Positions 1 to 44,300 of a stretch of 44,300 nucleotides of DNA are shown piece after piece. This DNA comes from Pseudomonadota bacterium (GTDB lineage: Bacteria; Pseudomonadota; Alphaproteobacteria; Acetobacterales; Acetobacteraceae): contig JAKAZO010000015.1 in NCBI GenBank assembly GCA_021815825.1, positions 1 through 44,300 of the forward strand, in the 5' to 3' direction. Position numbers and translations under genes: made by a program. The notes below the pieces were generated by a model. It searched no databases and had not been told where the DNA came from. It saw only the letters and a list, made by a program, of their open reading frames with translations. Position 1 is the first letter of the stretch. Each line of letters begins with the position of its first letter.

Positions 1-2
1 TT

Positions 3-224
3 TCTGCCGTAAACGCGGTGCATTTCCCGACTCTGTACTATCTCCAAAAGCAATTTAGTCCCGACCTACCGATAGATTGGCGGGTGCTTTTGCCTTCTGG
101 TCCTCCAAAGTTGTCCGAGGTTGGGGGCGGTGCTGCTGGGTCAGAAGAAGTCCAGGCAGACGACAAGGCCACAGCCATAGATAACGCAGCGGCTTCCCAA
201 GAGGACCCGGAAGCCGCCAATTAG
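3..224 (+). CDS. C-terminal fragment of an unidentified protein
   Basis: The frame is open from the left edge of the window and stops at 222-224, so the start probably lies upstream; an internal GTG at 18 is the only start-like codon near the edge. The first ~30 visible residues (hydrophobic and aromatic, with FPTLYYLQKQF) look like folded protein. The rest is an acidic, Ala/Glu/Asp-rich tail typical of a disordered C-terminus. Base composition looks less GC-rich than the neighbouring serC. I do not recognise the family. A frame opposite it (38-220, minus) is equally open, so coding status is only moderately supported. Confidence 0.4.
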   Translation, partial: SAVNAVHFPTLYYLQKQFSPDLPIDWRVLLPSGPPKLSEVGGGAAGSEEVQADDKATAIDNAAASQEDPEAAN

Positions 225-482
225 ATGAGGCCCCGCCTGATTTGATATGGGTTATGGCAAAGCGCGGCTATCACGGACACAAGTCGACAGTCAGCGGCAA
301 TCGTTGGATGTCCGCTATTGAGAGGGGGAGGTTGTCCGCGCAGCGTCCAAACTGGGTCGGAAGCCGAAATCCAAACCCCCCGCAGCGAAACCCCCTTGCC
401 TGCGGCCGGTCCGTCCTGTATCCCCGGCGGCGGGTCACGCCCCCCCACCGGGGCGCTTCTCTTCTGAAAGGGAGAGCCGCAC
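225..482 (+). promoter_or_regulatory. serC leader region with hairpin, possible serC-motif RNA
   Basis: This 258-bp gap has no convincing gene. Just before serC, CGCCCC (438-443) pairs with GGGGCG (450-455) around a six-base loop, followed by the pyrimidine-rich stretch CTTCTCTTCTG and then the Shine-Dalgarno sequence AGGGAGAG. A structured 5' UTR called the serC motif is known upstream of alphaproteobacterial serC genes. The position fits, but I cannot confirm the consensus by eye. A second weak pairing is AGCGG (about 293) with CCGCT (about 312). No good sigma-70 promoter was seen. Confidence 0.3.
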
Positions 483-1667
483 ATGGCACTCGCCGCCACG
501 CCGGATATCCGACCGGCCAACCCCAATTTCTCCTCCGGCCCCTGCGCCAAGCGCCCCGGCTTCACGCTGGAGGCGCTGAAGGGCGCCTTCCTCGGCCGCA
601 GCCATCGCGCCAAGGAGGGCAAGGCCAGGCTCAACGAGGTCATCACCCGCTCGAAAGCCCTGCTCGGCATGCCGGCGGAGTGGCGGCTCGGCATCGTGCC
701 GGCGTCCGATACCGGCGCGGTCGAGATCGCGCTCTGGTCGCTGCTCGGCGCGCGCCCGGTGGACGTGCTCGCCTTCGAGAGTTTTTCGGAAGGCTGGGCG
801 ACCGACATCCTCAAGCAGTTGAAGCTCGCCGATGCGCGCGTGCTGAGCGCGCCCTATGGAAGCCTGCCCGATCTGGCCGAGGTCGATGGCGATCACGACG
901 TCGTCTTCACCTGGAACGGCACCACCTCCGGCGTGCGCGTGCCCAACGCGGACTGGATCCGAGCCGACCGGCAGGGGCTGGCCATCTGCGACGCCACCTC
1001 CGCCGCCTTCGCCATGCGGCTGGCGTGGGACAAGCTCGATGTCGTCACCTGGTCCTGGCAGAAGGTGCTGGGCGGGGAGGCGGCGCATGGCATGCTGGCG
1101 CTCTCCCCGCGCGCCGTGGCCCGGCTGGAATCCTACAAGCCGGCCTGGCCGCTGCCGAAAATCTTTCGCCTGACCAAGGGCGGCAAGCTGATCGAGGGGA
1201 TCTTTTCCGGCGAGACCATCAACACGCCCTCGATGCTCGCCGTCGAGGATGCGCTGGACGGGCTGCGCTGGGCCGGGCGCATCGGCGGCCTCGATGGGCT
1301 GATCGGGCGCAGCGAGGCGAATCTTGCCGCCATCGCCGGCTGGGTCGCGCGCACGGACTGGGTGGATTTCCTCGCCGCGGAGCCGGACACGCGCTCGAAC
1401 ACCTCGATCTGTCTGCGCATCGTCGCCCCCTGGTTCACCCGGCTGGACGGCAAGGCGCAGGCGGAGGCGGCGAAGAAGCTCGCGGCGCGGCTGGAGAAGG
1501 AGGGCGTCGCCTACGACATCGCCTCCTACCGCGACGCCCCGCCGGGCATCCGCATCTGGGGCGGGGCGACGGTGGAGACCGCCGATGTCGTGGCCCTCCT
1601 GCCCTGGCTGGACTGGGCCCACGCGGCGACGGCGGCCGAATACGCAACCACCCAGGCGGCGGAGTGA
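483..1667 (+). CDS. serC: phosphoserine aminotransferase
   Basis: PLP enzyme that transfers an amino group from glutamate to 3-phosphohydroxypyruvate, giving phosphoserine (serine synthesis; the enzyme can also serve pyridoxal phosphate synthesis). The 394-residue length matches the alphaproteobacterial SerC class. The N-terminus has the family's [14 protein letters not shown] segment, [10 protein letters not shown] lies near residues 143-152, and the Schiff-base lysine is K194 in [18 protein letters not shown] 483 follows AAGGGAGAG at a good distance. serA begins 5 bp after the stop, so the two form an operon covering consecutive pathway steps in reverse order. A structured leader (225-482) may regulate it. 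Confidence 0.95.
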
Positions 1668-1672
1668 GCGCG

Positions 1673-3259
1673 ATGCCGAAGGTTCTGATCAGCGACAAGC
1701 TGTCTCCTGCCGCCGTCGAGATTTTCCGTTCGCGCGGCATCGAGGTCGATGTTCGCCCCGGCCTCAGCCCGGCCGAGCTGCGCGAGATCATCGGCGGCTA
1801 TGACGGGCTCGCCATCCGCTCGGCCTCGAAAGTGACGAAGGAGCTGCTGGAGGCGGCGGACAACCTGAAGGTCGTCGGCCGCGCCGGCATCGGCGTCGAC
1901 AATGTGGACGTGAAATCCGCCACCGCGCGCGGCGTCGTGGTGATGAACACGCCGCACGGCAACGCCATCACCACCGCCGAGCATGCCATCGCCCTGATGT
2001 TCGCCCTCGCCCGCCAGATTCCCGAGGCGACCGCCTCGACCAAGGCGGGCAAGTGGGAGAAGAACCGCTTCATGGGCGTGGAGCTGTTCGGCAAGACGCT
2101 CGGCGTCATCGGCTGCGGCAATATCGGCTCCATCGTCGCCGACCGCGCCTGCGGACTGAAGATGAAGGTGCTCGCCTACGACCCGTTCCTCACCGCCGCG
2201 CGTGCGGTCGATCTCGGCGTCGAGAAGGTGGAGCTGGAGGCGCTGTTCGCGCGGGCCGATTTCATCACCCTGCACACGCCGCTCACCGAAAGCACGCGCA
2301 ACATCATCGGTCGGGACTCGCTGGCGCGGATGAAGCGCGGCGTGCGCATCATCAACTGCGCCCGCGGCGGGCTGGTGGACGAGGCGGCGCTGCTCGAGGC
2401 GCTGCAATCGGGCCATGTCGCCGGCGCCGCGCTGGACGTGTTCGAGACCGAGCCGGCCAAGGCCAGCCCGCTGTTCGAGCTCGAGAACGTCGTCTGCACG
2501 CCGCATCTCGGCGCCTCCACGGCCGAGGCGCAGGAGAACGTCGCCTTGCAGGTGGCGGAGCAGATGAGCGATTTCCTGCTCACCGGCGCGGTGGCGAACG
2601 CGATCAACATGCCCTCGCTCTCGGCCGAGGACGCGCCGCGGCTGAAGCCCTACATGGAGCTCTGCCGCCTGCTCGGCGCGTTCGCCGGACAGATGACGCA
2701 GGCGCGCGAAGGCGTGCTGCGCACCGTCAGCATCGAGTACGAGGGCGGAGCGGCGAAGCTCAACCACCGGCCGCTGACGGCGGCGGTGCTGGCCGGCCTG
2801 CTCGGGCCGCTGATGTCGGGGATCAACATGGTCAACGCCCCGGTGGCCGCACGCGAACATGGCATCGACGTGGCCGAGACCGTGTTCGACCGGCCGAGCG
2901 AGTACCAGACGCTGGTGCGCGTGCGCGTCACCACCGACCAGCAGACCCGCGCCGTGGCCGGCACGCTGTTCGCCGGCTCGCGCCCGCGCATCGTCGAGAT
3001 CAAGGACATCAAGGTGGAGGCCGATTTCGGCCGCCACATGCTCTACGTCACCAACCAGGACAAGCCGGGATTCATCGGCCGGTTCGGCGCCAAGCTGGCC
3101 GAGGCGGGGATCAACATCGCCACCTTCCATCTCGGCCGCGCCGCGCCGGGGGGCGATGCGATCTGCCTCGCCTCGGTGGACGAGGACGTGCCGGAGCTGG
3201 TGCTGCAGGAAATCCGCGCCTGGCCTATGGTGGTGCAGGCGGCGACGCTGTCGTTCTGA
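1673..3259 (+). CDS. serA: D-3-phosphoglycerate dehydrogenase
   Basis: NAD-dependent oxidation of 3-phosphoglycerate to 3-phosphohydroxypyruvate, the entry to serine synthesis. The 528-residue long form has a split substrate domain, a Rossmann NAD domain with GCGNIG at 148-153, the catalytic set R231 (NCARGG), E260 (FETEP) and H278 (TPHLGAS), an intervening allosteric-substrate-binding domain, and a C-terminal ACT domain (about 455-528, VTNQDKPGFIGRFG) that usually binds serine for feedback control. ATG 1673 was chosen because MPKVLISDKL is the family N-terminus; the open frame runs far upstream only because it shadows serC. It lies 5 bp downstream of serC. Confidence 0.96.
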   Translation: MPKVLISDKLSPAAVEIFRSRGIEVDVRPGLSPAELREIIGGYDGLAIRSASKVTKELLEAADNLKVVGRAGIGVDNVDVKSATARGVVVMNTPHGNAITTAEHAIALMFALARQIPEATASTKAGKWEKNRFMGVELFGKTLGVIGCGNIGSIVADRACGLKMKVLAYDPFLTAARAVDLGVEKVELEALFARADFITLHTPLTESTRNIIGRDSLARMKRGVRIINCARGGLVDEAALLEALQSGHVAGAALDVFETEPAKASPLFELENVVCTPHLGASTAEAQENVALQVAEQMSDFLLTGAVANAINMPSLSAEDAPRLKPYMELCRLLGAFAGQMTQAREGVLRTVSIEYEGGAAKLNHRPLTAAVLAGLLGPLMSGINMVNAPVAAREHGIDVAETVFDRPSEYQTLVRVRVTTDQQTRAVAGTLFAGSRPRIVEIKDIKVEADFGRHMLYVTNQDKPGFIGRFGAKLAEAGINIATFHLGRAAPGGDAICLASVDEDVPELVLQEIRAWPMVVQAATLSF

Positions 3260-3288
3260 GCCGCCCCATCGGTTTCGGGAGGAAAGCC

Positions 3289-4491
3289 ATGCCAGAGGCC
3301 TATATCTGCGATTTCGTGCGCACGCCGATCGGGCGCTATGCCGGGGTGCTGAAGGACGTGCGCGCCGACGATCTGGCGGCGCACCCGATCCGGGCGCTGA
3401 TGGAGCGCAACGCCGGCGTGGACTGGGAGGCGCTGGACGATTGCTATTTCGGCTGTGCCAACCAGGCCGGCGAGGATAACCGCAATGTCGGGCGCATGGC
3501 CGTGCTGCTGGCCGGGCTGCCGGCCTCGGTGCCGGCCGCCACCGTCAACCGGCTGTGCGGCTCGGGGCTCGACGCGGTCGGCACCGCGGCGCGCATGATC
3601 CGCTGCGGCGAAGCGGACCTGGTGCTCGCTGGCGGCGTCGAGAGCATGACCCGCGCCCCCTTCGTGATGGGCAAGGCCGGCGAGGCCTTCTCCCGCAGCG
3701 CCGAGATCTACGACACCACCATCGGCTGGCGCTTCGTCAACAGCCTGATGAAGGTGAAATACGGCACCGACGCGATGCCGGAAACCGGCGAGAACGTCGC
3801 CGAGGAATTTCAGATTTCCCGCGCCGACCAGGATGCCTTCGCCTTCCGCAGCCAGCAGCGCTGCAAGGCGGCGCAGGAGCGCGGCTTCTTCGCCCGCGAG
3901 ATCGCCCCCGTGGTGCTGAAGACGCGCAAGGGCGAGACCGTGGTCGACACCGACGAGCATCCCCGCCCGGAGACGACGCTGGAGGGGCTGGCGAAGCTGA
4001 AAACCCCGTTCCGCACCCCCGGCACCGTCACCGCCGGCAATGCCTCGGGCGTGAATGACGGCGCGGCGGCGCTGCTGCTGGCGAGCGAGGCGGCGGTGCG
4101 CCGGCATGGGCTGACGCCGCGCGCCCGCGTCGTCGCCATGGCCACGGCCGGGGTGCCACCGCGCATCATGGGCATCGGCCCGGCGCCGGCGACGCAGAAG
4201 CTGCTCGCGCGCACCGGCTTCGGCCTTGGCGAGATCGACGTCATCGAGCTGAACGAGGCCTTCGCCAGCCAGGGGCTCGCGGTGCTGCGCCAGCTCGGGC
4301 TGGCGGACGATGCCGAGCAGGTGAACCCGAACGGCGGTGCCATCGCCCTCGGCCACCCGCTCGGCGCCTCGGGCGCGCGGCTCGCCTTGACTGCGGTGAG
4401 CGCGCTGGAGGAGCGCGGCCAGAGGCGGGCCATCGCGACCATGTGCATCGGCGTCGGCCAGGGGATCGCGGCGCTGCTCGAACGGGTCTGA
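3289..4491 (+). CDS. pcaF: thiolase, probably 3-oxoadipyl-CoA thiolase
   Basis: Cytoplasmic thiolase, 400 residues. The catalytic nucleophile is C90 in NRLCGSGLDAV, the general base is H356 in GGAIALGHPLG, and the second cysteine is C386 in CIGVGQG. The segment after C90 (ARMIRCGEADLVLAGGVESMTRAPFVMGKA) and the 400-residue length resemble PcaF/PaaJ, which cleave 3-oxoadipyl-CoA to succinyl-CoA and acetyl-CoA, more than biosynthetic acetoacetyl-CoA thiolases. No other pca or paa gene is in the window, so substrate is inferred from sequence feel alone; a generic acetyl-CoA acyltransferase remains possible. ATG 3289 follows GGGAGGAAA. It lies 29 bp after serA. Confidence 0.8.
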   Translation: MPEAYICDFVRTPIGRYAGVLKDVRADDLAAHPIRALMERNAGVDWEALDDCYFGCANQAGEDNRNVGRMAVLLAGLPASVPAATVNRLCGSGLDAVGTAARMIRCGEADLVLAGGVESMTRAPFVMGKAGEAFSRSAEIYDTTIGWRFVNSLMKVKYGTDAMPETGENVAEEFQISRADQDAFAFRSQQRCKAAQERGFFAREIAPVVLKTRKGETVVDTDEHPRPETTLEGLAKLKTPFRTPGTVTAGNASGVNDGAAALLLASEAAVRRHGLTPRARVVAMATAGVPPRIMGIGPAPATQKLLARTGFGLGEIDVIELNEAFASQGLAVLRQLGLADDAEQVNPNGGAIALGHPLGASGARLALTAVSALEERGQRRAIATMCIGVGQGIAALLERV

Positions 4492-4518
4492 GGCCCTTTT
4501 CCACCAGCACCGCCGGCT

Positions 4519-4536
4519 GCCGTCTGAAAAGACGGC
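4519..4536 (+). terminator. hairpin after thiolase gene
   Basis: GCCGTC and GACGGC form a perfect 6-bp stem around TGAAAA, 27 bp after the pcaF-like stop codon. A second weaker hairpin (CGTTCGC/GCGAAACG with a bulge) follows at about 4544-4560. Neither has a clear U tract, so termination is plausible but not certain. Confidence 0.35.
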
Positions 4537-4569
4537 GCGCGTCCGTTCGCTTGCGAAACGTCTTCGCGC

Positions 4570-4598
4570 TTGCTAAATTACTAATAATTGTTTAAATT
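4570..4598 (+). promoter_or_regulatory. sigma-70-like promoter of the PEP-CTERM gene
   Basis: TTGCTA (4570-4575) and TAAATT (4593-4598) are separated by exactly 17 bp, each matching four of six consensus positions. The stretch 4570-4600 is the most AT-rich visible in this part of the window. It is followed by a tandem repeat (4611-4636) and the ribosome binding site AGGAG (4650-4654). Confidence 0.45.
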
Positions 4599-4610
4599 TA
4601 CGGTGCATGT

Positions 4611-4636
4611 CACTGCGGCATGCCACTGCGGCATGC
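4611..4636 (+). repeat. tandem 13-bp direct repeat
   Basis: CACTGCGGCATGC occurs twice without a gap (4611-4623 and 4624-4636), between the candidate promoter and the ribosome binding site of the PEP-CTERM gene. Each copy contains GCATGC, a palindrome. It could be an operator for a dimeric regulator or a replication-slippage product. Confidence 0.6.
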
Positions 4637-4663
4637 CCCGGTGCACCATAGGAGTTGCGCGAC

Positions 4664-5320
4664 ATGAGATTTAGCCTTGCCGCCCTGGCGACCCTGGCCG
4701 CGCTGGCCGGGTTCGCCGCCCACCCCGCCCACGCCATCGTCGCCATCCCCGTCGGGACCGCGGTCGGCACCGCGATCGACACCTTCGCCATCGGCGGCGT
4801 CTATGCCGCGCCGCTGCCGGCCCCGCTGGCGCAGCCCTTCGCGGCGCCGGATTTCACCATCACCTTCTCCGTCCCCGCCGAGGTGTCGACGAGTTTCTTG
4901 AGCCCGTTCCCCGGCTTCCTCATCCGCGGCGTCGCGGGCACCTACAGCAACGCCGGCCAGACCGAGACGTTCACCAACGCGGAGGTGTCATTCTCGACGG
5001 GGAACGGCACCAGCAATATTGACGTTGGGATCGCCGGACTGCTGCAGACGGATGTCTACACCCTCTCGTTTATCACCTCGACGCCGATCATCACCAGCCT
5101 CGGCGGCGACGGCCCCCCGAGCTACAGCTTCATCCCCGGCGGCTTCACCATCACCAGCGGGGCGGCGACCTACTCGGTCGACCCCGGCTTTACCGGGTCA
5201 GGCACGGTCACGCCGGCCGCCACGGTGCCCGAGCCCGTCAGCGCCGCCCTCCTGCTCCCCGCCCTCGCCATGCTCGGCATGATCCGTCGCTCGCGGCGGT
5301 CCTCGACCGGGTTGGCCTGA
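4664..5320 (+). CDS. secreted PEP-CTERM sorting-domain protein
   Basis: The 218-residue exported protein has a signal peptide (residues 1-24, ending AHA). Its Ser/Thr/Gly-rich, beta-rich body has no recognised catalytic motif. The C-terminus has VPEP at 188-191, a hydrophobic segment at about 192-207 and the basic cluster RRSRR. This tripartite end is the PEP-CTERM signal, cut and processed by an exosortase (EpsH family) and linked in other species to exopolysaccharide and biofilm matrix. No exosortase gene is present here. ATG 4664 is preferred over an in-frame TTG at 4655 because AGGAG sits 9 bases before it. The gene stands alone with its own promoter. Confidence 0.8.
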   Translation: MRFSLAALATLAALAGFAAHPAHAIVAIPVGTAVGTAIDTFAIGGVYAAPLPAPLAQPFAAPDFTITFSVPAEVSTSFLSPFPGFLIRGVAGTYSNAGQTETFTNAEVSFSTGNGTSNIDVGIAGLLQTDVYTLSFITSTPIITSLGGDGPPSYSFIPGGFTITSGAATYSVDPGFTGSGTVTPAATVPEPVSAALLLPALAMLGMIRRSRRSSTGLA

Positions 5321-5347
5321 TTCGGGTTCGGCTCAACGCAGCGGTCG

Positions 5348-6109
5348 TCAGGCCTGCAGGAAGGCCTCGACCGCTGCCATGAAGCCGGCGAAGTCGTCGG
5401 CGTGCAGCCAGTGGCCGGCGCCCTTCAGCGTCACCACCCGCGCGGCCGGGAACAGCGCCTTGATCGCCGGCCGGTGCGCCTCGCGCACATAGTCCGAGCG
5501 CTCGCCGCGCAGGAACAGGGTCGGACCGGCATAGGCGGCGGCGGGCGGCTCCGGCCAGGCCTCGATGTCTGCCATGCCCGCGTCGATCTCGCGCAGCCCG
5601 AGCCGCCAGGATGGCACCGGCCCGGTGCGCAGATTCTGCAGCAGGAAGCCGCGCACCGCGGCGTTGGGGATGGCGCCGGCCAGCGCGGCATCGGCCTCGG
5701 CGCGCGTCATGCCGGGCGCGAGCGCCAGCGCCGTGAGGGCCGCGATCTCGCCGTGATGATGGGGCGGGTAGGGGGCGGGCGCGATATCGGCGACGATCAG
5801 CCGCCGCACCGCTTCGGGCTCGTCGAGCGCCAGGCGCATCGCCACCTTGCCGCCCATGGAATGGCCGAGCAGCGCGCAGGGCAGCGCGCCGTGCGCGCGC
5901 AGCGTCGCCAGCACGTCCTGCGCCTGGACCGGATAGCCCATCCCCGGCGCGTGCGGACTATCGCCATGGTTGCGCAGGTCGAGCGCCAGTACGCGGAACG
6001 ACGCGGACAGGCGCTTCTGCACCGTGCCGAAATTGCGCGCCGAGCCGAACAGCCCGTGCAGCAGGACGAGCGCCGGCCCCGCCCCGGATTCCACCGCGTG
6101 CAGGATCAC
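5348..6109 (-). CDS. alpha/beta hydrolase, YbfF-like esterase
   Basis: A 253-residue cytoplasmic alpha/beta hydrolase. HGLFGSARNFG (18-28) carries the oxyanion region, the nucleophile is S84 in GHSMGG, and the catalytic histidine is H233 in GAGHWLH. DLRNHGDSP and the IAPAPY segment resemble the YbfF acyl-ester hydrolase group; the natural substrate is unknown. The GTG start (6109-6107) overlaps the stop of the upstream permease as GTGA, so translation is probably coupled. It is the last of a three-gene minus-strand set. Confidence 0.85.
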   Translation of the reverse strand: MILHAVESGAGPALVLLHGLFGSARNFGTVQKRLSASFRVLALDLRNHGDSPHAPGMGYPVQAQDVLATLRAHGALPCALLGHSMGGKVAMRLALDEPEAVRRLIVADIAPAPYPPHHHGEIAALTALALAPGMTRAEADAALAGAIPNAAVRGFLLQNLRTGPVPSWRLGLREIDAGMADIEAWPEPPAAAYAGPTLFLRGERSDYVREAHRPAIKALFPAARVVTLKGAGHWLHADDFAGFMAAVEAFLQA

Positions 6110-7023
6110 GCGCGCCGCGCCCCACGCGGCCAGGCGGCGATGCCGACGCCGCCGACGATCAGCGCCGAGCCGATCGCGAGCCCGGCATCGATGCGCTCGC
6201 CCAGCCACAGCGCGGCGATCAGCAGCCCCACCACCGGCGTCGACAGGAAGCCGATCGAGGCGACGATCGCCGGCAAGGTCAGCGCCGCCTGCATCACGCA
6301 CCAGGTGCCGAGCGGTCCGGCGGCGACGCCGATGAAGCCGAGCAGGCCGAGAGCGGGCGCCGTCCATCGCCCCGGATCGTGCTGCCAGGCGATCGGCAGC
6401 AGCGCCGCCGCGCCGAGCGCGAAGCACCAGGGCAGGATTTCGAGCATCGAGAGCCGTGGCGGAAAGCGCCGCACGGCGATGATGGCCACCGACCACGCTC
6501 CCGCCGCGCCGAGCAGGAAGGCGTGGCCGAGCAGCACACCCGGCGCCGCCCAGTCGATCGCCCACGGCCCCGTCATGGCCACGACCCCGGCCAGCCCGAG
6601 CACCACCGCTACCCAGCGCCGCGGCGGAATCGCCTCGTGCAGCACCAGCAGCGACAGCGGCACGACGAAGAGCGGTGTGGTGTTGACCAGGATCACCGTC
6701 CGCCCCGCCGGCACGTAGCGCACCGCGGCGTGGGCGAGCGCGAAGAAGCCGGCGAGCTGGAACAGGCCGACGGCGAGCAGCGCCGGCAGATCGGCCCGGC
6801 CCGGCAGGCGCAGCCGCCCGAAGGCGGCGAGCGCGGCGAAGGTGGCGAGCGCGGACAGCGTCGCCCGTCCCTCCGCGAACCACAGCGCGTCCGCCCCGGC
6901 CGCGATCGCCAGCTTGGTCACCGGCCAGGCGCCGCCCAGCAGCACCACCGCCCCGCCGAGCTGCGCCAGCCCCGCCGCCGGCAGATCGGAGCGGGCGGCG
7001 GCGCTACCCGCGGTCGGGCTCAA
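6106..7023 (-). CDS. EamA/DMT-family permease
   Basis: An inner-membrane protein of 305 residues with about ten hydrophobic segments in two homologous halves, as in EamA (drug/metabolite) transporters. [13 protein letters not shown] near residue 25 and the Pro-rich [26 protein letters not shown] region are typical. The substrate cannot be predicted. The start is taken as TTG (7023-7021), which overlaps the upstream stop as TTGA and leaves the first membrane segment whole; a later GTG would cut into that segment. It is sandwiched between the oxidoreductase and the hydrolase, overlapping both by 4 bases, so the three are probably co-translated. Confidence 0.82.
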
Positions 7024-8024
7024 TCGGCGACCCGCAGCACGATCTTGCCGATATGCGCGCTGCTCTCCATCAGCCGGTGCGCCGCCGCCGCCTCGGCGAG
7101 CGGGAAGACGGCATGGATCACCGGCCCGGCCCGGCCCGCCTCCAGCAGCGGCCAGACTTTCGCGCGCAGGCTGGCGGCGAGCGCGCCTTTCTCCTCGGCG
7201 CTGCGCGGGCGCATGGTGGAGCCGGTGATGGTCAGCCGCTTCGTCATCACCTGGGTGAAGTCGAAATTCTCCGCCTTCGGCCCGCCGAGGAAGGCGATCA
7301 GCACCAGCCGGCCGCGCGGCGCGAGGCTCGCGACGTTGCGCTGCGCGTAGGGGCCGCCGACCATGTCGAGCACCACGTCGACGCCGCTTCCCCCGGTCAG
7401 GCGCTTGATCTCGGCGGCGAAATCCTGCGTGCGATAGTTGATCGCCGCGCTCGCCCCGTGGCGCACGCAGGCGGCGCACTTCTCCTCGCTGCCGGCGGTG
7501 GCGTAGGCGGTGGCGCCGAAAGCGTGGGCGAGCTGGATCGCGGTCAGCCCGATGCCGCTCGATCCGCCATGGATCAGCGCGGTCTGGCCCGAGGCCAGGC
7601 CGCCGATCTCGAACAGATTGGCCCAGACGGTGAAATAGGTCTCCGGCAGCGCCGCGGCCCGGATCGCGTCATAGCCGCGCGGCCAGGGCAGGCACTGGGT
7701 CGCGGGCACGGCGCAATACTCGGCATAGCCGCCGCCATTGGCCAAGGCGGTGAGGCGGTCGCCCACGGCGACGCCGGATACCGCGGCGCCCATCGCCACC
7801 ACCTCGCCGGCGACTTCGAGGCCGATGATCGGGCTCGCGCCCGGCGGCGGCGGATAGATGCCCTGGCGCTGCGCCACATCCGGCCGGTTCACGCCAGCGG
7901 CGAGCACGCGGATCAGCACCTCGTCCGGCTTCGGCACCGGCCTCGGCGCCGTGGCCGGCTCCAGCACGTCCGGCCCGCCCGGCCCGGTGGCGGCGATGAT
8001 GCGCATGGTCTCGGGTCCACTCAT
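7020..8024 (-). CDS. NAD(P)H:quinone oxidoreductase, zinc-independent MDR family
   Basis: A 334-residue medium-chain dehydrogenase/reductase of the quinone oxidoreductase (PIG3/TP53I3-like) type. It has an N-terminal GroES-like domain with [25 protein letters not shown], then a Rossmann domain with [14 protein letters not shown] for NADPH. The structural-zinc Cys cluster of alcohol dehydrogenases is absent, as usual in this family. It probably reduces quinones or other electrophilic carbonyls. ATG 8024 is preceded by AAGGGGGGAAGA; a second ATG six codons in is less well placed. It is the first gene of the minus-strand trio and is divergent from the urea operon. Confidence 0.88.
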
Positions 8025-8092
8025 TCTTCCCCCCTTCCGCGTTGCAGGCGCGCAGCCTTCGCCCTCATGGCTCGCCCGTCAAGACGCGCCCT

Positions 8093-8119
8093 CGCACGCC
8101 TCGTTTGCGGTCACGTGCG
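8093..8119. promoter_or_regulatory. inverted repeat upstream of the urea operon promoter
   Basis: CGCACG (8093-8098) and CGTGCG (8114-8119) form a perfect dyad with a 15-bp spacer. It is centred about 145 bp before the predicted start of transcription, in the range where enhancer-binding proteins act. The spacing does not match the usual NtrC site (GCAC and GTGC arms within 17 bp), so any role is speculative. Confidence 0.25.
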
Positions 8120-8222
8120 CGCTCGGAGGGCAATTTCCGCTGCTATGGTCAAAAAGAAAGCAGAAGGCGGACGCTGGCATACGGGCTGCCCGCCCAGGGG
8201 CGCGTGATGCGGCCCGGCGCGG

Positions 8223-8239
8223 TTGGCACGGTCGTTGCT
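8223..8239 (+). promoter_or_regulatory. sigma-54 (-24/-12) promoter of urt-ure operon
   Basis: The sequence TTGGCACG, four bases, then TTGCT matches the RpoN consensus YTGGCACG-N4-TTGCW at every defined position. GG is at 8225-8226 and GC at 8237-8238, with the required 10-bp gap. Transcription should start near 8250, leaving about a 60-base leader before urtA. It implies dependence on RpoN plus an activator, most likely NtrC under nitrogen limitation. Confidence 0.88.
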
Positions 8240-8309
8240 ACGAACGATGTCGGCTTCAACATCCAACGTCACCCGCCGCGAAACCCAGCACAGCAACGAG
8301 GAAACCCGC

Positions 8310-9653
8310 ATGGACTCCCCAGACCCCTCACTCACCCGCCGCGCCCTCGGCGGCCTCGGCCTGGCCGCGGCCGCGCTGGCCGCCACTGCCGCGCCGGTCA
8401 TCGGTGTCCGCCGCGCCGCCGCCGCCACCAAGGCACCCTCCGGCCCGCCGATCAAGGTCGGTGTGCTGCACTCGCTCTCCGGCACGATGGCGATCAGCGA
8501 GACGACGCTGAAGGACGTCATGCTGATGCTGATCGCCGAGCAGAACAGGAAGGGCGGCCTGCTCGGCCGGCCGCTCGAGGCGGTGGTGGTCGATCCGGCC
8601 TCCAACTGGCCGCTCTTCGCCGAGAAGGCGCGCGCGCTGCTGGCTCAGGACAAGTGCGCCGCGGTGTTCGGCTGCTGGACCTCGGTCTCGCGCAAATCGG
8701 TTCTGCCCGTCTTCGAGGAACTCAACGGCATCCTGTTCTACCCGGTCCAGTACGAGGGCCAGGAATGCAGCCGCAACGTGTTCTACACCGGAGCGGCGCC
8801 GAACCAGCAGGCCATTCCCGCGGTGGACTATCTGATGCGGGAGGAGGGCGTGAAGCGCTGGGTGCTCGCCGGCACCGACTATGTCTATCCGCGCACCACC
8901 AACCAGATTCTCGAAGCCTACCTGAAGGCCAAAGGCGTCACCCCGGCCGACATCATGATCAACTACACCCCCTTCGGCCATTCCGACTGGCAGAACATCG
9001 TAGCCCAGATCAAGGCTTTCGGCTCGGCCGGCAAGAAGACGGCGGTGGTCTCCACCATCAACGGCGACGCCAACGTGCCGTTCTACAAGGAGCTCGGCAA
9101 CCAGGGTCTGAAGGCCACGGACATTCCCGTCGTCGCCTTCAGCGTCGGCGAGGAAGAGCTGGCGGGCATGGATACGAAGCCGCTGGTCGGGCACCTCGCC
9201 GCGTGGAACTACTTCATGAGCGTGGACACGGCGGAGAATAAAAGCTTCATCAAAGCCTGGCACGAGTTCATCAAGAATCCGAAGCGCACCACCAACGATC
9301 CGATGGAGGCACACTTCGTCGGGTTCAACATGTGGGTGAAGGCAGTGGAGAAGGCCGCCAGCACCGATCACGACGCGGTCATCGACGCGATGATCGGCAT
9401 CAGCGTGCCTAATCTCTCCGGCGGCTACTCGGCCATGATGCCCAACCATCACATCACCAAGCCGGTGCTGATCGGCGAAATCCAGGGCGACGGGCAATTC
9501 AACATCGTCTCCCAGACGCCGGGCCTGGTGGTGGCGCAGGAATGGTCGCCCTATGTCGCCGAGACGAAAGATCTCATCGGCGACTGGCGGGCGCCGCTCT
9601 CGTGCGGCAATTTCAACGTCAAGACCGGCAAGTGCGGCGGCGCGGCGAAGTAG
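8310..9653 (+). CDS. urtA: urea ABC transporter substrate-binding protein
   Basis: Periplasmic urea receptor, 447 residues, type I periplasmic-binding fold (branched-chain amino acid group). The N-terminus has a twin-arginine type signal (R10-R11, then an Ala/Gly/Leu stretch, cleavage near residue 38). KVGVLHSLSGTMAISE opens the mature domain, and FGCWTSVSRKSVLPVFEE and YPVQYEGQECSRNVFYTGA are strongly UrtA-like. ATG 8310 follows GAGGAAA; the frame is open further upstream to 8223, but that would overlap the sigma-54 promoter. First gene of the 12-gene urea operon; urtB follows after 2 bp. Confidence 0.95.
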   Translation: MDSPDPSLTRRALGGLGLAAAALAATAAPVIGVRRAAAATKAPSGPPIKVGVLHSLSGTMAISETTLKDVMLMLIAEQNRKGGLLGRPLEAVVVDPASNWPLFAEKARALLAQDKCAAVFGCWTSVSRKSVLPVFEELNGILFYPVQYEGQECSRNVFYTGAAPNQQAIPAVDYLMREEGVKRWVLAGTDYVYPRTTNQILEAYLKAKGVTPADIMINYTPFGHSDWQNIVAQIKAFGSAGKKTAVVSTINGDANVPFYKELGNQGLKATDIPVVAFSVGEEELAGMDTKPLVGHLAAWNYFMSVDTAENKSFIKAWHEFIKNPKRTTNDPMEAHFVGFNMWVKAVEKAASTDHDAVIDAMIGISVPNLSGGYSAMMPNHHITKPVLIGEIQGDGQFNIVSQTPGLVVAQEWSPYVAETKDLIGDWRAPLSCGNFNVKTGKCGGAAK

Positions 9654-9655
9654 GC

Positions 9656-11245
9656 ATGGCGCCGTTCGTCGCACGCGTTCTGCTGCTGCTCGCGCTGCTG
9701 TATCCGGCAGCGGCGCGAGCCCAGGCGGACGACCCCTACGCCGCGTTCGCCACGCATGATTACGAGGCGATGCGCGCGGCGATCGAGACCCTGTCGATCT
9801 CGGGCGATGCCCGCGCACCCGCGATTCTTTCCGCGTTGCAGGCGGGCCAGCTCCGCGTCGGCGAAGACGGCACGCTCTATCTGCGCGCCGCGGATGGCAG
9901 CCTGCGCGAGGCCCTGAGCGGCGCCGCGGCCGCGGGCGTCGATGCCGCCGCGCTCAAGGAGGTGCGCATGAACAACGCGGTGCGCCGCGCGCTCGATGGC
10001 GCGCTCGGCGGATTGCGTCTGTTCGCCGCCGATCCGGCCACGCGCGCCGCCGCCGCCGAGGCCGTGTTCAAGGGCCGCGATCAAGCCGCGCTGCCGGCGT
10101 TGGATCGCGCGTTCGCCAAGGAGACGGACGCTGGGGTGAAATCGGTGATGGCGCAGGCGCACGCGGCGCTGATCCTCGCCGGCGGCACCGCGGGCGAGTC
10201 CGACAAGCTCGCCGCCATCGCCGTGCTGCGCGCGCGCGGCGATCTCGAAGCCAGCAGCCTGCTCGCCTCCCTCGCCGGCCAGCCGGCGGCGGTGACGAGC
10301 GCCGCGCGCGATGCGCTGACCGCGATCCAACGGCAGCGTCAGCTCTGGGATATCGCACAGAGCGTGTTCTACGGCCTCTCCCTCGGCTCCGTGCTGCTGC
10401 TCGCCGCCGCCGGGCTCGCCATCACTTTCGGCGTCATGGGCGTGATCAACATGGCGCATGGCGAGATGGTGATGCTGGGCGCCTATACCACCTTCGTCGT
10501 CCAGGAGGCGATGCGCGCTTACGCGCCCGGCCTGCTCGGCGCCAGCCTGTTTGTCGCTGTGCCGGCCGCCTTCCTCGTCGCCGGCGCCGTCGGCATCGCC
10601 ATCGAGCGCGGCCTGATCCGCTTCCTCTATGGCCGGCCGCTGGAAACCCTGCTTGCGACGTGGGGTCTTTCGCTCATCCTGCAGCAGGGGGTGCGTTCGA
10701 TCTTCGGCCCGAGCAACCGCGACGTGAGCACGCCGGCGTGGATGAGCGGGGCCTTCCCGCTCGGTGGCCTGACGATCACCGCCAACCGCCTCACCATCAT
10801 CGTCTTCGCGGCGCTGGTGTTCGCGGTGCTGATGCTCGCGCTGCGCCGGACCGCGCTCGGCCTGCGCATGCGTGCCGTGACGCAGAACCGGTTCATGGCC
10901 GCGGCGATGGGGATCCGCACGCCGTGGATCGACGCGCTGACATTCGGGCTCGGCTCCGGCGTCGCCGGTATCGCCGGCGTGGCGCTGAGCCAGATCGACA
11001 ACGTCTCGCCCAATCTCGGCCAGAGCTACATCATCGACAGTTTCATGGTGGTGGTCTTCGGCGGCGTCGGCAATCTGTGGGGCACCGCGCTCGGCGCCCT
11101 GACGCTCGGCATCGTCAACAAATTCCTGGAGCCGGTCGCTGGTGCGGTGCTCGGCAAGATCGCCGTGCTCGTCCTGCTCATCGTCTTCATCCAGCGGCGC
11201 CCGCGCGGCATGTTCCCGCTTAAGGGCCGGGCGGTGGAGGCATGA
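9656..11245 (+). CDS. urtB: urea ABC transporter permease UrtB
   Basis: Inner-membrane permease of LivH type, 529 residues. A signal peptide (1-22, ARA end) leads into a roughly 200-residue soluble Ala-rich helical region (about 23-230), predicted periplasmic. The multi-spanning permease follows from about 235 (QSVFYGLSLGSVLLLAAAGL). The soluble extension is found in many proteobacterial UrtB proteins and is missing from ordinary LivH. GVMGVINMAHGEMVMLGAY is the family hallmark. ATG 9656 lies just after the urtA stop; the 3' end overlaps urtC by four bases (ATGA). Confidence 0.95.
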   Translation: MAPFVARVLLLLALLYPAAARAQADDPYAAFATHDYEAMRAAIETLSISGDARAPAILSALQAGQLRVGEDGTLYLRAADGSLREALSGAAAAGVDAAALKEVRMNNAVRRALDGALGGLRLFAADPATRAAAAEAVFKGRDQAALPALDRAFAKETDAGVKSVMAQAHAALILAGGTAGESDKLAAIAVLRARGDLEASSLLASLAGQPAAVTSAARDALTAIQRQRQLWDIAQSVFYGLSLGSVLLLAAAGLAITFGVMGVINMAHGEMVMLGAYTTFVVQEAMRAYAPGLLGASLFVAVPAAFLVAGAVGIAIERGLIRFLYGRPLETLLATWGLSLILQQGVRSIFGPSNRDVSTPAWMSGAFPLGGLTITANRLTIIVFAALVFAVLMLALRRTALGLRMRAVTQNRFMAAAMGIRTPWIDALTFGLGSGVAGIAGVALSQIDNVSPNLGQSYIIDSFMVVVFGGVGNLWGTALGALTLGIVNKFLEPVAGAVLGKIAVLVLLIVFIQRRPRGMFPLKGRAVEA

Positions 11246-12357
11246 GACGCATCACCGTCGGCGACGGGTTGACGCTGGTCGCGGTGCTCGGCGGCGCTGT
11301 GCTGATCGCCGCGCTGAACCTCGCGACCCCGCCCGATGGGGCGCTGCACGTGCCGAGTTTCGTGCTGCCCCTGGCCGGGAAATATCTATGCTACGCGATG
11401 CTGGCGCTCGCCGTCGATCTGGTGTGGGGCTTTGCCGGGATCCTCAGCCTGGGCCACGCGGCATTTTTCGCGCTCGGCGGCTATGCCATTGGCATGTACC
11501 TGATGCGCGAGATCGGCACGCGCGGGGTTTATGGCAACGCCATGCTGCCGGACTTCATGGTGTTCCTCAACTGGACCCGGCTGCCCTGGTACTGGCACGG
11601 GTTCGACATGTTCTGGTTCGCCTTCCTGATGGTTCTTCTGGTGCCCGGCGCGCTGGCATTGGTGTTCGGCTACCTCGCGTTCCGCTCGCGCGTCTCGGGT
11701 GTCTATCTCTCGATCATCACGCAGGCCCTGACCTACGCGCTGCTGCTTGCCTTCTTCCGCAACGACATGGGCTTCGGCGGCAATAACGGGATGACCGATT
11801 TCAAGGACATTCTCGGTCTGCCGCTGCACGCGGACGCGACGCGGGCGGGCTTGCTGGTTCTGACTGCCGCGTTCCTCTCCGCCCAGCTCCTTCTCGCCCG
11901 CGCGCTGGTGCGCTCGCGCTTCGGCAAGGTCCTGGTCGCGGTGCGCGATGCGGAAAGCCGTGTCCGCTTCCTCGGCTACCGGCCGGAATCCTACAAGCTC
12001 GTGGTCTGGGTCATCTCCGCCGTGATGGCGGCGATCGGCGGCGCGCTCTACGTGCCGCAGGTCGGCATCATCAATCCGTCGGAATTCTCGCCGGCGAACT
12101 CGATCGAGGCGGTGATCTGGGTCGCGGTCGGCGGGCGCGGCACGCTGATCGGCGCCATCCTCGGCGCGGTGCTGGTCAATCTCGGCAAGACCTACTTCAC
12201 CGGCGCGCTGCCCGAGCTCTGGCTCTACGCGCTCGGGGGTCTGTTCGTCGTCGTGACCCTGCTGCTGCCGAACGGGGTGCTCGGTGTCCTGCGGCGTCGT
12301 GGCACAGGCGACGGCGTGGTACCCAAGCCGCTGCCGGTCGGGGAGCAGCCGACATGA
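11242..12357 (+). CDS. urtC: urea ABC transporter permease UrtC
   Basis: LivM-type inner-membrane permease, 371 residues. LAVDLVWGFAGILSLGHAAFFALGGYAIGMYLMRE and NNGMTDFKDILGLPL are typical of UrtC. It pairs with UrtB to form the membrane channel driven by UrtD and UrtE. It overlaps urtB and urtD by ATGA at both ends, so translation is probably coupled. The Pro-rich loop between the first membrane segments (LPDFMVFLNWTRLPWYWHGF) is longer than in LivM, as expected for UrtC. Confidence 0.95.
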   Translation: MRRITVGDGLTLVAVLGGAVLIAALNLATPPDGALHVPSFVLPLAGKYLCYAMLALAVDLVWGFAGILSLGHAAFFALGGYAIGMYLMREIGTRGVYGNAMLPDFMVFLNWTRLPWYWHGFDMFWFAFLMVLLVPGALALVFGYLAFRSRVSGVYLSIITQALTYALLLAFFRNDMGFGGNNGMTDFKDILGLPLHADATRAGLLVLTAAFLSAQLLLARALVRSRFGKVLVAVRDAESRVRFLGYRPESYKLVVWVISAVMAAIGGALYVPQVGIINPSEFSPANSIEAVIWVAVGGRGTLIGAILGAVLVNLGKTYFTGALPELWLYALGGLFVVVTLLLPNGVLGVLRRRGTGDGVVPKPLPVGEQPT

Positions 12358-13115
12358 TCGAACCGATCGGCACCGTCGCCGACACGCTGCTCTATCTCAA
12401 CGGCGTGACCGTCAGCTTCGACGGCTTCCGCGCGCTGAATGGCCTCTCCATCGTGCTCGATCCCGGCGAGATGCGCGCCGTGATCGGGCCCAACGGTGCC
12501 GGCAAGACGACGATGATGGACGTCATCACAGGAAAGACCCGCCCGGACGAGGGCGACGTGATCTACCGCGAGCATACCGACCTGACCAAGCTGGACGAGG
12601 CGGATATCGCCGCCCTCGGCATCGGGCGCAAGTTCCAGAAGCCGACCGTGTTCGAGATGCACACGGTGTGGGACAATCTGCTGCTGGCGCTGGCCGGGAA
12701 CCGCAGCCCGGCGCACACGATGTTCGGCCGGCCGCCGGCGCACGAGCGGACCCGTATCGAGGAGGTGCTGGCGACGACGCGGCTGGTCGAGCACCGCGCC
12801 CGCCGCGCCGGGGACCTTTCGCACGGCCAGAAGCAATGGCTGGAGATCGGCATGCTGCTCGCGCAGGAGCCGCAGCTTCTCCTCGTCGATGAGCCGGTCG
12901 CCGGCATGACCGACGCCGAGACCGAGGCCACCGCCGAATTGCTGCGCGAGATCAACCGCACGCGCAGCGTCGTCGTGGTCGAGCACGACATGGCGTTCGT
13001 GCGCGCGCTCGGCGTCAAGGTCACCGTGCTGCACGAAGGTGCGGTGCTGTCCGAGGGCTCGATCGACCATGTATCGGCCGATCCACGCGTGATCGAAGTC
13101 TATCTGGGGCGCTGA
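12354..13115 (+). CDS. urtD: urea ABC transporter ATPase UrtD
   Basis: Cytoplasmic ABC ATPase, 253 residues, LivG class. Walker A is GPNGAGKT at 45-52, the signature is LSHGQKQWLEI (LSHGQ rather than LSGGQ, usual for UrtD), Walker B ends LLLVDEP, and the switch histidine is in VVEHDM. It powers urea import with UrtE. It overlaps urtC by four bases and is followed 3 bp later by urtE. Confidence 0.95.
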   Translation: MIEPIGTVADTLLYLNGVTVSFDGFRALNGLSIVLDPGEMRAVIGPNGAGKTTMMDVITGKTRPDEGDVIYREHTDLTKLDEADIAALGIGRKFQKPTVFEMHTVWDNLLLALAGNRSPAHTMFGRPPAHERTRIEEVLATTRLVEHRARRAGDLSHGQKQWLEIGMLLAQEPQLLLVDEPVAGMTDAETEATAELLREINRTRSVVVVEHDMAFVRALGVKVTVLHEGAVLSEGSIDHVSADPRVIEVYLGR

Positions 13116-13118
13116 CGC

Positions 13119-13788
13119 ATGCTCTCGGTGGAAACCGTCGACCTGCATTACGGCGCCGCCATCGCACTGCGCGGCGTCTCGCTCAAGGCGGAGATCGGCG
13201 CCGTCACCTGTCTGCTCGGACGCAACGGCGTTGGCAAGACCAGCCTGCTGCGCGCCATCGTCGGCGCCCACCCGCTCACCCGCGGGGCGATCCGCTGGGA
13301 GGGGGCGGACATCGCGCGCCTGCCGATCTATGACCGCGCCCGGCGTGGCATCGCCATCGTGCCCCAGGGGCGCGACATCTTTCCGCTCCTGACCGTGCGC
13401 GAGAATCTCGAGACCGGCTTCGCGGTGTTGCCACGCGGCGCGCGCCGCGTGCCGGAGGACGTGTTCGAGCTGTTCCCGGTGCTCAGGACGATGCTGAACC
13501 GGCGCGGCGGTGATCTCTCCGGCGGCCAGCAGCAGCAGCTCGCCATCGCCCGCGCGCTCGTCATGCGCCCCCGCCTGCTGCTGATGGACGAGCCGACCGA
13601 GGGCATCCAGCCGAGCATCATCAAGGATATCGCCCGCGTGATCGCGGCGTTGCGCGCGCGCGGGGATATGGCCATCCTGCTGGTCGAGCAGTATTTCGAT
13701 TTCGCCCATCTCCTCGCCCAGCACATCGCGGTCATGGACCGCGGCGAGATCGTGCTCGACGGAAGCAACACGGAGCTCGACCCGCAGG

Positions 13789-13814
<26 letters not shown>
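13119..13814 (+). CDS. urtE: urea ABC transporter ATPase UrtE
   Basis: Cytoplasmic ABC ATPase, 231 residues, LivF class. Walker A is GRNGVGKT at 34-41, the signature LSGGQQQQLAIARAL, and Walker B LLLMDEPTEGIQPSI, which is characteristic of UrtE. It completes the UrtABCDE transporter. The last 26 bases overlap the start of ureD in another frame, joining the transporter and urease parts of the operon. Confidence 0.95.
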
Positions 13815-14634
<820 letters not shown>

Positions 14635-14647
14635 CCGGGGGAAGCGG

Positions 14648-14950
14648 ATGAACCTGACACCGCGCGAGAAGGACAAGCTGCTCATCGCCATGGCCGCCAC
14701 GGTGGCACGGCGGCGCCTGGAGCGCGGGGTGAAGCTCAATCATCCCGAGGCCATCGCGCTGATCACGGATTTCGTCGTCGAGGGCGCACGCGACGGGCGG
14801 AGCGTCGCCGACCTCATGGAAGCCGGCGCGCATGTACTGACGCGCAATCAGGTGATGGAAGGAATCGCCGAGATGATCCACGACGTGCAGGTCGAGGCGA
14901 CATTCCCCGACGGCACCAAGCTCGTCACCGTGCACGAGCCGATCCGATGA
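14648..14950 (+). CDS. ureA: urease gamma subunit
   Basis: Structural gamma subunit, 100 residues, the normal length for separate Ure[18 protein letters not shown] opens the protein, and [16 protein letters not shown] and the [12 protein letters not shown] segment are family-defining. It assembles with UreB and UreC as (ABC)3. The stop overlaps the ureB start by four bases (ATGA). The frame is open well upstream of this ATG only as a shadow of ureD. Confidence 0.97.
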
Positions 14951-15252
14951 TCCCCGGCGAGATTCTCACCGCGCCGGGCGAGATCGCGCTCAATGCCGAT
15001 CTGCCGCGCACCGTGCTGACCATCGCCAATACCGGAGACCGGCCGATCCAGGTCGGCAGCCACTACCATTTCGCCGAGACCAACCCGGCGCTGCGCTTCG
15101 ACCGCGCCGCCGCGCGCGGCATGCGGCTCGACATTCCCGCTGGCACCGCGATCCGCTTCGAGCCTGGGCAGAGCCGCGAGGTGACGCTGATCCCTTATCG
15201 CGGCACGCGGACCGTGCAGGGCTTTCGCGGCGACGTGATGGGAAAGGTCTGA
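14947..15252 (+). CDS. ureB: urease beta subunit
   Basis: Structural beta subunit, 101 residues. It begins [16 protein letters not shown] and contains [22 protein letters not shown], the UreB hallmark, and the C-terminal [10 protein letters not shown]. It forms the trimeric scaffold with UreA and UreC. It overlaps ureA by four bases and precedes ureC by 4 bp. Confidence 0.97.
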
Positions 15253-15256
15253 ACCG

Positions 15257-16963
15257 ATGGCCCGTCTGCCTCGCTCCGCCTATGCGGACATGTTCGGCCC
15301 GACCACGGGCGACCGCGTGCGGCTGGCCGATACCGACCTGTTCATCGAGGTCGAACGCGATCTCACCACATACGGCGAGGAAGTGAAGTTCGGCGGCGGC
15401 AAAGTGATCCGCGACGGCATGGGCCAGTCGCAAGCGTCCCAGGCGGAGGGCGCCGTCGATACGGTCATTACCAACGCGCTCATCCTTGACCATTGGGGCG
15501 TCGTCAAGGCCGATGTCGGGCTGCTGCATGGCCGCATCGCCAAGATCGGCAAGGCTGGCAACCCGGATGTGCAGCCTGGCGTGGACATCGTCATCGGTCC
15601 GGGCACCGAGGTGATCGCGGGCGAGGGCAAAATCCTCACCGCCGGCGGCATCGACAGCCACATCCATTTCATCTGTCCCCAGCAGGTGGAGGAGGCCCTG
15701 GCATCGGGCATCACCACGCTGGTCGGCGGCGGCACCGGGCCGGCGACCGGCACGGCGGCAACCACCTGCACGCCGGGGCCGTTCCATCTGGCGCGCATGA
15801 TCCAGGCCGCGGAGGGGCTGCCGGTCAATCTCGCTTTTGCCGGCAAGGGCAACGCGTCCCGACCGGGGGCGCTGGAGGAGATGGTACGCGCCGGCGCCGC
15901 CGCGCTGAAGCTGCACGAGGACTGGGGCACGACGCCGGCGGCGATCGATTGTTGCCTGTCGGTCGCCGACCTGTTCGACGTGCAGGTGATGATCCACACC
16001 GACACGCTGAACGAATCCGGCTTCGTCGAGGACACGATCGCCGCCTTCAAGGGCCGCACGATCCATGCCTTCCACACCGAGGGCGCGGGTGGCGGGCATG
16101 CCCCCGATATCATCAAGGTCGCAGGCCTGGCCAACGTTCTGCCGAGTTCGACGAACCCGACGCGGCCCTACACGGTGAACACGCTCGACGAGCATCTCGA
16201 CATGCTCATGGTCTGCCACCATCTCGACGCGTCGATCCCGGAGGACATCGCTTTCGCCGAGAGCCGCATCCGCCGCGAAACCATCGCCGCGGAGGATATC
16301 CTGCACGATCTCGGCGCACTCTCGATGATGTCTTCCGACAGCCAGGCCATGGGCCGCGTCGGCGAGGTGATCCTGCGCACCTGGCAAACCGCGCACAAGA
16401 TGAAAACCCAGCGTGGCGCGCTGCCGGGCGACGGCGCGGCCGACAATGCGCGGGCCAAGCGCTACATCGCCAAATACACCATCAATCCGGCGATCGCGCA
16501 GGGCATGGCGCGGGAGATCGGCTCGATCGAGCCGGGGAAGCTGGCGGATCTCGTGCTGTGGTCTCCCGCCTTCTTCGGCGTCAAGCCGGATCTCGTGATC
16601 AAGTCCGGCAGCATCGTGATGGCGGCGATGGGCGACCCGAATGCGTCGATCCCGACCCCGCAGCCGGTGCATTACCGCCCGATGTTCGCCGCGTTCGGGC
16701 GCGCGCTGGCGGAATCCTGCGTCACCTTCGTCTCCGCGGCCGCCCTGGAAGCGGGTCTTGCACGCCGGCTCGGCCTCTCGCGACGCCTCGCCGCCGTCAC
16801 CGACACGCGTGGGGGGATCGGCAAGAAGAGCATGATCCACAACGACGCCACGCCGGTGATCGAGGTCGATGCCGAGACCTACGAAGTGCGCGCCGATGGC
16901 GTGCTGCTCACCTGTGAGCCGGCGGCCGTGCTGCCGATGGCCCAGCGCTATTTCCTGTTCTGA
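15257..16963 (+). CDS. ureC: urease alpha (catalytic) subunit
   Basis: Catalytic subunit that hydrolyses urea to ammonia and carbamate; 568 residues, full length. All active-site residues are present, one position later than in Klebsiella numbering: nickel ligands H135, H137, H247, H273 and D361, the carbamylated lysine K218 (ALKLHEDWG), the flap cysteine C320 and the catalytic histidine H321 in MVCHHLD. The substrate-region segments [11 protein letters not shown] and SSTNPT are intact. The stop codon shares one base with the ureE start (TGATG). Confidence 0.98.
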
Positions 16964-17412
16964 TGCGCGCCACCGAGATCCTTCGTGCCGGCACCTGGAA
17001 CCAGGCGGATGCGGCCGACCGGGTGCGGCTCGACCATGACCATCGGCATCGGCGCCGTATTCTCTTGCGTGGCGAGCGTGGTGGGGAGCTGCTCCTCGAT
17101 CTCGCCGCCGCGCAGCATCTGCATGATGGCGACGGGCTGCTGTGCGAAGACGGCAGCATCGTCCTCGTCGTCGCCGTGCCGGAGCCATTGCTCGAGATCG
17201 ATGCGGCCCCGTCCGTCCTGCTGCGGATCGCGTGGCATCTCGGCAATCGCCACCTGCCGGTGCAGTTCCTGGCTGGCCGGCTCCGCGTGCGGGCCGACCA
17301 CGTCATCGGCGGAATGGTGGAAGCGCTCGGTGGGCACGCCCATGCGATCGAGGCGCCGTTCGATCCCGAGCCCGGCGCCTATGCGGGGACGCCGGGCCAT
17401 CACCATGATTGA
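16963..17412 (+). CDS. ureE: urease nickel metallochaperone UreE
   Basis: UreE delivers nickel to the UreDFG-apourease complex. Length is 149 residues: an N-terminal peptide-binding domain, then the metal domain with HLGNRHLPVQFLAGRL, whose GNRH histidine is the conserved nickel ligand at the dimer interface. The tail is modest, with HAHAIEAP and a final HHHD, not the long polyhistidine of Klebsiella, so it probably has little nickel-storage capacity. One-base overlap with ureC; ureF starts 6 bp after the stop. Confidence 0.93.
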   Translation: MRATEILRAGTWNQADAADRVRLDHDHRHRRRILLRGERGGELLLDLAAAQHLHDGDGLLCEDGSIVLVVAVPEPLLEIDAAPSVLLRIAWHLGNRHLPVQFLAGRLRVRADHVIGGMVEALGGHAHAIEAPFDPEPGAYAGTPGHHHD

Positions 17413-17418
17413 TCCGCG

Positions 17419-18063
17419 ATGACCGCGCCACGCGCGCTGCTGCACCTGCTCGCCTGGTTCTCGCCGGGCTTTCCCACCGGAGGCTTCGCCTATTCGCACG
17501 GGCTGGAGTGGGCGGTGGAGGTTGGCGACGTCGCCGATGAGGCCGGCCTGCGCGCCTGGGTCGAGGCCATCCTTCTGCACGGCGCCGGACGCAGCGACGC
17601 GATCCTGCTGCGGGCAGCGCACGCGGCCGCCGCGGACGAGGGAAGGCTCGCCGCCATTGCCGAACTCGCCCGCGCGGCGGCCCCGGCGCGCGAGCGCCAG
17701 ATGGAAACCGTCGCCCAGGGGACGGCCTTCGCCGCCGCCGCCGCGCCCTGGGGCGGCAGCTACGCCGGCGCCTATCCTGTCGCTGCCGGCGCGCTGATGG
17801 GCCGCGAGGGCATCGACGCCGAGCACGCCGTGCTCGCCTATCTCCACGCCTTCGCGGCCAATCTCGTCTCCGCGGCCGTACGACTGATCCCGCTCGGCCA
17901 GAGCGCGGGGCTACGCGTGCTCGCAGCGCTCGAAGCCGCGATCCTGGCGGCCGCCGAGGAGACCCGGGGTGCGCCGCTCGACGCGATCGGCGGCGCCTGC
18001 TTCCGGTCCGACATCGCCGCGATGCGGCACGAAACCCAGTACACGAGGTTGTTCCGCTCATGA
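17419..18063 (+). CDS. ureF: urease accessory protein UreF
   Basis: UreF, 214 residues, all-helical. [20 protein letters not shown] at the N-terminus is the family signature, and the C-terminus has [20 protein letters not shown]. It bridges UreD and UreG and acts in fidelity and activation of the nickel-loading GTPase. It overlaps ureG by four bases (ATGA), so translation is probably coupled. Confidence 0.95.
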
Positions 18064-18683
18064 CAGGTTCTGCGCACGGCCCGCTGCGCGTCGGCGTCGG
18101 CGGTCCCGTCGGTTCCGGCAAGACCGCGCTGATGGATGCGCTATGCAGGCAGTTCCGCGACCGCTACGAGATCGCGGCGATCACGAACGACATCTACACC
18201 AAGGAGGACGCCGAGTTCCTCACCCGCGCCGGATCGCTGCCGCCCGAGCGCATCCTCGGGATCGAGACCGGGGGCTGCCCGCACACCGCGATCCGCGAGG
18301 ACGCCTCGATCAATCTGGCCGGCGTCGCCGATCTCGCGACCCGTTTCCCCGCGCTCGATCTCATCCTGATCGAGAGCGGCGGCGACAATCTCGCCGCCAC
18401 CTTCAGCCCGGAACTCGCCGATCTGACGATCTATGTCATCGACGTGTCCGCCGGCGACAAGATCCCGCGCAAAGGTGGGCCGGGGATCACGCGCAGCGAT
18501 CTGCTGGTGATCAACAAGATCGATCTCGCCCCGCTGGTCGGCGCCAGTCTCGAGGTGATGGAGCGCGACGCCAGGCGCATGCGCGGCGAGCGGCCGTTCC
18601 TGTTCGCCAATATCCGCGCCGGACTCGGCGCCGCGGAGGTGGCCGCCTTCATCGAACGGAGCGGCGGGCTGGGCTCCGTATAG
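18060..18683 (+). CDS. ureG: urease accessory GTPase UreG
   Basis: SIMIBI-class GTPase, 207 residues. The P-loop is GPVGSGKT at 15-22, the nickel-binding CPH motif is at 73-75 ([11 protein letters not shown]), and the guanine-specificity motif is NKID. GTP hydrolysis by its dimer releases nickel into urease. It is the last gene of the operon, followed by a 10-bp-stem hairpin. No nickel permease (ureH/hupE/nik) is linked. Confidence 0.97.
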
Positions 18684-18689
18684 CAAGCT

Positions 18690-18715
18690 CCGACCTGATC
18701 AAACCATCAGGTCGG
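18690..18715. terminator. hairpin closing the urea operon, bidirectional
   Basis: CCGACCTGAT (18690-18699) pairs perfectly with ATCAGGTCGG (18706-18715) around a six-base loop, 7 bp after the ureG stop. It sits between convergent genes (ureG and the minus-strand DUF35 gene), so it can serve both. There is no long U tract on either strand. Confidence 0.65.
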
Positions 18716-18732
18716 ACCGGGCTCTGCCCCAT

Positions 18733-19119
18733 TCAGCCCGGCGTAAACACCGGCACCCGGAAGCCGCCTTCGGCCTCGCGCAGCTCCACGCGCACCGCCT
18801 GGCCGATGGCGATTTCATCGAAGTCGCAGCCGACGATGTTGGTCATCATCATCGGCCCTTCCGCGAGCTCGACATAGGCGATGGCGTAGGGCTGCGGCGC
18901 GCGGCGCATGATGCTGAAGGAATAGATCCGGCCTCTGCCGGACGCCTCGCGCCACTCGGTCGCGTCGGCAAAGCAGAAGGGGCAGAGCGCGCGCGGATAC
19001 CAGTGCGCGCGCTGGCATTCCTTGCAGGTTTTGACGAGGAATTTTCCGGCTCGCGTGGCGGCCCAGAAGGCCTCGGTTTCGGGGGTGGGGGTGGGAGCGG
19101 GAAGCGTGCGTTCGGTCAT
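18733..19119 (-). CDS. Zn-ribbon OB-fold protein (DUF35 family)
   Basis: A 128-residue protein with a zinc-ribbon at 32-49 (C32-x2-C35-x10-C46-x2-C49) followed by an OB-fold (YSFSIMRRAPQPYAIAYVELAEGP). Family members bind acyl-CoA thioesters and act as partner subunits of thiolase-fold enzymes, for example in steroid side-chain aldolases and hydratases. ATG 19119 has GGGAG 8 bases upstream; a GTG at 19128 overlapping the previous stop is less well placed. It starts 5 bp after the thiolase-like gene, which supports a two-subunit complex. Confidence 0.85.
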   Translation of the reverse strand: MTERTLPAPTPTPETEAFWAATRAGKFLVKTCKECQRAHWYPRALCPFCFADATEWREASGRGRIYSFSIMRRAPQPYAIAYVELAEGPMMMTNIVGCDFDEIAIGQAVRVELREAEGGFRVPVFTPG

Positions 19120-19124
19120 TGGGT

Positions 19125-20294
19125 TCACTCCCGTTCCATGATGAGCGTGCCGCTGCCGTGCCGCGTGCCGAGTTGCCCGCCGGTGCCGTGGGCCAGGGCC
19201 AGCGTGCAGTTGGCGACCTGCACCTTCGGATGGGCCTCGCCGCGCACCTGCCGCACGGCTTCGATCACCTTGGTCATGCCGCCGCGATTGGCGGGGTGGT
19301 TGTTGCACAATCCGCCCCCGTCGGTGTTGAAGGGCAGCTTGCCGACGCCCGAGATCAGGTTGCCATCGGCGACGAAGCGCCCTCCCTGTCCCTTTTCGCA
19401 AAAGCCGAGATCTTCGAGCTGGACCAGGACGGTGATGGTGAAGCTGTCATAGATCGAGGCGTACTGGATGTCCGCCGGCGTGACCCCAGCCTCGTTGAAC
19501 GCCGCCGCGCCGGAGACGCGGGCGGCCGAATAGGTGAGGTCGACGGCTCCGCCCATCTGCCCTTTCGTCGCCTCGCCGGCGCCGATCAATTTCACCAGCG
19601 GGCGCTTGAGGCTTTTCGCGATCTCCGGCCGGGTGACGACGAGGGCACCGCCGCCATCGCTGATGACGCAGCAATCCAGCCGATGCAGCGGATCCGCGAC
19701 CATCGGCGAGTTCACCACCTCCTCCACCGTCACCACGTCGCGCAGCATGGCGTTGGGGTTGTACTGGGCATGATGCGAGGCGGCGACCTTGATCCAGGCC
19801 AGTTGCTCGCTCGTCGTGCCGTACTCGTACATGTGCCGCATGGCGACCATCGCGTACATGTTCACGACGGTGGGGCCGTAGGGGTATTCCCATTGCAGGT
19901 CCGGTTGCGCCGGGTTGCCCTGGCGTGGCGCGGTGCCGGTGGCCATGCCCTCGCTGCGCGGCCGTCCGGCGAGGGTGATCAGCGCGACATTGCACTTGCC
20001 AGCCGCGATCGCCTCGGCGGCATGACCGACATGCACGAGGTACGAGGAGCCGCCGGTATCGGTCGAGTCGACGTGGCGGACACGCAGGTTGAGATAATCC
20101 ACCATCGAGATCGGGCCCATGCCGGGGGCGTCACCGGCGCAGAAATACCCGTCCACGTCTTCCTTGCTGAGGCCGGCATCGGCCAGCGCGCCGGCCGCGA
20201 CCTCGGCATGGAGTTGCGCCACCGATTTGTCGGGCGCCTTGCGTGTCGGATGCTCATAGGCGCCGACGATGTAGGACTTCCCTTTGATGCTCAT
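19125..20294 (-). CDS. thiolase-fold protein lacking the nucleophilic cysteine
   Basis: A 389-residue protein of the SCP-x/lipid-transfer thiolase-like group. The usual CxxGSS nucleophile motif reads DTGGSS (79-84), so the attacking cysteine is replaced by D79. H333 in NNHPANRGG is kept, and the second-cysteine region reads ANCTLALAHGTGG. Without that cysteine it should not do classic thiolysis; related Cys-less proteins with a DUF35 partner catalyse retro-aldol cleavage of acyl-CoAs. Its gene is directly followed by a DUF35 gene. The substrate is unknown. ATG 20294 is the natural start (MSIKGKSYIVGAYEHP). Confidence 0.85.
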   Translation of the reverse strand: MSIKGKSYIVGAYEHPTRKAPDKSVAQLHAEVAAGALADAGLSKEDVDGYFCAGDAPGMGPISMVDYLNLRVRHVDSTDTGGSSYLVHVGHAAEAIAAGKCNVALITLAGRPRSEGMATGTAPRQGNPAQPDLQWEYPYGPTVVNMYAMVAMRHMYEYGTTSEQLAWIKVAASHHAQYNPNAMLRDVVTVEEVVNSPMVADPLHRLDCCVISDGGGALVVTRPEIAKSLKRPLVKLIGAGEATKGQMGGAVDLTYSAARVSGAAAFNEAGVTPADIQYASIYDSFTITVLVQLEDLGFCEKGQGGRFVADGNLISGVGKLPFNTDGGGLCNNHPANRGGMTKVIEAVRQVRGEAHPKVQVANCTLALAHGTGGQLGTRHGSGTLIMERE

Positions 20295-20366
20295 GGCCGC
20301 CTTCCGTCCCTGGGATGCGCGGCAGGCTAGCCGCCGCGCCGGCTGCCGTCGAGCCCCGCGCGCGGA

Positions 20367-20903
20367 TCAAACGCGCAGTTGAGGATTGTCGAATACGGGA
20401 TTGCGCCAGCGATGCAGCGCCTCGCCCAGAGCTGCGGCGAGGTCGCGCTTCTCGGTCTCGCCGAGGCTGGCAGCGATCTCCTCGGCGACGCCGCGCGTGC
20501 GCAGCATGAGTGCGGGAACCCGGCCCGGCCGGTCTTCGAGTTCGACGCGGAGCCAGGCCGGATCGAGGTGGCGCTCGGTGCGCCGTCCGCTGGCGTCCCG
20601 GCGCTGGATGCACACGCCGTCGCCGGTGAGCAGCACGATTTCGCTGCGCCGGAAAGAGCGGGCGTGGAGCTGGATGAGCACCGCCGCCAGACCGAGCTCC
20701 ACGCCGGAAAAGCCGAGCACGGGCCAGGCGCCGAGGGCCCAGAACAGCAGCCCGGGACCGAGGAACGCGATGGCGAGCGCGACGGCCAGAATTCGGACGC
20801 CACGGCGCGACAGGCTGCGATGCGGCGTGATGACGGCCTCGAACAGCAACCCCTCCGGCTCCGCCGTGTCCCGAGACAGGCTCCGCATGTGCCCCCGCTC
20901 CAT
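20367..20903 (-). CDS. DUF2244 membrane protein
   Basis: A 178-residue protein. FEAVITPHRSLSRRGVRIL near residues 21-39 is the DUF2244 signature, followed by two hydrophobic segments (about 38-57 and 63-79) and a C-terminal cytoplasmic PH-like beta domain with RRSEIVLLTGDGV. Function is unknown. It is divergent from nth, with 58 bp between starts. ATG 20903 has purines very close; a second ATG at 20888 with GGGGG four bases upstream is an equal alternative. The body of the protein is unaffected. Confidence 0.8.
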   Translation of the reverse strand: MERGHMRSLSRDTAEPEGLLFEAVITPHRSLSRRGVRILAVALAIAFLGPGLLFWALGAWPVLGFSGVELGLAAVLIQLHARSFRRSEIVLLTGDGVCIQRRDASGRRTERHLDPAWLRVELEDRPGRVPALMLRTRGVAEEIAASLGETEKRDLAAALGEALHRWRNPVFDNPQLRV

Positions 20904-20961
20904 CGCCTCTCACGGCGATCTGCTCCCTTGTCAATATCTGGGGCGCTTGCCAGAAACCGCC

Positions 20962-21681
20962 ATGGCCAGAATGCGATCGCCGCCCCCGCCGGGAGACGCC
21001 GCGCCGACGATGACGGCGCGCGCCGTGCGCCGGTTCATCGAGGCTCTGGCTGCGGCCAATCCCGCGCCGCGCAGCGAGCTTGCCTATCGCGATCCGTTCA
21101 CCCTGCTCGTCGCGGTCGTGCTTTCGGCCCAGGCCACGGATGCGGCGGTGAACCAGGCGACGCGGACGCTGTTCGCGGCGGCCGCCACCCCGGCCGCGAT
21201 GGCTGCCCTCGGCGCCGAGCGGGTCGGCGAGCATATCAGGCGGATCGGCCTCTGGCAGGGCAAGGCGCGCAACGTCGTCGCCCTGTCTCGGCTGCTGATC
21301 GAGCGCCATGGCGGGGAGGTTCCCCACGACCGGGCCGCGCTGGAGGCGTTGCCCGGGGTCGGGCGCAAGACCGCCAACGTGGTGCTCAACGTCGCCTTCG
21401 GCGAGCCGACCATGGCGGTCGATACGCATATCTTCCGTCTCGGCAACCGCACCGGCCTGGCGCCCGGGCGCGATGTGCGCGCGGTGGAAGATGCGTTGTT
21501 GCAGCGCATTCCAGCCGAATTCCTGCACCAAGCGCATCACTGGCTGATCCTGCACGGGCGCCACGTATGCAAGGCGCGAAAGCCCGAATGCTGGCGCTGC
21601 GTCGCTGCCGCGTGGTGCCGCTATCCCGCCAAGACCCCGGCCCCCGAAACGGCGCTCAGCCGTAATCCGCCGCCGTCGTGA
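20962..21681 (+). CDS. nth: endonuclease III, base-excision repair glycosylase
   Basis: DNA glycosylase/AP lyase that removes oxidised pyrimidines. About 239 residues from the first ATG; later ATGs at 20971 and 21010 are possible starts. The helix-hairpin-helix LEALPGVGRKTANVV carries the catalytic K136, the catalytic aspartate is D154 (VDTHIFRLGNR), and the 4Fe-4S cluster ligands are C203-x6-C210-x2-C213-x5-C219. The N-terminal ten residues are Pro-rich and probably disordered. The last 26 bases overlap the 3' end of the convergent symporter gene. Confidence 0.95.
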   Translation: MARMRSPPPPGDAAPTMTARAVRRFIEALAAANPAPRSELAYRDPFTLLVAVVLSAQATDAAVNQATRTLFAAAATPAAMAALGAERVGEHIRRIGLWQGKARNVVALSRLLIERHGGEVPHDRAALEALPGVGRKTANVVLNVAFGEPTMAVDTHIFRLGNRTGLAPGRDVRAVEDALLQRIPAEFLHQAHHWLILHGRHVCKARKPECWRCVAAAWCRYPAKTPAPETALSRNPPPS

Positions 21682-23191
21682 CGTCGAGGTGCCGGTCCGG
21701 CGCCAGCGCGTTCAAGAGCACGGAGAGCGCCGCGGCCACCGCGACGTTGACGAGCACGGAATAGAGCGCGGCGTAGCCGGGAATGGTGATGCCAAGGACG
21801 TGCAGCGGATAGACCGAAGCCCGGAAGTTCAGCATCGCCGCCATCCATGTGCCGGTGACGATCCCCGCCGCCCAGCCGGCGAGCAGCGCCCAGCCGTTGA
21901 AGAAGCGGAAGAACAGCCCCAGCATTACCGCCGGGCCGGTCTGGATGATCCAGACGCCGCCGAGCAACTGCAGCTGGATCGCGTATTGCTGGGGCAGGAA
22001 AATGATGAAGAACAGCGCCCCGACCTTGACCACGAGCGAGACGATCTTCGCCACGCCCGCCTCCTGCGCGTCGGTGCAGGCGGGGTTGAGGAATTCGCGC
22101 CAGATGTTGCGGGTGAAAGTATTCGCGCTGGCGATGGACATGATCGCGGCCGGCACCAGCGCGCCGATGGCGACCGCGGCGAAGGCGACGCCGACGAACC
22201 AGGAGGGGAAGGCGGCGAGGAACAGCGCCGGGATGGCATAGTTGCTGCCATAGCGGCGGAAGCCTTCGGCATAGGCCGGGTTCTGCGCCACCCCCATGGC
22301 CAGAACCATGAAACCGAGCAGCGCCAGCAGGCCGAGCACGAAGGAATAGGCGGGCAGGATGGCGGCGTTGCGGCGGATCACCCCGGCGCCGCTGGACGAG
22401 AGCACGCCGGTGATCGAATGCGGGTAGAGAAACAGCGCGCAGGCCGAACCGAGGGCGAGCGTCGCGTAGGCGCTGTAGCTGCCCAGCGAACCGGCCGGCG
22501 GCGTCGGCAGGGTGAGCTTGGCCACCGGCACGGCGGCGAAGATCTTCGCGTAGCCGCCCAGCTCCATCGGCACCACGATGACCGCCGCGATGACCGTGAT
22601 GTAGACCAGCACGTCCTTGACGACCGCGATCATCGCCGGCGCGCGCAATCCGCTCGTATAGGTGAAGGCAGCGAGGATGACGAAGGCGATGATCAACGGC
22701 AGATCGGCGGCGAACCCCTCGGCCTGGAAACCGAGCGCGCCGATGACCACCTCCATGCCGACCAGTTGCAGCGCGATATAGGGCATGGTCGCGAGCAGCC
22801 CCGTCACCGCGACCGCCAGCGCCAGCCAGCGATTGCCGAAGCGGCCGCGGACGAAGTCGGCCGCGGTCACATAGCCGTGCCGATGCGCCACCGCCCACAG
22901 GCGCGGGAACACGACATAGAGTATCGGGTAGACGACGATGGTGTAGGGCACGGCAAAGAAGCCGAGCGCCCCGGCGCCGAACACCAGCGCCGGCACGGCG
23001 ATGAAGGTGTAGGCGGTGTAGAGATCGCCGCCGAGCAGGAACCAGGCGACCATGGTGCCGAAGCGCCGCCCGCCCAGCCCCCATTCATGCAGGAGGTCCA
23101 GATCCCCCTTGCGCCATTGCGCGGCGAAGAAGCCGAGCGCCGTGACGAACAGGAACAATGCGATGAAGATCGTCGTCGCGGTCCAGTTCAT
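21656..23191 (-). CDS. sodium:solute symporter, MctP-like monocarboxylate permease
   Basis: An inner-membrane protein of 511 residues with about 13 hydrophobic segments, SSS family. DLLHEWGLGGRRFGTMVAWFLLGGDLYTAYTFIAVPALVFG near the N-terminus and MPYIALQLVGMEVV are characteristic of MctP-type carriers for lactate, pyruvate, propionate or alanine in rhizobia. Substrate is inferred from family only. It is preceded by a DUF3311 gene with a four-base overlap (ATGA), the usual partner arrangement for this group. Its 3' end overlaps nth by 26 bases. Confidence 0.87.
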   Translation of the reverse strand: MNWTATTIFIALFLFVTALGFFAAQWRKGDLDLLHEWGLGGRRFGTMVAWFLLGGDLYTAYTFIAVPALVFGAGALGFFAVPYTIVVYPILYVVFPRLWAVAHRHGYVTAADFVRGRFGNRWLALAVAVTGLLATMPYIALQLVGMEVVIGALGFQAEGFAADLPLIIAFVILAAFTYTSGLRAPAMIAVVKDVLVYITVIAAVIVVPMELGGYAKIFAAVPVAKLTLPTPPAGSLGSYSAYATLALGSACALFLYPHSITGVLSSSGAGVIRRNAAILPAYSFVLGLLALLGFMVLAMGVAQNPAYAEGFRRYGSNYAIPALFLAAFPSWFVGVAFAAVAIGALVPAAIMSIASANTFTRNIWREFLNPACTDAQEAGVAKIVSLVVKVGALFFIIFLPQQYAIQLQLLGGVWIIQTGPAVMLGLFFRFFNGWALLAGWAAGIVTGTWMAAMLNFRASVYPLHVLGITIPGYAALYSVLVNVAVAAALSVLLNALAPDRHLDVTTAADYG

Positions 23192-23436
23192 CGCCGCTCA
23201 CTCCCGCCTTCGACGATGTAGACCACACCGATCAGCGCGCTGCAGATCAGGATCCAGAGCAGCTGATACCAGTAGAAGAAGGGCAGGCCGAACAGGGCGG
23301 GTTCGGCGAAGTTGAATGTCGGCACGGCGAGCATGGCGACAAAGGGCAGGAGCAGCAGCAGGCGGACCGGCCGCGCCCGGTGGGGTTCGGCGGGGGGCGG
23401 ATCGGGTTCTGCGGCCGTCTTGATCGTCGCTTGCAT
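23188..23436 (-). CDS. DUF3311 small membrane protein
   Basis: About 82 residues with two transmembrane segments (LLLLLPFVAMLAVPTFNF and FYWYQLLWILICSALIGVVYIV). It belongs to DUF3311, normally encoded just before an SSS-family symporter and thought to be its accessory subunit. ATG 23436 has GGGAGGA about 9 bases upstream; an ATG at 23457 would add seven residues but has no good ribosome site. Four-base overlap with the symporter gene. Confidence 0.85.
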   Translation of the reverse strand: MQATIKTAAEPDPPPAEPHRARPVRLLLLLPFVAMLAVPTFNFAEPALFGLPFFYWYQLLWILICSALIGVVYIVEGGSERR

Positions 23437-23566
23437 CCTCGCTTCCTCCCTTGTCATGGCTTATCGCAGGACATCGTCTGCGTGAAGGGGTGGCCCGCGT
23501 GAACGCGCGGGGGCGGGGGGAGGCTTGCCCCGCCACGGGGCTTCATGTGACATTGGAGGGTCATCA
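23437..23566. promoter_or_regulatory. divergent intergenic region with two hairpins
   Basis: This divergent promoter region holds two short palindromes: CCCGCG with CGCGGG (23494-23511, six-base loop) and GCCCCG-CCA-CGGGGC (23527-23541). The second lies about 25 bp before the ATG of the HMA-like gene, so it would be in that mRNA leader. No clear -35/-10 pair or sigma-54 site was seen on either strand. Confidence 0.35.
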
Positions 23567-24001
23567 ATGGAGGTGGATCACTCGATGCGCCGAACTGCGA
23601 ATGCAGGGTCGTTGGCGTCCGGCCGGCGTACGGCTCGGGCTGCGGTCCTGGCAATGGTCATGGCCCTGTCCGCTGCCGGTCTCGCCGGGGCGCCCGCCGC
23701 CCACGCGGATGTCGAGGCGATGGCGGCGCAGGCCGCGCCGGACGACGACATCCTGATGATCGTGAAGGGCGTCACCTACCCGTTCTCGAAATTCGGCCTG
23801 ATCCGCCGGCTCAAGCAGATTCCCTCGGTCGAAGCGGTATGGTTCGATCTGCAGCACGGCATGGCCCATATCCGCCTCAAGCCGGGCGGCGACGTGCCGG
23901 ATGCCGAACTGCGCCGCGCCATCGTCAACGCCGCCTATACGCCGGGCGAGATTTTCCGGCCCAAGGTGCAGGCGGGCCAGTCCGCGCCGGTGCTGCGCTG
24001 A
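23567..24001 (+). CDS. exported HMA-like small protein without CxxC
   Basis: A 144-residue protein with a long basic N-terminus and signal peptide (cleavage after AHA, residue 47). The mature domain (about 60-130) has a beta-alpha-beta-beta-alpha-beta pattern like heavy-metal-associated domains (MerP/CopZ): DDDILMIVKGVTYPFSKFGLIRRLKQIPSVEAVWFDLQHGMAHIRL. The metal-binding CxxC is replaced by YPFSKF, so it probably does not bind metal in the usual way. The assignment is by pattern only. ATG 23567 follows TGGAGGG; ATG 23585 is an alternative. Its stop directly abuts the next gene's start, so the two exported proteins are probably made together. Confidence 0.72.
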   Translation: MEVDHSMRRTANAGSLASGRRTARAAVLAMVMALSAAGLAGAPAAHADVEAMAAQAAPDDDILMIVKGVTYPFSKFGLIRRLKQIPSVEAVWFDLQHGMAHIRLKPGGDVPDAELRRAIVNAAYTPGEIFRPKVQAGQSAPVLR

Positions 24002-24919
24002 ATGCGCCCTCCGCATGGCTGCCGCGGCCGGATCCGCGCGTGTCTCCCCGTCTGTCTGGTCCTGCTGGCCTGGGTGCTGGGCGCTGAGCGGGCGCGCGCC
24101 CAGCTGACCTTCCCCTCCGCTTCGCCGGTCTCCGCGGGAAATGTCGTGGTGCGGCTCGAACCCGAAATCACCACCTTCAGCGGCAATGCATCGAGCGCCG
24201 GCCTGCTTGCGGTCGGGCTTTACGGCGCCTCGCCCGACTGGACGGTGATCGTCCAGGACCACACCCTGGTCTCGAACACCGCACCGGTGACCGTGGGCGG
24301 CCATACCGCCAACCGTACCGCCACCGGTCTCGGCGATACGCTGATGGAACTGCGCTACACTTTGTACAGCGTCGATGACGTCGGTTCGACCTTCCGTATT
24401 GCCCCCTATTTCGGCATTTTTGCCCCCACCGGGACGGACAATGCCAATCCGGCCATGCCGCGCGGCCTGCAGCCAGGCACCGGTGCCTGGGGCCAGCGCG
24501 AGGCCATTTCGGCAACCTGGAGCAAGCTGTTCTGGAATGCCGAAGCGCAGGTCGGCTATGAAAACTATGCCCAGTCCGCCGGCTATACATTCGGCGACAG
24601 CTTCTATGCCGATGCCGGCTTTCATTACCTGCTCTGGCCGCGGAATCTCGAGGGCGATGTCAACGCCGAGGTCTTTGCCTCGCTGGAGACGAACTACACC
24701 GCGACCAACAAGGACCGCATGATCGGCGCGACCGTTCCCGGCTCCGGCGGCCAGCTATGGACCGCGGATCCCGGGATCATCTACACCACCCCGCGCTATT
24801 CGGTGGATGCCACCGCCCTGCTGCCCGTTTATCAGCATATCTCGGCGGGTGGCCGCCGCTATGCCTGGGGTGTGCTCGGCCTGTTCCGCTACGCATTCTT
24901 CACCGAGCACCACTGGTAG
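24002..24919 (+). CDS. outer-membrane beta-barrel protein (MetA-pathway transporter-like)
   Basis: A 305-residue protein with a signal peptide (1-33, ends ARA) and then alternating amphipathic strands rich in Gly and aromatic residues. Segments such as TLMELRYTLYSVDDVGSTFRIAPYFGIFAPTGTDN and a final strand ending in W are typical of the family annotated as outer-membrane transporters of phenol-degradation (MetA) pathways. A small-molecule channel role is inferred. The gene begins on the base after the preceding stop codon. A GC-rich hairpin follows it. Confidence 0.75.
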   Translation: MRPPHGCRGRIRACLPVCLVLLAWVLGAERARAQLTFPSASPVSAGNVVVRLEPEITTFSGNASSAGLLAVGLYGASPDWTVIVQDHTLVSNTAPVTVGGHTANRTATGLGDTLMELRYTLYSVDDVGSTFRIAPYFGIFAPTGTDNANPAMPRGLQPGTGAWGQREAISATWSKLFWNAEAQVGYENYAQSAGYTFGDSFYADAGFHYLLWPRNLEGDVNAEVFASLETNYTATNKDRMIGATVPGSGGQLWTADPGIIYTTPRYSVDATALLPVYQHISAGGRRYAWGVLGLFRYAFFTEHHW

Positions 24920-24921
24920 CG

Positions 24922-24940
24922 GCGGCCCGCTGGGGGCCGC
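24922..24940 (+). terminator. GC-rich hairpin after the beta-barrel gene
   Basis: GCGGCCC (24922-24928) and GGGCCGC (24934-24940) form a perfect 7-bp stem with a five-base loop, 2 bp after the stop codon. It lacks a U tract, so it may be a weak terminator or mRNA 3'-end stabiliser. Confidence 0.45.
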
Positions 24941-25297
24941 TCGCTTCAGCTCGTCGGTCCCGCGCCGCTTGCGTCGAGCAGCGAGTTTTGGCTTGCGCCG
25001 CGGGCGTGAGGCGCCTATTTCGACGACAGAGATGTCGGGTCCGGCATCTTGGCCCGCTGGCTGGGTCGGCGGGATTGGTTCAACAAACTGCAAGGGACGC
25101 AATGAAACCGCGATCTAGTTCCGGGTCCGCGGAGTGCCATAGTCGTCGCGTTCGCGACGTCTCACGGCAATCCACGGTACCGGTCACCAGCTCGGGGCTT
25201 TCCTTCCTTGCCAGCAGGATCGGCGCAGTCGCGCTGACCTGAGGGCGGCGAGGGCGCTCCGGGCTCAAGCCAACCGCTTGAGTGACAGGAGGCCCCG
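24941..25297 (+). promoter_or_regulatory. gene-free leader of the NRAMP locus with two hairpins
   Basis: No credible gene lies here. One hairpin is CGTCGCG/CGCGACG (25144-25159). A second, CTCAAGC-CAACC-GCTTGAG (25264-25282), has a perfect 7-bp stem and ends four bases before the AGGAGG ribosome site of the 60-residue gene, where it could gate translation. TTGGTTCAACAA (about 25076-25087) is a near-palindrome that could be an operator. I looked for M-box and yybP-ykoY riboswitch landmarks and did not find them. Confidence 0.35.
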
Positions 25298-25480
25298 ATG
25301 GCCGCCATCATCGATTTTGCCGTTTTCCGCCGGGTCGTTTTCCGCCGGACCGAGGCTGCCGTTCGCGTCGAACGGTACGCGCTGCTGCCCGAGGGCCGCT
25401 CTTCAGCGTGCCTGAGCGCCAACTGGCACCTCGACCCCGAGGGCCGGCTGGTCTGCTCCTGGCAAGCCGCCCGCCCCTGA
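25298..25480 (+). CDS. 60-residue orphan protein upstream of NRAMP gene
   Basis: A small basic protein (60 residues) beginning MAAIIDFAVFRRVVFRRTEA. ATG 25298 has a perfect AGGAGG five bases upstream, the best ribosome site in this region, which is the main evidence that it is real. It has no signal peptide or membrane segment. The second half shows a short internal echo: PEGR, then C, S and W, occurring twice (LLPEGRSSACLSANW and DPEGRLVCSW). It is not recognised. It lies 35 bp before the NRAMP gene and is probably co-transcribed with it. Confidence 0.6.
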   Translation: MAAIIDFAVFRRVVFRRTEAAVRVERYALLPEGRSSACLSANWHLDPEGRLVCSWQAARP

Positions 25481-25515
25481 TATCCAGAGCGCACATCCCA
25501 CACGGGAGCAGACCC

Positions 25516-27120
25516 ATGACCGAACTCCAGGCCGTCGCTGTGCTCGACGAGGCCCATGTCGGGGATATCCACGGGGCCCTCGGCACCATTCGCCACCATG
25601 ATACCGGCCCGCGCACCCATGTATGGGCGCGGCTCAAGACGTTGCTCGCCATCATCGGCCCCGGCCTGATCGTGATGGTCGGGGATAACGATGCCGGCGG
25701 CTTCGCGACCTATGCCCAGGCCGGACAGAATTACGGCTACACCCTGCTGTGGACGTTGGCGTTGCTGATTCCCGTGCTCTACGTCAATCAGGAAATGGTG
25801 CTGCGTCTCGGCGCGGTTAGCGGCGTCGGGCACGCGCGGCTGATCCTGGAGCGGTTCGGCCGCTTCTGGGGCGCCTTCAGCGTCATCGACCTGTTCCTGC
25901 TCAACGCGCTCACCATCATCACCGAGTTCGTCGGCATCGACTTGGCGCTGCGCTATCTCGGCCTGCCCGAGAAGCCGGGTGTCGCGCTCTCCGCAGCCCT
26001 CGTCACCATCGCCGTCGGCACCGGCAGTTTCCGCCGGTTCGAGCGGCTGGCGCTGACGCTGTGCGTCGGTTCGCTTGCCCTGGTGCCGCTCTACTTCTGG
26101 GTCGGCCCGCCGCTCGGGGAGGTGGCGCGGCACTTCGTCATCCCGGGTCTGCCGCATGGCGGGCTGACCTCGGATCTGATGCTGCTGATCATCGGCATCG
26201 TCGGCACGACGGTGGCGCCCTGGCAACTCTTCTTCCAGCAGAGCTACGTCATCGACAAGCGCATCACGCCGCGGTTCATCCGCTATGAGCGCGCCGATCT
26301 CTGGCTCGGCATCGGCATCGTCATCATCGGCGCGGTGGCCATCGTGGCGGTCTGTGCCTACGCGTTCGGCGGCCGACCGGAGGCGGGTGCCTTCGCCGAC
26401 GTCGGTGCCACCGCGCTGGGGCTCGAGCACGTCGCCGGGCGGGTGGCCGGCGTGCTGTTTGCCGTCGCCCTGATCGTCTCGGCGATGCTCGGCGCGGCCG
26501 CGGTCTCGCTCTCATCCGCCTACGCGTTGGGCGACGTGTTCTCGGTGCGTCACTCGCTCCACCGCAAGCCGTGGGAAGCGCGCGCCTTCTACCTGGTCTA
26601 TGCTGGCCTCGTCGGCTGCTCCGCGGCCCTCGTGCTGGTGCCGAACATGCCGCTCGGCCTCCTCACCGTGGCGGTGCAGGCGCTGGCCGGCGTGCTGCTG
26701 CCGAGTGCCACCGTGTTCCTGCTGCTGCTCTGCAACGACCGCGCCGTGCTTGGCCCGTGGGTGAACGGGCGGGTGATGAACCTGTTCACCAGCGTGATCA
26801 TCGCCGCGCTGGTCGTGCTCTCGCTGGTGCTGACGGCGGCGACGGTCTTCCCCGCCATCACCGGCGGGCAGATCGTGACGATCCTGGCCGTCGGCGGTGT
26901 CCTGGCGCTCGCCGCCGCACTGATCGCGCTGCGCGGCATGACCGGCGGCGCGGCGGCGGTGGGGCCGCGCGAGACCTGGCGGATGAAGCCGCTGGCCAGC
27001 CTGCCGAAGCTGGTCCTGACCGGCCCGATCCGCCTGTGGCTGGGAACGCTGCGCGGCTACCTCATCCTCGCAGCGGGGCTGGTTCTGGTGCGGATGGTCC
27101 AGCTCGCCCTCGGCGGCTGA
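25516..27120 (+). CDS. divergent NRAMP-family metal ion transporter
   Basis: An inner-membrane protein of 534 residues with about 11-12 membrane segments in the LeuT-like NRAMP fold. The family TM1 metal motif DPGN reads DAGG (D59-G62, within VGDNDAGGFATYAQAG), and the TM6 motif MPH reads APW (A234-W236, in GTTVAPWQLFFQQS). Thus the metal-ligand Asn and the selectivity Met of MntH/DMT1 are both lost while the first Asp stays. Such changes occur in NRAMP-related magnesium or non-manganese carriers, so calling it MntH would be unsafe. ATG 25516 follows GGGAG. The 3' end overlaps the convergent msrQ-like gene by 59 bases. Confidence 0.85.
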   Translation: MTELQAVAVLDEAHVGDIHGALGTIRHHDTGPRTHVWARLKTLLAIIGPGLIVMVGDNDAGGFATYAQAGQNYGYTLLWTLALLIPVLYVNQEMVLRLGAVSGVGHARLILERFGRFWGAFSVIDLFLLNALTIITEFVGIDLALRYLGLPEKPGVALSAALVTIAVGTGSFRRFERLALTLCVGSLALVPLYFWVGPPLGEVARHFVIPGLPHGGLTSDLMLLIIGIVGTTVAPWQLFFQQSYVIDKRITPRFIRYERADLWLGIGIVIIGAVAIVAVCAYAFGGRPEAGAFADVGATALGLEHVAGRVAGVLFAVALIVSAMLGAAAVSLSSAYALGDVFSVRHSLHRKPWEARAFYLVYAGLVGCSAALVLVPNMPLGLLTVAVQALAGVLLPSATVFLLLLCNDRAVLGPWVNGRVMNLFTSVIIAALVVLSLVLTAATVFPAITGGQIVTILAVGGVLALAAALIALRGMTGGAAAVGPRETWRMKPLASLPKLVLTGPIRLWLGTLRGYLILAAGLVLVRMVQLALGG

Positions 27121-27946
27121 TGAACGTGTTGGCGGTGGCGAGCAACGCCACCGCCAGCGCCACCATCCCGACCCAGGCGGACGGTCGCGGCCCGTAGAGG
27201 ACGGGCATCAGGTTCGCGTCCAACACTCGCCGCCAGGGCAGGTTCGTCGCGGCGGCATACCAGCCGGCCTCGAGCCCTGCGGTGGCGACGGCGGCAGCCA
27301 GCGCCAGGGCGAAGAGAACCGCCGACGCGCTCTGGCGCCGGGCCGGCAGGGCGCGGAACAGCATCTCCCAGGCGAAGAACCCGACCAGAATCGCCGGCTG
27401 GGTAATGTCGGACTTCGCCTGCATGAGCCCGTGCAGCAGCCCCAGCACGGCGACGGCATAGACCAGACGATGCAATTGCTTCCAGCGCCGGCGCAGGCGG
27501 CGGATCATGGCATCGGTGGAGGTCGCCGCCAGCGCGGCGAGCCCGAGCAGCGCCGCGAAGCCGATCGCGAGATAGACGCGGTGGACGATCTCATGGCCGA
27601 TATGCAGCGGCTGGAATCGCTGGTCCAGCGCGTAGAGCGTGAAATGCGCGGCGATATAGCTCGCCGCCGCGAGGCCGAGCATGCGCCGGATCAGCAACCC
27701 GCGCGCCCAGCCGAACACCGCCCGCGCCGGCGAGATGGCCAGCGAGAGCAGCAGCAGGCGCAGCCCCCAGAGCCCGACCTCGTGGATCGCCGCGTTCAGC
27801 GGCCGCGCGCCGAGCCCGACGAAGCTCCAGCGCAGCGCGAGCAGCAGCGCCGGCAGCGTCACCGCCACGAGTGTCGCCGTCTTCAGCGCCGAGAAGCGCC
27901 CGGCGCGGTCCCGCCACAGCACGGACAGGCGAGACCGCGCCCGCAT
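27062..27946 (-). CDS. MsrQ/YedZ-like haem-binding membrane protein
   Basis: An inner-membrane b-type cytochrome of the ferric-reductase-like/MsrQ group, 294 residues. RRMLGLAAASYIAAHFTLYALDQ and STDAMIRRLRRRWKQLHRLVYAVAVLGLLHGLM are the MsrQ hallmarks, with transmembrane histidines as probable haem ligands. MsrQ normally feeds quinone electrons to the periplasmic molybdoenzyme MsrP, which repairs methionine sulfoxide. No msrP is here; instead the gene sits 8 bp after a periplasmic-protein gene. The C-terminal ~80 residues add hydrophobic segments beyond the usual ~210-residue MsrQ, which is unusual. The 3' end overlaps the NRAMP gene. Confidence 0.8.
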   Translation of the reverse strand: MRARSRLSVLWRDRAGRFSALKTATLVAVTLPALLLALRWSFVGLGARPLNAAIHEVGLWGLRLLLLSLAISPARAVFGWARGLLIRRMLGLAAASYIAAHFTLYALDQRFQPLHIGHEIVHRVYLAIGFAALLGLAALAATSTDAMIRRLRRRWKQLHRLVYAVAVLGLLHGLMQAKSDITQPAILVGFFAWEMLFRALPARRQSASAVLFALALAAAVATAGLEAGWYAAATNLPWRRVLDANLMPVLYGPRPSAWVGMVALAVALLATANTFISRRGRAGPSAPEPAPLRG

Positions 27947-27954
27947 TCCAGCGG

Positions 27955-28551
27955 CTACTTCGGCGCTTGCGGCGGCATGGCCGCCGGCATGTCCATTTTG
28001 TGGAAGTCGGCGGGCGGCTCGAACAGCGAGGCGGGTTGCGCCGCGTAGCTCACGGCGGTGGCGAGCAGGCCGGCATTGTTGCCATCGTGATCCCGGCCCT
28101 CGACGCGCAGCAGCACGCCGTCGGCGGTGACGCAGGCGGTGCCCGAGCCGCGATCGCCGGTCACGTCCCAGTTCGTGCAGGGCTGGCCGGCCACCGTGTC
28201 CGTGCCCTTGCGGACGAAATGCATGCGGTCGTTGAGCAGCACGCCCGGCGACATGGAGGGGCTGATCGGGCTGACCATGTACATCTGCTGCTGCGGCATG
28301 ACCATGGTCAGCCGATGGGCCGCCTGGTCGAAGATGGCGTAGCCCTGCCGGCCGGCTTCCATGCGGATCTTCTGTGTCGCCGCGGAGTAGAACAGATGCG
28401 CCTCATGCGGTGCGTTCGCCTGGCGGGCGGTGACATTGTAGGTGACCGCCACGTCGCGCGTCGGCAAGAGCGGCGGGTGGTCCTCCGCCAGCGCGGCCCC
28501 GGCGAGGCCGGTCAGCAGGGCGGCGAGGCCGATCGAGACTGGACGAGACAT
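27955..28551 (-). CDS. periplasmic protein of unknown function, possibly DUF4412-like
   Basis: A 198-residue exported protein; signal peptide 1-22 ends ALA. The mature region looks like a beta-rich LolA-type fold (DUF4412-like): VTYNVTARQANAPHEAHLFYSAATQKIRMEAGRQGYAIFD. Two cysteines, C125 and C140, could form a disulfide. The middle and C-terminus are methionine-rich (MVMPQQQMYMV; HKMDMPAAMPP), as in some periplasmic copper- or oxidant-exposed proteins. It is the first gene of a two-gene unit with the MsrQ-like protein, suggesting a functional link. Family assignment is tentative. Confidence 0.65.
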   Translation of the reverse strand: MSRPVSIGLAALLTGLAGAALAEDHPPLLPTRDVAVTYNVTARQANAPHEAHLFYSAATQKIRMEAGRQGYAIFDQAAHRLTMVMPQQQMYMVSPISPSMSPGVLLNDRMHFVRKGTDTVAGQPCTNWDVTGDRGSGTACVTADGVLLRVEGRDHDGNNAGLLATAVSYAAQPASLFEPPADFHKMDMPAAMPPQAPK

Positions 28552-28610
28552 TCAACACTCCTTGTGCGCGCTCGTGCCGACGACCGGCACGGGCGGGATA
28601 TGGCGCGTCC

Positions 28611-29267
28611 TCAGCCCGATGCCAACGCCGCGATGGCCTGTGCCAGCGCCTCGGGCGTCGCATCGCTCCAGCGCGCCGGCGCGGCCAGGGCTTCGGCCAG
28701 GCGGCGTTTGTAGTCCTCGCGCGGAATCTCTACGGCGCCGAACTGCGCCAGATGCAGCGTCACGAACTGGGTGTCGAGCAGGCGATAGCCGCCGAGGTTC
28801 AGGCGGGCGACGAGATGGACCAGCGCCACCTTGGAGGCGTCGGTGACGCGGCTGAACATGCTCTCGCCAAAGAACGCGCCGCCGATGGCCACCCCGTAGA
28901 GCCCGCCCACCAGCCGCCCTTCGGCCCGGCACTCGACCGAGTGGGCGTGGCCGAGCGCGTGCAGCGCCAGGAAGAGGCGCTCGATATCGTGGTTGATCCA
29001 GGTATCTTCCCGCCCCGGGGCGGGCGCCGCGCAGCCGCGGACGGTGGCGGCGAAGTCCCGATCGACCGCGACCTCGAACGCACCGGCCCGCACCGTGCGG
29101 GCCAGCCGCCGCGGCAGGTGGAACCGGTCCAGCGGCAGAACGCCACGCTGCTCGGGGTCGAGCCAATAAAGCTTCTCCCCGCGGCGCGTCTCCGCCATCG
29201 GGAACAAGCCCGCCCGGTAGGCCCGCAGCATCAGCTCCGGCGTCAGTTCCAGTGCTCGCCTGGACAT
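28611..29267 (-). CDS. aat: leucyl/phenylalanyl-tRNA--protein transferase
   Basis: Aat adds Leu or Phe from charged tRNA to proteins with N-terminal Arg or Lys, marking them for ClpS/ClpAP degradation (N-degron pathway). Length is 218 residues, slightly short for the family but complete. Signature segments are [72 protein letters not shown] and [11 protein letters not shown] 29267 is the natural start. It is divergent from marR with 90 bp between. Confidence 0.95.
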
Positions 29268-29347
29268 GGCCCCATTCTGCGCAAGTCGCGCGATAGGCGC
29301 CAGCGAAACCGCGCGGGCGCGGGTCGCCGGCGCGGCCGGGCTCGGGC

Positions 29348-29353
29348 TATACT
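29348..29353 (+). promoter_or_regulatory. -10 element four bases before marR start
   Basis: TATACT (29348-29353) matches TATAAT at five of six positions and lies only four bases before the ATG at 29358. If used, transcription would start at or next to the start codon, giving a leaderless mRNA; no Shine-Dalgarno sequence precedes the ATG. No good -35 was found 17 bp upstream. Confidence 0.4.
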
Positions 29354-29357
29354 GGTC

Positions 29358-29909
29358 ATGATGGTCGAGTCCCAGTCCTCGCAAGCGACCCAGGGCGCCA
29401 GCCCCGCGGCTGGCGCCGGGCTGCTGTTCCTGCGCGAGGAGGAGCTGCGCCTCGCCCAGGATCTGCTGCTGCTCGCCACGCGCGAGCTCGCCCAGGATGT
29501 CGACGCGCTGCTGGCTCAGCACGGCCTGGGGCGGGCCCATCATCGCGCGCTGCACTTCATCGCCCGTCAGCCCGGCCTCACCGTCGGTGATCTGCTCGCC
29601 CTGCTCGGCATCACCAAGCAGAGCCTGGCGCGCGTTCTGGCCACCCTGCACGGCGAGGGCCTGATCGAGCAGATGGCGGGCCGGAGGGATCGGCGCCAGC
29701 GGCTGCTGCGCCTCACCGAGGCGGGCCTGGCGCTGGAGCGTGCTCTGTTCGAGCGCCAGCGCGAGCGCCTGCTCGCCGCCTATCGCGAGGCCGGCGGCGG
29801 TGCCGTCGAGGGATTCCGCCGGGTGCTGCGGTTGCTGCTGACGCCGGCCGCGCGTGCCGCGCTGGATCGGGCCCGTGTCGCGGCGCTGGCCGCGCGCAGC
29901 GGCGCCTGA
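29358..29909 (+). CDS. MarR-family transcriptional regulator
   Basis: Winged-helix regulator, about 183 residues (two tandem ATGs at 29358 and 29361). The recognition region is [50 protein letters not shown]. It is followed 7 bp later by an OmpR-type response regulator, and this MarR-regulator-kinase order resembles petP-petR of Rhodobacter capsulatus. The ligand is unknown. The start lacks a ribosome site, which fits a leaderless transcript. Confidence 0.87.
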
Positions 29910-29916
29910 GGCGGCC

Positions 29917-30612
29917 ATGGCGGAAGAGGCCCACATCCTGATCGTCGATGACGATGCCCGCTTGCGCCGCCTGCTCGCCCGCTTTCTCGGCGAACGCGGC
30001 TTCCGGGTCAGCACCGCCGACGATGCCGCCAAGGCGCGTGAGACGCTGCGCTTCCTGCAGCCCGATCTCGTGGTGATGGACGTGATGATGCCGGGCGAGA
30101 GCGGCCTCGGTTTCACCGAGGCGCTGCGCCGCGAGGGGGCCGAGATGCCGGTGCTGCTGCTGACCGCCCGCGGCGCGCCGGAGGATCGCATCGCCGGGTT
30201 CGAGGCCGGTGCCGACGATTATCTCCCCAAGCCGTTCGAGCCGGACGAGCTGGTGCTGCGCATCCGCGCCATCCTTCGCCGCGCCGCGCCGCCGGCGCCG
30301 AGCGTCCCCTCCGGCCCGATCCTGCTCGGCGCGCTCGTCTTCGATGTCGAGCGCGGCGAATTACGCGGCCCCGCCGGCCCCGTCCGGCTGACCGGCGGCG
30401 AGGCGGCGCTGCTCACCGCGCTGGCGCGGCGGCCAGGCGAAGCGCTCTCGCGCGAGGCGCTGGCCCAGGCGCTGGGCATGGACGAGGCCAGTGAGCGCGC
30501 CATCGACGTGCAGGTGACGCGCCTGCGCCGCAAGCTGGAGCCGGACCCGCGCGAGCCGCGATTCCTGCATACGGTGCGCGGCCGCGGCTATGTCCTGAAG
30601 CCGGGTCCGTGA
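29917..30612 (+). CDS. OmpR-family response regulator
   Basis: A 231-residue regulator. The receiver domain (1-125) has D11-D13 acidic residues, phospho-acceptor D55 (VVMDVMMPG) and the conserved lysine in YLPKPFEP. The C-terminal winged helix (about 140-231) ends [33 protein letters not shown]. It resembles PetR of Rhodobacter in its pairing with a MarR gene. The kinase gene follows after 16 bp and is the presumed partner. Confidence 0.92.
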
Positions 30613-30628
30613 AGGCGGCGGCGCGACG

Positions 30629-31966
30629 ATGACCGACCACCGCGCCAAGCCCGAACCCGCGTCGCGGCGCCGCGTGGTGCCGCGCTCGCTGCTCGGGCGC
30701 AGCCTGCTCATCATCCTGGTGCCGCTGGTGCTGCTCGAAGCGGTGGCGCTGCAAATATTCTACGGCAGCCATCTCGGCGTCGTCTCCCGCCGCTTCGCCG
30801 CCGCCGTCGCCGGGGAAGTCGCCGCCACCGTCGAGCTGCTGCGCCGGACCCCGGATGCGCGGGAGCGTGACTGGGTGCTGGCCTTCGCCGCAGACAAGTT
30901 CGGCATGGCGATGCGCCTCGAACCGGGCACCCGGCTGGAGACGCTGCGCAGCCGCAAGATGGCCGGGCCGATGGACGAAGACCTGGCCGCCGCGCTCAGC
31001 GAGAAGATCCGCCTGCCGTTCCGGATGGACTGGGCATCCGATCCGCAATCGGTGCTGATCGAGGTGCAGCTGCCGGAAGGCGTGCTCGACATCGAGGCGC
31101 CGCGCAAGCGCCTCTATACCGGCACGCTCTATCTTTTCGTCATCTGGCTGGCCGGCTCGGCGGCGCTCCTGTTCCTCATCGCCGCGCTGTTCATGCGCAA
31201 CCAGGTGCGCGCCATCCGCCGGCTGGCGGTGGCGGCGGAGGCGTTCGGGATGGGGCGCGACCGCGGCCCGATCAAGCCCGAGGGCGCGCTCGAGGTCCGC
31301 CAGGCCGCGGCCGCGTTCAATCGCATGCAGGAGCGGATCCGCCGCTTCCTGGCCCAGCGCACCGAGATGCTGGCCGGGGTCTCGCATGATCTGCGCACGC
31401 CGCTGACCCGGTTGCGCCTGGCGCTGGCGATGCTGCCGGTGCACGACGATCTCGCCCCGGAGGTCGCCGAAATGACAACCGACGTCGAGGAAATGGAGCG
31501 GATGATCGGCGGCTATCTCGCCTTCGCCCGCGGCGAGGGCACGGAGCAGGCGAGCGACGTCGATCTCGGTGCCCTGGTGGAGGAGGTCGCGCTGGCCGCC
31601 CGCCGCTCTGGCGCCATCGTCGATCTGGCCGCCCCGTCTGGGCTCATGGTGAAGCTGCGTCCCGGCGCGATGCGGCGCGCCATCACCAACGTCGTCGACA
31701 ATGCGCGCCGGCATGCAAGCCGCGTTGCCCTCGCCGTCGCGCGGGTAGGGGAGCGGGCGGTCGAGGTCACGATCGACGATGATGGTCCCGGCATTGCCCC
31801 GGAGCGGCGGGAGAGCGTATTCCGCCCCTTCGAATCCGGTGCCGCCGGCGGCACCGGGCTCGGCCTGACCATCGCGCGCGACATCGTCCGCGCCCATGGC
31901 GGGGACATCGTGCTGGAGAACAGTCCCCTCGGCGGGCTGCGGGCGCGCCTGCGGCTGCCGATCTGA
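30629..31966 (+). CDS. EnvZ-type sensor histidine kinase
   Basis: A 445-residue membrane kinase. One membrane segment is at about 22-44, a periplasmic sensor at about 45-163, and a second segment at about 164-189. A HAMP domain follows (about 190-243), then HisKA with the phospho-accepting H253 (VSHDLRTPLTRLRL). The ATPase domain has NVVDNARRHA (N-box), DDDGPGI (G1) and GGTGLGLTIAR (G2). The signal is unknown. It is encoded directly after its response regulator. Confidence 0.93.
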   Translation: MTDHRAKPEPASRRRVVPRSLLGRSLLIILVPLVLLEAVALQIFYGSHLGVVSRRFAAAVAGEVAATVELLRRTPDARERDWVLAFAADKFGMAMRLEPGTRLETLRSRKMAGPMDEDLAAALSEKIRLPFRMDWASDPQSVLIEVQLPEGVLDIEAPRKRLYTGTLYLFVIWLAGSAALLFLIAALFMRNQVRAIRRLAVAAEAFGMGRDRGPIKPEGALEVRQAAAAFNRMQERIRRFLAQRTEMLAGVSHDLRTPLTRLRLALAMLPVHDDLAPEVAEMTTDVEEMERMIGGYLAFARGEGTEQASDVDLGALVEEVALAARRSGAIVDLAAPSGLMVKLRPGAMRRAITNVVDNARRHASRVALAVARVGERAVEVTIDDDGPGIAPERRESVFRPFESGAAGGTGLGLTIARDIVRAHGGDIVLENSPLGGLRARLRLPI

Positions 31967-31982
31967 CGGTGCGGCCCCGACC

Positions 31983-32011
31983 TTGACCCCGGACAGGCGG
32001 CGCCGTACGGT
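31983..32011 (+). promoter_or_regulatory. candidate promoter of the second ABC operon
   Basis: TTGACC (31983-31988) matches the -35 consensus at five of six positions; 17 bp later comes TACGGT (32006-32011), a weaker -10. It lies 66 bp before the ATG of the binding-protein gene, which has GGGGGAGGA just upstream. Confidence 0.4.
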
Positions 32012-32076
32012 CTGCAAAATTTGCGGGGCTGGATCGCGCCGGCGCGGCAGCGACCCGGACCCCCGGGGGAGGACCA

Positions 32077-33354
32077 ATGGTTGATTCAGGTTTCGGGCGG
32101 CCGGTTTTCGGATCGCCAGGCCGCCGCAGCGTTCTCAAGGCCGGCCTAGTCGCGGGCGCAACGCTGTCGATGCCGTTCGTGGCGCGGGGCGCGAGCAAGC
32201 AGCCGATCCGCATCGGCCAGCCCAGCATCCTGTCGGGACGCCTCGCGCAGCTCGGCATTTCCTCGCGCAACGCCGCGCAGATGGTGGTCGACGCGTTCAA
32301 CGCCGCCGGCGGGCTGGACGGGCGCACCATCGAGCTGATTTCGCGCGATTCCAAAGGCAAGCCGGACGAAGCGGCGCGCGTGGTCCGTGAACTCATCAAC
32401 AATGACGGCTGCCAGATCATCCTCGATTCCGAGGCATCCTCCGGCGCCTTCGCGGTGCAGGAAGTGGTGCGCGAGACCGGGACGCTGTGCATCCATGCCG
32501 ATTCCGAGACCACGTCGCTCACCGCCGATCCCAAAATCCGCGCGCCCAACGCGTTCCGCTGCGCCCGTCAGGTGCTGCACGATTCCATCGTCGGCGGCAG
32601 CTACGCCGCGGGCATCGCCAAGGCGCAGGGGCTGAAGCGGTGGATGACCTGCTCGCCGGACTATGTCTATGGCCGTGACAGCAGCAGCGAATTCCTCGAC
32701 TACCTCAAAATGTTCGAGCCGAGCGTGGAAGCGGTCGGCGCCACCTGGCCGAAGCTGTTCGCGCCCGATTACACCGAGAACGTCACCCGTATCCTGGAGA
32801 CGAAGCCCCAGGCCCTCTATTCCGCTCTCTACAGCGGCGATCTCGTCAGCTTCATCGACCAGGGGAATCTCTACGGCCTGTTCGACCAGGTGAAGTTCTT
32901 CGCCATCAACATGGCCGACTATACCACGCTGCACGCGGTCAAGAAGCTGCCGGCGGGAATCTACTCGTGCAATCGATATCTCTCGACCTTCCCGGCGACC
33001 AAGTCGAATGCCGAATGGTCGGCTGCCTACGACAAGCGCTACAATGTCCTGCCGCTCAACTGGGCCTGGCAGAACGCGCTGGCGATGCAGTTCCTGGTCG
33101 AGGCGATCAAGAAGACCGGCAGCGACGATGGCAAGGTGCTGGCCGGCGCCCTGCGCGGCATGACCGTCGAATCGCCGTTCGGCGCCAAGGGCACGGTCAC
33201 CATGCGCGCCGAGGACCAGACCATCGTCGATTATGCGATCGGCTGGGGGGTCACCATTCCGCAGGCGCCCTTTGTCGAGGGCATGCAGGCCGCGGACTGG
33301 ACGGTGATCGCTGCGCGCGAGACCGAATGGAAGAAGCAGAAGGGCTGGGCATGA
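32077..33354 (+). CDS. ABC transporter substrate-binding protein (branched-chain amino acid/amide type)
   Basis: A periplasmic receptor of 425 residues, type I binding fold (Peripla_BP_6). The N-terminus has a twin-arginine-type signal: R16-R17 in GRRSVLKAG, then a hydrophobic stretch, cleavage near ARG (38). IRIGQPSILSGRLAQLGISSRNAAQMVVDAFNAAGG is the typical ligand-lobe opening. It is distinct from UrtA; the ligand could be an amino acid, amide or aromatic acid. First gene of a five-gene operon. Confidence 0.9.
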   Translation: MVDSGFGRPVFGSPGRRSVLKAGLVAGATLSMPFVARGASKQPIRIGQPSILSGRLAQLGISSRNAAQMVVDAFNAAGGLDGRTIELISRDSKGKPDEAARVVRELINNDGCQIILDSEASSGAFAVQEVVRETGTLCIHADSETTSLTADPKIRAPNAFRCARQVLHDSIVGGSYAAGIAKAQGLKRWMTCSPDYVYGRDSSSEFLDYLKMFEPSVEAVGATWPKLFAPDYTENVTRILETKPQALYSALYSGDLVSFIDQGNLYGLFDQVKFFAINMADYTTLHAVKKLPAGIYSCNRYLSTFPATKSNAEWSAAYDKRYNVLPLNWAWQNALAMQFLVEAIKKTGSDDGKVLAGALRGMTVESPFGAKGTVTMRAEDQTIVDYAIGWGVTIPQAPFVEGMQAADWTVIAARETEWKKQKGWA

Positions 33355-33379
33355 TCGGCCGCAGGTCCGGGAGTCGCCG

Positions 33380-34282
33380 GTGAATCTGGACGCATTCGCC
33401 GGCTGCCTCTCCAGCGCCTCGTGCCTCATTACCCAGACTTCGGCCGGGCTGATCATTGGCATGCTGCTGTTCCTCGTCGCCTGCGGTGTGACGTTGATTT
33501 TCGGCGTGCTTGGCGTGATCAACTTCGCGCACGGCGCCTTCTACATGCTCGGCGCCTATCTCGCCCTGACCGCCTATCAGCTGACCGACAGCTATCTTGC
33601 CGCCGTGCTCTGCGCGGCGGCAGGCGTCGGGCTGTTCGGCGTCGCCTTCGACCGCCTGTTCATGAGCCGTGTCTATAACAGCAATGTTCTGATGCAATTG
33701 CTGGTCTGCTACGCCTTCGTTCTGATCCTGGATGACGCGGTGAAGATGATCTGGGGCGCGGAGTTCCAGTCGATGGGCATGCCGGCTGTCTTCGCGCTGC
33801 GCCCGCTGCATGTGTTCGGCGGATTGGTGCCGCCATTCTATGTCTTTCTCGTCGCCGTCACTGTCGCCATCGCCATCGCGCTCGGCGGGCTGATCGAGCG
33901 CACCCTGTTCGGCAAGATCGTCCGCGCCGCGGCTGTCAACCGGCAGATGGTCTCGGCGCTCGGCATCAATACGTCGCTCCTCTATGCCTCCGTGTTCGGC
34001 CTCGGCGCGCTGCTCGCCGGCGCAGCCGGCGCGCTGGCCGCGCCGGTGCGCTCGGCGACGCCCGGGATGGGCGTTTCCATCCTCATCGAATCCTTCATCG
34101 TCACCGTGATCGGTGGCATGGGCTCGATCGCCGGTGCCTTCACGGCTGCGGTCCTGCTCGGGCTGGTGCGTTCCTTCGGCAGCATCGGCTTCCCGCTGTT
34201 CACCGACGGCCTGATGTTCGGCCTCATGGTGATCGTGCTGCTGATCCGCCCGCAGGGCTTGTTCGCGCGCGGGTCAGCCTGA
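33380..34282 (+). CDS. ABC transporter permease, LivH type
   Basis: A 300-residue inner-membrane permease. GVTLIFGVLGVINFAHGAFYMLGAYLALTAY is the LivH hallmark. The N-terminus is exported-side and contains two cysteines (CLSSASCLIT). The start is GTG 33380, 25 bp after the binding-protein stop, with GGGAG upstream. It pairs with the next gene product to form the membrane pore. Confidence 0.92.
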   Translation: MNLDAFAGCLSSASCLITQTSAGLIIGMLLFLVACGVTLIFGVLGVINFAHGAFYMLGAYLALTAYQLTDSYLAAVLCAAAGVGLFGVAFDRLFMSRVYNSNVLMQLLVCYAFVLILDDAVKMIWGAEFQSMGMPAVFALRPLHVFGGLVPPFYVFLVAVTVAIAIALGGLIERTLFGKIVRAAAVNRQMVSALGINTSLLYASVFGLGALLAGAAGALAAPVRSATPGMGVSILIESFIVTVIGGMGSIAGAFTAAVLLGLVRSFGSIGFPLFTDGLMFGLMVIVLLIRPQGLFARGSA

Positions 34283-34283
34283 G

Positions 34284-35225
34284 ATGCGGGCCACCTCCCG
34301 AGAGGCGTTGCTGGCGCTGCTGGCCTGCGTGCTGACGCTCCTCATCGCCTCGGCGCTGGGCAGCAAGCCGCTGATCGATACGCTGATGCGGCTCGCGATT
34401 TTCGGCCTCTATGCCGTCTCGCTCAACATTCTCGTCGGCTATACCGGGCTCGTCTCCTTCGGCCACGCCATGTTCTTCGGCTTCGGCGCCTACGCCTTCG
34501 GTCTGCTGATGCAGACCGGGGTGACCAGCCTGCCTGCCGCGGCGCTGGCGAGCCTGGCGTTGAGCGCGGCGCTCGCCCTCATCGTCGGTGCGCTCTGCAT
34601 CCGCCTCGCCGACATCTATTTCTCCTTTCTCACCCTTGCCTTCCAGATGCTGCTCCACGCGGTGATCCTGAGCTGGGTCAGTCTGACGGGCGGCGATCAG
34701 GGACTGCAGGGCGGCATTCCTCGGCCCCGCTTCCTCGGCATCAACCTCGCTGATCCGTGGCAGGTTTTCGTCGTCACGACGGTCGTGTTCTTCGCCTCGC
34801 TGCTCGCCATCCGCACCATTCTGCAATCCCCGTTCGGCTACGCGCTGCGCATGGTACGCGACAATGCGCCGCGTGCGGCCGCGCTCGGATTGCCGGTGCA
34901 ACGCTACAAGCTCGCGGCCTTCGTCATCGCCGGGCTGTTCGGCGCGCTGGCAGGGATCCTGATGGCGCTCTACGTCTCCGGCGCCTATCCCAACTTCGCC
35001 TTCTGGACGCTGTCCGGAGAGGGCATGTTCATGATCATGCTTGGCGGCATCGGCGTCTTTCTCGGCCCCGTGCTGGGGGCTGCGATCTTCCTGCTGCTCA
35101 ACGACACGGTCACGCGCTTCACCGAGTATAATGGCATGGTCATGGGCGTCGTGCTGCTCGTGGTGGTGCTAGGGCTGCGGCAGGGGCTGCTCGACGTCGT
35201 GATGGCCCGGCTGCGTCCGCGATGA
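34284..35225 (+). CDS. ABC transporter permease, LivM type
   Basis: A 313-residue inner-membrane permease with LNILVGYTGLVSFGHAMFFGFGAYAFGLLM and the LivM loop TGGDQGLQGGIPRP. It starts 1 bp after the LivH stop and overlaps the ATPase gene by four bases (ATGA). Partner of the LivH-type permease. Confidence 0.92.
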   Translation: MRATSREALLALLACVLTLLIASALGSKPLIDTLMRLAIFGLYAVSLNILVGYTGLVSFGHAMFFGFGAYAFGLLMQTGVTSLPAAALASLALSAALALIVGALCIRLADIYFSFLTLAFQMLLHAVILSWVSLTGGDQGLQGGIPRPRFLGINLADPWQVFVVTTVVFFASLLAIRTILQSPFGYALRMVRDNAPRAAALGLPVQRYKLAAFVIAGLFGALAGILMALYVSGAYPNFAFWTLSGEGMFMIMLGGIGVFLGPVLGAAIFLLLNDTVTRFTEYNGMVMGVVLLVVVLGLRQGLLDVVMARLRPR

Positions 35226-35986
35226 CCGCGCATCTGGCCATCGCCGATCTGGTCAAGCATTTCGGCGGCGTCGTCGCCACCGATCATGTCACGCTGGACT
35301 TCCCGCCCGGCTCGCTGACCGCCGTCATCGGCCCGAACGGCGCCGGCAAATCGACTCTGTTCAACCTCATCACCGGGCGGATCCGTCCGGATGGCGGCCA
35401 GGTACTGCTCGATGGCGCCGACATCGCGGGCTTGGCCGAGACCGCGATCGTGGCGCGGGGGATCGGCCGTGCGTTCCAGATCGCCAGCCTGTTTCCATCG
35501 TTCACCGTCGCCGAATCGCTCGCCGCCGCCATCCTCGCCCATCGTCGTCAGACGCACCGCATGCTGACACGCTTCCCACTGGCCGCAGCGCGCGGCCGCG
35601 CCGACGAGGTCATGCACCTGGTCGGGCTCGATGCGCATGCGGACCGGTTGGCGCAGCATCTTTCCCATGGGGATCAGAAGCTGCTCGACATCGCGCTGGC
35701 GCTGGCGCTCGATCCCGGCGTGCTGCTGCTCGACGAGCCGACGGCGGGGATGGGGCGTGACGAGCGCTGGCAGATCATCGAAACCGTGCACCGGCTCTGG
35801 TCCGCGCGGCGAATGACGATGATCTTCATCGAGCACGACATGGATATCGTCTTCAAGATCGCTCAGTCGGTGCGCGTGCTGAAATACGGCCGCGTGCTGG
35901 CCGAGGGCACGCCGGCGGAGATCCGTGACAATGACGAGGTGATCGCCGCCTATCTCGGCGCGCGCTACGCCAAGGCGGCACCATGA
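35222..35986 (+). CDS. ABC transporter ATPase, LivG type
   Basis: A 254-residue cytoplasmic ATPase. Walker A GPNGAGKS is at 37-44, the signature is LSHGDQKLLDIALAL, Walker B is VLLLDEPTAGMG, and the switch histidine follows in IEHDMDIVF. It overlaps its neighbours by ATGA on both sides. Confidence 0.93.
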   Translation: MTAHLAIADLVKHFGGVVATDHVTLDFPPGSLTAVIGPNGAGKSTLFNLITGRIRPDGGQVLLDGADIAGLAETAIVARGIGRAFQIASLFPSFTVAESLAAAILAHRRQTHRMLTRFPLAAARGRADEVMHLVGLDAHADRLAQHLSHGDQKLLDIALALALDPGVLLLDEPTAGMGRDERWQIIETVHRLWSARRMTMIFIEHDMDIVFKIAQSVRVLKYGRVLAEGTPAEIRDNDEVIAAYLGARYAKAAP

Positions 35987-36693
35987 GCAGCGCGCTCGCC
36001 GTCGAGGGCATCGACGTATTCTACGACGCCAGCCAGATCCTGTTCGGCGTCGATCTGGCGATGCGTGCGGGCGAGATCGTCGCCCTGCTCGGGCGCAATG
36101 GCGCCGGCAAGAGTACTACCTTCAAGGCGATCGCCGGCATCGCGCCACCACGCCGCGGGCGGGTGCGCTTCGGTGAACGCGACCTGGCGGGCCTGCCGCC
36201 GCATCGCATCGCGCGTGCGGGCATCGGCTACGTGCCGGAGGATCGGCAGGTGTTTCCCGAGCACAGTGTCGAGGACAATCTGGCGATCGGCGCCAAGCCC
36301 GGGCCGGCGGGACAGCGCTTCTGGACGATTTCGACGGTCTACGAGGTGCTGCCGGAGCTGCACCGGCTGCGCGCGCGCGCAGCCGGGCGGCTTTCCGGTG
36401 GCGAGCAGCAGATGCTGACCATCGCGCGCGCGCTGATGGGCAACCCCGATCTGCTGCTGCTGGACGAACCGACCGAGGGGCTGGCGCCGGTGGTGGTCGA
36501 GCGCATCATGGCGCTGCTGCATCGGCTGCGGACGATGGGCATGACGGTGCTGCTGGCCGAACAGAACATGTTCTTCTGCGTCGATGTCGCCGACGAGATC
36601 GTCATCATCGACAAGGGCCAGATCGTCCACCGCGACACCGCCGAACGGTTGAGCCAGGACGAGGAGATCAAGCGCCGCTACCTGGCGGTGTGA
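35983..36693 (+). CDS. ABC transporter ATPase, LivF type
   Basis: A 236-residue cytoplasmic ATPase. Walker A GRNGAGKS is at 37-44, signature LSGGEQQMLTIARAL, Walker B LLLLDEPTEGLAP. Together with the LivG-type protein it drives the transporter. It is the last gene of the operon, followed 5 bp later by a strong terminator hairpin. Confidence 0.93.
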   Translation: MSSALAVEGIDVFYDASQILFGVDLAMRAGEIVALLGRNGAGKSTTFKAIAGIAPPRRGRVRFGERDLAGLPPHRIARAGIGYVPEDRQVFPEHSVEDNLAIGAKPGPAGQRFWTISTVYEVLPELHRLRARAAGRLSGGEQQMLTIARALMGNPDLLLLDEPTEGLAPVVVERIMALLHRLRTMGMTVLLAEQNMFFCVDVADEIVIIDKGQIVHRDTAERLSQDEEIKRRYLAV

Positions 36694-36698
36694 CGCGC

Positions 36699-36742
36699 CT
36701 GGAGTCTGTCAGGCGCGGATGGAGGCGCCTGACAGACTCCAG
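36699..36742 (+). terminator. 18-bp-stem terminator between convergent operons
   Basis: CTGGAGTCTGTCAGGCGC (36699-36716) pairs perfectly with 36725-36742 around an eight-base loop, followed by CTCTTTGCTT, a short U-containing tail on the plus strand. It sits between the convergent LivF-type and ftsY genes. Stem length is unusual for an ordinary terminator. Confidence 0.8.
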
Positions 36743-36801
36743 CTCTTTGCTTGCGCGTCTGTTTCGCCGGCTACGGTGATTCCACCTACGCCGGACAGAC
36801 G

Positions 36802-37725
36802 TTAGCCGGCGGCGCCGACGAGGCCGCGGGCGAACTCCATCGCATCGAAGGGCCGGAGATCCCCGGCCCGCTCGCCGACACCGACGGCATGCACCGGCAG
36901 GCCGAAGGCCTCGGCCAGGGCAACCACCACGCCGCCGCGCGCGCTCCCGTCCAGCTTCGTCACCACCAGGCCGGTGACGTCCACCATGTCGCGGAACACC
37001 CGCACCTGCTCGAGCGCGTTCTGCCCGGTGGTGGCGTCCAGCACCAGCAGCACCGAATGCGGCGCGCTCGGGTCCTGCTTGCGCAGGACGCGGATGATCT
37101 TGCGCAGCTCCTCCATCAACGCGGACTTGTTGTGCAGGCGTCCGGCGGTGTCGATCAGCAGTACATCGGCGCCGTCGGCCCGCGCCTGGGTCAGAGCGTC
37201 GAAAGCGAGCCCGGCCGGGTCGGCCTCCGTGGCGCCGGCCACCACCTTCACGCCGACCCGCTCGCCCCAGATCTGGAGTTGCTCGACCGCCGCGGCGCGG
37301 AACGTGTCGCCGGCGACCAGCACCGAGCGGAGTCCCTCGTCGCGCCAGAGCTGCGCCAGCTTGCCGATGGTCGTGGTCTTTCCGGTCCCGTTGACCCCGG
37401 CGACGAGGATCACGTGCGGCCGGAGGGTCCGATCAGGGATGAGCGGGCGTGCCACCGGCGCCAGGATGGCGGCGATCTCCTCGGCCAGCGCGGCGCGCAC
37501 TTCGGCGTCGGTCACGTCCTTGCCGAAGCGGGTGCGGCGGAAGCTGGCGATGATCTTTTCCGCCACGGCGGGGCCGAGATCGGCGGCGATCAGTGTCTCC
37601 TCGAGCTCCGCGAGGGCGACGTCGTCGAGCTTGCGCCGGGTGATGACGGCGCTGATGCCGCCGGTGAGCTTCTGCGTGCTCTTGGCCAGGCCGTCCTTGA
37701 GCCGCGAGAAGAAGCCGAGCGCCAT
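36802..37725 (-). CDS. ftsY: signal recognition particle receptor FtsY
   Basis: SRP receptor GTPase, 307 residues, docking ribosome-SRP complexes at the membrane. The N domain is at about 1-95 and the GTPase G domain follows: P-loop GVNGTGKT at 110-117, then DTFRAAAVEQL, DTAGR and TKLDGSARGG. The long acidic A domain of E. coli FtsY is absent, as usual in alphaproteobacteria; membrane contact is probably through the N-terminal FFSRLKDGL helix. The start codon shares one base with the mtaB stop. Last gene of dapF-mtaB-ftsY. Confidence 0.95.
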   Translation of the reverse strand: MALGFFSRLKDGLAKSTQKLTGGISAVITRRKLDDVALAELEETLIAADLGPAVAEKIIASFRRTRFGKDVTDAEVRAALAEEIAAILAPVARPLIPDRTLRPHVILVAGVNGTGKTTTIGKLAQLWRDEGLRSVLVAGDTFRAAAVEQLQIWGERVGVKVVAGATEADPAGLAFDALTQARADGADVLLIDTAGRLHNKSALMEELRKIIRVLRKQDPSAPHSVLLVLDATTGQNALEQVRVFRDMVDVTGLVVTKLDGSARGGVVVALAEAFGLPVHAVGVGERAGDLRPFDAMEFARGLVGAAG

Positions 37726-38954
37726 CAGCGGTGCTCCGCGATCAGGCCGACCTCGTCGTGACCGACGACCAAGGCCTCGACGATCGAGCCAGGCGCCGCC
37801 GGACGCGTGAGACGGACGCGGGCGAAATGCTCGGAATGGCCCTCGGACGCGGTCTCGGCCAAAACCTGCACCGCATGGCCGCGCTGGGCCGCATGAAAGC
37901 GCGCCGCGGCGGCGCGGCCGGCCGCGCGCAGGCGAGCGGCGCGCGCATCGCGAACCGGGCCCGGGAGCTGCGGCATGCGCGCCGCCGGCGTGCCGGGCCG
38001 GGCGCTGTAGGGGAACACATGCAGGTAGGGCAGATCCGCCTCCTCGATGAAGGCCAGCGTCTCCTCGAACAGCGCCTCGGACTCGGTCGGGAAGCCGGCG
38101 ATGAGATCGGCGCCGACGGCGATGCCCGGGCGCAACCTCCGCGCGCGCGCGATCACCTCGGCCGCGCCGGCGCGGGAATGGCGGCGCTTCATCCGCTTGA
38201 GGATGAGGTCGCTCGCCGCCTGCAGCGACAGGTGCAGATGCGGCATCAGGCGCGGCTCGCTCTCGATCAGCCGCCAGAGATCCTCGTCGATCTCCGCCGG
38301 ATCGAGCGAGGACAGCCGCAGCCGCGGGAGTTCCGGCACCAGGGCGAGCAGCCGGCGCAGCATCTGCCCGAGCGCCGGCCGTCCGGGCAGATCGGGCCCA
38401 TAACTGGTGAGATCGACGCCGGTCAGCACCACTTCGCGGAAGCCCCGTGCCATCAGGGCCCGCGTCTGATCGACGATGACCCCGATCGGCACCGAGCGCG
38501 ACGGCCCGCGTCCCTGCGGGATGACACAAAAGGTACAGCGATGGTCGCAGCCCTGCTGGACCTGGACCAAGGCGCGCGCACGGCCGGCGAATTCGGTGAT
38601 AAGATGGGTCGCGGTCTCGTGCGCCAGCGCGATATCGCCGACGCCGCCCGGCGCCCCCTCCTCCCAGCTCTCCGCGCGCAGTTTCTCGGCGTTGCCGAGC
38701 ACGCGGTCGACGCCGGGCAGCGCCGCCCAGCGCGCCGGGTCGATCTGCGCGGCGCAGCCGGTGACGACGATGCGCGCCCCCGGCCGCGTGCGGGCGATGC
38801 GGCGGATGGTCTGGCGCGCCTGGCGTTCGGCCTCGGCCGTGACGGCGCAGGTATTGACGATGACCGTATCGGCCAGCGCCGCGGCGTGCGCGCGCATGAC
38901 CTCGCTCTCAAAGGCGTTCAGGCGGCAGCCGAAGGTGATGATCTCCGCGCTCAT
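37725..38954 (-). CDS. mtaB: tRNA t6A37 methylthiotransferase MtaB
   Basis: Radical-SAM enzyme adding a methylthio group to N6-threonylcarbamoyladenosine-37 of tRNA. Length is 409 residues. The N-terminal UPF0004 domain has C10, C36 and C67, the auxiliary 4Fe-4S ligands; the radical-SAM cluster is C136-x3-C140-x2-C143 (GCDHRCTFC). A short TRAM-like domain ends the protein. MtaB was chosen over MiaB/RimO on the CRLNAFES start and the [17 protein letters not shown] context. ATG 38954 overlaps the dapF stop by four bases. Confidence 0.92.
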
Positions 38955-39781
38955 GCGGGATAGGCCGCGAGATCGAGCCGCCCGGTGAAGGCGGTTGCGA
39001 CCGGGCCGGTCATCAGCACGTGATCGTCTGCCCGCCACTCGATGATCAGTTCGCCGCCGTCGAGCACCAGCGTGGCCCGCCGCCCGGCAAGGCCACGCCG
39101 GTGCGCATTGACCAGTGCGGCGCAGGCGCCGGAGCCGCAGGCCAGAGTCAGCCCCGCGCCGCGCTCCCAGACCCTGAGGCGCAGGCGGCCCGAGGCGAGC
39201 ACCTGAACCACGCCGATATTGGCACGCTCGGGAAAGAGCGGATCATGCTCGAGACGCGGCCCAAGCGTGGCGAGCGCTACCGCGTCGAGATCGGGCACGA
39301 AGAAGGTCGCGTGCGGGTTGCCCATGGAACAGGCGGCCGGGTCGGCGAGCGGCGGCGCGGCGAGGCCGAGATGCAGCGTGTCCATCGCACGGGCGAGCGG
39401 GATCTCCCGCCAGTCGAGCCGTGGGCGGCCCATGTCGACGGTGATCAGCCCGTCGACCCGGCGTTCGGCGGCGAGCAGGCCGGCGTCGGTACGGATATGC
39501 TGGATCGCGCGTCCGCTCTCGGCAAAGAGCAGCTCGGCGACGCAGCGCGTGGCGTTGCCGCAGGCGCCGGCCTCGGAGCCATCGGCGTTGAGGATGCGCA
39601 TTCCGGCGTCCGCCCCGTCCCCTCCGGGGCTGATGACGATGATCTGGTCGCAGCCGATGCCACGATGGCGGTCGGCGACGGCGGCGGCCCGCGCCGGACT
39701 GAGGTCGAGCCGGTCCGCCCGTTCGTCGAAGACGACGAAATCGTTCCCGAGCCCATGCATCTTGACGAAGCGCGCCGACAT
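38951..39781 (-). CDS. dapF: diaminopimelate epimerase
   Basis: Converts LL- to meso-diaminopimelate for lysine and peptidoglycan synthesis, without a cofactor. Length is 276 residues. The two catalytic cysteines are C74 (GACGNATRC) and C215 (LACGSGAC), and the N-terminus [20 protein letters not shown] is standard. ATG 39781 has no Shine-Dalgarno sequence and lies six bases after a -10-like element. First gene of the dapF-mtaB-ftsY set, conserved in alphaproteobacteria. Confidence 0.96.
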
Positions 39782-39787
39782 GCGCGG

Positions 39788-39793
39788 GTTATA
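39788..39793 (-). promoter_or_regulatory. -10 element close to dapF start
   Basis: On the minus strand TATAAC occupies 39793-39788, matching the -10 consensus at five of six positions, six bases before the dapF ATG. This would place the transcription start at or almost at the start codon, consistent with the missing ribosome site. Confidence 0.42.
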
Positions 39794-39826
39794 GTCGGGC
39801 CGCGTGGGCAGCGGGAAGGGACGTTC

Positions 39827-39855
39827 TTGCAAGCCACCCACCCCGCCGCTATAAG
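39827..39855 (+). promoter_or_regulatory. promoter of rpmI-rplT
   Basis: TTGCAA (39827-39832) and TATAAG (39850-39855) are exactly 17 bp apart; the -10 matches five of six positions. Transcription from about 39862 gives a roughly 130-base leader before rpmI, with a perfect stem CCCGCGA/TCGCGGG (39916-39922 with 39934-39940) that could take part in ribosomal-protein autoregulation. Confidence 0.6.
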
Positions 39856-39991
39856 CCCCGCCTTGCTCGCGCGCCCGGGCCCGTTGGGGCATGCCCGGCC
39901 GCAGCACCCGCCCACCCCGCGAGGTTCGCGCGGTCGCGGGAGCGCCACCAGCCAGGGAAACCCGGCGGCGCCGGAACGGAAAGGAGACAAA

Positions 39992-40195
39992 ATGCCCAAG
40001 ATGAAGACCAAGTCGTCGGTGAAGAAGCGCTTCAAGATCACCGCGACCGGCAAAGTTCTCGCCGGTCCGGGCAAGAAGCGGCACAACCTCATGGCGCGCT
40101 CCCAGAAAGTGAAGCGTGCCAACCGTGGCAGCCAGGTGCTGACCCATGCTGACGGGCTGACCGTCAAGCAGTGGGCTCCCTATGGTCTGAACTGA
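39992..40195 (+). CDS. rpmI: ribosomal protein L35
   Basis: Large-subunit protein bL35, 67 residues, highly basic: [20 protein letters not shown], then [18 protein letters not shown] 39992 follows AAGGAG. rplT follows after 13 bp. In many bacteria infC precedes this pair; here it does not, so rpmI has its own promoter. Confidence 0.97.
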
Positions 40196-40208
40196 GGGAG
40201 GGCTACTC

Positions 40209-40565
40209 ATGGCACGCGTCAAGCGGGGCGTCACCACGCACGCCCGTCACAAGAAGGTTCTCGACCAGGCCAAAGGCTATGTCGGCCGGTCATCGACGAA
40301 TTACCGCATCGCGCTGGAGCGGGTCGAGAAGGCGCTGCGCTATGCCTATCGCGACCGGCGGGTGAAGAAGCGGGAATTCCGCGCCCTCTGGATCCAGCGC
40401 ATTAACGCCGCGGTCCGTGAGCACGGTCTCACCTATTCGAAATTCGTCGCCGGGCTGAAGCAGGCCGGCATCGAGATCGACCGCAAGGTGCTGGCTGCCA
40501 TTGCCTATGATGATGCGGCGGCGTTCGCCGAGATCGTCAAGGCGGTGCAGGCCACGCTCGGCTGA
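40209..40565 (+). CDS. rplT: ribosomal protein L20
   Basis: Large-subunit protein bL20, 118 residues, an early assembly protein on 23S rRNA. It starts [18 protein letters not shown] and continues with [25 protein letters not shown] 40209 has GAGGGAGGG upstream. An array of five hairpins follows before pheS. Confidence 0.97.
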
Positions 40566-40574
40566 GCGGGGCTA

Positions 40575-40685
40575 GGCCAGGGGCCTCGCCCCTGGCCCCC
40601 CACCAAAGGCGGAGCCTTTGGAATCCATTACTGAAGTAATGGGGTCCGGGGCCTCCCGGCCCCGGCGGGTCTGGGCGGAGCCCAG
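40575..40685 (+). repeat. array of five perfect hairpins between rplT and pheS
   Basis: Five consecutive palindromes fill 111 bp. H1 is GGCCAGGGGC-CTC-GCCCCTGGCC (40575-40597, 10-bp stem). H2 is CCAAAGGC-GGA-GCCTTTGG (40603-40621). H3 is CCATTAC-TGAA-GTAATGG (40625-40642). H4 is CCGGGGCC-TCCC-GGCCCCGG (40646-40665). H5 is CTGGGC-GGA-GCCCAG (40671-40685). All stems are perfect, loops are 3-4 bases, and spacers are 3-5 bases. The sequences differ but the architecture repeats; H2 and H5 share the GGA loop. It may be a repeat-derived element, an attenuator, or both. Confidence 0.85.
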
Positions 40686-40711
40686 CCTTGCTCTCCCGCG
40701 GAGGGCCCGGA

Positions 40712-41776
40712 TTGGACGACCTGGCAGCATTGAAACACGCCACCGAAGCCGCCCTGGCGGCGGCGGCGGACCTGCGCGCATGGGATGCGGTGCGGGTCGG
40801 CGTTCTCGGCAAGAATGGCAGCCTCACGAGCCTGCTCAAGGCGCTCGGCCAAGTGCCCGCCGAGCAGCGGCGCGAGCGCGGGGCGGCGGTCAACCGCCTG
40901 CGCGACGAGCTGGCGGCCCTGGTGGAGGCGCGCCGCGCCGAGCTCGAAGCGGCGGCGCTCGATGCGAGGCTGGCGGCTGAACGGGCGGACGTGACCCTGC
41001 CGCCGCTCGCGGCCCCGGCCGGCTCGATCCATCCGATCAGCCGCACCATCGAGGAGATGACGGCGATCTTCGGCGCCATGGGCTTCACCGTCGGCGAGGG
41101 GCCGGACATCGAGACCGACTGGCATAATTTCTCCGCCCTCAACATCCCCGGGCACCACCCCGCGCGCGCCGATCACGACACGTTCTATCTGCCCGGCACG
41201 CGCGACGGCCGGCCGCTGGTGCTGCGCACCCATACCTCCAACGTCCAGATCATCACGCTGCTGACGCGCGAGCCACCGTTCCGCGTCATCGCCCCCGGGC
41301 GCACCTACCGCGCCGATCACGATGCCACGCACAGCCCGATGTTCCATCAATGCGAGGGCATCGTCGTCGACCGGGATATCACGCTGGCGCATCTCAAGGG
41401 CTGCCTGGTCGATTTCCTGCGCGCCTTTTTCGCCCTGCCCGACCTGAAAGTGCGCTTCCGGGCCAGCTACTTCCCATTCACCGAGCCCTCGATGGAGGTC
41501 GATATCGGCTGGAACCGTCGCACCGGCGAGATCGGCGCCGGCGGCGACTGGCTGGAGATTCTCGGCTCCGGCATGGTGCACCCGCGCGTGCTGGCAAATT
41601 GCGGGCTCGATCCGCGCGAATGGCAAGGCTTCGCCTTCGGCATGGGCGTCGAGCGGGTGGCCATGCTCAAGCACGGCATCGCGGACCTGCGCCCCTTCTA
41701 TGACAGCGACCTGCGCTGGCTGCGCCATTACGGGTTCTCCGCGCTCGCGCCGGCGATGCTGCACGAGGGGCTGTGA
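40712..41776 (+). CDS. pheS: phenylalanyl-tRNA synthetase alpha subunit
   Basis: Catalytic subunit of class II PheRS, 354 residues. The N-terminal coiled coil spans about 1-85; the aminoacylation core has HPISRTIEEM, GFTVGEGPDIETDWHNF, motif 2 (FRVIAPGRTYRADHDATHSPMFHQCEG) and motif 3 (GFAFGMGVERVAMLKHGI). The start is taken as TTG 40712 (LDDLAALKH matches family N-termini) because GGAGGG lies six bases upstream; a TTG at 40688 would add eight residues but falls just after the hairpin array. pheT follows after 3 bp. Confidence 0.95.
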   Translation: MDDLAALKHATEAALAAAADLRAWDAVRVGVLGKNGSLTSLLKALGQVPAEQRRERGAAVNRLRDELAALVEARRAELEAAALDARLAAERADVTLPPLAAPAGSIHPISRTIEEMTAIFGAMGFTVGEGPDIETDWHNFSALNIPGHHPARADHDTFYLPGTRDGRPLVLRTHTSNVQIITLLTREPPFRVIAPGRTYRADHDATHSPMFHQCEGIVVDRDITLAHLKGCLVDFLRAFFALPDLKVRFRASYFPFTEPSMEVDIGWNRRTGEIGAGGDWLEILGSGMVHPRVLANCGLDPREWQGFAFGMGVERVAMLKHGIADLRPFYDSDLRWLRHYGFSALAPAMLHEGL

Positions 41777-41779
41777 GCG

Positions 41780-44245
41780 ATGAAGTTCACCCTCTCCTGG
41801 CTCCGCACCCATCTCGACACCGACGCGCCGCTCGAGCGTCTGACGGACACGCTCAGCGCGATCGGGCTCGAAGTCGAGGCGGTCGAGAATCGCGCCGCCG
41901 TGCTGGCACCGTTTCGCATCGCCGAGGTGATCGAGGCGGTGCAGCACCCGAACGCCGACAGGCTGCGTGCCTGCCGCGTCGATATCGGGGAGGGTGCGCC
42001 CGTGTCCGTGGTGTGCGGGGCGCCGAATGCGCGCGGCGGCATGAAGGCGGTCTTCGCCCCGCCCGGCAGTTTCATCCCCGGTACCGGCATCACGCTGAAA
42101 ACCGGCGAGATCCGCGGCGTCGTCAGCGCCGGGATGCTGCTCTCGGCGCGCGAGATGGGGCTCGGCGAGGATCATGCCGGCATCGTCGATCTGCCCGCGG
42201 ACGCGCCGGTCGGCACGCCCTATGCGCGCTGGGCCGGGCTGGACGATCCGGTGATCGAGATCGCGGTCACCCCCAATCGCGGCGACGCGCTTAGCGTGCG
42301 CGGCGTGGCGAGGGATCTGGCCGCGGCGGGAATGGGCCGGCTCAAGCCCTGGGCGGCGCCGCCGGTGCCGGGGAGCTACCCGAGCCCGATCGTCTGGCGC
42401 ACCGAGTGGGCGGAGGCTTGCCCCTCCGTGCTCGGCCGTGCCATCCGCGGCGTGCGCAACGGCCCGAGCCCGCGCTGGCTCGCCGACCGCCTCATTGCCA
42501 TCGGGCTGCGCCCGATCAGCGCGCTGGTCGACATCACCAATTTCTTCACCATCGATCTCGGCCGCCCGCTGCATGTGTTCGACATCGCCAAGCTTGCCGG
42601 CCCGGCGCTGGTGATGCGCCGCGGCGCGGGCGAGGTGTTCCGCGGTCTGCACGGGCGTGACGTGACAGTCACCGCGGAGGATTGCGTCATCGCCGATGCG
42701 GCCGGGGTGCAGTCGCTGGCCGGCATCGTCGGCGGCGAGGCGACCGGCTGCGATGAACGCACGACGGACGTGTTCATCGAGTGCGCCCTGTTCGACCCGG
42801 TGCGAATCGGCCTCACCGGCCGGCGGCAGCAGATCGCTTCCGACGCGCGGGCCCGCTTCGAGCGCGGCATCGACGTGGCGCTGATGCCGGCCGCGCTGGA
42901 GGCGGCGACGCGCATGATGCTTGACCATTGCGGCGGCGAGGCATCGGATGTGGTGACGGCGGGCGCGGCGCCGGACCGGCGCCGATCGGCGCGGCTGCGC
43001 TTCGCGCGCCTGGCCAGCTTCGGCGGTGCCGAGGTGCCAGCCGCGGAGGCCGTCGCGATTCTCGAGCGCCTCGGCTTCGCCGTCGAAGAGCGGACCGAGA
43101 CCGAACTCCGCGTCGCGGTCCCGTCGTGGCGCAACGACGTCGCCGGCGCCCCGGCGCTCGACCCCGCGCCTGGCCTGGCCCCTGAGCGCGCCGAACGGGC
43201 GGTTGCCGGCACCGAGGCGATCGAACCGGAGTGCGATCTGATCGAGGAGGTGCTGCGCATCCGCGGTCTCGACGCCATCGCTCCCGTCTCGCTGCCGCGC
43301 GCGGCCCCGGTGCCCATGGCGACGCTGACCCCGGCGCAGGGCCGCGCGGCGCTGGCGCGGCGGGCCTTGGCGGCGCGCGGCCTGGCGGAGTGCGTCTCGT
43401 TCAGCTTCCTGGCGCGCGAAACCGCGGCCCTGTTCGGCGCGACCCCGGAGGCGCTGCGTCTGCTCAACCCGATCGCCAGCGACCTCGATCAGCTTCGTCC
43501 GACCCCGCTGGCGAGCCTGGCGCTCGCCGCCAGGGGCAACGCCGCGCGGGGCTTCGCCGATGCGGCCCTGTTCGAGATTGGTCCGGGCTTCGAGGATGAC
43601 AGCCTGGCCGGCCAGCGCGCGATCGCCGCCGGGCTGCGCACCGGGATGACGCCGCGCCACTGGCGCGCGGCGGCCCGCCCGGTGGAGTGGGTGGATGCGA
43701 AGGACGATGCGCTGGCCCTGCTCGCCGCGCTTGGCGTGCCCGCGGACAGCCTGACGAGCACGCGCGAGGCACCGGATTTTTATCATCCCGGCCGGTCCGG
43801 GGTGGTGCGTCAGGGACCGAAAACGGTGCTCGCCCGCTTCGGCGAACTTCATCCGCGGCTTGTCGGCGCGCTGGATCTGCCGCCCGCCTGCGCCTTCGAG
43901 CTCTTCCTCGATGCCATCCCGGAGCCGAAGCGCCGCCGGCGGGCCGCGCTGGAGCTGTCGCCGTTCCAGCCGCTGCGGCGCGATTTCGCCTTTCTCGTCG
44001 AAGCCTCGGTCAGCGCCGAGGCCTTGCTGCGTGCCGCCCGTGGCGCCGAGCGGGGGCTGATTTCCGGCGTCGCACTGTTCGACGTCTACGAAGGCGAGAA
44101 ACTGCCCCCCGGCCAGAAATCGCTGGCGATCGAGGTGACATTCCAGCCCCGCGAGCGGACGTTCACCGACGCTGAGATCGAGGCGCTCGCCGCGAAAGTG
44201 ATCGCGGCGGTGATGAAGGCGACCGGCGCGACGCTGCGGGGATAG
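41780..44245 (+). CDS. pheT: phenylalanyl-tRNA synthetase beta subunit
   Basis: Beta subunit of the (alpha-beta)2 PheRS, 821 residues. Domains in order are a tRNA-binding EMAP-like domain (about 39-150), B3/B4 editing domain (about 210-380), B5 DNA-binding-like domain (about 395-490), the catalytic-like core, and a C-terminal FDX-ACB anticodon-binding domain (about 725-821). Between PSWRNDV (448-454) and ECDLIEEVLRIRGLD (484 on) there is an extra ~29-residue Ala/Pro-rich segment; most bacterial PheT proteins join these directly. ATG 41780 is 3 bp after the pheS stop. Confidence 0.96.
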   Translation: MKFTLSWLRTHLDTDAPLERLTDTLSAIGLEVEAVENRAAVLAPFRIAEVIEAVQHPNADRLRACRVDIGEGAPVSVVCGAPNARGGMKAVFAPPGSFIPGTGITLKTGEIRGVVSAGMLLSAREMGLGEDHAGIVDLPADAPVGTPYARWAGLDDPVIEIAVTPNRGDALSVRGVARDLAAAGMGRLKPWAAPPVPGSYPSPIVWRTEWAEACPSVLGRAIRGVRNGPSPRWLADRLIAIGLRPISALVDITNFFTIDLGRPLHVFDIAKLAGPALVMRRGAGEVFRGLHGRDVTVTAEDCVIADAAGVQSLAGIVGGEATGCDERTTDVFIECALFDPVRIGLTGRRQQIASDARARFERGIDVALMPAALEAATRMMLDHCGGEASDVVTAGAAPDRRRSARLRFARLASFGGAEVPAAEAVAILERLGFAVEERTETELRVAVPSWRNDVAGAPALDPAPGLAPERAERAVAGTEAIEPECDLIEEVLRIRGLDAIAPVSLPRAAPVPMATLTPAQGRAALARRALAARGLAECVSFSFLARETAALFGATPEALRLLNPIASDLDQLRPTPLASLALAARGNAARGFADAALFEIGPGFEDDSLAGQRAIAAGLRTGMTPRHWRAAARPVEWVDAKDDALALLAALGVPADSLTSTREAPDFYHPGRSGVVRQGPKTVLARFGELHPRLVGALDLPPACAFELFLDAIPEPKRRRRAALELSPFQPLRRDFAFLVEASVSAEALLRAARGAERGLISGVALFDVYEGEKLPPGQKSLAIEVTFQPRERTFTDAEIEALAAKVIAAVMKATGATLRG

Positions 44246-44253
44246 GCGCCGCC

Positions 44254-44300
44254 GTGGGCGCCTTCTCGCCATTTTACTACTTCGCCGGCATGGCGCTGCT
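44254..44300 (+). CDS. possible start of another gene, cut by the window edge
   Basis: From GTG 44254 the frame stays open to the right edge and encodes a hydrophobic, aromatic start (GAFSPFYYFAGMALL), as would begin a membrane protein. It starts 8 bp after pheT, with no clear ribosome site. Too short to identify. Confidence 0.25.
   Translation, partial: MGAFSPFYYFAGMAL

What the first reader, a model, noticed from the sequence alone, without database searches (positions are those of the whole stretch)
40575..40685. Five back-to-back perfect hairpins in the rplT-pheS gap
Seen directly: five perfect inverted repeats (stems 6-10 bp, loops 3-4) with only 3-5 bases between them, in 111 bp upstream of pheS. 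Stem sequences are unrelated while the geometry is constant, which is unlike a single terminator or classical REP. Possible roles are a composite attenuator for pheST, an mRNA processing signal separating ribosomal and synthetase expression, or a modular intergenic element that spreads or grows hairpin by hairpin.
Basis: partly seen in the sequence, partly recalled or inferred. Interest (0 to 1): 0.65.

Follow-up and report, generated by a model that had tools for sequence, protein, structure and literature searches.

The report
Dispersed five-hairpin repeat before pheS
The five hairpins before pheS are one complete copy of a modular palindromic DNA repeat scattered through gene ends in many Acetobacteraceae genomes, whose hairpin stems change sequence but stay perfectly paired.

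Summary
In detail: five perfect hairpins at 40575-40685, not reproduced by shuffled sequence. They are not a local invention. The array (40570-40694) is a full copy of a dispersed repeat: two outward-facing, inverted "half-elements", each an inner and an outer hairpin joined by a conserved linker, around a core hairpin. A covariance model of the half-element has 9 strong matches in the window's own assembly and matches in 78 of 120 family genomes (own included), 24 of them near the scoring ceiling. Solo halves, full elements and a few three-hairpin halves occur. Copies are mostly intergenic, often just past a stop codon, and cluster by genome. Stems covary strongly, almost without G-U pairs. 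At rplT-pheS the copy is kept in the three genus members held; 80 rplT loci of other genomes lack it. A REP/REPIN-like non-autonomous element fits best, but GTAG/CGTC tags and a matching Y1 transposase are missing. How it moves, and what it does to pheST, is inferred. About half of the long-core copies sit inside larger unique inverted repeats, suggesting strand-switching replication.

The parts
40570..40694 (.). complete element: two inverted half-elements around a short core hairpin
   Evidence: R1 covariance-model hits 40570-40629 (-, 55.8 bits) and 40638-40694 (+, 63.0 bits)
40575..40597 (-). outer hairpin of the left half-element (stem 10, loop 3)
   Evidence: consensus outer module
40603..40621 (-). 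inner hairpin of the left half-element (stem 8, loop 3)
40625..40642 (.). A+T-rich core hairpin (stem 7, loop 4), the short-core class
   Evidence: core-length classes
40646..40665 (+). inner hairpin of the right half-element (stem 8, loop 4)
40671..40685 (+). outer hairpin of the right half-element (stem 6, loop 3)
40683..40691 (+). right end, CAGCCTTGC; its counterpart at the left end is TAGGCC (40573-40578)
   Evidence: sequence; ends compared with aligned copies in other genomes
40209..40565 (+). rplT; 4 bases separate its stop codon from the element
40712..41776 (+). pheS; start read as TTG 40712 (ATG at this place in G001); the last hairpin ends 26 bases upstream
   Evidence: frame (which lists an earlier TTG at 40688 as the longest form); start choice from the orthologues; checked

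Best explanation
The array is a full copy of a dispersed, non-autonomous palindromic repeat of Acetobacteraceae. SHOWN: its unit is a half-element with the order inner hairpin, conserved linker, outer hairpin, CCTT-type end; two halves face outwards around a core hairpin; it is multi-copy, mostly intergenic, more alike within a genome than between genomes, and its stems vary with nearly strict Watson-Crick pairing. INFERRED: it spreads as DNA, like a REPIN or MITE, driven by an unidentified host or transposase activity. Gene 3' ends tolerate it, and it may be useful there as a 3'-end mRNA structure. Perfect stems are kept because the palindrome extrudes as hairpins during replication and one arm templates the other (quasipalindrome strand switching), or because both transcripts need the hairpin. 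At rplT-pheS it fills most of the 146-bp gap, where several other relatives carry a single terminator-like hairpin. With 26 bases between the last hairpin and the pheS start codon, a pheST promoter downstream of the array is unlikely, so pheST is probably transcribed through or from within it, which would make it at most a partial terminator or a processing site.
For: Similar DNA elsewhere in the own genome and in 16 of 59 other relatives. R1: 9 own matches at E<=1e-9 and 78 of 120 family genomes, own included. G121 copies align between AAGGAAGGCC and GGCCTTCCTT and not beyond. 164 distinct elements: 74 full, 90 solo; core lengths bimodal. 128 of 140 lie outside called genes, against 188 of 2,523 random positions; 54 convergent, 65 tandem, 7 divergent of 126. 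Nearest neighbour in the same genome for 62% of 219 halves, against 7% for shuffled labels. In genus orthologues 2 of 269 stem sites vary, against 10 of 59 loop and 209 of 1,049 flank sites. 93.1% of pair cells paired (shuffles 81.2%), 297 cells with both sides changed and 16 with one side. G-U share 13 of 1,820, against 14 of 227 in tRNA stems. One locus lacks the element in G000 but has it in G001 and G002.
Against: No transposition event, target-site duplication or mobilizing enzyme was shown. The one presence/absence case could be a deletion. Most own copies are shared with the sister species, so activity here is low or past. Alignment A2 was fitted to the model's structure, which favours pairing, and its two-pair helix 2 is paired in only 57.6% of cells. 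Linkers are also conserved among the orthologues (2 of 48 sites vary; not different from stems, p = 0.11), so constraint is not on pairing alone. G-U scarcity also fits an RNA needed from both strands. The gene caller is home-made and gave no context for the window's own copy or its two orthologues. Nothing shows what the array does to pheST expression.
Confidence: 0.78

Rival explanations
1. A clustered-hairpin transcription terminator or attenuator between rplT and pheST, kept by selection on RNA; the dispersed copies are terminators of the same design.
For: Copies sit a median 24 bp after adjacent stop codons, are enriched between convergent genes and are rare between divergent ones. Tails are T 41% and C 38%. 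A published study argues that hairpin clusters act as intrinsic terminators and has a section titled 'Presence of poly A/U trails is not necessary' (PMC8355165, abstract and section list only).
Against: No terminator pattern in 39500-42000; 70 of 243 outer tails have 5 or more T in 8. G-U pairs are almost absent. pheST is essential and has little room for a promoter after the array (inference). A plain terminator does not explain inverted halves, palindromic cores or lineage-specific likeness of copies.
Confidence: 0.3
2. A REPIN in the strict sense, mobilized by a RAYT (Y1 tyrosine transposase).
For: Inverted pairs plus solo units, intergenic placement and within-genome likeness resemble REPINs.
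Against: PF01797 in 10 of 120 family genomes and not in the own genome; by the handles listed, 2 (G035, G116) of the 24 genomes with 40 or more R1 matches have it. No GTAG or CGTC in the window element. Two hairpins per unit.
Confidence: 0.06
3. No mobile element: intergenic palindromes arise repeatedly and are perfected by mutation alone (template switching), giving look-alike hairpins by convergence.
For: Stems covary with little wobble. Many long-core copies have flanks that are inverted repeats of each other.
Against: Conserved linkers and half-element order across genomes; copies at unrelated loci of one genome that align over their whole length, and four half-element sequences found identical at two loci of one genome each.
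Confidence: 0.08

Closest known systems
REP sequences (GTAG/CGTC-tagged families; RepRanger-type REPs)
   Same: multi-copy, extragenic, palindromic, near gene 3' ends, lineage-specific
   Different: no GTAG/CGTC tag in the window copy; unit has two hairpins; full copy about 125 bp; nearly strictly paired stems of varying sequence. PMC3733652 says CGTC repeats are missing in Acetobacteraceae (passage); PMC12306157 counts 1,369 REPs in Lichenicola cladoniae (passages), an Acetobacteraceae species, possibly partly this family (untested)
REPINs / BIMEs
   Same: two inverted repeat units flanking a spacer; solo units also occur
   Different: two hairpins per unit, core itself often palindromic and up to about 150 bp, no matching RAYT; the REPIN definition is recalled
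MITEs
   Same: short, mostly non-coding, about 10-bp terminal inverted repeats in the G121 copies
   Different: no target-site duplication seen at the one locus examined; no partner transposase identified; flanks sometimes inverted repeats of each other
Intrinsic terminators / hairpin-cluster terminators (PMC8355165)
   Same: GC-rich hairpins just after stop codons
   Different: no T-run pattern in the window; dispersed repeat family with conserved linkers

Membership tests
REP | extragenic location | tested here: met
   128 of 140 elements outside called genes
REP | multi-copy with a shared consensus | tested here: met
REP | GTAG or CGTC tag beside the hairpin (the two super-families of PMC3733652) | tested here: not met
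   none in 40566-40700 on either strand; no one tetramer occurs near a hairpin foot in more than 18 of 244 halves
REP | short single palindrome (14-40 nt in E. coli, PMC12306157 passage) | tested here: inconclusive
   the recurring unit modelled is a two-hairpin half of about 57 nt, but R1 itself models two hairpins, so solo single hairpins were not sought
REPIN | inverted pair of REP-like units | tested here: met
   74 of 164 elements are outward-facing pairs
REPIN | associated RAYT / Y1 transposase in the genome | tested here: not met
   absent from the own genome; 10 of 120 family genomes, 2 of 24 high-copy ones by the handles listed
MITE | terminal inverted repeats | tested here: met
   AAGGAAGGCC...GGCCTTCCTT in aligned G121 copies; shorter in the window copy
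MITE | target-site duplication | tested here: inconclusive
   none visible at the one presence/absence locus
MITE | partner transposase acting in trans | not tested
   only PF01797 and one GIY-YIG protein were searched
Intrinsic terminator | hairpin followed by a T-run | tested here: not met
   0 found in 39500-42000, shuffles 1.2 on average
Any Rfam family | covariance-model match | tested here: not met
   no match at E<=1 in 40000-41000; in 6 other loci two matches below their gathering scores, one of them (RF03836, a microRNA family) inside the core palindrome of L119

The most novel reading that the evidence does not exclude
A class of palindromic DNA that maintains, extends and perhaps spreads itself by hairpin-templated strand switching during replication, without a dedicated transposase. 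Its stems mutate as pairs, modules are added in tandem, cores and even unique flanking DNA become inverted repeats, and the same grammar recurs outside its class of bacteria.
Probability: 0.18. Interest if true: 0.82.

Novelty: new variant of a known kind. Interest (0 to 1): 0.56.

Why it matters
It gives a large bacterial family a defined repeat that decorates gene ends, probably helps to break short-read assemblies (several matches lie at contig ends) and could serve as a marker. The near absence of wobble pairs and the inverted flanks offer a natural record of how palindromes are copied and corrected in bacterial replication, a question usually studied on reporter constructs.

Tried and rejected
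Rfam: nothing for the window; two matches below their gathering scores in other loci. Terminator/promoter scan: none. RAYT: rejected as general mobilizer. GIY-YIG as mobilizer: the core of one element (L104, G006) encodes a 125-aa protein with a GIY-YIG match (PF01541, 22.8 bits, cut-off 22.6). Three other family genomes of 120 have weak matches. Of their loci, L259 and L261 hold no R1 match; L260 has an element about 1.3 kb away and a weak match nearer, but none enclosing the gene. So it is most likely a passenger. Plasmids and phages: the genus copy (L097) has no plasmid match; other copies match two plasmid records and one of these again; no phage record. L137's flank repeat could be a fold-back assembly error: it stops after 74 bp on both sides, of which about 14 are element end, but the locus holds N bases, so L137 and L138 were left out (they are). 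Own-genome counts: the matches on C3 and C18 are almost certainly one locus at overlapping contig ends, so 9 strong matches mean about 8 halves at 7 loci. In one search the C3/C20 set counted one hairpin only, so its compensatory change (seen) is not in that table. Before grouping, 31 of the 275 rows were left out: reverse-strand echoes, repeats of the same place, and weak matches.

Full report
OBSERVATION. The rplT-pheS gap (40566-40711, 146 bp) holds five perfect hairpins exactly where reported. With the settings used it is the only multi-hairpin array in the window. In 200 dinucleotide shuffles of the window no array exceeded three hairpins, and 20,000 shuffles of the local 146 nt never exceeded two. 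The pheS start is read as TTG at 40712 (ATG at the same place in G001), 26 bases after the last hairpin.

IT IS A REPEAT. A DNA search of the own assembly with the gap returned six other places, two of them probably the same locus. In a draw of 60 genomes, 17 matched: the own and 16 of 59 others. The best named rplT matches include Acetobacteraceae such as Asaia and Komagataeibacter. Reading the copies side by side shows a fixed grammar. A half-element runs GGNNTCC - inner hairpin - GG(C/T)GGG(G)TCC - outer hairpin - CCTT-type end, with variations. A full element is two halves pointing outwards around a core. The window's five hairpins are outer, inner, core, inner, outer.

COUNTS. A covariance model (R1, 57 positions, 15 pairs, built from 48 halves) finds 9 own matches at E<=1e-9 among 17 rows at E<=0.1. 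It finds 78 of 120 family genomes at E<=1e-9, own included; 24 of them have 41-46 matches where at most 46 were scored. In a class-wide draw of 240, the own genome and 3 others matched at E<=1e-8, all 3 outside the family by the listing and with weak scores. In a phylum-wide draw of 398, 50 matched: the own genome, 1 other of the family, 5 of the class outside the family, and 43 outside the class. Examples from that last group have two or three tandem hairpin modules with similar linkers (L327, L330, L331, L335). Kinship there rests on model score and linkers; independent origin is not excluded.

FORMS. From R1 hits on held loci (244 of 275 rows used) I grouped 164 distinct elements: 74 full and 90 solo. 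These loci were fetched because they matched, so the shares are not population estimates, and the window copy and its two orthologues count apart. Core lengths are bimodal: 31 of 74 are 19 bp or less, like the window's; 37 of 74 are 59-152 bp; 3 lie between and 3 above, the longest 493 bp. Of the 38 cores of 55-200 bp, 32 contain an inverted repeat scoring 12 or more, where shuffled cores reach at most 10. Whole long-core loci such as L186 and L119 fold as one giant hairpin, the window copy as a row of hairpins. G121 copies align between AAGGAAGGCC and GGCCTTCCTT and not beyond.

PLACE. With a home-made gene caller, 128 of 140 assessed elements lie outside genes, against 188 of 2,523 random positions. 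Of 126 with both neighbours, 54 are convergent, 65 tandem and 7 divergent; the background is 119, 361 and 87 of 567, which includes the element-bearing pairs. The median distance to an adjacent stop codon is 24 bp. The caller gave no context for the window copy or its orthologues; there the genes are tandem. A named example, 62.8 bits, lies a few bases past the end of an oxidoreductase gene on a Rhodovastum atsumiense plasmid.

STEMS. On 147 distinct aligned halves, 93.1% of pair cells are paired (shuffles 81.2%), and 297 cells carry changes on both sides against 16 on one side. Four of the five measures were reached by 0 of 500 shuffles, the count of further pair types by 1. The two-pair helix 2 is paired in only 57.6% of cells, and the alignment is fitted to the model. 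Helices 1 and 3 hold 13 G-U among 1,820 standard pairs, against 14 of 227 in acceptor and T stems of tRNAs from the same loci (20 found, 228 pairs kept, which is 19 tRNAs). In eight orthologous sets within the genus (six of three species, two of two), 2 of 269 stem sites vary, against 10 of 59 loop, 2 of 48 linker and 209 of 1,049 flank sites. Stems differ from loops and flanks but not significantly from linkers. Selection or correction therefore seems to act on perfect pairing and on the linkers. The scarcity of wobble points to DNA-level pairing or to need in both transcripts.

HISTORY AT THIS LOCUS. The three genus members held keep the five-hairpin array at rplT-pheS; in G002 one inner stem has a C-to-T change that leaves a G-T pair. 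None of the 80 rplT loci fetched from other genomes has an R1 match at E<=0.01. Several of the 25 gaps that I read by eye (for example L021, L024, L025, L028, L032) carry one hairpin with a T-run. The own genome shares most other copies with its sister species. One copy, present in G001 and G002, is missing in G000; there the element begins at the neighbour gene's stop codon and I see no target duplication. This shows gain or loss, not which.

FLANKS. In many full copies the two unique flanks are inverted repeats of each other. Without L137 and L138, 18 of 69 score 14 or more, against 6 of 332 mismatched pairs within the same genome and 0 of 414 across genomes. This is a property of long-core copies (19 of 39, with L137 and L138 included), not of short-core (0 of 31) and hardly of solo copies (3 of 80). 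L137 has 74 perfect bp, about 14 of them element end, that stop on both sides. The window copy scores 8, at the control level. Published work describes template switching that homogenizes or extends inverted-repeat arms, in yeast (PMC8604942 and PMC3820800, starts of abstracts in the listing only). I infer a similar process here.

MOBILIZER. Y1 transposase is found in 10 of 120 family genomes and by the listed handles in 2 of the 24 high-copy ones. The GIY-YIG gene in one core is not general. Other enzymes were not tested. Copies cluster by genome (62% same-genome nearest neighbours among 219 halves, 7% expected; G001 and G002 left out), which fits amplification, or homogenization, within lineages; the machinery is unknown.

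JUDGEMENT. This is a dispersed modular palindromic repeat, nearest to REP/REPIN-type elements, that fails two of their defining tests (tag and RAYT). Its effect on pheST is untested. With only 26 bases left before pheS, complete termination by the array is unlikely (inference).

Noticed in passing
L104:1608-1985 (G006:C301): A full element whose 493-bp core carries an ORF with a GIY-YIG domain match (PF01541).
   Followed up: yes
L247:12755-13918 (G022:C1): Two pairs of half-elements, 178 bp apart within each pair, with other short hairpins between: a local duplication.
   Followed up: no
   Followed up: partly
L253, L255 (G283); also L250: Two-hairpin units with different linkers, in L253 and L255 as outward pairs, in another family of the class.
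   Followed up: no
window:40712: pheS appears to start with TTG here and in G002 but ATG in G001.
   Followed up: no
L155:1551-1609 and L315: In G001 and G002 the element abuts or supplies the stop codon of the upstream gene; G000 lacks it and has a different C-terminus.
   Followed up: partly
L015, L016, L019, L023: Downstream of rplT the long open frame begins within a few bases and does not look like pheS by eye, so the gene order may differ in these relatives.
   Followed up: no
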